A DNA stretch of 64,000 nucleotides, from positions 3,881,001 to 3,945,000 of the forward strand of contig JAGYVD010000004.1 of the NCBI GenBank assembly GCA_021209875.1, in the 5' to 3' direction. A program made the translations under genes and the position numbers. Source of the stretch: Rosellinia necatrix. Taxonomy: Eukaryota; Ascomycota; Sordariomycetes; Xylariales; Xylariaceae. Positions 1 through 64,000 of the stretch are shown piece by piece. The notes beneath the pieces are model-generated. The model saw only the letters and a program-made list of their open reading frames with translations. It had not been told where the DNA came from and did not search any database. The number at the start of each line of letters is the position of its first letter. Positions within the stretch are counted from its first letter, which is position 1.

Positions 1-389
1 TTCAAAACGGGAAGATAACGGGCCACTAGGCGCGGTACGCATTTAAACCATACATCATATCCCAGCGTGACGGGAGCCGTGCAAGATGTATATCCGAAAC
101 CAAACCGCAACCCCACCAGCAGCAGCGTGCGGATGGAATGACCAAGCACGCACTTCTTCAGGTCCACTATTATCATGAATGGCAGTTAGCTAACTTAATA
201 GGTACCGTACCGCCTGGGCACTCGACTGCAGCTCAATCCCGCCTACTATTTATATCCGCACGCATATCGTTACGGCCCTACCTGCCTGCCTACCCTTCCC
301 GCCTTACCGAGCCCTTTCGACTGAAACGACATTCGCAGCAAAGAACATCGTATCTTTTACACGCCACGCCACGAGCTAGCCAGCCCAGC
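1..389. promoter_or_regulatory. Upstream region of GET4
   Basis: No gene is seen here. An open frame starting at 138 runs into GET4 in frame, but its extra N-terminal stretch is unlike the Get4 family and I treat it as 5' leader. The stretch just before the start codon at 390 is rich in C and T, as is common in fungal leaders. Confidence 0.4.
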
Positions 390-1516
390 ATGAGCGGCGC
401 TAAAGGCGGCGACAAGATCGAGAAGATCATCGCGCGACTGCAGGAGCGCATCGGCGAGGGCCAGTTCTACGAGGCCCAGCAGCAGACTCGCGTCGTCGCC
501 GCGCGGTATATCAAGGCCACCAACTGGACCGCCGCCGTCGACATCCTCTACAATGTCGCCCAGTCACTGTTGAAGGCTGGGCAGGGCGGCAGCGGCGGCG
601 ATCTCTGCGTCTTGCTCATCGACACCTATAAGCAGGCCGAGCTTAAGCCCGATCCCACCACCAAGAGCAAGCTGCTGACGTGTTTGCGTCTGTTCGACAG
701 CGGGGAACCTACGCGCAAGAAATACATCGGAGAGATAATATCGTAGGTTCACGAGTTTGTCTTATTCGACTACTGGGGAGTACCCCAGGGCGTCCTATAT
801 ACAGCAGGGGAGAGCGTTACGTGAACAGACTAACGCAAAAGCCTGCCCACAGATGGTCCTCGAGATTCGGCGAATACCCGGCCGGCGACCCCGAGCTTCA
901 CCATGTTGCCGGCTCCCTATACGCAGAGGAGCATGACGCCTACGACGCTGAGAGGCATCTGATATTGGGTACCAAGGACTCCGCCGAGGTGCTGGCCCGC
1001 ATGGAGTATGAGTGGTTTAAGGAGGACGAAGCACACACGGCCGCGCTATACGCCGGCCGAGCGGTGTTGCCCTATCTGATAACGGCGAACGTCCGGGCCG
1101 CCAACACAGCCTACCGCGTCTTTGCTAGCATACTCAATGACGACAAACACACCCAGCTTGGTGCCCAGGACGTAAGCAGCAACAACGCCGATTTGCGCGT
1201 GTTCCCTAGTATACCGCTCCTCAATTTCCTCGGCCTACTGTTACTCGCCATTCAGAGGGGCACCCCGGATCTCTACAGGCAGTTGACGGCCAAGTATGCT
1301 AGTCATCTGAAAGACCTCGAGATGTGGAACGAGGCGCTAGAGATAATCGCCGAGATGTACTTTAGCATTGTGAAGCCTCGGCAGAGCAATCCTCTGATGG
1401 ATATGATGAGTGGTTTCTTTGGCGGCGGTGGTGCGCCCGGGGGCGGGAACTCAAAAAAGCCTGCGGTTAAGGCTCCTTCATCGACCACGATGCCGGCGGC
1501 GGAGGGCCTGGATTAA
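390..1516 (+). CDS. GET4: Golgi-to-ER traffic protein 4 (Get4), tail-anchored protein targeting
   Basis: Get4 is a cytosolic alpha-helical repeat protein that, with Get5, bridges the Sgt2 chaperone to the Get3 ATPase and so hands tail-anchored proteins to the ER. The model has two exons, 390-742 and 853-1516, joined across a 110-nt intron with donor GTAGGT and acceptor CCACAG. The join restores the family segment IGEIISWSSRFGEYPAGDPE. The product is 338 residues, normal for fungal Get4. The family N terminus (KIEKIIARLQERI) and the block HHVAGSLYAEEHDAYDAERH are recognisable. The C-terminal tail is Gly/Pro-rich (GGGGAPGGGNSKK), where the family is variable. The start at 390 was chosen because homology begins there. 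The gene converges on the small minus-strand gene at 1867. Recognition is from family memory, not from an alignment. Confidence 0.9.
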
Positions 1517-1866
1517 TTGAGTGGCGTGGTGGGAGGCGGCAACTGTAGCATGGCAACCAGCATAGAAATTATGTCAAATGATATCCATCCTGGCCATGTT
1601 CAGTGCACGCGTGGCGGCTCCTCGGCTTCGTACATCCAATTGTCTTCAGCCAACGCCGCTACTTTCGCTCTCATGCTAGCCTTGAGCGTCTCGAGTACTT
1701 CTACTTCCACTGTCAGCCTCGGCTGCTTGCACAGGTGTCGGTTTTACTTACCTTCAGGTTGCACTGGCATGCGCGTGTGGTTAATCTGGTGATGCCGGAC
1801 GGCTTCTGCTAACTTGTGTCTTTCGCCTATACATATATAAAGGTCTTGTAAGCATATAATCACATT
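1517..1866. other. Convergent intergenic spacer
   Basis: About 350 bases lie between two stop codons facing each other. Short open frames here have no recognisable product. The AT-rich stretch near 1830-1865 probably holds 3' ends for both genes. Confidence 0.5.
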
Positions 1867-2286
1867 TCAATGGCCCCCATTACCGCCAAGAAAGGAATGA
1901 AAGCGAAGCGCGTGCGTACGTTCGTTCTCCTGGACATCGTCGAGGGCGGCCTCGTCGTCCGGGTCGTCGAGCGGGGGCGTGGGCGGATCCCCAACCTCGA
2001 ATTCGCCGTCCTTGTCACGGATGACGATATCGGACGACTCGGACACCGCATCGATGTCGAGGCGCAGCGTCTCGGCCCCATTAGACGTCGTCGACGAAGA
2101 TGTCGCCGTCGTAGTCGTGGTCGTGGTCGTGCTGGACGTGCCGCCGCCGCCCGATCTCGTGGTCTCGGTCGACGTCGGCCGGCGCGTCAGCTGGCTCGGG
2201 AACAGATTGCGCCGCACCCCCGCCGCGCTCGTCGCCGCGCGAGTTAGGCGGTTCGCGCCCGGGCGTACTGGGGCGTGGTCGGCCAT
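1867..2286 (-). CDS. Small protein of unknown function with acidic C-terminal half
   Basis: I do not recognise this gene. It is a single open frame of 139 residues, with a start codon in good context (CAGCAAATGG). The N-terminal third is basic and Arg-rich (RLTRAATSAAGVRRNLFPSQLTRR). A low-complexity Gly/Ser/Thr run follows at roughly residues 45-70. The second half is strongly acidic (SESSDIVIRDKDGEFE, then PPLDDPDDEAALDD). A basic Arg-rich start followed by an acidic linear segment suggests a small nuclear adaptor or intrinsically disordered subunit, which is inference only. Overlapping frames on both strands are open because of the GC-rich repeats, so a short unrecognised 3' intron cannot be excluded. 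It ends 350 bases from the GET4 stop. Confidence 0.55.
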   Translation of the reverse strand: MADHAPVRPGANRLTRAATSAAGVRRNLFPSQLTRRPTSTETTRSGGGGTSSTTTTTTTTATSSSTTSNGAETLRLDIDAVSESSDIVIRDKDGEFEVGDPPTPPLDDPDDEAALDDVQENERTHALRFHSFLGGNGGH

Positions 2287-3589
2287 TTGCTGGGAGGCGT
2301 CGAGGAAGGGGGGAAGGGAGGGAGCGGCAATGTTTCGGTTTCGTAGGATTCAGGTTGTGGGCAGTTTATGGGATACTGGCATTCTCCTTGTGGCCGTAAT
2401 AATAATAATTTGGCATGTGAGTTTGGTAGGCAGGGAACTGGTGTCGTTGTTAATGGTTCGAAGGTTGGGTTTATGAGCTAGATGGGGGAATGCTTCGGTT
2501 TGCTGCCGCATCCTTGGTGGATTATAATCGTATAGAGTAAATAGAGACAAGTGGGTTGAGTGGAGTACTCTTAGGCTGCTAGGATGCGAGCTTGATGGCG
2601 GGGGAGTCGACCCGACCCAGGAGGCCTGTTGTGTTGGTGGGGCAGGCACATCTAATACCCCACATCGGTGCCTGTCCATCAGTGCCAGTAGGTAGGTAGG
2701 TACCTTGGAGGGTACCTAAAGTCACTTAAGTGCTTACCTAAGTAATGAATTGGTGCTTATGAGCAATGGTATATTGATTGCTAGGTAACTGCGTAGATAT
2801 TATGGTGAGTGAGCATAAGGCATGGTATCCAGGTTCCTCAGCTATCTCGCATCTGCAGTCTATTTCGAATTGTATATATTGAGCCTGTCATTTCTACACG
2901 CACTACCTAGCGGTTTGTTGATTGAACTTGCTATCAGTTGGCCTGGAAATAATCGTACAAGAACTAGGGAGTGTGTTAAGTTATCAATACCGCCATCCCT
3001 TCCAGTGCCACCACAGTATATTGCTCTGTCAGCACCTACATATACTTAATCGTGATACTTTAGCGTTATGGATGAGGAGTATATGACCAAGCTGTACATA
3101 TGGTTTTGGGATGATTTGTGTGAGCCATACAACGAGAACGGGAATTATATAGCCTACTTTCGTACGGTTGTGAGCCATATATTGGTCATTGTAGGGTGTG
3201 TCTAAATCATATGAATAAAACATCCACCCTTTAATCTTTGCATTTCGGGAAGTTATAGAGTACTATGCAATATTGTTTGAAGGTTCCTACTACCTACCTA
3301 CATACAGGTAGATATCAAAGTTGAATACCGTAGGTACACCACCATCCGAGGGTGTTAGACATCTGATTGGCTCCTTTCAGCTAGCGGGGTTTTACTAGCC
3401 TACCTACCTGAGTAGAGGGTAGGTAGGTACCTATAGGTTTCTGTATCCTAGACACTTTCCTCTTGCCATCTCCTTCGCACACCATAGCTGATAAGCCTGT
3501 ACATGTTGTTGGTCCTTACCCGGACAGCCCCTTTATTATGGAAGCTTAGCTTGTTTGATGTGATCTACAGAGTACGCCGAGCTTCGAAC
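2287..3589. promoter_or_regulatory. Intergenic region with TAGGTA/CCTACC clusters
   Basis: This 1.3-kb stretch between divergently transcribed genes has no convincing coding frame. It contains two clusters of TAGGTA-type tetranucleotides, around 2689-2745 and 3285-3435, that include self-complementary pieces such as TAGGTACCTA. The same motif recurs in most intergenic regions of the window. Confidence 0.5.
3285..3435. repeat. TAGGTA/CCTACC tetranucleotide cluster
   Basis: Interrupted runs of CTAC/GTAG units occur in both orientations, so parts can pair as hairpins. It lies about 150 bases upstream of the RAI1 start. Confidence 0.7.
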
Positions 3590-5242
3590 ATGTCCTCGCC
3601 AGTCTTTCAGATTCAACCAGTAGCTCGCTTTGATGGCCAGAGCGAGCCGGTAAAGCGGCCCAGGGTATGGTACAGCCCCTATAAGATCGTGGCGGACGCG
3701 ATGCTGAGTGCCCTAATCTTCTCTTTCCCCCATCGCACTGCACCGGGCTTTAGCTCTTTGCTAACAAACCCGAAGGAGATTGCCTACTTCTCCTACGATG
3801 ACAAGCACCAGTTTCATCTCAACGATTCGTCGATGCAATGGTACTATCCCCCTAAATTGGGAGCGGATCTGTCCAAGGGGTTTGACACGTTTGACAAACA
3901 TGACGAGTCGATAGACGAGCATCTAGACAGTCTATTGAAGACCATTGCAGCTCACGAGAAGGAGGAAGGGAAGAAGATTGATGCCAGCATCGTCACATGG
4001 CGTGGCATGATGACTAAAGTAAACCATCCCTCTCTCCGATTAAGGTGGGCAACAATGGACTAATCTGATTTCATAGATTATGTCTGCGCCGTTTGAGGAT
4101 CGAGACGGGTATGTTAAGAATAATACCAACCACGGCAAAGGTGCGGACCTAACAATTATGTCCATGCTAGCTTCGAAATGAATGCGACTCTCTATCAAGT
4201 TAGTCTATTTCCGAATAATTCCGCTGAGCGTTTCATTAAAACTATTCTAGGATTGCGTGTATTACTACTATATGCCTACTGCATCAATCAGGGCTTAGCT
4301 GATTTAACATTGGTGCAGCTTTATCGAGGAAGACTACGAGGCAAAGCAACTATCCAAGGAGCAACAAGCTAAACAGCAACGAGGACGACGGGGTCAATTT
4401 TCACCCGAGGTTATGACCTACTGGGGTAACAACGCTTATATCTACCCACCCTACCTTTTGCATGAGAACTTACTGGCAGGTAGGCTACAAATTCGAGACG
4501 CTGTCTTGTCTGCCGTGGCCCTGGGGCGAAGCGAGCCGTGAGTACATCGAAAATCGCGATGAACATCTTGTTAGCAATAAAGCGCAGTATTGCTCTGTTG
4601 TCCGCACGGGCATAGGCAATACGGTCCTATGCTTGGGCGGCGAAGTTGATGCTAGTACGTTTTCTCGGGCCATGGCATTGTAAATTATATCACACGAAGA
4701 CACTGACGGCGTGATGTATCAAGTCTGGGATTCGAAACCTACACAAAAAGGGGCCCCAATCAACTGGGTCGAGCTGAAGACAAGTGCTGAAATCCGCGAC
4801 GATAGAGGCATGAAAAATTTCGAGCGCAAGCTCATGAAGTTTTGGATTCAGTCCTTTCTCCTTGGCGTGCCCAAGATCATCGTCGGTTTTCGTTCCCAGG
4901 CTGGCATTCTTACGAAACTCGAGGAGATCCCGACCGCCTCGATTCCAGAGACGGCCGCGAAGCGCGGCGTGCGTAGTTGGAATGCCAATATGTGCATCAA
5001 TTTCGCGAACGCGTTTCTAGAGTGTACTTGCCGTACCAAGCCCCCAACATTACCTGGCTAACTTGAGCTCAGGGTTGAGAAAAACAATCGATGACGAAGG
5101 GGTATGGAAAATAAGAAGGCGAGCGGGGTCGCCGACAATCGAAGTTTTTAAAGTCGAGGAAACTGGGCACGGCAGGATCCTCACAGAGGAATTCATCAAC
5201 TGGCGAATAAAACTAAGTTTAAGCAGCGATGGAACCACATAA
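3590..5242 (+). CDS. RAI1: Rai1/DXO-type decapping nuclease
   Basis: Rai1 partners the nuclear 5'-3' exonuclease Rat1 and removes incomplete 5' caps and pyrophosphate in RNA quality control. Nine exons were assembled: 3590-3664, 3776-4018, 4077-4108, 4171-4198, 4251-4258, 4319-4425, 4484-4654, 4724-5023 and 5073-5242. They give 377 residues, close to the usual family length. Family blocks appear in order: FDKHDESIDEHLDSLLKTI, VTWRGMMTKIM, FEMNATLYQDCVFIEEDYEA, GYKFETLSCLP, SREYIENRD, GGEVDA (about 216-221), VELKTS (about 237-242) and a C-terminal EFINWR. The metal-binding acids of the family fall in GGEVDA and VELKTS and are intact. The fifth exon is only 8 nt. The first intron (3665-3775) is a multiple of three and could be retained, adding 37 residues absent from relatives. 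The acceptors at 3775 and 4723 end in AAG. The gene is tail to tail with the hydrolase, 153 bases apart. Confidence 0.9.
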
Positions 5243-5395
5243 TAAGTTGTGTTGCAACATCAAGGTCAGGCTTGCTGCCTATGCCCCCTTTAGCCCGGCT
5301 CTAAAAACGCTATGCGGAATTCTATGGATACCCCTAGTTGACCGGTCCTTCTCTATGCCCTTCTATTTGCCCCAAACCCATAATTCTGATTACTT

Positions 5396-6957
5396 TCATT
5401 GCAAGTTCACATCCAATTTGCGTCGTATAGGATTAAAGTCATTGGAACTCGCTGCTGTGCTATAGGCAACCGTTCTCGCTTTGGAGTCGATGCTGCTGTG
5501 ATCAATCTCAAAGGCCATATGCGTGAAGAAATTGTACACCTGTTCACAAGGCTTTATCAGCAACTGGGCGTTTTGCAGGATAGCCTACCGGCCAGCATCT
5601 AAACTTACCGGTTTTGCGTGCCATCTACCGCCACCAAGCTCGAACCAACCGATATGGCCGCCCATCGAGGTAGTGCAGAGAACCGCATACGGGTTTTTTG
5701 AGGCTTCGGGGTACGGGAGCCCCATCGCCACAGCAATCGGATCGTCGACGGCGTTGAGCGCCAGTAAAGGAATTCGTACGTTTAAGAGTGAGTCGACGCT
5801 TGATGCATCCCGGTAGTAGGCGTCTTCCGTTGGGTATCCCCACGTCGGGCACTGATAGGCCCTGTCGAACTCGTACAAGTATTTGACTTTGGCGAGCTCC
5901 TCTAGACTGACCTCGCTGTATTTCGCGATCTCTTCTTTGTGGTTGTTTACGAGGGTTCGGAGGGAAGCTAGGCACACGAGCTTAGCATAACGGGAGCTGG
6001 AGATGGCTTGTAAAATACGTGAAGTATGATGGAAGGGAGTTTTAAGGGGCGAAATCTAATTGCTTACTGCCGAGGGTCTTTTGGTATATCTCGTGCCCGA
6101 TCCAGGTGCTTTTCAGTACCTTGTTCCCTACCTCTAAATTCCAGGGGCTAGAAATGACGATGGCCGCTTTCAACTGGCAATTTACACCTTCTTCTCCGAT
6201 GTACTATTGCGTGTCAGAATTTTATCCTATGCTCTAGACGGAGGGAAATACGCTACTCACATTTGTCATAATATTAGCGCCCAGTGAGAAGCCAAGGCCG
6301 AAGAGTGGACGGTTAGGGTATGTTTCCCGCAACCATTTAACCATCTGTTCGAGAACGTAAGCCGGGATCCCTAGAGTAGGATGCGTGACGATATCGCGCG
6401 TAACAGACCTGTCTTGTATCCCAAGTCGCGCGAGCGTTGTAGAACAACCCAGAGGTGATCTTGCTCTTAGCGCAACCGCGCGAATTGATGACGCAGACCT
6501 CCCATCTGCCATCCTTCACCAACGGCTCGATGGCGTGCCTCAAATACACCTCGTGCGAGCCCCCGGTGAGGCCGTGAAGCACGATAAGCATGGGGCGGGC
6601 GTCTTCGGAGCCCATGCTCTCGTGCTCCTCCTTGGCAAAGTACGTAGTCCGCGGCGGCAAGGACTCGTCGACGTCGGCGGAAGGCTCCGTGACGAAGTCG
6701 ACGGCGAAGCTGCCCTTGAACTGGACATGGTCAGACTCGAAGACGCGCCGCTTGTAGTGGACGGGCGGGCCGTGAGCCTTGGCCGCCGTCCAGACCGTCT
6801 GCAGGTGCCCGTTGAAGAGCAGCGGGTTGAGATGGCACGGCGGGACCGCGTCCTGGCACACCTGCAGCAGACTCGTCGGCTTGCCCTCCCCATCCCTCAG
6901 CGCCAGGGACTTGGACGCCGTGGTGAACTCGATCTTAGCCCGCCCGAACCACTCCAT
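5396..6957 (-). CDS. Alpha/beta hydrolase of the Eeb1/Eht1/YheT (ABHD1/3) family
   Basis: Members of this family are serine esterases/acyltransferases; the yeast relatives Eeb1 and Eht1 make and hydrolyse medium-chain fatty-acid ethyl esters, and a third relative is a monoacylglycerol lipase. The substrate here is not determined. Five exons on the minus strand (6957-6409, 6344-6261, 6203-6068, 6006-5609, 5539-5396) join in frame to 436 residues. The oxyanion-side HG of VLHGLTGGSHE is near residue 128. The nucleophile is Ser203 in GFSLGAN. The likely acid is Asp344 or Asp345 in LNAVDDP, and the catalytic His is about 374 in MGGHIGWF, so the triad is complete. The family blocks NPLLFNGHLQT and SGLFYNARATWD are present. 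The start at 6957 (MEWFG) was preferred over an in-frame ATG at 7044 because the extra residues are unlike the family. The acceptor at 6007 is a weak AAG. Confidence 0.88.
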
Positions 6958-7826
6958 CTTTGACCGCCGGATGATGAGGTTGAAAACCCAACGCTCAGTC
7001 GAGATCGATCTTCTATACTCACAAAGCGGGCAGCTTAGTTCCACCGAGTCGGTATATAATGCTAGTATAGCACGATAAAAGCACGACGAAAGACTCCTGA
7101 AAGCCTGGAATTTTTTTATACGTAGTAAGGTGCTCTACTCTACCTACTTATAAGTAAGTAGTTATGTCTAAGTGGCTTACACGGACATTGTAATGGCGGT
7201 CCCACTTTTTTCAATGTGCCTCGGCTGGATTGATATGCGGACTACACGTGTAGATACAAAACATGACTTGGATAAGACTGGATGACTCAGCATAACTAGG
7301 TACGCTGTCATAGATAAAAGCAATTAGGGCTGGGAATTGATACCACGGTTCAGTGATCCATTATACCAATCGATCGACTTTTGCTGTTTGTACTGAGGAA
7401 ACACGACGAAGTATACACAATACATGTTAATGCTAGGTGTAGGTAGTTTGACAGATAAAAGTTGTTGGCCGGAATACCTATTTCAGTATAAAGGGGTAAT
7501 TAAATTACTGCTACGCTAGCCTCTTGTAGGATAGCTTTTCGGTACTGTCACATGACTTTGAATATCCGGGAGCTGGGAGAAAGCGCGCCGCGCCCTGACC
7601 CACTCTTACAAGGCCAAGTGTATGGTGGACCAACTAGCAACTCACGGGTCACTCCACGGAAGGCGACGACAACCATCAACACGACATACATTCGCAGCAG
7701 GTACCACCGTGCAACCTCTCTGCAGCAACAACAGGAGGAAACGACGATATAATAGGCGGCGGATGCGATAAGATAGAGAGGAAGGAAAGAGGAAACAGGA
7801 TAGATGGCGGCAGACGAAGTGGAATT
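6958..7826. promoter_or_regulatory. Divergent promoter region between the hydrolase and MAU2
   Basis: About 870 bases separate two divergent start codons. No coding frame with recognisable content is seen. Short CTAC/TAAG tetranucleotide tracts occur near 7135-7165. The bases just before 7827 are purine-rich and presumably form the MAU2 leader. Confidence 0.45.
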
Positions 7827-10800
7827 ATGACATATCCCGGTCACCTCCCCCACGGGCAACAGCTGGGGCTCAACCAGCCAAACCACCAGCCAAACCATCA
7901 TCCGCCAAACCACCAGTCAAATCATCATCCGCCAAACCACCAACAGAACCACCACCAGAACCCCCATCAAAATCGCCATCAATATGGCGCCGAATCGCAC
8001 AATGCCTGGTCGAGCGCGCACGCAAACAGTCCTCAACACATGCAGAACATGCAGAACATGCAAAGCATGCAGAACATGCAAAACATACAGAATATACAGA
8101 ACATGCAAAACATGCAAAGCATGCAAAGCATGCATAACATGCAGAGTGTACAGGGAATGCAGCAGCATCGGCAGCATCAGCAGCAGCACAGCCAGCATCA
8201 ACACCAGCAGCAGCACCAGCAGCAGCACCAGCACCAGTATCACAACAGTATGACCTTTGCGCCACCCGCTGCCGCCGCCGTATACCCTCATCCGATCCCA
8301 CAACAACAAGCCCTTCCGAGCCCGAACCAAGTGCCGGTATCACACCACGGAATCCCGATCTCGCACCCACAATCTCATCGGCAACATCAACACATACCAT
8401 CATTACAACAACAACAACAACAACAACAACAACAGCCACAGCCACAGCAGCAGCAGCAACAGCATCAGCAGCAGCAGCCACAGCATCAGCAGCAACAGCA
8501 TCATGCGAACTATCGATTTCATGGCTACGACTCCTCCTTCGACCAGAGGCCCTATGTCCAACCCTCGCCACACAATCATATGCACCCCACCGCTCAGATG
8601 ATGCAATCGAATCAACAGTCTATGCAACGACCTGTCCATCCCCCAACAAATCACTATGCGCAACAGCAGCAGCAGCAGCAGCAGCAACAACAACAACAAC
8701 AACAACATCAACAACATCAACAACAACATCAACAACATCAACAACAACATCAACAACAGCAACAACCGCAACGAATGGATTGGCAACAGATGCCTCCCCC
8801 GGTCTCCGTTGCCTTACCCTCGCCCTCTCTATATCAGACTGCCCAGTCTCAGGCCCAGCCTCAGGCCCAGCCTCCGCCTCCGCCTCAGCTTCAACACCAA
8901 CCTCACATACCGCAACACGTCAGCTCGCCCGTAGCGGCCAATTCGCCGCAGATCCAGCATCAACGTGTTAACTCGCCTGTCATGCCTCATTCACCCCATC
9001 TTTCGCCTCATGTCGCATCAAACAACCAGTATAACAGGACTCCCGGCGCAAACGCCCGCATTGAGCAAGCCGCTAGAGTGTCCGCGAGCCCACGTCTTAC
9101 GTCCCAGACTTTCACACGAAGCCCCAGCGTGAGCTCTACGAGGTCGCCCGCCCTAGCGCCCGCCCTTATCCCACATCAGGACACCATCTCGCTGTTGATA
9201 TGCATGGCCGAAGAGTTCTTCACCAAGGCCCGAAAAGGGGTTCGAGATGTCGCAAGGAATCTAGACGAGAGGAGTGTGCATGACTATCAGAAGTTGATTG
9301 CCACCGGCCTCGCTTGTCTCGAAGTGGCTATTGGGAGCAACAAGTTGGCCCCGCGTTTGGAAGCCCTGGCCCGACTTCGATATGCCAACATACTATGTAC
9401 CGAGACGAATAACGTCATGGAAGCCGAAACAGCCCTGACCAAGGGTATCACTCTTTGCGAGAGGGTATGTAACCTCGTCTCTGATGTCCCATTGTATGCA
9501 CAGCCTCATAACTTATAATACAGAACCGGTTTACCGATCTGAAGTATTGTATGCACTTCCTGCAAGCTCAATTGCTTTTCTCCCAGCACAAAGAGAAGGC
9601 TGCCCTGATTTCTGTAGATGCGCGCATTCGAGATGCCGAGATGTAAGTTGTCCCCGTCCCTGTTTCCCTGTTGCCAATAACCGCGAAATCTAACGGCTCT
9701 GATAGAGTGAAACACACGCACTGGGTGTACGCATTCCGATTCTTGAAGACGTCGTTCTACTTACAATCACTGAACCCGACCGAGGCCCACGCCTTAGAAA
9801 ATCTAAGGGCTATCGTAATATTGGCCGACCATCGGGGTGATCTCCCTATTTACGCTATCGCTAGTTTGCTCGAAGCCCTCAGCCATCTTAGGGCGATGAA
9901 GGATGACGCCATTGTACGCATACAGGCTTGTATCGCCCAGGCATCTAAATATCAACTGGAGGATTCCATGTCCATTATGCAGCTAGACGTATTGCAGCTC
10001 GTCTTAGATCTCACCTGCAGCCTACAGCAGAAATCGCCTCAAATGATATCGCAAAAGCTGAAGGCCTTGCAAGATAAGATGGATGCCTCCCTAGACGATT
10101 CGAAATGGGACTCGCAAGACAGGCAACTTCTACTACCAATCCGCAAGCAAGCCATCAACCAACACATCATCAGCTCTGACACGTCAAACATAATACGCCC
10201 CGGTCAGGAAGGCGACGACTACGACTACCTTGCCATGTCCTTATGGAGCAAACTAGAGGCATTTACTATTACGTAAGAATCGCCGCATAGACTTTTCGCC
10301 TTGTTGCTAACGTAACCCATAGATACACCTACAGCGGCCTTGCTTTCCTCTACCAACAACCTCGCAATGACCAAAAGGTCATGTCTCATTGGGAAGAAGC
10401 ATTGGGTCAGCTACGGAAAAGTAAGAAATTGATCTAACTACCCATAACCCTTGACATTTCTCCTGACCTTTGTACTCCGTGCCAGATCGAACTAAAATCA
10501 GGGGACGGGCTTATTCCCTGGAAGACGCAGTCCAACACGTGGACTGGGAATCAGAGGCTGCGTGTTATCTACACATTCTTCGCGGCTTACTTTTGGCCAC
10601 CTCCACGAAGTGGGATGAGGTGAAATACTGCGTCTCACAATTGGACGCCATGGTAGCACCTACGTCCGGCAGCACGGTGGCGCTCTATTCTATGTATCTA
10701 AAAGGCGTCTACCACCAGGGGACTGGAAACCTCGAAGCTGCTATTGACATCTACAGCCACCCAAAATTTGCCATCAATGTCGACGAGGCGCGAGGGGGAC

Positions 10801-11318
10801 ATCACAAGCCGGCCGAATTTGACGTGGCCTTGCTGGCAGCCTTTAACTTGATATGGATCATGCAGGACCGGCAATATCGGGATGACCAACGCATCCAAGA
10901 ACTACTAGAGCAAACGCGTCCGCTTTGTATAGACCACCCTAATATGGAGATCCGTACAGCATATAGCCTTGTCATGGCAGCAATCCAGACCAATCCTCCG
11001 GTCTCGATGACCGCGGTGAAGTCGCACATCTCGACGGCATTGAATAATGCTAAGAATGTGTCCGACGTTCACACGCTATCCATCGCTCTCAACCTCATGC
11101 GAGCTAAGCTCTTCCAAAGCATCGTCGGTGACCAGGCGCTAAAAAGCGCGAAGGCAGCATCGGCGCAGGCTAGGAGAAGCGGCAACACGCTGTGGATGAG
11201 CGTGGCGGACGGCATGCTCTCGCAGAGCTACGAAGTTCAGGGTGCGATGATCGAGGCGCAGAAGGTCTGGCACGACGCCACTCACTTTGCCAACCAAGCA
11301 TTGAAAACCGGTAGGTAA
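7827..11318 (+). CDS. MAU2: Cohesin-loading factor Mau2/Scc4 with long Gln-rich N terminus
   Basis: Scc4/Mau2 pairs with Scc2/NIPBL to load cohesin on chromatin. Five exons, 7827-9464, 9524-9642, 9706-10272, 10323-10420 and 10486-11318, give 1084 residues. Introns are 50-65 nt with standard donors (GTATGT, GTAAGT, GTAAGA). The conserved helical-repeat part starts near residue 450 (ISLLICMAEEFFTKARKG) and continues through ARLRYANILCTETNNVMEAE, the FLQAQLLFSQHKEKAAL region and the C-terminal HISTALNNAKNVSDVHT. The first 440 residues are low complexity: NHQPNHHPPNHQ repeats, tandem QNM/QSM triplets (about 70-110), then long polyglutamine tracts coded by mixed CAG/CAA. This makes the protein clearly longer than yeast Scc4. 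The start at 7827 is the first ATG of the frame, but a later in-frame ATG in the low-complexity region is possible. Confidence 0.9.
8037..8165 (+). repeat. Tandem QNM/QSM codon repeats inside MAU2
   Basis: A 9-nt unit coding Met-Gln-Asn or Met-Gln-Ser is repeated about twelve times with small variations, giving a Met-spaced Gln repeat in the N-terminal extension. Confidence 0.85.
8402..8766 (+). repeat. CAA/CAG polyglutamine tracts inside MAU2
   Basis: Two long stretches, about 8402-8505 and 8658-8766, consist mostly of CAA and CAG codons with interspersed CAT, encoding polyglutamine with His. The antisense and shifted-frame ORFs over this region are artefacts of the triplet repeat. Confidence 0.9.
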
Positions 11319-12613
11319 TAATAGCATTCTGGGTGGGAGACGCGCCGGTTGTCACGATAAATTATTTCCATTTAAATGGTATGACGAGGGTTGTGGCATT
11401 CTGTACTATACTCGGGTTTCTGTGATTGGTTGTACTGTCAGGGGCGGTCATATGCATGCATGGTACGGCGGGCGTTATGAGCAATTACTGACAAGATGAA
11501 ACATATTTATACTCGTGTTTCGGCGCGTTCAACGATATACCCCTTTGTTACATTTCCCCCGTCATCCTTGTTGATAGTCTACTATCCAACGCTATTTCGG
11601 AATCCGACGCGACGAAGCATTCCTCTAATCGCTTCCAGTAGCACTTTGTTTATACATGAGTGCCATCAGCCACAGTTGGGCTAGAGGACATAGAGAATAC
11701 ACAACATGTGGGAGTTTCAACGTGTAATTTAGGGGGGAAGCAGTAGCTCGTGTCGCGCACTAACATATATTCCGCTACTAGTGATAACAGCAGTGTTGTT
11801 CTCGGTCACCATTTTCTTCAGCCTGCCCACGCCTGATTGAACTCGTTTAGTGAACCTGTCAGTTTCTGATGTTTAAAGTTGATTTAATATGCGCGGCTGC
11901 TCTGGCGATCCCATGTGAGCTTGTCACGTTGTTGCCAAAGTACCGTGTGCGACCATGGAGAGCCCCCCCCCTCCCCCTTGACCGGTCCTGGCCTCGTATG
12001 CGATACAAGGGTGGCAACACGAAAAAATGGCACGCAAACATGTTACCCAGTTACATGATGATCATGTAAGAGCCCTCGTGCCTACTGAATCGCGTTCCGT
12101 ATGGGCAAAATGTCGGTGAAGACCGGCTAGGTTTTCGCCTACTGCAGACTATAGGACGCGATAGGATGTAGAGTGTCTTACCAATTACTACGGTCCTGCA
12201 TATAAGGGAGCCCATCGTATCTAGATAGACTGATGCCTTCCTTACGGAGCACACGGCCTCCGAAGTTCTCCGTTCGGGGAGATTCTTTCCTGCGCGACCG
12301 GTGGGTTTTAGTTGTGCTCTCTCCTCTATGAACCGTCCTTTTCGGCGACTTATCTACCACCCTCCCCCCTCCCTCCCCCCTTACACAGCTTACTTAGAAG
12401 GGGTCCGCCTGCCTGCCGTATACTTACTACATAAGGTACCCAGGTAGATAGCGATACATCGGATGGAGCCCCGTGACACTATGTTCTGCGCCAGACGTTG
12501 CTCTCGAAATTGATGTTAATTAACAAATTTGTATGCGTCGTGTTTTTTCCCCTCTCGTGGGGTAAGTAAATTCCACCCGCCAATGGATCGTCAAGGGGAA
12601 CGTGATAGGGATT

Positions 12614-12616
<3 letters not shown>

Positions 12617-12646
<30 letters not shown>
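12617..12646. repeat. (GA)15 dinucleotide repeat
   Basis: An uninterrupted GA tract within the gene-poor region. Confidence 0.95.
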
Positions 12647-12649
<3 letters not shown>

Positions 12650-15600
12650 CAACGAGTGCGGTTTGCCGGAAGTGTCCCACCCCTTCGCTAGGCAACGCAA
12701 CGCGACAGAAGCTTCCCCGGGCATCCGTACATTAGGTTGCATAGCTGATACATAATCCGTGTCAGGGTACAGCACGCTGAGGGCGTCTATCATGCAGCCA
12801 CCCAGCCGTTGGCAGAGCTCTCATGAAAGCCGCCAAACGAAAAAGCCACTTACTCGCCATACTCTTCCGCTTCGCTCGATGGGCTCTGGGCGCTCCTCCT
12901 TATATCGGATTCCGTTTTTCTTTTCTTTTTTTCTTTTCCCTTTAAGCACTAGTAGATAGTGGCGGTAGATGGGAGGAGGGTATAGTTGGGGAAGGTTTAG
13001 TCGAGATGAAAAGGTCGTCGCTACACCGGGGAAGCAGTGGCTGATCGTTAGCTGTCAAGCGACAAGATGATGACCCTGGCTACTACCTAGCCGCTATATT
13101 GGACTCCCTTCGCCCTCTTTGCTACCAATCTGGCCCTAGCGTAGGTCACAGCGTAGGACCGTACATACGCGCACGAAGCCACGGCAAGCAACAGGTAGCG
13201 AGGCAATGGCGCTAATAGAGGAACAAGGTACGGTTGATCCCGTCTCCCTGTTTATCTAGCAAGGGGGATGCGTTAGCTAGACAGACAGACAGGCAGGGCG
13301 GAGGCCGGCACACTTCCTCGAAAGCCAAACGGCGTGATAGCGGCGCCTGTCATGCCCAGTCCAAAATATTGGAAACTGCAGATGTGAGGCGAGGGTGTCT
13401 ATTCTTTGCTCTCTGTTTCCCTCTCGCTTCAGCAAGCCTTCCTCATATTCTTCAACCAGGCCACCTGAATAGCCTATGTAAGAACCGCAGTCACCTTTTG
13501 CCGAACTTACTATGTACGAAATGAAAGGCTAGATTGGGACCGGGATACGGGACGGAATGGATTGTTAAACCGGTTTTTTTTTCTAACTTTACGTCACATC
13601 CAACGATTGCCTTGCCGGCATTTGCAGCAGCGGGAGCACTGACAACAATGAAGGGCTGTCGATTAGGCTTCGGTTTGAGTGGCTTCGTATACCTGGGCCT
13701 GGGCTGAATATGGTAGTTAGTAGCGGACAACAACGAATATACGTACATGACGACCACACGCCTGTCATGACGAGGAGATATAATGTAAGACTCGGCTAAT
13801 CCACTAGCAGGAGGGTCATTGCATGACTCTGCGTGCGGCGTAGCTCCAGGTCATGAAGAGGCCCAATGGCACCGTAGAGCCCTATGGGCGTATGTACGCT
13901 TGACGCCCGCGAAGGATCGAAGATGGCTGCTCACGGGTCCCCGACACGTGGATGGGAGCGTCTTGTTGATGACGCCTTTCGCAAAACATGCCCATTCCAT
14001 TACGGACACAGAGGTCCACCAGATCGAGGGCTGAGAGACATAGAGAGACCACCAGCCAGCCGCTATCACACTTCCGGTCACACATCACAATCCTACACAG
14101 ATCCCCCTCCCCACGACGTACAGTAGCGTACAGACCAACCCAAGCCTATGCTGTTATGGGGTTGGGGGACTCGCCATGCCCAAGCCACAGCATATTCAAT
14201 AACAAGGAAAGGTTCCCGGTAACGAGAAATAACCAACGAGAGAACACACGGACGGTTGACCGGGGGGAGAACAACGCCACTACCTGAACCTACCCTTACC
14301 TACACGGCAATTATTCCCTCAATCAGCGATCCGGGAAGGAAACCCACCACTTTCTTTCGACATTACTGGTTCAGGGGAAATAGGATGGGATACCCCTCCC
14401 GCCTAGGCTGACCTGGGTTGACGAAGGGAAGGGCGACTGCTTGTTGGGATCACTTCTCTCTCCCCGCTTCCCCTTGCTCAGAAGCACACAGACACCGAGA
14501 ATGCCTGCTTCTTGGGTTAATATATATGTACACCGTACTAGATCTACTACCTGGGCACTTAGTATGGGATAGTTCACCCGATCTAACGGTCACCATACAG
14601 CACGGACTTGTACTGATTCGGTCGAGCTTGGATACATGTGGCGTGCGTATAGTGGTATATGTAAATATATATATACCATCTACTCTGCAGAATGTCGTTG
14701 TGCCCAGGGAGGTATTAGGGTCGGTACCATGGCGTACGGCGCCGCATATTAAAGGCTTGGCTGTGTTTCTAATAATAGCCACACTATGTTGTGGTAATAA
14801 AAGCCATCGAGCCTGCCTTTCGGATGGACTGGGACCGACCGATGCGCTCGGGATAATTCCGCCGTATAGCCCATCCTTTGGTGCACATGTAAGTAAGTCA
14901 GTGGCGGGTACACAAGGTAAAGCAACGACATGCACTCATCCATACATCTTTAGCAATCCCGTCGCACAGGATGTTTCCTCGTTGTACTACGTGCCGTAAT
15001 TTTGCTGGGGAGGAGGATAGTAAGACGAATATCAAGCAGCATGACAGTCAATCTGGTCAAAAGGCGGAAGAAACCGACCCCCCAAGGTCCATGTAACTGT
15101 GCTGCTAACCCCAAACAGAAAATGCTCGACAGCCTTGCTTTGTCGTACTTCGATGGTGAAACATGCTGCGGGCCAGGTCTAGATGAGAAAGAATGAAGTC
15201 TGTTGCCTATCAGGAACCCTTTTCAGTCGATGTTGTAAACCGGCAGTGCCCGAAATGAATCATGCCGTCTGGGGTGCGTCTGGGCTATTAACAAGCATTC
15301 GTATGTGTATGGTTACCCATAACTCGAAATATCCAATACCTGCCTCGGTATACTAACTGACCAGGACGGCGATCCAACTAATAACGGCATGTCCGGGTAT
15401 TTGCTAACGAGCATAGGGCAAAGTAGAAGAAAGGGACGAGGCCACGCGACGAGTGGGCTAAATTATGTAGCGTACGATGGATAAGATTGCAAGGACATGT
15501 CAAAAGGACCCCTGAGAGGAATCATGGGTAACAAGCTCCAACCCTGCCCTAGGAGCCGTAGGAGCTTGGGGGTTTTGGGAAGGTAGGGTTAGGCTGACAG

Positions 15601-16897
15601 ACAAGCGGCTGATCCCTCGATTTGGCTCGCCCTGGTCCCATCGCGATTGATGACGAAATAAGTTACGAAGACGGTTAAGATGGCACGATCATTGGGTCGC
15701 GACCGACCGGCATGCCTGCGCTATAATATCATATCAGGGTCAAGGGACCGATAGAAACCATGACCCTAGCAGTTCAGCGGTATAATTGACGGCTGGCTTG
15801 CATCATGGTCGCTTTGTTCTCTTTGGTACACATGCAGGATTACGGCCGAGGGAACTTGCAATCTTGTTATTGATTATTGATCTCTGCAAGCTGGTTAGCG
15901 CGCGGACGCGGAATATATGTGATATCTGTGTGACGGGTCTCAACATCAGCTTCACATGGCCTCGGTTAGAGTACCGTTCGCCGACACGTCTTCGCTCGCC
16001 GAATAGAGCCTGCGCCAGCTTATCGAGCCTTGCCAGGCGCTGATCAGAGAGGCATGTAATGCAAGGCCAGATCATACCCGGTAGCTCGTGCGCTCACTCT
16101 TGCGACGAGGGTGAGACTATGGATGCTGCATGTAGTATAGGCGTGGGACTTTCCCCAAGTGGATATCGCAGGGACAGCAACAACGGCACATCTAGATTTA
16201 CTTACAGGTAGGCATCGAGTAAAAATAGGTCCATGATAGGAATGGGGATCAGGTAGTGTAGGTATGCACAAGTAAGTGGCAGCAATGGGCTTATGGCAAC
16301 CAACAGGTCTGTATGTAGGTATGTGTGTATGTAGGCATGTCGGTTTGCATGTATGTAGGTATATATTCTTAAAGCTGGGCGGACTTACCTCACACACACA
16401 GACACACATACACGCATACACACGCACACGCCATAGACACACACTCTCAGGCCCTTACCTTACCGCAGGCTGCATTCGTGCACGGCTCTCACACGTGCTG
16501 ATCCGGGACCCCTGGTCTTAACGGTGGCACCAGGTCTTATGCCGTATGCTGTGTACCGTCTACCATGTCTGTCGGTTGACGGTGGACGTAGTGTACGTAC
16601 ATACCGCAGTAGACACATATATACATATACGTACGTACATATGAACTCGATAGTGGCTGTATCTCCTTTTGGATGGTAGCCTGCCCGTCTGGCCGTCTGC
16701 CGAGCTACCATGCCACGCAGCTGTGCCGCCCGAGGTCAGGCGCGTGCCGTATTGCTTACTGCCGACTCAAGACGAATGCTCGAGTAAGACCGGACGATGC
16801 TATCTCAATCGAGTAAACAGATCGCTACCTTTGGGCTGCAGGGCGGAGTTTCAGCTGCGGGGCTCGTTCAATCCCGCCGCCAGAGTCGCGCGTATTG

Positions 16898-16992
16898 GTC
16901 GTTGGTCCGTGGTTCGTAGTCCGTGGCCTGTTGGTCTGTGGTCGGTGATCTGTGATCTATGGTCTGTGATCGGTGGTCTGTGATCGGTGGTC
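16898..16992. repeat. Degenerate TCTGTGATCGGTGG tandem repeat
   Basis: Units of roughly 7-14 bases based on GGTCTGTGATCGGT recur about eight times with substitutions (GTCGGTGATCTGTGATC and similar). Confidence 0.7.
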
Positions 16993-17079
16993 CGTTCAAT
17001 CGTGGTAGCGCGCGCGCGGTGCGGCGTAGCGCAGCCAGGACCTGGGCCAGCCAGGCACGTTAACTGGGTAGTGTAGGTT

Positions 17080-17128
17080 TGATGGATGGGTGGATGGATG
17101 GGTGGATGGGTGGATGGAAGGAAGGGTG
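17080..17128. repeat. GGAT/GGGT tetranucleotide repeat
   Basis: GATGGATGGGTGGATGG-type units follow each other for about 50 bases. Confidence 0.85.
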
Positions 17129-20100
17129 GTGCAGGCAGTGGAAGGGATGGTGGTGGTGCAGCAACTAGGAGCCGGTATAAACCTAGCCTAGATAGGTCCG
17201 GGTCTGGTCGTGGTCTTGGTCTTGGTCTGGGTCTGGAACTCTGGAACACTAGTTGCACGGCGAAATTGCGTCGGTAGTGTTCCTGCAGCAGGTCGAAAGG
17301 GGTCTGTGAAGGCAGGCGCCGGCCTCGAGGAGGACCGCTGACTGGCCCGAGGAGGCACCTACGTACTTGTGTTACAATCTTCGAATCGTACCAGGGCGTC
17401 TATGCCTGATCGGGATGAGCCCATAGGTTAGTGAGTGCGATAGATCTATCAAGGTTAACCTCAGGTAGGTAGGTGACACCTATCCGCCTATGTAAGTATG
17501 TACTTCTGTACAGGGCTATTACAGGGCTATCTCGGTAGGTACCCATGTGGGGCAACTTGTGACCCGGAGTCTGTGACCGAGTTGCGGCCGACTTGTGACA
17601 GGCTAACTAGGTAGGTAGTGTGAAGTTACCTATCCCCAGAGTACTACAAGTACGGAGGCATGTAGTTCGCGAGGCTATCCGGCTAGCTGCCTCGACAACC
17701 CCAGGAAGATAACACACCCAGGGTGTAGTGTAATCATGTCCTGTAGGATCGAGGAGGTAGCAATAATTACCCGAGACGAATCGTTTGCCGAGCGTCGAGC
17801 TGTGCTTCTTTTGGACTGGACTGCCGACTGAGCCAGGCCGTTTATCCCTGTCTGACACGAGGTAAGAATCCTGCGGAGACTTGTCGTCTGCTAGGAGTGC
17901 TGGTGTGTAGGAGTCTTGCGCACCCAGCCAGCCCAGCAAAGATAGATCCATGATGCGCCGGGATATGTGTGGTAGTGTGGTGCAAAGGACCCTGTCTACA
18001 CTAGCAACCGAACCAAGGTTAACCGTAGTGTGCGGTTCCCTGGTCTTGTCCTGTAACCTCCTGGGTACCTGTACACGGATGCGCAAAAGCCGAGCTCTCT
18101 CTCTCTCTCTCCCTCTCACACATCTCGTTCTTCTCGTACACGCCTCGTATGGCAAACCGACCGCCCGGACGCCGCCATCTAGGGCACATTAGTTCCCTAA
18201 TTTGGTGTGCTCCCGGAAACAACTTGGGATGGCGGTGGCACATTTAAAGTCGCATTGCACCCAAGCTGGAAAAGAGTTGCCGGTCGATCGCCGTGAACTG
18301 GAGTGGAATGTAACATCGCCATCAACCGAACAAGAAGATCGACATGCACATATAACATAGACTAGTCAGTCGTGTAAGTGGCCTGGCAAAAACATTACGG
18401 GTCCGGCCCGTACACACATCTGCAGATGCGCCTGGCCCGCCTGGAATCACACACGCTCACTCCCCCAACAAAACAAGAATTTCGGCCGGTCGTACTGTAA
18501 ACACTGTGGTTGATGAGCAGCGACCCAATTCTAAATTAGACCGTCTGTGTTATTTGAAAATACTCTCGGAGGTTGCAATCAGCGGTGGCCTGTCGCGTTA
18601 TGCGGGGTATTATATGTGCTCTCTCGGAAGTGCCCTGACTCGGTAGGAGAGTGAGGCTCGAAGCGTCACGCTAATCCCAGACGATGTTTCTTGGTCGAGA
18701 CAGCACTGTAGTGAACTACCGTGGGTTAGCGGATATTGTCGATGGCGACATTGGAAGGGGCGGTATGAGCCGCCCTGGGTTTGACTGCCTTGCGCATGAC
18801 CATCATCTTACAACGTACTCGGGTCTGGGCGAATCGTCCGCTGTAGAGTACGTAGCGGCAGAGATTATGCTAATTATAGAGTGAACCTCGGCGAATTGTC
18901 ATTGCGATCTGGTTCGCCCCTGCTATTGCAGGTGACAGGATTAGAGTTAAAGGAACAACTTCCCAGTGTGCACTAACTTTATCCAGCGTGTTTACAAGGG
19001 ATGTTTCATAGTGTACCGAGACAGTGTCGGGGCGGTTGCAGCATAGCTGACCGAGTTTCGGTACCTAGTATTGATCTTGCCGTAATCTAACTACAGGCAC
19101 AGTGGTGGTGTGCACTTTCCGGCACGTATACACATATGTGTGTACGTACTGTGGGATCATTGACGACTGGGTTCCTCCTTTGGCGGTCTCCTTGAAATAT
19201 CCGCGATTATGTATGTATATTAAATCTAACCATGTATTAGTTATGGCAGGTAGGCGGGCAAATGAGACCTGGCATCACGCTCACCGGCCGGAAACGTATG
19301 TGGTATGTAATGTATTACTACGAATGTCGCTACCGCTCTGGGGGGCGATTAACTGCACATTCGACCTTCTTACTCGCTCACACACAAACAGCAACCGACT
19401 CGCCGTGGCGCGGCTATGTTGTCCGGTGGTAGTACGATCGCAGTCGCGTATATAGCAGCAGGTTATTCGCTTATATGTCCCCATACCACTCTTACTAGTC
19501 CTCCATCGTATGCAGCCGAGGCTCGTGACATGATGGCATTCCCGTGTCGAGGGAGCAACACATTTGCCGACATGCCCAGGTGGGATCGGACTGGGATGAC
19601 ACTTGTAGTTATTGCCTCTTGCAGCTCAATCCCTTCGAATTGAACAAACGCCACATAAGCGCTCGGAATTTGGTACCGGTGCTGTGGGTGTATTTGAACA
19701 GGCGTGGTGCCGATAACGACGGTGATAGCCAGCAGTCTCGGGATGATGTCCGGATGGGGAAGTTAACTAATTCGGCTCGCATCTCACATGAGCGGGAAGA
19801 ACGGTGACCTGCGCCGAAGAATACTTCTAGAAGCTCGATTAGAAGCCGCCGGACCATGATCCTTGTGCGAAGCGAGAAATTGGTGGGCTCAAGTACGTAC
19901 TTATGTAGGCATGTACCCGTGCATGCCTGCTTACATACGCTTATACCTAACCTAGGCCTATACCTTCATAGCAGCCCATACCGACAGACATACGAAGTAC
20001 CTCCTCCGTGGTTACTGATCCCGTACCTAGTCGCGAGGGTGGCTTGGTTTCACTGCATCGATGCAGCTAGGGCAATCAACCGTCGAGCCAAACTTGGGTC

Positions 20101-23100
20101 GATATTTTCGCTTCCGGGGACGACAACTTCACGGCTAGAAAAACAATATTCACTTTCGATGGCCGGCCAGTGGTGTGGTATACATGACGCCATGGAATAG
20201 CGAATGCTACACTAGTTTGCGCACCCGTCATCGCCTCCCGTAACCGATCCAGACTATTTACATGCTACTAATATAGCACCAGGCGAATTATTAGACGTAC
20301 CTATGCACATCTGTATGCAGGCGTCTGTCCTGTACGGCACCTTCTAATAGCTAGGCAGATACTTAAGCACATACTGTAGATAGCGCACGACTCGACACGA
20401 GTACATACCTATTCCCTATCTCGTACTAGCATTGACTTTCTCGGTCCCGATGGTTGTGGAGAATAAGGAGGAGGAATCCGAGGAGCCGGCGCGAGCCCAC
20501 TTCTCCAGCGTTGTTGTTTACGATGCTATGGCTTGTTGAGCGGTACAGTACCGAAGGCAAGTTGGGCTATCCTGGCTTTGTTGGTCGAGGAGGGGGAGGA
20601 GACGACAAGAGAGGGTGGATGATTACCGACAGGATCACCAAAACCCGACTTACTACCGGTTGTACACAGTGCCATGTACATGGTATCATTACCATATCCA
20701 GCATCCGCAAAAAGTTCCGCTTTAGGAAAATTAGCTACTAGGCGTTCGGGACAAGTCCGACTTGTACACGTGTAGCGGCTACGGTAGCTGAAGAGACATT
20801 CATGTAAATGCACCGTGACATAACCCTGGACATGTACGAAGGTACATACGCGCATACCATAGAACACACACATAGTACGTACACTAGAGACGAAGGGACA
20901 TCCATACTTGTATGTAACAAAGTTAGCATGAAGGTGGCGGCATATCCAGGCTTGTAGTATCATCGTACTACTATACGGTACCGCAGCAACAACCATAGCA
21001 GTGGATCGAAGGTGTAACGCTGAGGTGCCAGGTACGGTGCGCCTACTCGCCAACAACCACTTACACTACATAACCAGCAACGGCGTTATTTCCCTGTTGA
21101 GACTGGCCCTGTTGACATGCCTAGCGATCAATGGGACGAGAAGAGCCTCGGCGTTTGAGGGCGGCTGACGAAAGGCTTGGTGAGAAAGCACCAAGTCTGG
21201 AGATTTGCGAGAGTACTATGCTATGTAGGTTTGTGGGAAGATAGACCTCTTGATCGTTCAATCGATGCAATTGTTCTTCCGTGGGGTAACCTTAACACCA
21301 ACAAGAGGTGTGTGTAGGCGTACAAGATCGGTAGATCACCGCGGAAATAGTCTTCGTTATCTAAGTACTCAGGTACCAGCCTCTCCGAAGAAGCATGCCG
21401 AGGGTTCCTTGAGAGTTCCGATCACCATCTCATCTCTTGTGCGGTACCGTAGTAGTATGGTACACTCCCTAGTCTCCATCAACTCGATCGGTAGATACGG
21501 GCTTTGTGGGGAATAACTAACTTGAGCAGCCCGTCTCCTTGCAGAGATTGCCGACGCCGATTTTCTGATGTCCATCAATTAAGCGTGTCACAAGATCTGT
21601 CCAACTACCTATGGTCCATCGACATAGATACTGTACATAAGAAAGCGCCATTCTCACCAGTGCAGGCCATCACCAGGCCCGCCCCTTCAAGCGCCCTTCA
21701 AGTATGGCGCAGTCCAAATGCAGCCCTGATCAGCAACCTCGCGGCATAGTTGCGCGTCGGGGTCGTGTTCGTCAATAGTCCGTTGGACGTGTGAATAATT
21801 ATTGTTGTTATTGTTATTGTCCAACAGCAGAAAGAAGCGGGAACGCAACGCGGTATTCGTATAGCCCTCCAGGCGGACCCAGTCACGGCCCCTTTCATCG
21901 AGCGCGGGAAAGAGCAGCGACGATGAGCTGCCCAGTGTTACACTAGAATGTTCCAATGGTTTGACATGACCCATAGTATTATTCCCTGCATAATCTCTCA
22001 CGGGGATGGGCATACAGTGTGGTTATAGTTACCGAGAAACAGGCCTGTGCTATGAGACACAACATATCTTTCTCTTCCTGTTCCGGGTCTCACAGCATGA
22101 AGGGTGTGTCGCAAACAGCCAGTCAAGATTGCGAATTGAAAAGAGTTATTTGTGCAACGTCAGGAGAATTGAACACCTGAATCCTGCTGGCTTGTCTAAT
22201 TCCTCCCGTGGGTAGTACCAATGTTCCGGTAATGCCGCCCTCTGTTATCTTTGTCTTTCGATCATACCTATTAGCTATAACTACATAATCTAGCAGGCAG
22301 GTGTAAGCCCTGCACACACACATACATGGTCAAGATGTGGCATTGGTTTTGGTGGTTACCCGTCGTTGAAAATACCAAGTCTAGCCCTGATTCGCCGGGC
22401 TTTATCATATCGACTATCATCTCCGGAGTGTATACTAGTTACAGTAATCAGATGTCGGTTCGAAACGGGGTTGTTTCCGCCAGAGAGAACGGAAGTACTC
22501 CGTACGCGATACGGACAGAGGGTGGTCGGGGAATGCCGAGTCGGCTGGCGCTATAATAGCCGCTACTATACTTCTGGCATATCCTAATATCCTAGCTGCC
22601 ACCTCCTACCCCTTCCAGCAGGCAGCTGAATAACATTGAATCGCACTACGGAATGACGCTTGGGAGATGGCAGGATGAAGCAGCCAGCCCACAGCCGTGG
22701 GAAAAACTCATTCGCTGTCAGCGGCATTTGCACCCGATGTGCCGTCTCCCTCGCCGCGGCGATCACACGATAGCCATCAGACGAGAGATGGGACTTGGGA
22801 CTTGGGCCGTCGGACATAACCACATGCTGCTGGACGCTGTTAGACGCTGCTAGAGACGAAACGGGGACAACTACTTGTCTTTTGCCATTCACTGTATGCC
22901 TACGATGCTTGTGATGCTTATGATGCCTGTAATGCTTGCTAGTAATTTTGTCCAGTGCCGCATTTTCGGGGCTTTCTCAACATGTTTCAACCTGCCTTGT
23001 CGATCTGCGTCTCCGCCGGCTGAATTATCAGTACAGATCAGTAGTAGTGTGCACACACCTGACCGAGAACTCACCATCGACCGACCGGGGTGGCACTCGC

Positions 23101-23828
23101 ACGAGTCTGCCGACATATTCTGACTGATCTACGCACGCGGAAGCAAGCTCAGCCCTCCAAGCCACAGAGAGCCGGGACCTATAAGAACGGGTGTAGAGCC
23201 AGCCAGGAGGCGCCGGACGCCCGCATCCAACAGCACTTATGCAGCAAACAGTTAGCACCGCATGGGGTCCGGGCCTATGAGGCGCTCTGGGGGACGCCCA
23301 GCTCCAGGAGCTCTGTCCAGCCATTCCATACTAGGCGAGAATTAGCGAGCTTTTGCCAAACGGTGGGCTCCGTTGGGTAATCCGCTGGCAACCCTGAAGT
23401 TCTGTCTTTTTTTATTTTATTCTCTCAATCGCCGCTAGACCCCTCAACGTCCCGCTTAGGAGATTAACACGTACCAAACTAGCGACGGAGTATACCGTGG
23501 AGCGACGCAGCCGATATTCGCCCACTCGCTTAGCAGGGGCGAGGACTGGTGGCTCGGGCAGAGCTGCGAAGGCGCTGGGTTCACCAACCGTAAGTGCATA
23601 CTAGAATCAGATGTTGGCGGATGGGTTGACGGTTTAGGCTTACGCGGGATGATGTCGATGAGATTTCTGACATTCGGGCCGTTACAGGCGTTGTTAGCTG
23701 GAGGTCGGGTACCGACCGAGCGACTGACTAAACCGACTGACTAAACTACCGGGCGGATGGACGGAGAGACTTGATTGACTGACTAGTTGACGGACTGACT
23801 GATGGGCTAGTTGTAGCGTAAGTCAGTA

Positions 23829-23870
23829 TGTATGGTATGGCATGGTATGGCATGGTATGGCATGGTATGT
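23829..23870. repeat. Decamer array, unit CATGGTATGG
   Basis: About four copies of a 10-base unit are in tandem: three perfect, the outer ones partly changed. Confidence 0.9.
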
Positions 23871-25817
23871 ATTATCTGTACGTATGTATGGAGATGGAGT
23901 TGTGTATAAGCTTGGCCGAGCCCCAACGCTAGACACGATGCAGTCTGAACGACGAACTATGTAACAACTCTAGATCCTGTTGGCCCTGAAATATGTAAGG
24001 ACTCGGAATACTAGGGCCAATCCAGGACAGCGACTATACCGTGGCCGTAACGTGCCTGTCCCGAATGCAAAAGGTCCCATGCAGTTGCATACTCCCTTTA
24101 CACTTGGCCCTCGGACCAAGGGTGCCGCTAGCAGGGATCTTCACGAGTGCCGCAGACGTGCAGCTGGAGGTCGCCAACAGCTCCAGCGGGCTCGAATGGC
24201 TCTTGCTGACTCCGCGTCTTGGCCGGGAGTGTTCAACCGACTACGCCAGTGTACCCGGGGGACTGGTATTGCACTAAGCACGACGTGCCGGCGCACGCAC
24301 GCGCTCTTATTAGCCGTCATATAGTCAGGGTGAAACCCTACCTTACATCAGCTCCCTAATAGGTCGACAGCCTCTTTTTGTGCATGGCGACGTGCCGGTC
24401 CAACCGCCGTGTCGTCCAGCGCAGCGAACCCGAGCGAAACGTGAAGCGGCAGTTGGAAAGCCGCCCGCTCTCGAGGGTCGTATTGACCGGCGAAAGACGA
24501 TTGGCCCCTTTTAACTAGTTGAACTACATGTACTTTTTATTGCTCCGCTATGCGAAAATACATTGGACGGTAATGGCGATTGACCGTTTGTCCGTCTATC
24601 AAGATTGGGGGTATGTATCTCTTCCTCTCTGCTCTTTATCTAAATGGGGAAAATGGGGGAAATGACTTACACCAACTTACATCTATTACCTATCTCTCTT
24701 TACCACGCTACCACCACCACCACCACTACCACCACCACTGCTAGACAACACATATCCGATAAGTAAGGTAGGTAGGTAACATGGGGTATTGTATGGCCGT
24801 CTGCAACGTGATGAAGTTTCTGTATCGGCTGTGTAAGGTTCTGACGAGAGATGTCACCGCATCGAGCCGGCGCGCGTCGTCCATCCCAATCTATTCCCCA
24901 TTGACCGTCGCCATTATTTATTTTATTATTTACCATTTATCGACGCCCACCGCCGGCCGTGCGTGTGCGACCCCTTCTGTCGTCGACGTTCGCTTGCCTT
25001 GATCACGGTGGAGAGCCAACGTCACTCATGTTGCTTCTTCACTCCGGCAACCAGGGTTCGTCTCGCCGCACCTCATCTGACGCTACGACGGCGGCCCACG
25101 CTCGCGCGGGGGCGCCATTGGCGTGCCTACAGTATAATTATGTACGTGCATAGTTCGTCGACTGCTTTATGTATTGCATTCCTGTGTTGCATTCCCTTGA
25201 TTACTCGTTCCTGCGTCTCTCCCTGCGCGATTCCCGCCCCGGCCGGCCTCTGTGTATTCCTCTCGTACGATCGGTCTCCCGCGGCACGGCACTATGTACT
25301 TAGGACCAAATCCAATAAATTAAAGTAGTGCGGTCGACGGTCGTATTCCTTGCACGTTATGGCCCGCATGAATCTACTCAGTCGTCCCCACAGCCCCAAG
25401 AATAGGAAACAAACTATCCCGTTTGGTAGTAGCACGGAATAGCCTATGAAGAAGGTTATTCCAAGTTAATATTACCCAGCGCCATAGCTAACAACAGCTC
25501 TTCCGCCCTTGTACCTGGCTCCCCTCTCGCCTTCGGCCGGAACATGCCCCTGAAGATGACGCTGCTGCTGCTGCTGGGACTTGTCACAATCCCGGCCTAG
25601 ACACAGAGCTGCGATCCTGAGACTCCAGAGCTTCTCTCGCTTGATGGTAGCTCCCGATAATGTGGGATGGGATGGATGTACATGCATACCTATACACATA
25701 CATACTTATATGCATACTTATATACATACCTATATACGTGCCTATAGTTATACATACATACACAATATACATATCGTGGACACCAGTAATGGTGTAGGCA
25801 GCCATGCTTCATGCTTG

Positions 25818-25907
25818 CGAGAGAGGGATAGAGGGAGGGAGAGAGAGAAAGAGAGAGGGAGAGAGAGAAAGAGAGAGGGAAAGAGAGAAAGAGAGAAAGA
25901 GAGAAAA
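25818..25907. repeat. GA-rich purine tract
   Basis: About 90 bases of GAGA, GGGA and GAAA units form a long polypurine strand. Confidence 0.9.
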
Positions 25908-26841
25908 TAGAGCGCCCAGAGACAGCCCTCGCTTAATATCATCCATCATTCATCATCTACCAACTGCCTGTGGTTGTGGTACCTGTACACCGTGTGCTCG
26001 ACTTCGCCCGGCGGCTGACCTCAGCTAATGAATGTCCCCGTACTTCCACTCCTCCCTCCGTCCCCCTCCTCCGTCGCTCCTCCCTACCTGACTACCTGAC
26101 CCCTACGTGGGAAGGTACTAGCCACATACATACACACACACATACAAGTATACACATACACATGCACACACATCGTACGTACATAGTGGTAGACGTATGT
26201 AACGGGATACAAGTACTGTAGCGCGCACCTGAGTATCCACTCTCCATGCGATACGGCAGGTTAGTCAGTCCATCTCTTGCCATCATCCACTAGGCAAGAT
26301 CCATCCTCTGGTACTTGGAAGCCCGCCTCCCGCAGCTGAGGACAACACCCATGCCGTTGTTGCCGCTTGCGATTGCGTCCAGGTTTGATCGCACAGGAAC
26401 TAGCTAGACTAGGGTAACGGTTATCAAGTCAAGCCACCGGTTGTTACCACCATGTATTTCGACTACTCTGCGCCATGTACCTTTAGTACGTAACGATATC
26501 TTCAACAGGTAACGAACGCCACCGTAGTCTTTCCTCCCATCCCTCGTTAAAGTTTACCTGCATGAACCTCGCTTCTTATTCCTCATCTCTCCCCCTCCTG
26601 CCGTCCATTCTCGGAGCACTAGCCAAGTTGACTGACACGATAGCCGACGGGACGTTAGTCAGAAGACCAACCGCTCTCTCGCCTTCGACCATCAATAAAG
26701 CATACACACCTGGTCCACCTCGCCGTCGACTCTTGGGGCCTTTATCCACTTGCATATCAGAATCATCGGGCTGAATATTGAATCAGAGAACCGGGGCCGT
26801 CAAGAGATCGCGGTTGCACACGCACAACCAGAGCAGACACA

Positions 26842-26916
26842 CTTGCACACTTACACACTCACACACACTTATACACACTTACATACTTACATACTTACAT
26901 ACTTACACACACGCAC

Positions 26917-26963
<47 letters not shown>

Positions 26964-26991
26964 TGCACACACGCACGCACGCACACACATG
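26842..26991. repeat. CA-rich microsatellite upstream of the zinc-cluster gene
   Basis: CACA, TACA and CGCA units extend over 150 bases, with an uninterrupted (AC)n core around 26916-26956. It lies about 250 bases before the regulator's start codon. Confidence 0.9.
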
Positions 26992-27234
26992 AGGCGACAT
27001 ACTCTTACTCAGCTAGCTAAATCCTGAATTTATCGACGCCTTCGACAACAGGACTAACGATTTGTGTGGTGAGACTTACGGGCTGTGCCTCTTTCAGGAC
27101 CTTGATTAGGCAATACAACGTGCCTCCTTTTATAAGAGCATCGTACCCTAAGGCTGTCAGGCCCTACACCTGCATACCATTCCGGCCTGAACTCCTGTTA
27201 TGCCATAGAGCCAGTCTCCATTAACCTGATCTCA

Positions 27235-28798
27235 ATGGGGATACATCCTAACTCAGATCTTCAACGGTCGCCAGCCTACTCCGTGACACCTCCTAGGTTA
27301 CCTAGCCCAGTGCCGGCCGTCTCTCTGTCCAAGGCTTCCGGTGACAAAGTATTCGGGCGTATCGCGCCCATCTCTCCTCCCATGTCCAGCCATGAGCCTC
27401 GCAGGACGTCCGACATGTCGCCCAGGAGGGGTTTGAATATGGGTCGGGATCAAAGGGAGTCACAAAACGACCCAGCGCGCCAGCAACTACCCTCTCTGAG
27501 CAGTCTCTTCGCGGCACATCAACACGTCCGCCCTCTCCACTCCCCCGTATCAGACCGGCCCAGCCCGATGTATGGGCATCAGTCGCCATCGGAAAGGCCA
27601 CCTTCGGCATCTACCAACCCAGACAGGCCCTACTCGAGTAGCTCTTCTTACTTCCCGAGTATCTCGCCAACTCTGAACCAGCCGCGGCCTATCTACGAAC
27701 CGAGACTGGCAGTCGAGCGGCCGACTCTGCCCTCCGTGGCACAGAGCTTCCCAGGACCGCTATCTCCCCCGATCCGCGAGTACGACCAGGCGCATCAGGC
27801 ACCCCGGCCGGAGGGCGACGTCGGCAGGAAATGGGTTCACCCAGGTTTCTCAGACGTGAGACGGACAGAGTACGTGTACAACGCGCGGCCGTCAACGCCG
27901 ACTTTCAGACCGACGGGTGATCACCGCGTGCCGCTACCGCCTCTGGGGCCGACCTTGGGCTACGAGTCGAGCCTGCCCCCGAAGATGGAAGGCCGGGGCC
28001 AGCCGGGACGGCCAGGTCGATCGCCGACCTCGCCGGGGAGCACAAGTTCCGAGGGGCTGCTCGGGAAGGACGGGCTGGGGCCGAAGATCTGGACGGGGAC
28101 GCACTTTCTGCCTCGCTTTGTGCGGCGAGCCGAGGTTCCCGGCGAAGGGCTGTGCTATTTCTACGACGACGGCACGCACTGCAAGACGGTTATCGACGGG
28201 GAGCCGGTGAATGCGCACTGGGGGGTGACGAAGGCCGGGAAGCCGAGGAAGAGACTTGCTATTGCTTGCCTAACTTGCCGCGAGAAGAAGATCAAGTGCG
28301 ACCCGGACTACCCGCGGTGCGTACAATGCGAAAAGTTCGGGAGGGTGTGCAAGTTCAAGAACGCGTGAGTGGCCATTGTATTGGTCTTTTACAAGTCGGA
28401 TTTCGTCGCTAATAAATCCTAGTCCTCGTGGAGGCCACAATACTTCCCCGGCAACATCACCTGGCGAGCAGGACGACTCTCGACAACTAGGGGCGCCCCC
28501 GCGGATTATTGATTTGGACAGGCCGAGGAGCGTCTCGGGCAGTTCAGTATCGCCGCATACTAAACTTGGCCGCCCTTCCCCTGAGTTGCCCAGCTTACCC
28601 ACGAAAAGGGCAAGGTTTAGCTACGACCAATTTCCACCACCGCCCACAAGTTACCCGTATTCTATGATGCAAACGCCAGAAACGAAGCCGGCTAGTGTGC
28701 CGTGGCCACCTCGAGAACTTCCTGGTATACGCGACGGCCTCCTTTACCGGAGATGGCAGCCAGAGCCGTATGTTCGCGATCCTCAGCGCACACGATGA
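27235..28798 (+). CDS. Transcription factor with a C-terminal Zn2Cys6 binuclear cluster
   Basis: Two exons, 27235-28364 and 28423-28798, are joined across a 58-nt intron (GTGAGT to CCTAG, branch GCTAAT), giving 501 residues. The fungal Zn2Cys6 cluster lies at about 345-372 with spacing C-x2-C-x6-C-x6-C-x2-C-x6-C (CLTCREKKIKC to VCKF). It follows a conserved-looking block GEGLCYFYDDGTHCKTVIDG and the basic GKPRKR. A cluster in the second half, preceded by this block, is typical of one fungal regulator group rather than of Gal4-type factors, whose cluster is N-terminal. The first 300 residues are Pro/Ser-rich and disordered, and no fungal_trans middle domain is visible. The intron directly follows the last cysteine. 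The role is unknown; the isolated position in a large gene-poor region would suit a heavily regulated developmental or metabolic regulator, which is inference. The start is the first in-frame ATG and a later start is possible. Confidence 0.85.
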
Positions 28799-30177
28799 GC
28801 ATTCAGGGATATTTTTTAAACTTTTTTTTTTTTTTAAGAACCTCATTGTTACGGGAGGAAGAGGAGGCGCCAATCGCGCTAAAGACATCGTATTTCGGTA
28901 ATTTGGAGTAGCTTCACATGAGAGTCGCGGCGACGATCTCGGAAAGAATTGCCAGACTTTTGTCAAGGAGTCTAGAATAAGAATAGGGGGCAAGAAAGCT
29001 TCGAAGGATTTGGCGTAAATATTGGCACCACGGTCGAGTTACGAGCCGAGTGTTTGCAGAAGCACATATCACGAACACTCGGGGGCATACCACGTCACGA
29101 AGACACTAATATTTCATCGAAATAATGATCTCTATCTTCGCTTTTGCCACAGCGATTACGATGCGAGACACACGGCTCCGGAGTTGGAAGCAATCCCATG
29201 ATTTTGTCGACGACCCGGGACCTAACTTGCTCGGGCCAAACATGGGATTACATGGGATTAACTCGTATCCCCCTGCTCCGTTTACTTGTATAAGTACATA
29301 TATGGGAATCATTCACATGCATCAAAGGGCGTTACGGAAATCTGACTTGTCATGCTCATGAAGAGCCCACAAGAGGGGATATTTAGCTCGGACGAATCTG
29401 AGTTGTCTACTTGTTCATCTTTGCATTTACTAGGGGTGGGTGGCGGTGTCGTGTTGCAAGCATTGGTTGCAAGCATTGGTCGGTTACACACGTCTTGCGT
29501 TCATCACTTTAGCCTGGAGGGATGGAAAGGGCCGATCAGGTAACGATCTCCCGCATCATGTATATACTCTATCCAGCCTGCCTGGAGCACCCGGGTAGCG
29601 GTTTGCCTATCTCCAATACCCCGGTCCTAAGGCAATCTGGAATTTCAATAGCCAAATGTCTGAAAATAGTACCCTGTCTACCCATCAGTCCCATCAGTGC
29701 CTGTGTCTATCTCTGTCTGCCCATCTGTTGTCTCTCCCGCCCCTTCGTGCCTAACCTCACAAGCCCAACGGGTGAAGGGGGGGAGCGGAATGGCGGAATG
29801 GTGGGAATAGTACACATCTCAGCGCTACCTTGATACAGATGGGTCGACTGCTAGGGGGCCAGTCGGACCCCGGGAGCAGACAAACTCCAGAAATCCATGC
29901 AGGCAATACCAGCCAGCGAGCAACTGAACTGCCGGCCGGCGGTATGCTCGGCGGGCCCCCTCCATCCCCTCTTCTTCTCGCTGTTCCTCCTTCCCTTGGC
30001 CCCTCTATCGCTGGAGCATCATGTAGGTGTTGGGATGAGAGGTCTACTATGCGTTTGACATGCCCCCCCTTCCTCCGCCCCCCCGCAAACATACATATCT
30101 AGTCCAGTCTTAGTGTACACGATACACGATACACTATACACAATACACGGACACGCGGGCGTCTACGCATACCCCTA

Positions 30178-30210
<33 letters not shown>
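30178..30210. repeat. (CA)n microsatellite
   Basis: An uninterrupted CA tract followed by CATA/CTCA units to about 30300. Confidence 0.9.
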
Positions 30211-30212
<2 letters not shown>

Positions 30213-32726
30213 TACTCACACATACTCAGACATGCCATTGCCATAGTACTCATACACACACACACGCATACATACATACACACGCACATACTCACGCACA
30301 AACGCATGCAGGAGATCTTGCGAGGGATGTTGGTTCATCCTTCAGCCCCCCTCCCCGGCCGAGCGATTGCAGAAGGAGTTTCTGCCATGACATGACTAGT
30401 TGACTAACTTGGTATACCGCGGGGCCGTTCCATCCACCTTCCGCCATCCCATCGCCACGACACACACGCACGCCGCGCCAGAAAAGCAAGGAACCATGGC
30501 AAGGCAAGGCTAGGACGAGGGGGGGAGGGGAGGGGGAGGAGGAGACGAAACGAGGGGATTATCGACGGGCGAGCGAGTGCGAGCGCGCGCATGTGGTGTA
30601 CGTGACACGAAGGCAACGAGAGTAAGGGCTGTGCTTGTTACTAGTGATTCCCTCCGTCGGGTTTGACTGCTCGATCGGGAGATGCACATCGGGTCTTTTA
30701 GGTGCCGGATGGCAAACCGAGTGAGGAATAATGCATTTACACGTTGGACGATGCGGTAGGTAGTAGTGATTCACGGTAACATGGCGTGTGGTAGTAGTGT
30801 GTATGTAGGTATGTATATATGTATGTGTATATGTATGTGTATATGTATGTGATGTGTATATGATTACATCGCTTTCCCACAAGTCACCATCATCCTCTCT
30901 GACCTAACTCGCTCTTGCCTCCCAGCGCTGTTTCTGGTAGCATATCGGATCCGAAGGGTGATCCTCGTGATGTCGATGCCGTGTATCTAGATGCTAGTAA
31001 GATAGACTAGCTCCTTGACTGCCAGCCTAAGTTAGCTAGCTCCTCTAGCTCGATGGGTATTATTAGCTACACTGTAGCCTACCACCTAGCCACCTAGTAT
31101 TGCCGATGGTCTGCTTGTGGTTAGTAGCGCCGCCTACCTGGGTCAGTCTCGCTAGATCTCCCAGCCAGCCGGGTTGCTTGTTGGTGGGTTGGAGAGACGT
31201 TTAGCCAGGCAGCGGATGAATTGTGACCTGTGACCAGTCCAGTCCTCCTTTATTCGCATCACTCTTCGTCTATCTATCGTCGTCTTTTTCATCGGAAAAA
31301 AAGGGGGAGGTAGGGGGTGGTTCTCTTGCCCTCTTTCCCGCTTCGAGAAAACCGGAGAAGAAGCAAAAGAGACAAGGGAGAATGACGAAAAAGAAAACAC
31401 TGTTCAACGTTGTTTTTAAACGGCAGGCCAGCCTTTGCATCCATCCCCCCTGCTATACATACATCTCATCCTGCATGACACTACATACACTACCTCCACT
31501 AGGTAGGTGCGGCATACTAAGTGCTACTAATCATGTACCTACGATGCTAATGCTGTAGTACAAACCGACCCCGACCCCTCATCTATGCATTGTCGATGGA
31601 TCTAGCAGCAAATCTGAGGTTTAGTGCCATCGGCATCATGTTACAGCATCCTGTTAGTGGAGGTGCTGTATATGTACGCACGTATTAGTCGGCGTCAGCA
31701 GCGCTATAACGCAATAACTGCAAACAGACATGGACAAACGGGCAAATTCACGGCAGCCAATCACCGCCCGCTGCAGACGATCATCGTCATACGGACATGA
31801 TACTGGACTAAGGCATGTACTGAGTTGCTGGGTACAAGGATCTGAGCTGATGGCCACATGGATTCCTCGACATACATACCTAGGTAGCGTACAGTGCATA
31901 GTGTCGTACCGGGCCCCCCTTCCCCCTACTACTACTGTCGCTGCCACTTTTGCTGCCACTCTTGCTGTCACTCTCTCGCTGTCACTCCTGCTGCCGCCAG
32001 AGCTGCCACTATCGCCGAAAGAAGTCTACGGCACTGCGCCAGGCGCTGCCGTTGCGTCCAGCGCCGGGCGCTTCCATTGGGTACCTCGTCCAGCACCGGG
32101 GATCTCGCGTCGCGAGGCTGCAGCATGTGGGCGTTGTACCTGAACCTGGTTGCGATGCACTTCCCCCCATGCTGCCCACGGGCGCAACGTGGCCGCCACA
32201 TGCTGAGAGAGGGAGTCTATCAAGCCACACGGCATGGCAGACTCATCTTTCTTGTTCGTCCGAGATCCCCCCCTCCTCACCACCACCACCTCCACCTCCT
32301 CCACCTCCTCCTCCCCGCCCTCTTACACCCAGCCGCCCCTCCCACCGCATCAAGGTAAGTCCACGGTAGAATACTAGTGCAAAATAAATTATAATACCCA
32401 CCGCAACCGCAAGAGTACACGGCATACATATGTATGTAGGTACCCTGGTGAACACGTTAGCGAAGCGATCGCTTCAGCTGCTCCTTGGCCCCCGTCTACC
32501 ATTGATGGCAGACCATAATATAGGACGCTATGCCGCCCGCTAGGCCGGCACATGATGCGGAGTCTTACGCCTTTTTTCTCGCTTTCGCACTCCGGACGCC
32601 TCGGCTTATTCTACCTCACCATTCGCCCGTGTCCGAGACAGCAGGTGAGGGGCGAAAAAAAAATATAAAAATATGATAGCAAAAAAGAAATACCGAGTGA
32701 TGGGCCATTTGCCGGCTCAAAACTCG

Positions 32727-32769
32727 CCCACCGCCGCCGCCGCCGCCGCCGCCGCCTCCGCCGCCTCCA
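32727..32769. repeat. (GCC)n trinucleotide tract
   Basis: About eleven CCG/CCT units in a row. The open frames reading it as poly-Arg or poly-Ala are not believable genes. Confidence 0.85.
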
Positions 32770-34089
32770 GTAAGCCAGCTGATAACGCGCCACCACTCGC
32801 TCTTCGACCTGCTGAGCTCGGTCCTTTGCTAGCCCGGGTCTGAGAGCTGACGTGGCTTGGATATCATTTTCCCGGTTCCCCTACCCTCATCCCGTTTCAT
32901 TTCGGCGCTGCTCCACATCCTGTTACGCGCTTTTATCTGCCGCGGACCGCGGGAATGTAGAACACTCTCCAGTGCTGTGCGAGTTTTACGAGAGGAGGAG
33001 CCGAGTCGCAATCGGCAGAGAGGTACCGGCGCTACGGTTTGCAATATTGTTACCCGCATAAGCAACAGCGAGCCGTGGAGGGATCCCCCCTGGGCCGTCG
33101 GTGGGTAGGCGGAAGGCATTTCGTCTGGTAACAGATTTGTTACGTCCGTGATGAGGGGCGTTGGACGCTTTTGGGTCGTACGCCGCGCCGGATCCTTCGA
33201 CCATGTACCTTGTTGTGAATGAGACGGGAGAGGAGGGAGTCCGTGTAACTGCTCATCTTCTGAGGTACGGCCACCGGCCGGGAATACGGCGCGTTATCCC
33301 CGTATATAGGTCTCGGCTAACCTAGGCTTTTGATTACTTATCTATGGGAAGGCTGCTCGCCTGCTCGCCTCATTTCTCAACGTCGCAACCCGCGCGTACA
33401 AGAAGGTCCGTGTAATTCCCCAGTGGAGACGAAATCACCGTTATTCGTCATCGGGACGGCGAAAAAAAGCAGCGTTCTGCCGGGTTACATGCGCACGTCG
33501 CGCGAGCGCAGTTGAATTGCTTCTTCTGACTCCTCGACCGACAGAGACTGGGTCGGTCTCACGCAGCATTCGTCTTCGGACACCAGCTACTTGGTAGCTA
33601 ACTTTGCACACCTATCGTCAGGACGCCCGTCCCGGGGGGGGCGTGGCTGCATGTCTCAAACATTGTGGCTGATTATTCGACCAGAAACCATAGGTCGTGG
33701 TTAGAGTGGCGCCGCCGATTCATGCGATCGCCCGACTACAAGTCGACGCCATTGCCATGGTCTCCGGCTATGCGGCATTGAAGCATAGACCGCCTGTGCA
33801 TCCCACCGTCAGCTTTACAGACATATAGCAGACATATAGTTCGTTATACATAACTAATCGTCATTTCACCTGACCTGCCAGATAACTACGTCCTACGTCA
33901 CAAATTCCGACCCAATTACCTCATAACCTCGATCAAATGAAGTTAGATAAGCAGTGATATGAGTTAGCAACGTTCATAGGTAAGACGGCAGAATCGATAG
34001 ATACCTAGTCATCCGAGGTGTGGCCCGAGGCATGGTGTCTGGATTACAACTTACTTTATACAAGTATATCTACTAAGTACCTACCAGGT

Positions 34090-34205
34090 AAGTAGTAGTA
34101 GTAGTAGTATTAACGTCTAGTCTAGGTAGTAGTTAGTTGCCTACCTAGGTAGGTAGGCAGGTAGGTAGGCAGGTAGGTAGGTAGGTACCTACCTACGTAA
34201 GTAAG
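34090..34205. repeat. TAG and TAGG/CCTA tandem repeat
   Basis: A GTA run (34090-34110) is followed by nearly continuous TAGGTAGG/CAGG units ending in the inverted form TACCTACCTAC, allowing a hairpin. Confidence 0.9.
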
Positions 34206-34528
34206 TAATCTATCGATAATGGTGACGATAAGAGATAACGAACAATTGGGTGGGGCCAATGGGATAGCCTCCTTGCCAGTCACGGAACATGTGTCTCCTT
34301 TATCGCGATACCTGCTTCATGCTGCCTACCTCAAGTCAAGTGCCCAACGTTGACAGGAATTCGGATCTCGTACAACTATACCTTCACTCATTACCATTTT
34401 AGCACCCGATAGGTCCCAGATGCTCGTTATCCTGTCGTCTCACTGCTTATCTCGTGTTGGTTTCGTGGGCGGGTGTCGTTGCGTCTGAGGTGCTGCGGCT
34501 CGGCGACTTGCTCTCTCGAACTTCCACG

Positions 34529-35500
34529 ATGGGCTTCTTCACGAGCCTCGCTGGCATTGCGGCGCCGTTGTTTCTCATCGCGTCCCCGATACTGTCCTAC
34601 GCCGACCAGGCCATATCGATGCATCGTGCGAAATCGAGCGCCGGCTTCTCTCTCGACATACCCCTTATCATGCTGGTCGCGTCCATGTTTAGGTGAGGGA
34701 AAACTCGCGACAGCGTTCCACACTCGCCCGGATCTTGCCATTGACAGGGGACCTTCAGGATATTCTATTATCTCGGGGCAAGGTATGACACCGCGTTGCT
34801 CATCCAGTCTTTCTGCAACATCTTCATGCAGGTCATCCTCTTGAAGATCGCGCTGGATCATCGGCCGGCTCCATCATCCCGAGGCGGCGAAGCGGCCGTC
34901 CCTTTTGTCGGATCCCAGGAGGGGATATCGGGCATGCAGCGTCCCTACAACTTTTGGAAGTGGCGCTCGCCGAAACCGTTGGTTCCCTCTGTCCCATCTC
35001 ATCGGGTATTCCTCGCGACTGACCTCCCCTCGTGCAGATATTGGCAATTTTTGCTGTATTTATTTATTATTTTGACCGTCCTCGAGCTCCTCATCGCCCC
35101 GTTCGAATCGATATACCCCGCCTACTCAGCGTTGACCGGATACATCGGTCTGTCGGTCGAAGCCACGCTCCCTCTGCCACAGCTCTACGCCAATGCGCAG
35201 TCCAAGTCGTGTAAGGGCTTCCGCTTCTCGGTCCTGGCCAGCTGGATAGTGGGCGATTCCATGAAGATGTTTTGGTTCTTCACAGCTACGACGGAGATTC
35301 CGTTGGCCTTCAAGCTCTGTGGTGTGTTCCAGGCTATATGCGACGCATTGATTGGTGTCCAGTACTTTATATACGGAAACCAGAGCCCGGCAGCAAAAGC
35401 ACAGCAGGATTATGAGCTCGCTGCCAAGTCATCTTCTACCAATGGATGGCAAACGCCGGTGGGTAGGCGAACCCCCATAGGTGAGAAAAGTGTGTATTAA
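34529..35500 (+). CDS. PQ-loop repeat membrane protein (SLC66A2/Any1-like)
   Basis: Three exons, 34529-34692, 34759-34977 and 35038-35500, give 281 residues. Joining restores ASMFRIFYYLGARYDTALLIQSF and KWRSPKPYWQFLLYLF, both of which read as family sequence. PQ-loop proteins have seven transmembrane helices with two Pro-Gln loops; relatives include lysosomal amino-acid exporters and the endosome/Golgi proteins PQLC1 and yeast Any1, linked to lipid asymmetry. Here the second motif is intact (LPLPQLYANAQSKSCKGF), while the first is degenerate (SPILSYADQAISM). Hydrophobic segments are visible in each half, separated by a hydrophilic loop at about 85-115. The tail after YFIYGNQ is hydrophilic. 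Intron 2 has an uncommon but valid donor GTTGGT. The closest family member is Any1/PQLC1, from memory. Confidence 0.85.
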
Positions 35501-38125
35501 ATAGAAGAATGAGCATCCAGCGATTCTGGATGCATAACATAACATATACGGTGGGAGAGCGATTGGAATTTTATGAGCTAGAGGTCGGAAGTAATGAATA
35601 TAGAAATATAATAGCATTTTATACTTTGGACAAAATCCATCTATGAGTTAATTTGATGAAATAAGTAGTAGTTGTTGTTGCCAACTTCGAGCATGACATC
35701 GATTCTCAGACTGCGGGTGATGCTTGGCTTCTCGGCAGTTCAAGTCGAGTTTACTCGATTAGGAAACGGTTCGTGCTCAAAGCTCGGGGGGCTACTGATA
35801 AGGCTGTCAGGGCCCGTCGATAGGCTGGCCGCTTTCCCCTTAATTGTCATGCACTGGTGGTGAATTAGTGATACTGGGTACAAAGCACCGTTGTATTGTG
35901 AGGGCATTAATTCTTCAATGCGCCGGCTGCGGGAAAATATAATGCTGGATTTGTATAACCTCGATTGCAAATTTCAGTGGTATGCTATTTTATAGGAGAA
36001 TACTTGATAAAATAAGACCCGCAATCCGATATCAATTCAAGCAAACAATTCACCACTAACAACACCGCACTCCCATTCCTGCTAATTTATGAGCTTTGAG
36101 TGCCTTGCCTCATGAGTCTTGCATCAGTGCCCAACCCCTTCCTCAGAATTTCCTGATCCATTATCCAAGTTGATCGAGTTACCTTGCCGAAAGCCATAGC
36201 CTTATTTGCCAATTGAGAGGGTACTTGGAATGCAATAAACAGGGACCGCCACAATACACCTCTCTGAAAAGGCTCATTTTAATACAAGCAGCCCTCCATT
36301 ACCACCAATACTCACAATTGCCGGCCGTCACGTCACTACTAGATCGGGTTGCATTGCCAGGCACACCTGCTAAGCGAGCATTCTCCGTGGATGCTGAGTA
36401 GTCTTCGTTAACCAAGACTGGCGTATACAGCGGGGATACACAATCAAGCCTGGCGAGAAACCCACGCGCTCTTCCTAGACCCGCACAGCTCTCTACTCAG
36501 GCAGTACCGAAAGCACCATATTAGGTAAGTCCTGACCTCATGGCTCGTTTTTTATTGGCCCAAGGTATTACTTGCATGGCCTATGTATAACAACAGCCCC
36601 GTAGAGTGGAACGCTCCCAAGTTCTGTGTAGCTGTAGTTGTCCTAGGAAAGAAGAGAGGCAAGAATGTTGTAGTTAGAAAGATATGACATTGTTTTCATG
36701 TATTCGATGTATTCGAACTGCTGTCAAAGTAGTCAATGGGGGCTAAAGTTCCATCCATGGGCGAAATATAACCAGGTATAGAGCTAACGAAGGCGTGTTT
36801 AGATCTACCGGCTCAAAGGCTTACAAGGTGTTGAAGAACAACGCTGTAGAAGAGCTTCAATAAAATCCTTCGGACTAACAACATACTTCCTTCCTTGTCA
36901 TTAGCCGTTAAACCCATCTCTCCCTTACATCGGCAACTCAAGCTTGCTTATTCTAACATCAACGTGCCCCAACCTATAAACACCGGGGCATCAACAACTG
37001 CCTGCTTGTCAACTCTTGATCACCTCGTTAGGGGGAAATATTGCCTTGACTTTGTCAACTGTTACAATAAAGGCAAAGTGTAAGTATTTCTTAATCTTAA
37101 ACAAACACCTCCCCTGTCGCTGCCGAGTCCATACACCACCATACCAACAGCCCATGATTACCTACCCAGGTCGGTAGGCAGCCTGGTAACCTTAGTAGCT
37201 TCCTATCCAAATATATCCTCATGTCCTCCTCTCCTATTAACTACACTCCCGGCTTGCCTCAACACCTTAGGTACCTCCTAGATCTGGGAACCACAAAGCT
37301 CCTTCCCAAACAAAACCCTGATCATCACCTCAGCAGTGTGTAACTGCATAGCAACATCAACACACCCAAGACTTGGAACTAACCACCTAGGCAGCTCTTA
37401 AGCAGACTACAGAACACACCTCTCTATCCCAAGCCCACATAGCAACTTCCGTTCTTATTTTAGTCGTGACTACATATCTGGTACGCTTGATATCGGGTAG
37501 GGAATAAGTTACCTTCGTTTCTCCTGCATCACCCTGCCGAAGCAAAGACCCTTTCGTCCCCCAGCTACCATTCCTATACACGCCGCACAAATACATACCA
37601 CTCGTAAGTATCTTCCACCTTCATGTATACCTAAGTACCTCGTCCCTCCCGAGTTCAAACAACCAACACCTGCCCTCCTCCTTCCAACTCCTACAACCGC
37701 TTGACCTCCACTTTAGCGTCCATACCTCACAGATCCTCTTACTATTGGCCCTTCAACAAATTTCCCGTTTCCCATGTAGACTATCCTTTCTCAACAACTA
37801 CGCCGTCGTGATCACCCTCTACAGAACCAAGCAGCACTTGCCGCTCCATCGTACCTTACTTTCTTCCATGTTGCCCTAGGCACTTGCCACCCACCCTGCC
37901 GCCGCCCACTCATTAACCACTAGGTAACTCACCTCCCACTGCTGCCGCTACCACTACCATCATCACCACCACTACTACTATCACCACCACCACCGCTATC
38001 ATCACCACTACCACTATCACATTAGTACAAGCCTTTCTCTCAGCTCTAAGCAATTACCAGGAACTCTTCTCACGAGATACCAAGTCACGCAACTCAACCT
38101 TCATCGTCAACAATCAGCTATCATT
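35501..38125. other. Intergenic region, AT-rich then pyrimidine-rich
   Basis: The first kilobase is AT-rich and includes a possible transposase scrap at 36213-36401. From about 36900 to the next start codon the plus strand is very rich in C, T and A, with CCACTACCATCACCAC-type triplets at 37940-38020. That is the usual look of a long 5' leader or promoter. No other gene was found. Confidence 0.5.
36213..36401 (+). mobile_element. Possible scrap of a hAT-type transposase C terminus
   Basis: An open stretch ends with QLPAVTSLLDRVALPGTPAKRAFS, which resembles the hAT dimerisation motif where a Leu-Pro-x-[TS] step precedes an Arg-[AV]-Phe-Ser element. Upstream, the neighbouring frame reads EYLGMQ, a stop, then TGTAT, suggesting a frameshifted continuation. 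No intact transposase, terminal repeats or target duplication were found. The flanking DNA is AT-rich. The match is short and from memory, so this is tentative. Confidence 0.3.
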
Positions 38126-39541
38126 ATGGCTTCTCAAGGCAAGAATAAGACCAACTTCAAGACCTATGAGGCTTCTACCCGCCTTCTCGCTGCAGTTATC
38201 GCAACATGTAATCCGAAGCTGGACTATGCCGGTAAGACATTATATTTCCCATGTTCAGCTCGCAACCGCCCTTTACACAGTGCCCTTCCCCCTTCTGCCC
38301 CTTTCTGCCCCCTTCAATTCCCACACATATTCCTTCTGACCCGTTCATCTCTCTGTCGATAGAATTAGCGAAGCATATGGGAGGAGGAGCAACGAAGGAT
38401 GCCGTGAACCACCGCCTCCGACCCATCAAGCAGTTAGCCAAGATGCAAGCTGCTAGTCTGAGTAAAGGAGAAGACCCGGGAGAGCTCCCTATTGATAAAG
38501 GAGGTAATACTCTTCGCAATTTATGATGGAATACACCTTGTCATCTTTTAGTTATCTTGCTTATCTCCACTATGTCATTGGCACTTTCCCCTATCTTTTT
38601 TCTATCCCATCACCGACGCCCCCCATTAGTTGACTTCCGACTTTTCCAACGTCGTGGCAGTCCCCTAATCTATCATAGCGCTTTCCGAGCTTGTGGGGGG
38701 CGGCGCTACCGCATCCGCCCTGGAGCATCGCATGCGTCCGATAAAACAGTTGGCAAAGATGCAGGCTGCTTATCGCGACAACAAGAGAGATCCTGGCGAG
38801 CTACCCATTGAGAAAGGAGGTGAATCACCACGCCTGCTAATGCCCTCTCTTACACAAATATCTCAGCATTCTCAACTAGTCGGGCGGAGTGCTGCTCCTC
38901 GTTTCCCGCACATTAAAATCTCTTTTTAAGGCACATGTCATCTTTTATAACCTATACACATTTCGCTTCCAGCTCGAGGTTGTTCGGATGAGCTAACAAT
39001 TCACAGAGATTCAAAAGCTCTTCGGCGAGTCGACCCCGGCTGGCATCGAGTGGCAATTCCGGGAGATCAAGAACCTAGGCAAGGCGCAGCAGGCGGCCGT
39101 TGACAAGGGCGAGAGCCCCGCCGGCATCTCCGTCGCCAACACGCCCTCGGCGGGCCGCGGCAAGGGCGGCGCGGGTGCGCGCACCCGGGCTCGGCAGCCG
39201 CCGCCGCCGCCGCCGCCGCCAGAACGCCCGCCACAGGCAAGCGCCACCGCATGCCGGCCACCCCGGCGGCCGGCCTCCCGCCCGTGGACTCTTCCGACGA
39301 CGACAACGACCTCGTCGCGATCGACACGCCCTCCAAGCGCCCCAGCAAGAAGCCCCGCGCCACGCCCGCCAAGGCCCCGTCCAAGAAGACGGCCGCCGCC
39401 GCCGCTTCTGCGACTGCCGCCCCTGCCGAGACGACCGCCCCGGCCAGCGCGGCTGCCTTGCACCCGTTCCCCGGCGCCTACGACGTACGGGACAACTTGG
39501 CGGACGGCGCGGGAGACAACATGATGGACGGCGAGGCTTAA
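38126..39541 (+). CDS. Small nuclear-type protein built from repeated 47-residue modules
   Basis: I do not recognise a named gene. Proposed exons are 38126-38231, 38363-38503, 38679-38819, 39007-39174 and 39237-39541, giving 286 residues; all introns are phase 1. Exons 2 and 3 are each exactly 141 nt and encode two copies of one module sharing GGGAT, RPIKQLAKMQAA and DPGELPI.KG. Exon 4 begins with a diverged third copy (IQKLFGESTPAGIEWQFREIKNLGKAQQAAVDKG). The module resembles the short helix-turn-helix (Myb-like) units seen in fungal nuclear proteins. The C-terminal part is Ala/Pro/Lys-rich with an acidic SSDDDND patch and KRPSKKPR/KAPSKK basic patches, suggesting nuclear location. The fourth intron is uncertain: it is 62 nt, very GC-rich, and has no clear branch site. 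A frameshift in the adjoining GCC tract would explain the frame change equally well. Expression and function are unknown. Confidence 0.7.
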
Positions 39542-41284
39542 GCCCTCGCCTCGTTCCCCATCGCCCCCCTTTTTTCTTCTTCCTCCTCTTCTCTTTTCTC
39601 GCAAACCACCGGAGAGGAAGTCTTAGTCTCGCCGCCCACGGAAGGCTTTCTGGTTGGCAAGTCTCTTTTTCCTTTTTTTTTTTCTTTTCCTCCATCGTCA
39701 ATCACTGCCTGGAGTCTCGTCTCGAGCTTTTTTTTTTTCAGTCGCGTTGGTACGCAGGGTAGCCTCAAACCGGGAGAGGCGGAAAAAAATATTGAAAGGA
39801 AAAAAAAAAAAAACCTTGCGTCAATGGATTTCGATATGGCCAATGATTCGGTTTTCGAATCGCCTCATCTCGCGATGAAGTACGATTTCCAATCCCTAAT
39901 CCACTAGTCTCCTTTTCTCTGTATCTTGTTATTTCATTACCTTTTTTTTTTTTTTTTTCCAACTTCCGGTGCCTGCCTTCGTTTAGCCTGCCATCAGCTT
40001 CAACCGATCAAAAAGAGAACAAGACCAGCACAGGACCTGCGCGTCGCAATGGCATATAAAGGAGACATGAGACTGAGGCTGAGTCCATCGCAGCGTACCC
40101 GTGCCATACAGCAATCTTGCCTGATCCAACCCGGTCCTTTTAGCATTACTACGCCATGCTACGACGGAATGCCATTTCCACTTGCCCCCCCATAGTTTCT
40201 CTTCGAGCTCTCTGTTCAAGTCTGAACTAAGAATCAAACAAGAAAAAGAAGTCATACTCGACTGTTTCAACCTCAACAAAGGAGTAAGGGGCAGCCGAAG
40301 GCGGGATAAGGGGGAAGATAAGGGGAAATAGAAAAACAGGGAAAACGAGATGGTCTCGGATATAAAAAGGGAGAGTGTGGATGATGAACAGATGAGAAGC
40401 AAGCTGAGCATAGAGTGGGTGGGCTCTTGATATCTTTGCGAAATCGGCAGAGATACCCCCTGAATGTACTACTACGGCTACCTGCGTGAGATGCGATGCG
40501 AGTGAGTTACGCCATCCTGGCCTGATGCTGCCTGGTTAATGGCACCCAGATAAATAATAAAAATTTGCGTTCCGTTTTAACTTGACAGGAAGCCGAAACA
40601 GGAGGAAGTCGTCCTCTTATTTTGGCTGAAAATTATGCCCAGAATTCATAGTCTCCGCAGCTTCAGACGGAAAGAGATATAACAAGCAGGGGAGGAGAGA
40701 GAAGGAGGCGAAAGTCTTAGTAACCAGGTTTTATAGATTATGAAGGGGGGAGTCATAACTGCAAGACGGTGTTTTGTGTTTGTGAATGAACTACGTAGGT
40801 AAGGTAGGTAGGTAGGTAGGTAGATAGGTAGGTGTTGGGTCGTGAGTGTAAATATTTGGCGAAGAGTTAGTCGAGGGGACATGGCGGGGCATCTTTCCCC
40901 CCTTTTCCCCCATCCCAAATAGGGGATTAACTCAGCACGACGCCCACGTGTATGTGAATTCGTCATTCGCGACCCTATTTGGACGTCCCTCCACCACCAA
41001 GCATACGGCATCCCCCTCCCAGGGATTTCATTTATACGGCAGGTGCACGATCGTGCCAGGCACCTAATATGCAGATCCACCTAGTCTAGAGTTTTTAATC
41101 GTCTTTCTGCCCTGTATAACACTTGCAAAAGGAGAGGTCACAGTGGGAGGGCTCGGGTGTATATGGCCCGTCTGGCGAACTAATGCAACAACTCGCTTCT
41201 TATTTTTCTTCTTCTTGAACTCCCGTGTACAATTCCTCTCTATTTTCTCCCTTGTATATTATCTAATTATTAAGGCGTGGTAAT
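39542..41284. other. Convergent intergenic region with T-rich tracts
   Basis: Between two facing stop codons lie several T runs of 9-16 bases on the plus strand (around 39570, 39680, 39730, 39940) and A runs near 39800. A TAGG run occurs at 40793-40833. No gene is recognised. Confidence 0.5.
40793..40833. repeat. (TAGG)n tetranucleotide run
   Basis: Nine or so GTAG units in tandem, with one TAGA variant. Confidence 0.9.
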
Positions 41285-43351
41285 TCATTTCAGCAATAAA
41301 TCCCACAGAGCCTCTTTGTCCATGTAATCGTGGTGTATAATGTTTACCAACCAGCAATCAGCACGCGCCGCCTCGAGTAGCTTTTCGCTCTCGTGTCCTT
41401 TGCCGTAGACCTGTGCCCATTCGCTGAAGATGCCAAATGCTTCATCGGCCCAAGCACGGAAGCTGACCTCTTCGATGATGGTGGGTGTCACGATCTCCTT
41501 GCCTGGAAACACACCCCATGTTACGGCGTTGGTGCTGCTTTCGCCGTAATCTTCGTTGTTTGCGTCGGCAGCCGCTGCGGCATCCGAGGCAGAGCCACTG
41601 CCTGCGGAATCCGATGACACAAAGTCGCCCGCTGCGTTCGCCGCATAGTAAGTTACCATGTTGCGAATCTCGGGGCTCATTAGCTTTCCATGTACCGTTT
41701 TCCACGCGGCAGCTGAGATGAAGAACTCTACGAACGCCTTCTGGAATACGAAGCCATGGCGAGGACCCCAGCCAAACGTCAAGTCCTCTGAGCGGAATCC
41801 ATTCACAGCGGGCTGCGAGGCCACCGTCCAGAGCCCGCGTTGATTCAGTTGTATCAACTGGTCCGTGATGGTCCCTGTCTCTTCATGAACCTCTTCTTCG
41901 CTCCACGGAATGGCATTGAGTTCTCCCTGCAGATGGCGCACAAATAATGCATTGACATCTTCGAGGCTCTTGGGGTGGCCCCAGAGGGCGATGGCTTGCG
42001 CCTGTGTTACGTGGAGAGTTGGTCCGTAGCCGTCGATTTCGCCGTAGGCGGGGGACCGCGCGTCACCCCAACGACCGTTAGGAAAGTCGTCCCAGGTAGC
42101 CTCGCGTCCGAGGACGCCCTCACCTTCAGATATTGCGAGAGTATTAGCGCGCGTATTAATCGCCCCAGCCATCAGCCCTGCATCCGCCTGCGAAGCCTCG
42201 TATTCCGGGTTCGACAGTGTACGTTCGGATACGATAACTCGGTTGCGTGGCTCCGAGCCGATGGTGGATTGCCTTCGGGAGCGGCTCAAGTCGTGAAGAT
42301 GGCGACTAGAGACTGCGCCATTGATGACGAGGCTAGGTATATCGGGAAGCGGCCCATCATCCACGATAGCTTCCTCCTCCTCGGGCGTGCTAGATATCAA
42401 ATTTCCACGTTCAACAATGAAGGAAACGGCCTTTTCCAAATTCAGGGTATAGAAGTGGAATCCCTTCGGACCCGGCGTCCTGCTCTTGATTTCCTTGACC
42501 TGTTCGACGATTTCACACAAAATATCAACGCCCACATTCTTCACCTTCTCATCGTCCTTTTTAACAGCGTCCAAACGAGCCATTATCTCATCAGGAATCC
42601 TAGCATGGCTCAGCTTGGTCGTTCTCCTTATCATCTGGTAACTTTGTATAGGCATGAGGCCGGGAATGATCGGTATTGTTTTGAAAACGCCACTGGGGTG
42701 CTCTCTCAGCCTCTGCTCAAACTTGCTGTACGCATCGGTATCAAAAAACAGCTGGGTCATGAGAAAGTCGGCTCCCGCGAGGGTCTTTTCGACCAAATAG
42801 GGGAGATCATGTTCCAGGCTCTGGCCCAGCGGATGACTCTCGTCGGCATGCCCTTCCGGGTATGCAGCGACGCCGATGCAAAAATACTCGCCGTATTTGC
42901 TTTTGATGTACCTCACCAAATCGAGGGCCCATACGAATCCCTCGTCAATGGTGTTTTCGGGGTCTTGGTCGGCATGTTGGTACTCGGCGGCTCTCGGAGG
43001 GTCACCTCTGAGAGCCAGTATGTTCCTTATGCCAAGGGCCTTGGCGTCTTCCAGGGCATTGTCTATCATCTTGCGACTCATATTAGTGCACGTGAGATGG
43101 AGACATGTGGTAAGGCTGAGTTCTCTCTGGCATATCTCGGCCAGCTCGAGGGACTTGGTTGCGGTCGAACCACCGGCGCCCCAGGTGACATTCACGAATA
43201 GGGGCCGTAGAGCACGTGCCATTCGGTCGAGGCGGTCGCGCAGGTTCGAGAATCCCATTGCGGTCTTAGGCGGGAAGAATTCGAGGGAGAAATAGTTGGC
43301 GTCGGCCGGCAGAGCGGCTATCTTGTCCGTGATTTTCTCCATGCTGGGCAA
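41285..43351 (-). CDS. MET12: Methylenetetrahydrofolate reductase, MET12-type
   Basis: The enzyme reduces 5,10-methylenetetrahydrofolate to 5-methyltetrahydrofolate, the methyl donor for methionine synthesis. It is a single exon of 688 residues (685 if the in-frame ATG at 43342, MEKITDK, is used, which suits the family better). The N-terminal FAD-binding barrel shows FSLEFFPPKT, NVTWGAGGST, HLTCTNM, NILALRGDPP, GVAAYPEGH, FLMTQLFFD and IIPGLMPIQSY. A linker near 310-430 is variable, and the C-terminal regulatory domain contains WGHPKS, GWGPRHGFVFQKAF and the closing DYMDKEALW. The LEFFPPKT and TWGAGG motifs are closer to yeast Met12 than to Met13 (FEYF.PKT), so this is probably the second fungal isoform. 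An acidic Ala/Ser-rich insertion (DSAGSGSASDAAAAADANNED) interrupts the C-terminal domain. A 408-codon antisense open frame covers much of it and is rejected. Confidence 0.93.
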   Translation of the reverse strand: MPSMEKITDKIAALPADANYFSLEFFPPKTAMGFSNLRDRLDRMARALRPLFVNVTWGAGGSTATKSLELAEICQRELSLTTCLHLTCTNMSRKMIDNALEDAKALGIRNILALRGDPPRAAEYQHADQDPENTIDEGFVWALDLVRYIKSKYGEYFCIGVAAYPEGHADESHPLGQSLEHDLPYLVEKTLAGADFLMTQLFFDTDAYSKFEQRLREHPSGVFKTIPIIPGLMPIQSYQMIRRTTKLSHARIPDEIMARLDAVKKDDEKVKNVGVDILCEIVEQVKEIKSRTPGPKGFHFYTLNLEKAVSFIVERGNLISSTPEEEEAIVDDGPLPDIPSLVINGAVSSRHLHDLSRSRRQSTIGSEPRNRVIVSERTLSNPEYEASQADAGLMAGAINTRANTLAISEGEGVLGREATWDDFPNGRWGDARSPAYGEIDGYGPTLHVTQAQAIALWGHPKSLEDVNALFVRHLQGELNAIPWSEEEVHEETGTITDQLIQLNQRGLWTVASQPAVNGFRSEDLTFGWGPRHGFVFQKAFVEFFISAAAWKTVHGKLMSPEIRNMVTYYAANAAGDFVSSDSAGSGSASDAAAAADANNEDYGESSTNAVTWGVFPGKEIVTPTIIEEVSFRAWADEAFGIFSEWAQVYGKGHESEKLLEAARADCWLVNIIHHDYMDKEALWDLLLK

Positions 43352-44871
43352 CTGAGAGGGAGGAAGGGGGTAGAGAATACGGAAACGGGCAAAGGCCGAT
43401 GTGCCTATACGCAGGACAGCAGACGCCTTCTTGTTCTTCTTGTTCTTCTTCTTCTTCTTCTATAGGCACAGGACTGGAGAGGAGGAGGTGGAGTGAGTGC
43501 GATAGAGGTTAAGGTCAAGGTCAAGGTCAAACAACCCAAGGACGGAAGCAAACCAAGGACAGAAGAAAGGCGCCTAATGGGTATGCTATAGGTACTTGTT
43601 AGGTGAGTAAAGCTACCTAAGCTAAGCTACCTAAGCTAAGCTACCTACCTAACCTTGGGTAGTGGTGAAGGAATTATTGGGAGTCGGTGCTGGGCGGGGC
43701 ACAGAAGCCGAGGATGGCCGAGAGGAGCGGATGGGCGAGAACAGTGTGAAGTGAATCTTCGAATATACTTCCAAGCTTGCTGTTCTAGCTCCGTTGGCCT
43801 TCCCTGTTTCGATATAGGCGTCTAGGTAGCTGGGTTTTGTAGGGCATCGTAGAGGTAGGTAGGCAGTTCCATAGATGCCTTCGAGAGCTGTTGCTGTTGT
43901 GACTTGATGAGACGACAACTGCCGTGCAATACCGTGATCGGAGTGTTAGTGATTTCATTAATGTGGGGTAGCTATAGACCCCCCCCCCGCTAGGGATGGA
44001 CATATACCTACCTACCTTGTCCCTGCAATAACCTAGACCGGTTATATCATACCCGGACTAGTTGCCATAATAATCCTACAACGGTCTCTTAATGGGGCTC
44101 TACCTAGGTACCCTACCACCAAGCCTCAAGATAACTACAGTAACTAGACGAGGCAGTGTGTACAGATGAATAGGGCTTATCGCATTACCTAGAGGCAATA
44201 CTTACTTAGTAGATGCCTACCTACAGTGTCTACTCCATCTGCATACTAATCTATCTACTACATAAGGGTCGGGAATGGCCTTACACCCTCCGTGAAACGT
44301 ATCTTCCTCCCATAATGGCATCTCTCTTGTATTCGGGTTGTGTGGTGGGGGCTGGGACCAATCTGACGGAACCACACTAAGGCCTAATTGGGTGAAAACC
44401 GTTACACTGCAGGACTTAGCGACAGTGTAAAGATAAGGTACTAGGTTTTACCGCTTTTCAAAGTACCCATCAGGCCCCAGCCGGATTTTGTGCATGCATC
44501 TTATGCAAATAGAACGGTCAGCAATCGGCCCTCGTAAAACGGTAGACACGCCTTGCCTCGCCTCCGTTTCTCTCTCCGTATCGCCGTGAATCGGCTTTCT
44601 CGGTGTCTCCCTCCCTACATGTATGTACCTAGGGTTGGCCTCAGTTCATACCTCATTAAGTGCAATGCTCCTTTATTCATTGGACCTGTCCGGGCAGAGA
44701 GTTCGTGCCTTTTACATCAGGTATATCGAGGAAACACATATATCATTCATCACAAGCCACATATCGCGCACACAATCGATGCTGGCAGAAAAACCATTGT
44801 TGAATACATTAACACAGTCTCCGCGCCATAATTTAACTCGCCAACAAACTGGATGCATTCTTATATTACAA
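43352..44871. promoter_or_regulatory. MTHFR upstream region and spacer
   Basis: Immediately upstream of the MTHFR start, the plus strand carries CTTCTTCTTGTTCTTC-type triplets (a GAA-rich leader on the coding strand). Three AAGCTACCTAAGCT-type units lie at 43611-43654, and CTACC tracts occur near 43850 and 44010. No gene is recognised, although ORFs near 44553-44904 remain unexplained. Confidence 0.45.
43611..43654. repeat. GCTACCTAAGCTAA tandem units
   Basis: About three copies of a 14-base unit, self-complementary in part (AGCTACCTAAGCT). Confidence 0.8.
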
Positions 44872-45500
44872 TTACAAGATGTACGCTGCTGGGGAGCCAC
44901 TTGAATCTGTATCCAGACAGATAAAGTCATCTTCGTGGGTAGGGCAATCCTCTAAAGCAATGCCACGACCATCTTTGTTGTACAAAAACCATTCTCGATC
45001 TGGATTGCTACGTCGAACCCGTGCTATAGCTTCAATGATGGCATCACGCCGGAATTCCCCGACATCTAACCATTGCCCATCTTGTCGCAGCGGTATTGTC
45101 ATCATTTGAGCACTGTTCGCCAGCACATGAGCTGGCTAGTATTGGTAGGGTCAACACTCGGAGGATCCGGGATGAAAGTTGTCAAAGCCGAACTCCTCTT
45201 TGCTGGAGGCCTTGAGGCGTTAATCTTATCTCTAGCCTTCTGCTTCCGTTGATAAATAATGCCGCGTGCGTGCCGTTCACGACCAGGTTTAGGTCGAGCG
45301 CGAACTACAGGACGATAATCGGTATGAACTGCGGGACGATAATCGTTCATCTCAATGTCTTGAGCCGAAGAAGTCTCCCCAGAGCCGCTCACACCTGCAG
45401 CTGTTCTGTCTTGCGAGAGTGATGGATGAGATGGTAAGGAATAGCAGGATCTTGATACTCGACGAAGCAACGAGCAGGTAAGGTTTATCATTTCAAGCAT
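44872..45500 (-). pseudogene. Two overlapping open frames, probably one decayed unknown gene
   Basis: The upstream frame (45500-45102) codes 132 residues with a basic centre (RARPKPGRERHARGIIYQRK) and an Asp/Tyr repeat (NDYRPAVHTDYRPVVRARP). The downstream frame (to 44872) codes GEFRRDAIIEAIARVRRSNP and REWFLYNKDGRGIALEDC before ending DSSGSPAAYIL. The two overlap by about 25 bases in different frames and neither has a clear intron at the junction, so a single-base frameshift is the simplest reading. The second half has a normal soluble-protein composition. I do not recognise the family. The 5' end abuts the ABC-transporter fragment on the opposite strand within 20 bases, which suggests a rearrangement breakpoint. 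Confidence 0.45.
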
Positions 45501-45518
45501 TTAATCGCAGCTATTGAC

Positions 45519-45767
45519 ATGAAACTAAACAGTGTCGACACCAAGACGGAGGCTATCATGCAAGATGTCATCAATTCGGAATTTAAAGACAGCACTGTCA
45601 TCGCAGTGATGCATCGCCCGACGCATATTATCCGTTACGATAAGGTCGCTGTACTCGAAGATGGCCATTTGATGGAGTTTGATGCACCACAAACATTGTT
45701 GCAGAATTCAAACTCGAGATTTTCTAGACTTTATCGGACAAGTGGCGCGTCTTTATTAGCATGATGG
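45519..45767 (+). pseudogene. 3' fragment of an ABC transporter (second nucleotide-binding domain)
   Basis: The 81-residue frame matches the last part of an ABCC-type nucleotide-binding domain: SVDTKTEAIMQDVINSEF (just after the Walker B/D-loop), DSTVIAVMHRPTHI (the switch His retained), YDKVAVLEDGHLMEFDAP and a closing SRFSRLYRTSG. Walker A, signature and Walker B motifs and all membrane domains are missing, and the upstream bases do not continue the family, so homology stops abruptly near 45530. This is a severed gene end rather than a functional transporter. The remaining frame has no stop codon, indicating a fairly recent event or a donor copy elsewhere. Confidence 0.75.
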
Positions 45768-46073
45768 TTTTCAGACGAACTTGTTGCTTTAGAATCATCA
45801 ATCGGCAGAAAGAAGGCTTAATGTGCAAAAGATGGACCACCTGCATCCATCTTGCCATGGGACTAGGAGAACCCTGAAGAATGTGAAATGACAAGCATAA
45901 ACCGACACAGACTTTGCTGAACAAAACGGTTTCCGAGCATCCACCCCAACAGCGTGACTGGTGACCATATATGCCCATGATTGGTCTGCTGACTCATTCA
46001 AACAATAGGGCCGATCGCGGCAATGGCAAAGCTTGATAAGAGCAAATTAATCCCGCACACTTAACAATCAACC

Positions 46074-46223
46074 GGTTGGTTAGCTCAGTTGGTTAGAGCG
46101 TCGTATGTTTCCCCGCTCCCAGCTTTCAATGATCGATCATTGCTAACCCACCTTAGGTACTAATACAGAATTCTCCTGTACTAAGTAATGCGAAGGTCAT
46201 GAGTTCGACCCTCATACTGACCA
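46074..46223 (+). tRNA. tRNA-Ile (AAU), copy 1, with tRNA intron plus GT-AG insert
   Basis: The D arm (GCTC/GAGC), T arm (ATGAG TTCGACC CTCAT) and acceptor arm (GGTTGGT with ACTGACC, two wobble pairs) are intact, followed by discriminator A at 46223. Removing 46103-46156 and then 46166-46187 gives anticodon stem TCGTA/TGCGA and loop CTAATAA with anticodon AAT at 46162-46164. The second removed piece is an ordinary tRNA intron after position 37 and contains GTACTA, which largely pairs with the anticodon region. Without removing the first piece there is no U33 and no proper anticodon stem-loop. A-box (TAGCTCAGTTGG) and B-box (GTTCGACCC) sequences are good, and a T5 terminator follows. Confidence 0.8.
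46103..46156 (+). other. 54-nt spliceosomal-looking insert in tRNA-Ile copy 1
   Basis: It begins GTATGT, contains GCTAAC with CCACCTTAG following, and ends TTAG. It sits between tRNA positions 28 and 29, with GTA on both sides so that the exact boundary can slide by three bases. It includes a 16-base perfect palindrome (CAATGATCGATCATTG) just before the branch-like CTAAC. Confidence 0.75.
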
Positions 46224-46233
46224 CTTAACTCTC

Positions 46234-46238
46234 TTTTT
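46234..46238 (+). terminator. Pol III T-run terminator of tRNA-Ile copy 1
   Basis: TTTTT lies 11 bases past the tRNA 3' end. Confidence 0.7.
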
Positions 46239-46605
46239 GAAAAATTTGCCTCTTTTTCCCAAAGTTTATTTTTCTTTATGTTTTTTTTTCCTGCTCTACT
46301 TCGACCCCTACATAATGACAAACGTGAAGTTGATGTTATTATATGTAGTTGATGCTTCTTTTTTTAAATTCTACACCCTTTATTTATGATGCTTCTGATT
46401 AACTATAATTAGCAAGCTGGGAGATAGAAATAGTGTATATATACTCTGTACTGGCACTTTTAACCGAAATCCGCGAGCCTCCTTTTCCATTTTCATCTAT
46501 TTGTTTATGTAAACACTAGCTAGATATTTGTGTTCTTTCAACTTATTGGTTGAGGACAGGATCTGTTTTCAGCATACCTATGCTTCATTTACCGCCGTGA
46601 TTTGT

Positions 46606-48435
46606 CTACGTGCTCTCAAGGTGGCGGCCTCTTCTTGTTGTTAGATCCTTCGATTGAATAGGCATCGAACCAGTTGCCGTACCTTCAAGGTATTTATACC
46701 CGATCTTAAAAACACTGTTCTCATTCTCAGTTCCTTCGAACGAATCAGGCTTTCTTTCGTGCCTCGGCTCTGGGCAAGAGGTAACGGTCTGCTTATCATC
46801 CTCAAGGGCACTGCCTGGACGCAGCTTGTTGTCGGTATCAATTTCGCTTCGGTGCTCGAGGAGTCCAACTAATAGATCAGTCTTCTGCGCGTTCACAAGT
46901 CCCGTAGCAGTGACCTATTCCGTCTGAATCTCACGCAAGCTTGTCTCGAGCTCTTGGTACCGTGTCTGAATGCCGAGTCGCCGGGCGGGGTCACCAAACA
47001 GAGCATCCGTGGCAAAATAGTTCGTGTGCTGACTTCCATCCTAAGCCAGGTGACACTGAAGGAAAACCGCAAGCGGGTCAGCCGCCGCAGGTATTTTCAC
47101 ATCCAACTTGAATGGTAGGTGGATACGCATTCGATCTCGTCGTGCGCCGCTAATCTGAAATGTTTCACCCTGGAGCAGCGTTTCGCGCTAGTCTTGCAGC
47201 TTATGCTTTGCTCGAGGGACTACGTTCCCACGCGTCGGCGAATTGCTGTCACTGAGAGCGCTTGAATGATGGCTCGCGTAGACAGTTTGGAGAGTCGTGG
47301 GGCTCATCAATTTCGCCGGGTCCGTCGATGCAGTTGCATGTTTGCGGCGTCTTGGTTTGATCACCACCCCGTATTTCTTGCGAACACTTTGGAGCTTGAC
47401 CCGGAGAGCGTTCTCCATGTTTGATATCTTTTTATCCCGCTCGTTTTCATCAAGAGCCTCGCTAATATTTTGAAGTCGTAGGGCGAAAAGTGCTTCTGCA
47501 ACGGCCATCTCACGTTCCATCGACAACAGTTGACGGGGGGACAATTGTGCGAAGGGACTGCTCCAATCTGCATACTCCTTCCCCTTTTCAATCGTTTGCG
47601 TCAGTTATTGAAGTGCTTGCATTATTTCTTCGGGGGAGAATGAGCTTGACGTCACTGATTCCGAGTTTTTTGTCGCTTGGCGTTGGCTGGATTGTTGTCT
47701 GCTTTGATCAGAGATGGGGGCACTACTTGGTGCTTCAGTAGACCCAGAATCGTGATCATTGAGGCAACGACCAGCCAATTTTTGTGTCCGAATCCGGCTT
47801 TTATGACTAATTTTAGCACTGGTCTTGTCTTGTATAGCGTTGGCAAGCGATAAGCCTCGTTGTAGAATCGAATTCGGATCCTCCCCTAAATAGCTTGCCG
47901 CCCACTCGAGGAACGGAGCAGAATAGCAGCTAATTTTCAAGTACTTCCCCAAGTTCGTTCCTTGTTTCCTATGAGCATGCAATTCTGCTAGTGGTGCTCC
48001 CTTCAGGCCATGCTCAAAGCCATTAGGTGTCCAGCGAGTATAGTGGCAGATGGATCCTTTTCTGAGAAAGTAGTCAACTGTGTACTTCTTGCCGAGTAAC
48101 TAGAGAATCATGTTGAGCCCAACGTCGAGGCGCATAGTGATCTCGCGGATGAGTGCCGGTTTCGCATAAAATATAGCTGCTGGATGATCAATGATGAGTG
48201 TGATTCTTTTCAGACATTGACCTTCCGTATCGAATTCCAGGCAAAATTTGATTTTCCCATCAGGCGGACTGATGACAACTTCTCCAAACTTGGCCGATTT
48301 GTCGAGGAATTTGGTGTAGGAATTGGCTGGACAAACACCCGCAACAATAAGAAACGACAGCGGCAGGATTTTGGCAACATCTGCAGAGAATTCATCATGA
48401 AATCTTTTCAGTTCTTTCGACCAGCGCGTTGTCAT
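46606..48435 (-). pseudogene. Unknown gene of about 610 codons interrupted by five in-frame TAG/TAA codons
   Basis: One minus-strand reading frame is coherent from 48435 to 46606, with stops only at 48100-48102 (TAG), 47605-47607 (TAA), 47188-47190 (TAG), 47041-47043 (TAG) and 46915-46917 (TAG), ending in TAG at 46606. No frameshift is needed anywhere between. The text between the stops reads like ordinary protein: LIVAGVCPANSY, DKSAKFGEVVISPPDGKIKF, KYTVDYFLRKGSICHYTRW, NGFEHGLKGAPLAELHAHRK, APFLEWAASYLGEDPNS, then SMEREMAVAEALFALRLQNI. I do not recognise the family; it looks like a fungal accessory protein with coiled-coil tendency in the last third. All stops are CAG/CAA-to-TAG/TAA type, as C-to-T change in CpA (repeat-induced point mutation) would produce. 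The frame probably extends upstream of 48435 through ALFGYDWHWRAECSDDR after one more stop or shift. Confidence 0.7.
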
Positions 48436-48948
48436 ACATTGTGGTTTGCGGCGATCATCTGAGCATTCGGCACGCCAGTGCCAATCGTAACCAAAGAGTG
48501 CTCATTTTAACAAGGCGATACTTGAGCATAGCATCAAAACAAACCGAAGCCTGCATGATTCAAGTATTCTCAATATTTCGTGACAGACGATCGTGTGTAG
48601 GGTTAATTAGTTGGTACATGCTCATCCTCAAAAGCTCTGTCGCAGTACTGGATGTACTCAAGGACGTCTGATTACCGGTGTCGTGTCTTTGACTTGTCTT
48701 GTGGTAGGGGAAACCAAGGGGTGACATGCAAATAAGCTGTGTTGAAAGTGATGATGATGAGAGAAGGTGCCAGAGGGGTCAAGACAGATTTGAAGCTAGC
48801 AGTTGACATGGTTAGTGAAACATGCGGACCGAATCGGTTTAGAGGTACAAGCCTGTGGACCCTATGATACGGGCATGGCCGGGTACTACCTAGGTACGTA
48901 CTGTACTGCCAAGGACTCCGATAAGAGCTTCTGATGTCCAACAATTAC

Positions 48949-49104
48949 GGTCAGTTAGCTCAGTTGGTTAGAGCGTCGTACGTTGCCCTCGACATTCCTT
49001 TGCTGAATTGACAATGAAGACTAACATGCCACAGGTACTAATACAGCAGAATACTATTGTATTAAGTAATGCGAAGGTCATGAGTTCGACCCTCATACCG
49101 ACCA
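48949..49104 (+). tRNA. tRNA-Ile (AAU), copy 2, with tRNA intron plus GT-AG insert
   Basis: The fold is as in copy 1. The GT-AG insert is 48978-49034 and the canonical intron 49044-49068, leaving anticodon AAT at 49040-49042. The canonical intron contains GTATTA, fully complementary to the TAATAC of the anticodon loop region, as usual for eukaryotic tRNA introns. The acceptor stem is GGTCAGT with ACCGACC, which leaves one A-C mismatch at pair 5-68, so this copy may be less active than the others. A and B boxes are intact. Confidence 0.75.
48978..49034 (+). other. 57-nt spliceosomal-looking insert in tRNA-Ile copy 2
   Basis: Starts GTACGT, carries GACTAAC 9 bases before the terminal ACAG, and is again flanked by GTA on the right and CGTA overlap on the left. 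Apart from the splice-like motifs it shows no similarity to the inserts of copies 1 and 3. Confidence 0.75.
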
Positions 49105-49702
49105 CAAACTCTCTTTTTGTGCTGGCCCTGTAGACCAAGAAATTTTTTTTTTTTTTAACGGCCGTGTTAGGTGCAAAGGTGCCACTAGACCCACCTGGGT
49201 CACCTATATGTATATAGTAGGTATCACACTGTCTGCGCCATATGCATTACACTTAGATACCGACAGAATATAACCTTTAACCTTGAGAAATAGGTAGTGG
49301 AGCAACGTCCAAACTGAGGTTGTATTTTCTAGGTTCTGTAGCTAGGTATGGCTAGTGGGGGTATAGGTATCTCCTTGCTAGAACTATTAAATGCTACTAA
49401 CAGGCCGCTTTTATTGTAGGAGGGAAGAGTAAGCTTTTTCTTTATTAGACGCATGATATTACAGGTTATATATCATAGAAGCAATAGTGGCTGTAGGTGC
49501 AATGACTAACAAGTCCCATCTACTTGAAGAAAAGAGGAAAAGAGAAAGTATTCTGGGTAGGAATTCTGGTAGGGAAATACATGGATTGTGTGTTGCGTAC
49601 TGACCACTCTGTACAGGGCTAATACCAGGTACGTACCTAATCGGCTAGCCACGCCATGACATTATATATGGTAATAAGAAGATATCTACTCAACAATTAA
49701 CC
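49105..49702. other. Spacer between tRNA-Ile copies 2 and 3
   Basis: Nothing recognisable apart from a 14-base T run near 49143 and AT-rich DNA. Confidence 0.5.
49114..49118 (+). terminator. Pol III T-run terminator of tRNA-Ile copy 2
   Basis: TTTTT ten bases past the tRNA 3' end. Confidence 0.7.
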
Positions 49703-49852
49703 GGTTGGTTAGCTCAGTTGGTTAGAGCGTCGTATGTCATTCTTACCCACTGTCAGAAAAAATATCCACTAACCCGCCACAGGTACTAATACAGCAGAAT
49801 ACTACTGTACTAAGTAATGCGAAGGTCATGAGTTCGACCCTCATACTGACCA
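49703..49852 (+). tRNA. tRNA-Ile (AAU), copy 3, with tRNA intron plus GT-AG insert
   Basis: Acceptor, D and T arms are identical to copy 1. The GT-AG insert is 49732-49782 and the canonical intron 49792-49816, leaving anticodon AAT at 49788-49790. The mature sequence equals that of copy 1, whereas the inserts differ. The bases just upstream (CAACAATTAACCGG) also resemble those of copy 1. A T5 terminator follows at 49861. Confidence 0.8.
49732..49782 (+). other. 51-nt spliceosomal-looking insert in tRNA-Ile copy 3
   Basis: Starts GTATGT, carries CACTAAC 9 bases before the terminal ACAG, and sits at exactly the same tRNA position as in copies 1 and 2. Confidence 0.75.
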
Positions 49853-49860
49853 CAACTATC

Positions 49861-49865
49861 TTTTT
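49861..49865 (+). terminator. Pol III T-run terminator of tRNA-Ile copy 3
   Basis: TTTTT eight bases past the tRNA 3' end. Confidence 0.7.
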
Positions 49866-50987
49866 GCAATTTTTTAAACCAGATGCAGGATCTCTTTCTG
49901 TTCTTTACAATTGTTTTTAACCCTTTTTTTTCTTTTGTAGAAAGAAGTTCAATTTTCAGTATATGTAATCATAGTTACACCATTTAGATAACCCTGCTTT
50001 TCTTTTGTGTGGGTGGTAAAAGGCAAGTAAGATGTGTAGTGAGTTCTGCGTCGTTTTACATCGGGTTACAACCGTCATGATTTTTTAATAATACCTTCGT
50101 TTGATTCTTAGCATTCATCCCTCACCACCAATTCCGATTTCAAAGCAATACAGTAGAGAAAAATGACCCAGGGTAATTGCGTCTGCCCCGCCAACATTTG
50201 GACCCCACGAGAACGGGACCAGTATAGAATATAGACTGGTACATAATTTCAAGGTACAGAATAACACCAGACTAAGACCAGTACGGAGGCGACCCAGTCC
50301 CGATATCATACCAGTCTTAACCCAAAATACGTACTGGTACGATAATCGAACCGGTTTGGGTTGAAACCCCGAATACTGCTGGAGGCCCAGTACCATTCTG
50401 AGCTTCGCACCGGTTCATTATTCGGATGGGGGTCCGCTCAGTCAGTCATAACTTCCCCGCAGGCATCGCTGCGATTGGGGGGCCGCGATTGGCATGAATT
50501 CAAGTATTTGTCCCATATCTGCGCTCGGTGCCTAACTCCCTTTTCGTTAGCGGGCTTGTGGGAGTCAGTAAATCTTGTCCAATGGGCGTGCCTACCGAAT
50601 GTAAGCCTGAACAACGCCTTTAGATCCGGGCCGCATTCGGTTCGCCATATCAATCACCGTATCTACTATTTTGTTTTCCTGTCTCTAAGTCTCGAAAGCA
50701 CACCCTTGGTCTTCTTGTGTCGGATCTATAGGCTTTCGATTTGAAGGACACTCAGTATGTCGGTGTCATGTTAGGAATGCCCAGAGTGAGGTCTAGTCAC
50801 CATGAGGTAGCAGCTGGGTAGCAGGTAGATAGCCAAGTATAGGGGTAGGGCTCAATATCATTGATTCCTGGGCCTACTATCCAGGTGGGAGGCCTTCAGT
50901 CCTTATATACACAATTATGCCCTTAGAGCTACCCCCTAGGATAGCTGGTGCCTCGCCATGTGATCCATTTGCCTGACAGTTTCATGG
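49866..50987. other. Non-coding stretch with clustered ACCAGT/ACTGGT motifs
   Basis: No gene is recognised; the 127-codon frame at 50361 has no familiar content. Between about 50210 and 50395 the hexamer ACCAGT or its reverse ACTGGT (or close variants) occurs about eight times, in both orientations. Confidence 0.4.
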
Positions 50988-51374
50988 ACGCTGACCACGG
51001 CTCAGCCGACGACAGCAGGCTTCACGACGGCCCTGCGCCGTTTGCATAGTCATACTATGGAGGCAGTGGCCAAAACGGCAGTTCCTGTATGGATAATAAC
51101 GAGAAGTAAGTTCTTATGATGATGATGCAGTTTTACGAATGCCGGAGTTAGCTAACTAGCATCAGGAACACCGAATTACAACGCATGCCGGCTAAAAGAC
51201 GCCAAATCGAAGAGGGCAACGATAGGCCGTATAAGCGGGTAAAGGGATCAGGCGACTTAATTTTACTATTCGTGCTGTTCATACAGGAGGAGGTGACGAG
51301 GATGAAGCATTGAACTACGACCCCGAGAGTAGCGTTGAGTACGACATCGTGCCTATATTAGCGGCTTTTACATA
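50988..51374 (+). pseudogene. Remnant of a small unknown gene
   Basis: A frame starting ATG at 50988 reads MDADHGSADDSRLHDGPAPF, a TAG, then SYYGGSGQNGSSCMDNNEK. A plausible intron (GTAAGT to CTAACTAG) leads to NIRNTELQRMPAKRRQIEEGNDRPYKR. A neighbouring frame then reads FTIRAVHTGGGDEDEALNYD and PESSVEYDIVPILAAFT. The composition, a KRRQ-type basic patch followed by an acidic segment, looks protein-like, but a stop and a frame change are needed to read it through. Family unknown. Confidence 0.4.
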
Positions 51375-52429
51375 GTGACGTGGATAACGAACAAGAGTTT
51401 ACCCTCGAGTTTTGGGTAGCATATTTCTTATTTTACTTTTTCTCCTTATAGCCTGCCCGATTTTAGTTAATGAATGAAAGTCTGTATATGCTCTCTGCTT
51501 ACTTATATCCTAGCCTAGTATAAGATATGCGAGATATGCTATATATATGCACAAAACCGAGAGTAACGGTAAGCATTATATGGAGCCAGAAGTATTCGCT
51601 TCACGAGATAGAGTACTCTTGATCCGTGGCTGAAGCAGAGTATGAATTAACCAATCAACGCACGACAAAGTAGCATCGCGTCTCGTCTTACCTAGCCTGG
51701 ATTCTACTGGCATATTTGTTTATTGGCTAGGCCGCAACTGGAGCGACTTCCTAGGAAGTCGTTCGTACGGACCGTCCTGTAATACATACTAAGATCCGTT
51801 TTACAATAAACGGTTTTTGTTTTTGTGCAATTACGGTAATATGTGTATTGGAAATTATGCAGGTTTTACTTATACCATGCTATGAAAAGTGGAGTCTTGC
51901 TCACACGAACATATGTGCTTCCGACTCTTTTTACAGCACACCCGGAAGGATCCCTGGTTTCCAACCCCGGGCAGGAGGTTCGGCCTCTTAGCCAGGCCGA
52001 GTAGGACAAGCATGAGGATACCTACCTATACCTATGTAACAACGGGGAACGAGGCGATTTGTAATCGAGATACAGACCTGCCTATCTACTTAGTACCTAC
52101 CTACCTACCTACCTACCTACCTACCTACCTACTACGTACCTACTACGTACCTAGGTACCTACTTACTCAATCCAACTCAACATCTCACTGAAAGATAAGG
52201 ATTCTTTTCTTTCCGTTACCAATGTACATGCACTCTTGCAAGGCTCAAATAATAAAACTCACTTCGCGTATCTATATCCACAGCAGCACATCCCTCCCAT
52301 GAGACACCATCGAAGCTAAGGCGCCTTTCCCATGTTCAAGGTGGTTGCATCGATCCTAGACCCCCCCTTCACCACCACATAACCTATAGCAGTAGCTTTC
52401 CCAGCTTGATTGCAACGAGCAGCAACAAG
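51375..52429. promoter_or_regulatory. Spacer upstream of the aminotransferase
   Basis: About 1 kb with no recognised gene, AT-rich around 51430-51560. A long CTAC run lies at 52094-52165, about 270 bases before the aminotransferase start. Confidence 0.5.
52094..52165. repeat. (CTAC)n tetranucleotide run
   Basis: About ten tandem CTAC units, then TACTACGTACC repeats and the palindromic CCTAGGTACC. Confidence 0.9.
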
Positions 52430-54396
52430 ATGGACCGGTCGATAGCCTACCATGCCGACACAGAGAAGCCGGCGCCGAAGGATATGAGCCATCACTACTC
52501 TGACCTCACTAAAGCACGGAAACCCAGCTCGATCAAGGCCTTCTACAAGTTCTTTACCATCCCGAACATCGGTAATCTGGCTGGCGGTCCGTACAACCAA
52601 ACCTCATGCCCCCGGTCTCATCGTCCATACTGACAGCCGCTGGCCTTGCTTTAGGTCTGCCCAATGCTCAGTTCTTCCCTTTCGACACCCTCGAGGCCCG
52701 GTCCGCGCATCCGGGGCGATGGGCCCCGACTCCGAACCGCCCCGGTGGCGAGGTTCCCTCCCCGGGAATAATGGAGAACGGCAGCAGGGCTGCTTCTCGT
52801 GTCGTCGTCCCCCATGATGCCAACACCGCCGACCTGACTAAGAAGATCGATCTGGCCACGGCTCTCCAGTATGGTCAAGCTTCTGGTTATCCACCCCTGC
52901 TATCCTATTTGCGCCAATTCGCTCGCGAGTGTTTGCACCCCAACGTCCCGTACAGGGAAGGACCCGATGTTGCCCTGACCGTCGGATCGACGGATGGCTT
53001 TGCCAAGGTGCTTGATGTCTTCACCAACATCTGGGTAGAAGGGAAGAGCGATGCCTGCGAGCGACCCGGCCTGTTGACGGAGATATTCATATATCCCCTT
53101 ATCTTGAATCAGGCCCAACCCAGGGGTATCCAGGTCTACCCCGTCGAGATGGATGACGGGGGCATGGCGCCTTATGGGCCCGGTGGATTGGAAGATGTTC
53201 TGGCAAATTGGGATGATGCGAAGGGCAAGCGACCTCATCTGCTCTATACTGTCTCGTAGGTTCCGCCTGGTGTCGCCTCACATACTCATAGGCTTACTAA
53301 CGCGATGCGCACCAGCATGGGCCACAACCCAACTAGCGGCGTCCTCTCACTTCAGCGGAGGAGGGAGTTGTATGACATATGTAGCAAGTACGATGTGATT
53401 ATCGTCGAGGATGACCCTTACTGGTATCTCCAATTCCCTTCAGCAGAGATCGAGGAAGCGAAAGCACGGAATACGCCCATCCCCAAGTACAAGGTCGCCA
53501 ATACCTTACCAAAGAAGTCGGGCTACCCTTTTCTAGACGCATTGGTGCCCTCATTCCTCAATATTGACACCGATGGTCGAGTCGTCCGACTGGACACGTT
53601 CTCTAAGACGGTTGCGCCAGGCTGCCGGCTCGGCTGGGTTACAAGCACGCCCGAGATTTGTCAACGAATTGTCCGTGTTAGTGAGTCCGGTACCCAACAA
53701 CCTTCGGGCTTTGTTCAAGCGATGGTCGCCGAGACTATCATGGGGCCACAACCCGAGGCTGCCGCGGCCTTTGCCTCGAGGTCCTTGAGAGACCGAGCTA
53801 GTTTTACCGGCTGGAAGACGGAGGGCTGGGTACGGTGGCTCGCAGGCCTACGTGGCGAATATGAAAGGCGCATGAATGCGATGTGCACTCTTCTCGAGGA
53901 ACAGGCGTATCAATTGAAGCAGTCAACGCCCACGCGCGATGCGGATTCGGACTGGGGCGTCATTACCAAGACGAAGTTGTACGATTTTCAGTGGCCACGT
54001 GGAGGCATGTTTTTATGGGTAAAAGTCCACTTCGAGGACCACCCGCTGTTCGGGGCGGTAGGGTCTCAGGGTAATGTGATAGACGGAACAGCGCTCTCGA
54101 CGGCGCTCATGATATTTCTTACACACAAGCCGCACCTCGTGCTCGCAAGCCCGGGCATCATGTTCAGCACTACCCCGCAAATCGCCACCGAGCGAGGCTG
54201 GGCCTACTACCGCCTGTGCTTTGCCGCCGAGACGGACGAAATGAACAGTGCCTGCTCGACACGATTCGGTCAGGGCGTGCAGAAGTTCTGGCGTGTCAAG
54301 AAAGTCGTGGAAATCGAGGCCCTGCTGGAGGAGATGGGGACCCTTAGCGTCGACGAGCTCGAGGGCGTAACGAATATAAGCGGGATGGGCTGCTAG
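52430..54396 (+). CDS. PLP-dependent class I/II aminotransferase (Aro8/kynurenine-aminotransferase type)
   Basis: Three exons, 52430-52586, 52655-53255 and 53316-54396, give 612 residues. Joins restore GNLAGGLPNAQFFPF and LLYTVSMGHNPTSGVL, which read as family sequence. Fold-type I marks are ALQYGQASGYPPLLSYL, the phosphate-side TVGSTDGFAKV, GHNPTSG, the pyridoxal-nitrogen Asp region VEDDPYWYLQF and the Schiff-base lysine about 350 in DTFSKTVAPGCRLGW. The C-terminal PRGGMFLWVKV and YYRLCFA are also present. Fungal relatives are annotated as aromatic amino-acid or alpha-aminoadipate aminotransferases, but substrate cannot be read from the sequence. The protein is about 100 residues longer than yeast Aro8, mostly through a Pro/Gly-rich insert after the first strand (residues about 65-95) and inserts after LQFPSAEIEE. 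An upstream in-frame TTG is not used; the start chosen is the first ATG. Confidence 0.9.
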
Positions 54397-55304
54397 ATTT
54401 TGTTTAATCAGTGATGTACATAGGGTAGATAATATGTGGCCCACGTCCATATTTGACGTCAGACGTTGTGTTATGATATAATGAGATACTGCCAGAAGAT
54501 TTGAGAGCCTTTCTCGCTCTGACTCTCTCTCTTTCTCCCTCTCTCTCTCTCTCTCTCTCCATTTACGTCAGTCTTAAGGTTTCGGAGCAAGTAAATAAGT
54601 TCCTTGGGCTGGCGTACAAGACCGTTGATAGTTTTCAAGTTAAGTGAGCGGGGTTGTGCTTTGGGATAAGGTAGTGTGACATATGCATAGCTTATTTATG
54701 CTGGGTAATTTGTACTGTGGACATGACACATAAGTATTAGGTAACTAGTTAAAGTACAAAAGCCGGGTTTTTCAGATAAGAGTTACGCCGGCAAGGCAAT
54801 TTTTCAATTCCGCCTGTCTGCCTTTATAAATTTGTAAATCTATCTTCATTTGACCGCTTGATCCAAGGGCTACGGAATGAGTTCAAAATAAGGGATAAGT
54901 AGATACGAGTTGGCGAGGTCTTGAGACGGCGAGGGGTTGATATGATTTTGGGCGCGTTTAGGTGTGTTTGGTACCTGTTTATTTCACGGAGGAATGTCTC
55001 CTGTACACCTACCTAGGCAGCTGAGTAGGTGGCTTACCGAGACCGTAAAAGATGCAAGAGAAGTTAGATTACTTGCAGGTGGCTCTTATCACATTTAACC
55101 CCTTAGTGGCGCAACAAAACACTCACGGGTTTCAAGTATTAGAGACGTAGAAGACGAAGACAGAGTAGGGCGAAGAAATGTTCATAATGACAATTCCGTT
55201 GATTCATGAGACCCTATGAACCCATTACGCCCAATGACAATCGCAACCCGATGCTCTCCTTATCCGTTTTCCCTTAGACAAGCTGCTCACCAAGCTAGTC
55301 TGAT
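54397..55304. other. Convergent spacer with CT tract
   Basis: About 900 bases between facing stops. A CT-rich tract occupies 54516-54560. No gene is recognised. Confidence 0.5.
54516..54560. repeat. (CT)n microsatellite
   Basis: CTCTCT units interrupted by TTTC and CCCT, ending with a pure CT run. Confidence 0.9.
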
Positions 55305-56619
55305 TTAATCCTCATTGAGGATATTGAGGAAGGCCTCAGGGGTCTTGGGGGGCTTGCCCGTCTCCTTCGGTTGCTCGCCGAGCTGGTTCTTGACGAATGC
55401 GGCGTGGTACGGGTTGAAACGCAGCATGATCTGCTTGTTGCGCAGAGGGTTCTTCTGGATACCGGAACGCTTGGTCACGGCGCCGCCCTTGGGGGCACGT
55501 AGGACGCTCTGGATTTCGGAGCTGTTGATCAGACGGCTCAAGTCGGCTTGGGCAACAACGTTGGACGGGAGGAGGAAGTCCTTCTTGAGCTCGGAAGGTG
55601 TGGTGGTGGTGCCGTAGATGTTATCAAGAGCCTTGAAAGCAGCCGACGTCCAGACGATGAACCGGCCGAGGTGGCCACCGGGAGCCAGCTGAAGGAGGTT
55701 GAGGGAGTAGACAGAGCAGGTCTCGACACCAGGCAAGTTGCGGGTGCCCTTAACGAGCTCGGTACCATCAACCTCGGGGTTGTATATGACTAGAGGACCA
55801 CGTCGTTGACGGTGACGGCGGCCTCGCATCTTGCCCTTGCCGGCCCGCAGCTTCTTGGACTTCTTGGCCTTGATGATATCGGTAGAGGCGCCGACGGCGG
55901 ACAGGATGGCGAGAGCGTTGGCGGTCTTGGCGGCAGCACCTCCCTCGAAGGCGGCAGAGTCGACAACTAGGGGAACCTCGGGGACGTTCGAGATCTGGTG
56001 GCCACGGGCCAGGAGAAGAGGGGCAACAGCAGAAGCAGCGAGAGCCGAGGCGGTAGCGAATCGCCTTTTCATTATTAGCCAGTCTTCAAACGAAACTCGC
56101 GGCAAAGGCACTCCAAAAAGAACTCACTTCTGGCCCTGGTTAATCTTAATGTGCCACTTGCGCCAGATCTTGGTGGGAGCGAACATGCGACCGGAACGGC
56201 ACATGTTACCGAAGGCAGCCTGGCCGGCACGGTGAGTACCGCCACCAGAGACACGAGGAATACGGGCGACAGCGCGACCTGAGCGTTCTTGTCAGCAGCC
56301 ATTCCCATGCGAGCAGTCAATTCCCACGCAGTCCAATCGCATCCCCCTCTATACCAATGCGTAACCCCACAAATCTCCCGGATTTTGCACGCCATGATAT
56401 CGGGAGCGACTAACCAGTTCCCCACGACTCAGCTGAGGTTTGGTGGCCGGCCTTCTCGCTCACGGCGTAGGGCTGGCGCTTGTTCTTGGCCATGCCGGTA
56501 TGGACCTGCTGGACAATATCGGGTCGGATGGGAGAGGCGAAGACGGCGGGGATAGGATGGGTAGCTCCCGAAGGAGTGCCATCTTTGCCGATGATGGTGA
56601 CAGTCGGTCTCGAGGCCAT
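55305..56619 (-). CDS. RPL4: 60S ribosomal protein L4 (uL4)
   Basis: A large-subunit protein whose extended loop lines the nascent-peptide tunnel. Three minus-strand exons, 56619-56415, 56278-56128 and 56064-55305, give 371 residues, normal for fungal uL4. It starts [14 protein letters not shown]. Family blocks are [56 protein letters not shown], the tunnel-loop segment [40 protein letters not shown] and [17 protein letters not shown]. The first exon junction (GTG|RAV) and the second (QGQ|K) sit inside invariant segments, so the exon joins are secure. Intron 1 is 136 nt, the longer of the two; I saw no obvious snoRNA boxes in it. Codon use is strongly biased to C- and G-ending codons, as expected for high expression. 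eIF1 lies upstream on the same strand, 915 bases away. Confidence 0.95.
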
Positions 56620-57534
56620 CTTGAAGTCGCTGGGCTGTGTCAGAGGCGAAGGTTAGTGTAGGGAAACGAGGAGAGGATCGCGAAGGGCCGAGGGGAAGGG
56701 AGAATTGAGTTGGCTAAACCCTAATTCTAGGGCACCTGGGAATGGGCGGCGTGCATACCTCGACTTGGGTGGTGGATGGTCTAGAGAAATTCGTTGGTGA
56801 TGATTGTCAAACGCGAAATTGAAGATTGAGGTCCGCAAATTAATTTTCGTTGTGTGGGAGTGGAGGGCTAATCGGTTCGTTTGCACAGCAATCGCAGGCA
56901 GCTGTCTGACAGCCCTTGACGGCCCGTGCTTGCCATCTGTCTCTGCCCTCTAGGGTGACTAGCTAGGTAGTTCAACTAGGGCCGCCAATAGGGGAGCCAA
57001 TACCTTGCAACTGCATATCCTTAGGACATCGACAGACAGCACTTGCTCCTACTATCTACCTACTATCTACTCGAACGTAAAAGTGAGGGGTTATATTAAT
57101 ATTAAACATAGATAAAAATGATTTTTTATGAGCCTGCCATTGCTACTTGACGTACCCTACTCGAAGGCCATACGACAATTATTGCAGCCGTCTTTTATTC
57201 TAAACGTTTACGCCCAGTAGCTTGCTGTCATGGTGATGGCACAGGATAGTGAAAGGTAATAATAATAACGCTGTTCGCATGCAGTGGATAAAATGCTGGG
57301 CATTGATTAAATTGTGTAGGGGAATATTCGAGCCCATGATCGGCCATTGAATTCCTAAGGATACTGTGACCTAGGTATATAGCTTCGGCTACTTGTACTT
57401 GTCAGAGACAAAGCTGGGTCTCATCGCCAGTATAGCCTAGGCAATCTTTTGGCCGTAGAGTATAAACCTGTCGTCACCAGAATCTCACAGATAGGCAGAT
57501 ATTGGGCGTTAGCGTTGCCTACATCAGTTTGAAA
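56620..57534. promoter_or_regulatory. RPL4 promoter and eIF1 3' region
   Basis: About 900 bases between two minus-strand genes. The sequence AACCCTAATTCTAG at 56715-56728 resembles the AACCCTAA-type (homol-D/telobox-like) element found before fungal ribosomal protein genes; on the coding strand it reads TTAGGG. Nothing else is recognised. Confidence 0.45.
56715..56722. promoter_or_regulatory. Telobox-like AACCCTAA element upstream of RPL4
   Basis: The octamer AACCCTAA lies about 100 bases before the RPL4 start codon. Such TTAGGG/AACCCT boxes are common in promoters of ribosomal protein genes in filamentous fungi. It is a single short match and could be chance. Confidence 0.35.
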
Positions 57535-58110
57535 CTAGAAGCCGTGAACTTTGATTTTCTTGGCATCGAGCTCCAGGCCGTCGCGGTCGACCAGAAACTC
57601 TTCTACGTAGTGTTAGTTCTCGGCTTAGGAGGAGCCAAAACCGTCTAGCAGAGGGGGGCAGAAGGGGGGCAGAAGGGGGGCGGAAGGGGGCGCTTACGCA
57701 TAACCTTGCGCTGGTCACCCTGCAGTTGAATGACTTCGCCCATGTTACTGTCTATCACGACAGTGCCATTGCAAGCGAATTTCTTCTTAATGACAGTGAG
57801 GATCTTCTTGCGGTCAAACTTGTTGGGCAACCCTTGGACGGTGGTCAAGGTTTTGCGCCCATTACGCTCTGCGCCGGTCAGTCGCACAACACAAAGCAAA
57901 AGATGGCAGCGTAACGAAAACGGGAAATCCTCACGTTGAATCCGAATGTGGACGTAGTCCTCCTGCTGGCTCTTCACTTGGCTCGTGTCTTCGTCTGCTT
58001 CAGCATCATGGAAGGGGTCTGGGCACACGTGTCAGCGGGGCTGTGAGAGGGTCGTTGTTGGGCTAAGGCCGAGGCGGCATACCGAAGGACTTGAGGTTCT
58101 CGATGGACAT
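57535..58110 (-). CDS. SUI1: Translation initiation factor eIF1 (SUI1)
   Basis: eIF1 binds the 40S subunit near the P site and enforces AUG selection. Four minus-strand exons, 58110-58083, 58018-57935, 57868-57698 and 57602-57535, give 116 residues. The product starts MSIENLKSFDPFHDAEADED, continues with DYVHIRIQQRNGRKTLTTVQ, LPNKFDRKKILTVIKKKF, ACNGTVVIDSNMGEVIQLQG and DQRKVM, and ends DGLELDAKKIKVHGF. It is essentially full-length SUI1. Introns are 64, 66 and 95 nt. The third contains three tandem copies of an 11-base C/T-rich unit on the coding strand. The junction at the third intron (VM|QEFLV) is the least certain by a residue. The DPFHD and RNGRKTLTT motifs make identification firm. Confidence 0.95.
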
Positions 58111-58680
58111 CTATAACGCCGTGTCTTCAAGTCACGCAAAAGAACAAAATATGAGATGCCGAGGGTAAGTTTGTATATTCAGGAAGAGAGATACCTTGGT
58201 ATCGAAGTAGGCTGATCCTTGGCAGGGTTGGAATGAGATAGGAAAGCAAGTGAATTACTGATGGGACAAGAGGCAAGGGGTGGAGGGCGGAATCAGGGGA
58301 CGCCAAAGCGTGGGGTAAGCTCCGCCTCCCGCGGAGGCAGATAAAGGGTAGACAGCGATAAGGGGTTAACCCCACCACCACCCGAGCGCTAGACGCCATG
58401 ATCGAAAGATGTCAGATGGAGATAGCAGCCCGAAGTTTATCCGATGGGGAAGCAGCGTTGATTGTTTGTTAGATTATAGCACACCTTGTTTGCATGGCCT
58501 TTAAACGGAAAAATAAACAGTCAATTTACATCGCTATTCTTCTCGTGGCGAAAACAGTTGAGGGTATTTAGAAGTTCGTAGGTTTGTGTTCAAGGGGGTC
58601 ATTGCTAGGCTGGTGACTTAGAGACCCACTCTACAGCTATCTACCTTGACTTTAAATCCAATTATGGTCGGGACCAATAA
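58111..58680. other. Spacer between eIF1 and tRNA-Glu
   Basis: 570 bases holding the eIF1 promoter. No coding content is recognised. Confidence 0.5.
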
Positions 58681-58785
58681 TCCGAATTGGTGTAGTGGCT
58701 AACATTTGACGCTCTCATCCTTATCACTTCACTTGTGATCTAGAACGGTGCCGTCAAGCCCGGGGTTCGATTCCCCGATTCGGAG
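58681..58785 (+). tRNA. tRNA-Glu (CUC) with an ordinary intron
   Basis: The acceptor stem TCCGAAT pairs fully with ATTCGGA, with discriminator G. The anticodon stem TGACG/CGTCA encloses loop C-T-CTC-A with anticodon CTC at about 58713-58715. An intron of about 33 nt follows position 37 and contains a small hairpin (ATCAC...GTGAT). The B box GGTTCGATTCC is perfect. This is the standard eukaryotic layout and a useful internal contrast with the three tRNA-Ile genes. Confidence 0.88.
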
Positions 58786-58796
58786 ATCTAAATAAC

Positions 58797-58808
58797 TTTT
58801 TTTTTTTT
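58797..58808 (+). terminator. Pol III T-run terminator of tRNA-Glu
   Basis: A run of twelve T starts 12 bases past the tRNA 3' end. Confidence 0.8.
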
Positions 58809-61800
58809 CTTCTTCAGCATCATCGTTGTTGGATTGTTGTCTTCATTCATTTTACCTTGTTTTATTTACCTCCATTTCGTCCCATTAACAATTTACAATT
58901 AACCCTGTCTACCTACATAAGAGCAGTATCTTTTGTGTTGATTGCCACCTCAATCTCGAAACAACCCCCCACACCGCCTCTGCTGTGTAACACATACATA
59001 CATACATATACATACAAGTGGTTACTGGATCATAAGACGTATGTATGTATGTACATTACATTTTCGCCACGTGTGTAGATCATGCCCTGGAACGAACTCT
59101 CATTAAACTCCTACACAGCTCTGAATAGCCAAGGCACAACAACTAATCCTGAGCACCAACCCAAGTCAGTGTCCTATATACATACGTTCTTATACTGAAA
59201 CTATCGGAGCGCCCCACGAGTTAGTTTTGAGGAATATGTATACACTAGACGCTCGATTAACGCTTGGGAAGGAACTCTTGCCTGCATACCCCTGGATCTG
59301 GATAACTAATAAGAACATCATTATAGGACGTCAAGACAGGAAAGCAGGCAGTGTTACCCGCCTTGTCATATGGCCCCAATTGCGGCTGGGTCTTGTGGTC
59401 ATGCTGTTGTAATATGTTGTCTGACACGGACTGCCAATGGGATCTGCGAGACATGCCAAGCGAAGAGAAATGCTACGACGCTTGGCACGATACGAGGCGT
59501 AGAGTAGAGTCTCCTGACATGTATGCACTTGTTGGTATGGCCTCCATCATTCGAAGCGGACGACTTCGATGCCCTTCTCGGAACACATTTGATGCGTTTT
59601 GGGTAATCTTGACCGACGCTTGCCTGTTTTCCCTTCGTGGCGGCGCCGTGAACCAACCGACGTGGGCTACAATATCCTGAGAGTTCCGTCGGCAACGTCT
59701 TACTTGCCGCGTTTGAACTGTCAACGATGGTCTAGGCCAGCGTCGTGCGGAAAACATGGGGGCTCCTGCTGTAGGTTGGAGCTGGGTCGGTTGCTGGGAC
59801 CGGTCCGATGAGGCGACGAATGGCGAGCAAACCGGGTGATCCGGCACACGCTAGACATAGTTATCTGGAGGTGGCTTACCTACACTGCTTGCATACCTAC
59901 ATATAGTGTATGTACGTACATACATAGTTACTGGTCCCTTACTGCCTGATCCACCGTGACATCGAGAACGGTGGAAGTGTGCTGTGTACCTAAGCGACCA
60001 GCGAGGACCTGGCTGCTGCATCGTCGCTCGTTCGCGCGCGCACGCACGCACGCACCGTTGGTGCGCCTCTCTCTCTCTACTACCTTATACACCACACTAG
60101 GTACCTTGATGGTGGATTGCAGGATGGATGAGCTCCGCCAATAGTGTCCGATAGCGTACCAATGCACAGCTTCCTAACTTGATCGGCAACTACAACACAG
60201 TCTGCAAAGCCACGCTTTATTCCGATGATTTTTTTATTATTATTATTACTTTTCCTCCCTCCTTTACTCGTTCATCCATTACTAGTTAGCGCAGCACTAT
60301 ATATACACCATGTCTTTGCCTTGTATACTTTAACTTCTCCTAGGCTACAGTCTATAGGGCGCAATCAATGATGGGTTTCTCGTTAGTTCTCTGAGTGCCA
60401 ACTCATCTCACAAACCTAAATAGTTATTTATGTTGTGGTTATGGTGTGTCGTGGGGTGCCTGATTGACTTCGACCAATTATGGCTAGTGTTACATTTTTC
60501 ACGAAATAGTGTAGCTACCTAAGTAGGTAACTAACTATACATAGTAGTAACTAACGTATATGAATGCATTCAAGCCACGTCAAACACATCGCGACACGAC
60601 CAGCTGTTCTACTTGTAGATGCCAAGGATAGAAATTTGCGGTCATACATACATGATCCAGTGTACTTAGACTAATTAATCAATTTTACCCGTGCTGTAGT
60701 TATGTTATGTATGCCCTTGTCCGCCAGTATCCTTCCAAGTTCTCAGTGACAAACACCGTCGACGACCTGGCCGAGACCACCTTGGGTTTACCGCTATTGT
60801 GAAGTAACTATGGACTGCATAGTAAGCGAATAGCCAATATTCGAGGAAATGCCACTTCGGTTGTCTGGGGTGCTTGATGGTCGACGGTGGGCTGTGGGCT
60901 GGCACCGAAAGGTTGAGCACCAGCAATCGTATCATGGAAAACTCTTCGAGCTGAGTACCAGTGGAAAGATCTAGCGCAGTCTAGCCAAGCGGCTGACCGG
61001 GGTGGATCTGACACCCCGGGTGTTTCCTCGAAGCCGCAGTTGCCCGTTGCGGCTTTCGATCCTAGCTTGGAATCGTTTTCGATCTAGATGCCTCTCTCGA
61101 CGGGGGATGGTTCTCGCGACTTTCTCCATTCTAATGTTTTGCCCGCCTAGGTACAAACTTGATGTAATGTGTAAATCACTTGCATGCACCATCAAGTAAG
61201 TATAGAAAGTAGAATCGCCGGTGTTCGCACCTTGAATACATGTATGTAGTCATAACTAAGTGGTTGCGACTTATACAAGTAGTTAGTTACCGTAGTTATA
61301 ACTATTAGTTGGCTCACTATATTTAGTTTGGATCCCGAGACATCTTGGTATTAGATGGGCGCACCGACTGTCTTGTAAGCCTAGAATGCGGAGGTAACTC
61401 ATTTACTCTACCGTCCGGGCCAAGTAATGCCAAGCCGAAGGCACACTATTGTTTACCGTGTCGGCGTTTTCCCATCATCTGACTCCATAACCGCTGCCTT
61501 AGGCATCGTCGCTTGGCTTGACGAGATCCATCCCCACAAAGCACAAAGCTGGAGGAGACCTGGCTGCTTTCTGGGGTGCGTACGGCTGGCTGTATGGTAT
61601 CTTTCTAGCTACCGTACCTACACTAGGCGAGCGCTCGTCCTGATCCAGAGCGACGCCACGCATCTGCGTGCCAAGCCGGCGAAGCTGCTAATGAAAACCG
61701 TTTGACGATGACGCGGGTCAACATTACATCCATTCACCTACCTACCGGGGGTTGTCGGGGGTGTCGGGGGTGTTGGGGGCGCCATTAGCCTACAAGTATG

Positions 61801-62601
61801 CAGAACGAACACCGACTTGGGCAGTGGTTGGCTGTTCGAAGAGCGTCAAACCTTGGTGATGCTGATGAGATGGATCGGGGGCCATCTACGTTCAACAGAC
61901 AACTAACCAGGGTTCGAGGGAACGTGGCTCGGGAACGGTCTGTATGTATTCAGTTCGGTAGGTCCCGTGGACCCCTGGAACCTCCTCCACGTGTGGATCA
62001 TCCGGGAGCCATCGTCACATTCACATTCCCAAGTTGGTGGTCACCTTGTCCAATTTCGCATGCCCGCTTCCCGATACCACCTACATACTACCTGTGTACA
62101 TATGTATATGCGCCTACTGTGCAGAAAGACGGACACATCACGTAGGTAGTGTCTCGGGTCGCCATCGTGGCCTGCATTAGTCGTTCGTTCTACCTCTGCG
62201 GCTGGACGCTCAGGGAGCAGCTTTGTCCAATCCCGTCGCGCCTATTAGCCACTTTTTTTTCGCTTCTCGTATTTCATCTCCACCACTCCGGGACGCGACA
62301 GGGATCGACAGGGCCCAGGCTGAGAAGAAGATCATGGACGCCACAAGACCATACATACACAATGAGATGCTAGATAGCAGTCTATTGCACTATTAAAGCC
62401 TCGCTCTCGCCTGCAACGGGCCGGGCTCGATCAAGATGACTCTCTCTCTACGTCTCTCCCTCGGCTCGGTCGGATCACGCATGGGATACATGGTTGTCAT
62501 TTATTAATTCTAATACACACATACATACATGCATACATACATATATACACCTTAATACTTTGCTGCTTGATTCTGGTTCGGTGCTGGGATACGTCCTCGC
62601 C
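58809..62601. other. 3.8-kb region without recognised genes
   Basis: Short open frames (up to about 124 codons) have no recognisable content and overlap on opposite strands. Short tracts of TACATACA and CTACCTA occur near 59000, 59890, 60520 and 61740. The last part is presumably the peroxidase promoter, with CATA-repeat DNA at 62513-62545 just before its start. Confidence 0.5.
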
Positions 62602-64000
62602 ATGCGGTGGAACGCGCTTCTCTTGTCGGCGGCGCTCTCGCTGAGCACGCTGGCGGGAGCAGATCCAACATGGCCTGCGGCGACCGACGAGTTGGAAGAG
62701 ATCATGTATCAAGTGCAAGGCTATCGCTCCCGGCAGTTCGGCGGAACCGTCATACCCTGCTCAAGCCAGGCCTCGGGCCCTGGACGTCACAATGCCGCAG
62801 AGTGGCTGAGAGCCGCTTTCCACGACATGGCGACCACCACCATTGCCGGTGGCCCCCGACAGGGCGGCCTGGACGGATCATTACAGTACGAACTGACCAG
62901 CTCGGATAATATCGGCCCGGCCTTTACCACGACACTCAAGTTTATGGCCGACTATTACACTAGCCGGTCAAGCGTGGCCGACCTCCTTGCGTTGGGAGTC
63001 TACTACGCCGTGAGATCCTGCGGCGGCCCGGTCGTCCCGATCGCTGGTGGTAGGATCGATGCCAAAGAGGGCGGTCCTCTTGGTGTCCCGCTGCCCCAGA
63101 ACACTGCCTTCACATTTGGACAGCAGTTCGCGCGGATGGGCTTCAGCCAGACCGAGATGATTCAGGTCGTTGCCTGTGGCCACACTCTTGGCGGCGTCCA
63201 CGAGACCGAATTCCCCCAGATCGTCCCAGTGGGTACGACGGCCAACGGCGAGGCGCCGATGGACTCGACTGTGGACGCATTCGATAATAAGATTGTCACC
63301 GAGTATATCTCTGGCAATACCACAAATCCCATGGTTGTCGGCCCTTCGGTCCAAGCCACGCGAAACTCTGACTTCAAGGTCTTCAACATCGATGGAAACG
63401 AGACGGTAACTGCCATGGCCGACCCCGAGACCTTCTCAAGCATTTGCGCCACCGTATTGCGCAAGATGATCGAGGTTGTCCCCGATGATGTCGTTCTTAC
63501 CGAGCCTATTCAGCCATACGCGGTGAAGCCAGTCGACATGCAACTTACACTGAACGCCGGGGCTTCAACCATGCAACTGTCTGGTCTGATCCGAGTTCGC
63601 ACCACTGAGTTCGGCGCCGACTCCGCAGAGAGTGTTTCGTTGACCTTTAAGGATCGGAGTGGCGGCAACGAATGCGGCGACCTTGGTTGCACACATACCG
63701 CTGAGCTCCTAGGCGCTACTGACGGCTTCGACGATACGTTTGTGGTGAGTTCATATTATACCGTCTTAAACTGCATCCTGTACCCGTTTCTGTGTCTTCT
63801 GACATCGTCTTAGTGGTTCCCGATTAGCATTGAAGTGCCGGCCTCCTCAGGCATCTCTTCTTTTACCTTGACGGTCAACATGGCTAGCGGAACATCCTCG
63901 GCCTACGATAACAACGGAGAGGCGTACCCCATCCAGGATGCTATCCTTATGCAGAAGCCTCAAAGTTGTCTTCTTGAGGGCACCTTGAACGTTGTGGCAG
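62602..64000 (+). CDS. Secreted class-II-like heme peroxidase (3' end outside the window)
   Basis: Plant/fungal-type heme peroxidases use H2O2 to oxidise phenolics or lignin-like compounds outside the cell. Exon 1 is 62602-63744; a 69-nt intron (GTGAGT to CTTAG) leads to a second exon from 63814 that runs off the window. Residues 1-20 (MRWNALLLSAALSLSTLAGA) look like a signal peptide. Distal Arg70 and His74 lie in EWLRAAFHDMAT, and proximal His194 in VVACGHTLGGVHE. Cysteines in IPCSS, RSCGG, VACG and SICATV suit disulphides. After the peroxidase domain, from about residue 310, a second beta-rich region begins (MQLTLNAGASTMQLSGLIRVRT and FPISIEVPASSGISSFTLTV), as in ascomycete peroxidases that carry extra C-terminal domains such as WSC; that part is not visible here. 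The substrate is not predictable. Confidence 0.87.

Follow-up and report, generated by a model that had tools for sequence, protein, structure and literature searches.

The window, by which we mean the whole 64,000-nucleotide stretch of Rosellinia necatrix DNA that was analyzed, contains three tRNA-Ile(AAU) genes. Each carries an insert with GT-AG ends at position 28/29 and an ordinary intron at position 37/38, as listed here.

46074..46223, + strand: tRNA-Ile(AAU) copy 1, exons 46074-46102, 46157-46165 and 46188-46223, called Ile(aat) by ARAGORN after both removals
46103..46156, + strand: copy 1 GT-AG insert, 54 nt, at position 28/29, with GTATGT, CTAAC and TAG
46166..46187, + strand: copy 1 ordinary 37/38 intron, 22 nt, without GT-AG
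46234..46238, + strand: copy 1 T5 run, Pol III terminator-like, by direct sequence reading
48949..49104, + strand: tRNA-Ile(AAU) copy 2, with A5.C68 in the acceptor stem
48978..49034, + strand: copy 2 GT-AG insert, 57 nt, with GTACGT, CTAAC and CAG
49044..49068, + strand: copy 2 ordinary 37/38 intron, 25 nt
49114..49118, + strand: copy 2 T5 run, Pol III terminator-like, by direct sequence reading
49703..49852, + strand: tRNA-Ile(AAU) copy 3
49732..49782, + strand: copy 3 GT-AG insert, 51 nt, with GTATGT, CTAAC and CAG
49792..49816, + strand: copy 3 ordinary 37/38 intron, 25 nt
49861..49865, + strand: copy 3 T5 run, Pol III terminator-like, by direct sequence reading

These coordinates confirm the original prediction of three tRNA-Ile(AAU) genes, each with a 51-57 nt insert at 28/29 in addition to the 37/38 intron. 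The GTAYGT, CTAAC and AG signals that it described were also found: GTATGT, GTACGT and GTATGT at the starts, CTAAC stopping 9 nt short of the insert end in all three, and TAG, CAG and CAG at the ends. Terminator-like T5 runs were likewise present 3' of all three genes. Removal of the insert is predicted to give the exon junction ...GCGTC/GTACTAATA. A fourth tRNA gene in the window is a Glu(CUC) gene with an ordinary 33-nt intron.

Five body-intact Ile(AAU) genes were found in the genome, and four of them have the insert. The fourth interrupted gene, on C4 (L002), ends in a T run of only T4, and its insert is related to that of copy 3 in the window. Ile copies 2 and 4 share an acceptor variant. 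The remaining gene (L001) is uninterrupted and provides a precise empty site, which fixes the borders of the Ile inserts. Abundant intact Ile(AAU) genes elsewhere, which the original prediction had named as evidence against itself, did not appear, as uninterrupted genes make up one of the five. Seven more Ile-like copies are decayed; the insert is clearly absent from five of these, and two are not assessable. The presence of decayed tRNA copies fits a different explanation, in which the copies with inserts are pseudogenes, either dead or little used, the tRNAs come from the uninterrupted copies, and the GT-AG appearance is a coincidence or a relic. The distribution of the insert speaks against this, since it occurs in 4/5 body-intact Ile genes versus 0/5 assessable decayed ones.

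Similar inserts were found in four of the seven tRNA-Lys(CUU) genes and two of the four tRNA-Thr(AGU) genes that were found, and the sole tRNA-Arg(CCU) gene found is interrupted. In total, at least 11 tRNA genes in four families are interrupted, with the insert at four different positions and a first tRNA exon of 20-52 nt. Precise empty sites are present in Lys (L090-L092) and Thr (L097/L098). The junctions predicted after insert removal are ...TTGCGG/GTTCGACC for Lys, ...GAGC/GCATCAC for Thr and ...AATGGTA/GCGTATAG for Arg. In Lys, the last nucleotide of the intron, a G, re-creates the B-box GGTTCGA. Arg(CCU), like Ile(AAU), carries a canonical 37/38 intron besides the GT-AG insert. The existence of uninterrupted Ile, Lys and Thr genes (one, three and two, respectively) is compatible with the pseudogene explanation, and these isoacceptors strictly need no splicing because each retains at least one such gene. 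Arg(CCU) is different: no uninterrupted gene was found, and its 20-nt 5' exon occurs once genome-wide (allowing up to 2 mismatches). Since Arg(CCU) has no paralogue, the borders of its insert rest on the tRNA fold.

The count of 11 is a lower bound, because the tRNA and B-box surveys were scored or read in part. The Rfam tRNA search of the genome had 63 of 1701 candidates scored and a BLAST with 24 tRNAs had 40 of 94; of 458 B-box matches in the genome, about 100 were listed and 30 read. Two BLASTs with eight tRNAs, scored completely (38 of 38 and 31 of 31), gave Thr as the only further interrupted family. No relatives of the interrupted tRNAs were detected in scans of non-fungal genome-contig and viral-contig collections. 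Split matches to three Asp genes and one Ala gene were rejected as ordinary introns without GT-AG. Met 3' partial matches lie at three loci, and reading about 120 nt upstream of them revealed no recognizable 5' part. Glu and Leu split matches that break near 37/38 were seen at C3:1127067-1127182, C9:3476851-3476981 and C2:1525050-1525183.

All 11 inserts start with GTRNGT, end with AG and contain a YTAAY that stops 9-12 nt short of the insert end, with lengths of 51-84 nt across the four families. Branch boxes other than CTAAC are found in L088 (TTAAC), L089 and L124 (CTAAT) and L093, a Lys gene in which TTAAT is a weak branch site and the only one. For fungal introns, the described branch sequence is RCTRAY, located 6-36 nt from the acceptor (PMC5832005). 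Each of the 11 inserts shows the extended donor and the branch distance of a U2-type spliceosomal intron. The borders of the 10 Ile, Lys and Thr inserts are set by paralogues, with up to 2-5 equivalent registers, one of which is GT-AG. When the nine inserts then known were shuffled, all three signals occurred together in 0/200,000 shuffles for each, which, with their presence in 11/11 inserts, argues against coincidence or relic. In RNAfold models of two unspliced Ile precursors, the branch region is base-paired to the 5' end of the tRNA, and this pairing might hinder recognition.

Another possible explanation is excision of the extra segment by the tRNA splicing endonuclease, or of both segments together as one long intron. 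Enzymes of this kind cut at non-canonical positions in archaea, nucleomorphs and Cyanidioschyzon (PMC4090602), and ARAGORN with introns allowed gives one long intron for most of the unspliced genes. Under this setting, each unspliced window gene came out as tRNA-Leu with a single intron (74 nt and anticodon aag for copies 1 and 3, 64 nt and cag for copy 2). Lys L093 and L094 kept the identity Lys(ctt), their one long intron lying near 37/38; Arg became Ser, and the two interrupted Thr genes became Ile. The identities from these readings are mostly unrelated to the expected ones, and the readings were set aside. They are not decisive, because they differ between near-identical copies and because ARAGORN misreads the uninterrupted Ile gene too, as Thr or, without introns, as Tyr. 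Without intron options, ARAGORN called 0/3 of the unspliced window Ile genes and 3/3 as tRNA-Ile(aat) after both removals; it also called Lys(ctt) and Thr(agt) once the inserts were removed. With introns allowed and only the insert removed, Arg was called Arg(cct) with a 30-nt intron after position 37.

The bulge-helix-bulge geometry that we applied is a 4-bp helix between two 3-nt bulges at the splice sites. With 2-5 registers examined per insert, none of the 11 pairs the central and both flanking helices fully. A fully paired 4-bp central helix, which would suit the endonuclease, occurs in one of the 11 (Lys L089, in a shifted register). The inserts occupy four positions, and what they conserve is sequence signals, not structure. 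The ordinary 37/38 introns, in contrast, lack these signals, including GT-AG, in 10/10 checked, a set that included introns of Ile, Arg, Asp and Ala; other ordinary introns of this genome lie in Lys-UUU, Met, Leu, Pro, Arg-UCG and Glu genes. The Arg 37/38 intron was 31 nt in this check compared to 30 nt by ARAGORN. We consider removal of the inserts by the endonuclease very unlikely.

Of the 10 interrupted Ile, Lys and Thr genes, six match the uninterrupted reference fully over their exons (identity 1.000); two reach 0.986 and another two 0.959. Mean flank identity was 0.57-0.64, where the Thr comparison comprised the two uninterrupted genes only and the Lys downstream flanks were sampled 40 nt past the gene to avoid the conserved trailer. 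For the most part, insert cores and flanks were about as similar as random sequence. On the purifying-selection test, the exons of the interrupted Ile, Lys and Thr genes scored as conserved, as judged from these alignments. Eukaryotic tRNA genes with short insertions in the D and T arms are commonly regarded as pseudogenes (PMC4090602), and Lys L089 has one extra C in its downstream exon, although ARAGORN still calls this gene once the insert is removed. The intact exons, together with the failure to find an uninterrupted Arg(CCU) gene, disfavor the pseudogene explanation, and we regard it as unlikely.

The interrupted genes keep their A and B boxes and have T runs at their ends, features that point to Pol III. 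A further possibility is that Pol II transcribes the interrupted genes and that their RNAs are spliced like other short non-coding transcripts; the spliceosome would then not have to act on an uncapped Pol III RNA. The retained boxes and T runs weigh against this, and so do the U6 snRNA genes of this genome, which are Pol III-type genes with such an intron. Both U6 genes found carry a GTGAGT...TACTAAC...CAG intron, of 53 and 60 nt, that contains B-box-like sequence. An intron-containing S. pombe U6 is already in the literature, mentioned with a citation of Tani and Ohshima (PMC10484740). We consider transcription by Pol II very unlikely. No insert was seen in any of the 20 5S rRNA matches (47 of 2452 candidates scored). 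Three mRNA introns were recovered in the window with proteins of relatives (GTAGGT/CTAAC/CAG, GTAAGA/CTAAC/TAG and GTAAGA/CTGAC/CAG); a fourth, sought in a cohesin loader gene near 9464, was not recovered. Two of the three mRNA donors are GTAAGA, which differs from GTRNGT at the sixth base. By sequence, these three introns show the same kind of signals as the tRNA inserts.

The original prediction had left a choice between the spliceosome, some other activity and Pol II transcription. Action of the spliceosome on the pre-tRNA is the best supported of the three, given the signals in 11/11 inserts, the U6 introns, the intact exons and the lack of a consistent bulge-helix-bulge. These are very probably functional Pol III tRNA genes interrupted by genuine U2-type GT-AG spliceosomal introns. 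In the proposed pathway, which starts in the nucleus, the spliceosome would capture the Pol III primary transcript and release the GT-AG intron as a lariat, and the cloverleaf would fold once the intron is out. For Ile(AAU) and Arg(CCU), tRNA endonuclease and ligase would remove the 37/38 intron last. We infer this order from the fold: as long as the GT-AG intron is present, it splits the anticodon stem in Ile and the D stem in Arg. The insert sites leave the A and B boxes usable. More broadly, a class of nuclear tRNAs in this fungus likely matures via the spliceosome, comprising at least four isoacceptors with four insert sites; some would need both machines, the spliceosome and then the tRNA endonuclease, and Arg(CCU) would depend wholly on the spliceosome.

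tRNA splicing is described as spliceosome-independent, including in a 2026 review (PMC13149111), and among the papers listed by our literature searches none reports tRNA genes with spliceosomal introns. If the spliceosomal interpretation is true, that rule is broken, and the spliceosome is able to act on Pol III RNAs that are short, uncapped and strongly folded. The genes would also offer a natural system for how introns enter structural RNA genes. Since U6 here also requires the spliceosome, core parts of both translation and splicing would be tied to splicing capacity. Gene finders can miss such tRNA genes: Rfam at the gathering score recovered none of the three window Ile genes, as did ARAGORN without introns, and ARAGORN with introns reported Leu. 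tRNAscan-SE 2.0 is described as seeking non-canonical introns with an archaeal model (PMC8450103).

Various known systems share some of these features. The canonical 37/38 tRNA introns co-occur with the inserts in Ile and Arg(CCU), but they lie at another position, lack GT-AG and are removed by an endonuclease that reads structure. In archaea, nucleomorphs and Cyanidioschyzon merolae, extra tRNA introns occur at unusual positions, and a single tRNA may have two or three (PMC4090602). Those of archaea and C. merolae rely on bulge-helix-bulge motifs, and the Guillardia nucleomorph tRNA introns are 3-24 nt long. The fungal inserts differ from these in their length of 51-84 nt, their splice and branch signals and their lack of a consistent bulge-helix-bulge. 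Fungal U3 snoRNA genes have mRNA-type introns, and one genome has paralogues with and without the intron (PMC5832005); spliceosomal introns of nuclear rDNA have also been listed (PMC11782384). Like the tRNA inserts, the U3 and rDNA introns are of the mRNA type and interrupt structural RNA genes. They are not in tRNAs, however, and some of the tRNA transcripts would also be processed by a second splicing system, unrelated to the first. The fungal U6 introns are likewise GT-AG introns in a Pol III transcript. U6 is itself a component of the spliceosome, whereas tRNAs are highly folded, need internal A and B boxes and have splicing enzymes of their own.

Each of the three tRNA-Ile(AAU) genes in the window carries a GT-AG insert between tRNA positions 28 and 29 and an ordinary intron after position 37 (positions in all families were counted by hand on the cloverleaf):

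46074-46223, + strand, tRNA-Ile(AAU) copy 1, insert of 54 nt, ordinary intron of 22 nt
48949-49104, + strand, tRNA-Ile(AAU) copy 2, insert of 57 nt, ordinary intron of 25 nt
49703-49852, + strand, tRNA-Ile(AAU) copy 3, insert of 51 nt, ordinary intron of 25 nt

The original prediction of this double interruption was confirmed, as ARAGORN called tRNA-Ile(aat) for each gene once both segments were removed. Unspliced, none was called by ARAGORN without introns or by Rfam at gathering scores. With introns allowed, ARAGORN took the unspliced genes for tRNA-Leu, placing a single 64-74-nt intron in each and arriving at two different anticodons; this reading is given little weight because an uninterrupted Ile gene was misread as well. 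One further tRNA gene is in the window, tRNA-Glu(CUC) at 58681-58785 (+); it lacks a GT-AG insert and carries an ordinary intron of 33 nt. The window also encodes a GET4 protein, whose nearest proteins are from Xylaria, Nemania, and Hypoxylon argillaceum, which places the fungus most likely in or near the Xylariaceae.

The genome (49.1 Mb, 12 contigs, with the window in contig C8) was searched for further Ile(AAU) genes. Two more body-intact genes were found, both on C4, along with decayed copies:

C4:1213549-1213643, uninterrupted tRNA-Ile(AAU), 37/38 intron only, GCGTC-GTACTAATA continuous
C4:4102952-4103105, interrupted tRNA-Ile(AAU), 52-nt insert, related to the window copy 3 insert (core identity 0.83)
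C1:6062660-6064999, C9:3941810-3942469, C1:2107528, and C11:522773, seven decayed tRNA-Ile copies, partly clustered

Thus, an uninterrupted isoacceptor, which the original prediction had left as a possibility, does exist as one body-intact gene, but abundant intact copies were not encountered, and four of the five body-intact genes have the insert. It is clearly absent from five of the decayed copies, and the 5′ half is too far lost in the other two. The decayed copy at C1:6062660, where CACAG precedes GCACTGATA, may derive from an interrupted gene. Elsewhere, initiator and elongator tRNA-Met copies are recognizable in their 3′ part alone (C9:4570443, C7:5504071, C9:834783), and two adjoining, similar tRNA-like repeats (B boxes at C1:1356131 and C1:1356735) have a good B box with no tRNA called.

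A check of long or split tRNA matches revealed inserts in three more families, Lys(CUU), Arg(CCU), and Thr(AGU), giving at least 11 interrupted genes among the tRNA matches surveyed. Three of the seven tRNA-Lys(CUU) genes are uninterrupted and four interrupted; all matched without mismatch a search pattern that allowed up to three. The Lys inserts (59, 59, 66, and 84 nt) interrupt the T stem at 52/53, and since their terminal AG is followed by exon GTTCGA, the B box GGTTCGA is kept. One interrupted Lys gene, L089, has an extra C in its downstream exon. In the one tRNA-Arg(CCU) gene found, the D arm is split at 21/22 by a 57-nt insert, and an ordinary intron is present at 37/38 as well. A genome search for this gene's 20-nt 5′ exon that tolerated up to two mismatches, and that a more divergent 5′ exon would escape, gave a single occurrence. 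For tRNA-Thr(AGU), there are two uninterrupted genes and a neighboring pair with inserts of 54 and 53 nt between 25 and 26. After removal of the insert, ARAGORN called the Lys genes tRNA-Lys(ctt) and the Thr genes tRNA-Thr(agt); it called the Arg gene tRNA-Arg(cct), with a 30-nt intron, when introns were allowed. Unspliced and with introns allowed, two Lys genes were still called Lys with one long intron, Arg became Ser, and Thr became Ile.

A conserved 3′ trailer, GCATCGGG-CTCAATT-CCYGATGC, lies downstream of all seven Lys(CUU) genes found (L088-L094, on C1, C2, C4, and C10). Judged by eye, the acceptor 3′ strand can pair with it, and L093 shows one compensatory variant, GCATTGGG/CCTAATGC. 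A second hairpin of variable sequence follows this pairing.

The GT, CTAAC, and AG signals originally noted in the Ile inserts have counterparts in all 11 inserts: each starts with GTRNGT, contains a YTAAY whose last base is 9-12 nt from the insert end, and terminates in AG. The branch site is weak, TTAAT only, in L093. The three signals never occurred together in 200,000 shuffles of each of nine inserts. As an internal control, ten ordinary 37/38 introns (five Ile, three Asp, one Ala, and one Arg) were checked, and none was GT-AG in any equivalent register. The Asp introns, in tRNA-Asp(GUC) genes at C4:1404963, C2:2134524, and C1:3013566, are as long as 54-56 nt; an uninterrupted tRNA-Asp(GUC) gene is at C2:6227187. 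Three mRNA introns of the window were recovered, with a GTAGGT or GTAAGA donor, CTAAC or CTGAC, and YAG. The sixth base sets the two GTAAGA donors apart from those of the tRNA inserts. A survey of fungal U3 introns puts the branch sequence in fungi at RCTRAY, 6-36 nt from the acceptor (PMC5832005).

Removal of the inserts by the tRNA endonuclease would be another explanation, but the bulge-helix-bulge geometry had no consistent match among the 11 inserts. Transcription of the interrupted genes by Pol II is a less likely possibility, the Pol III boxes and T runs being retained. The interrupted copies could also be pseudogenes; however, their exons are identical to an uninterrupted reference in 6 of 10 genes (1.000) and nearly so in the remaining four (0.986 or 0.959), in a set gathered by exon similarity from which badly decayed interrupted copies may have escaped. 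Mean flank identities are 0.57-0.64, near or slightly over random 60-mers (0.57, sd 0.03), with Thr flanks taken solely from the two uninterrupted genes and Lys downstream flanks begun 40 nt past the gene because the trailer is conserved there. Insert cores are mostly unrelated: the only clear relation among 12 same-family pairs was that of Ile copy 3 with the C4 copy (z 6.6), and Ile copies 1 and 2 were borderline (z 1.8). The Thr insert pair is related, scoring 8.0 where shuffled sequences averaged -0.6 (sd 2.6). Judging from these sequences, dead genes of such age would not be expected to retain their exons. The pseudogene reading is therefore disfavored, both by exon conservation and by Arg(CCU), for which the single gene found is interrupted.

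Most likely, the spliceosome takes the GT-AG intron out of a Pol III transcript in the nucleus. Only afterwards would the Ile anticodon stem, the Arg D arm, and the Lys T arm form, as would the Thr join between D arm and anticodon arm, and we infer that the ordinary tRNA enzymes act last. In folding predictions for two unspliced Ile precursors, no cloverleaf forms and the branch region pairs with the tRNA 5′ end, CUAACCCRCC of the inserts at 46103-46156 and 49732-49782 being complementary to GGUUGGUUAG. Such pairing could hinder splicing, or the complementarity is possibly incidental.

Of 2321 U6 candidates, 47 were scored, and two snRNA genes exceeded the cut-off (a third match, at 15 bits, fell far short):

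C8:2023303-2023455, U6 snRNA gene with GT-AG insert
C4:1597208-1597367, U6 snRNA gene with GT-AG insert

Their inserts (53 and 60 nt) share the site AGAAGAT-TAGCATGG and have GTGAGT, TACTAAC, and CAG. Both hold a B-box-like sequence containing GTTCGA; the B box of fission yeast U6 lies within its intron. If the functional U6 genes are these two, splicing of at least one Pol III transcript would be obligatory in this fungus. No report of spliceosomal introns in tRNA genes was found in titles and abstract openings of the open-access papers searched, with subscription papers and preprints outside this scope. Fission yeast U6 is described with an intron (PMC10484740), and a GT-AG intron in a Pol III-type gene is common to it, the U6 genes here, and the interrupted tRNA genes. 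Spliceosomal introns are already known from U6, U3, and rDNA, and the present genes would place them in a new RNA class, tRNA.
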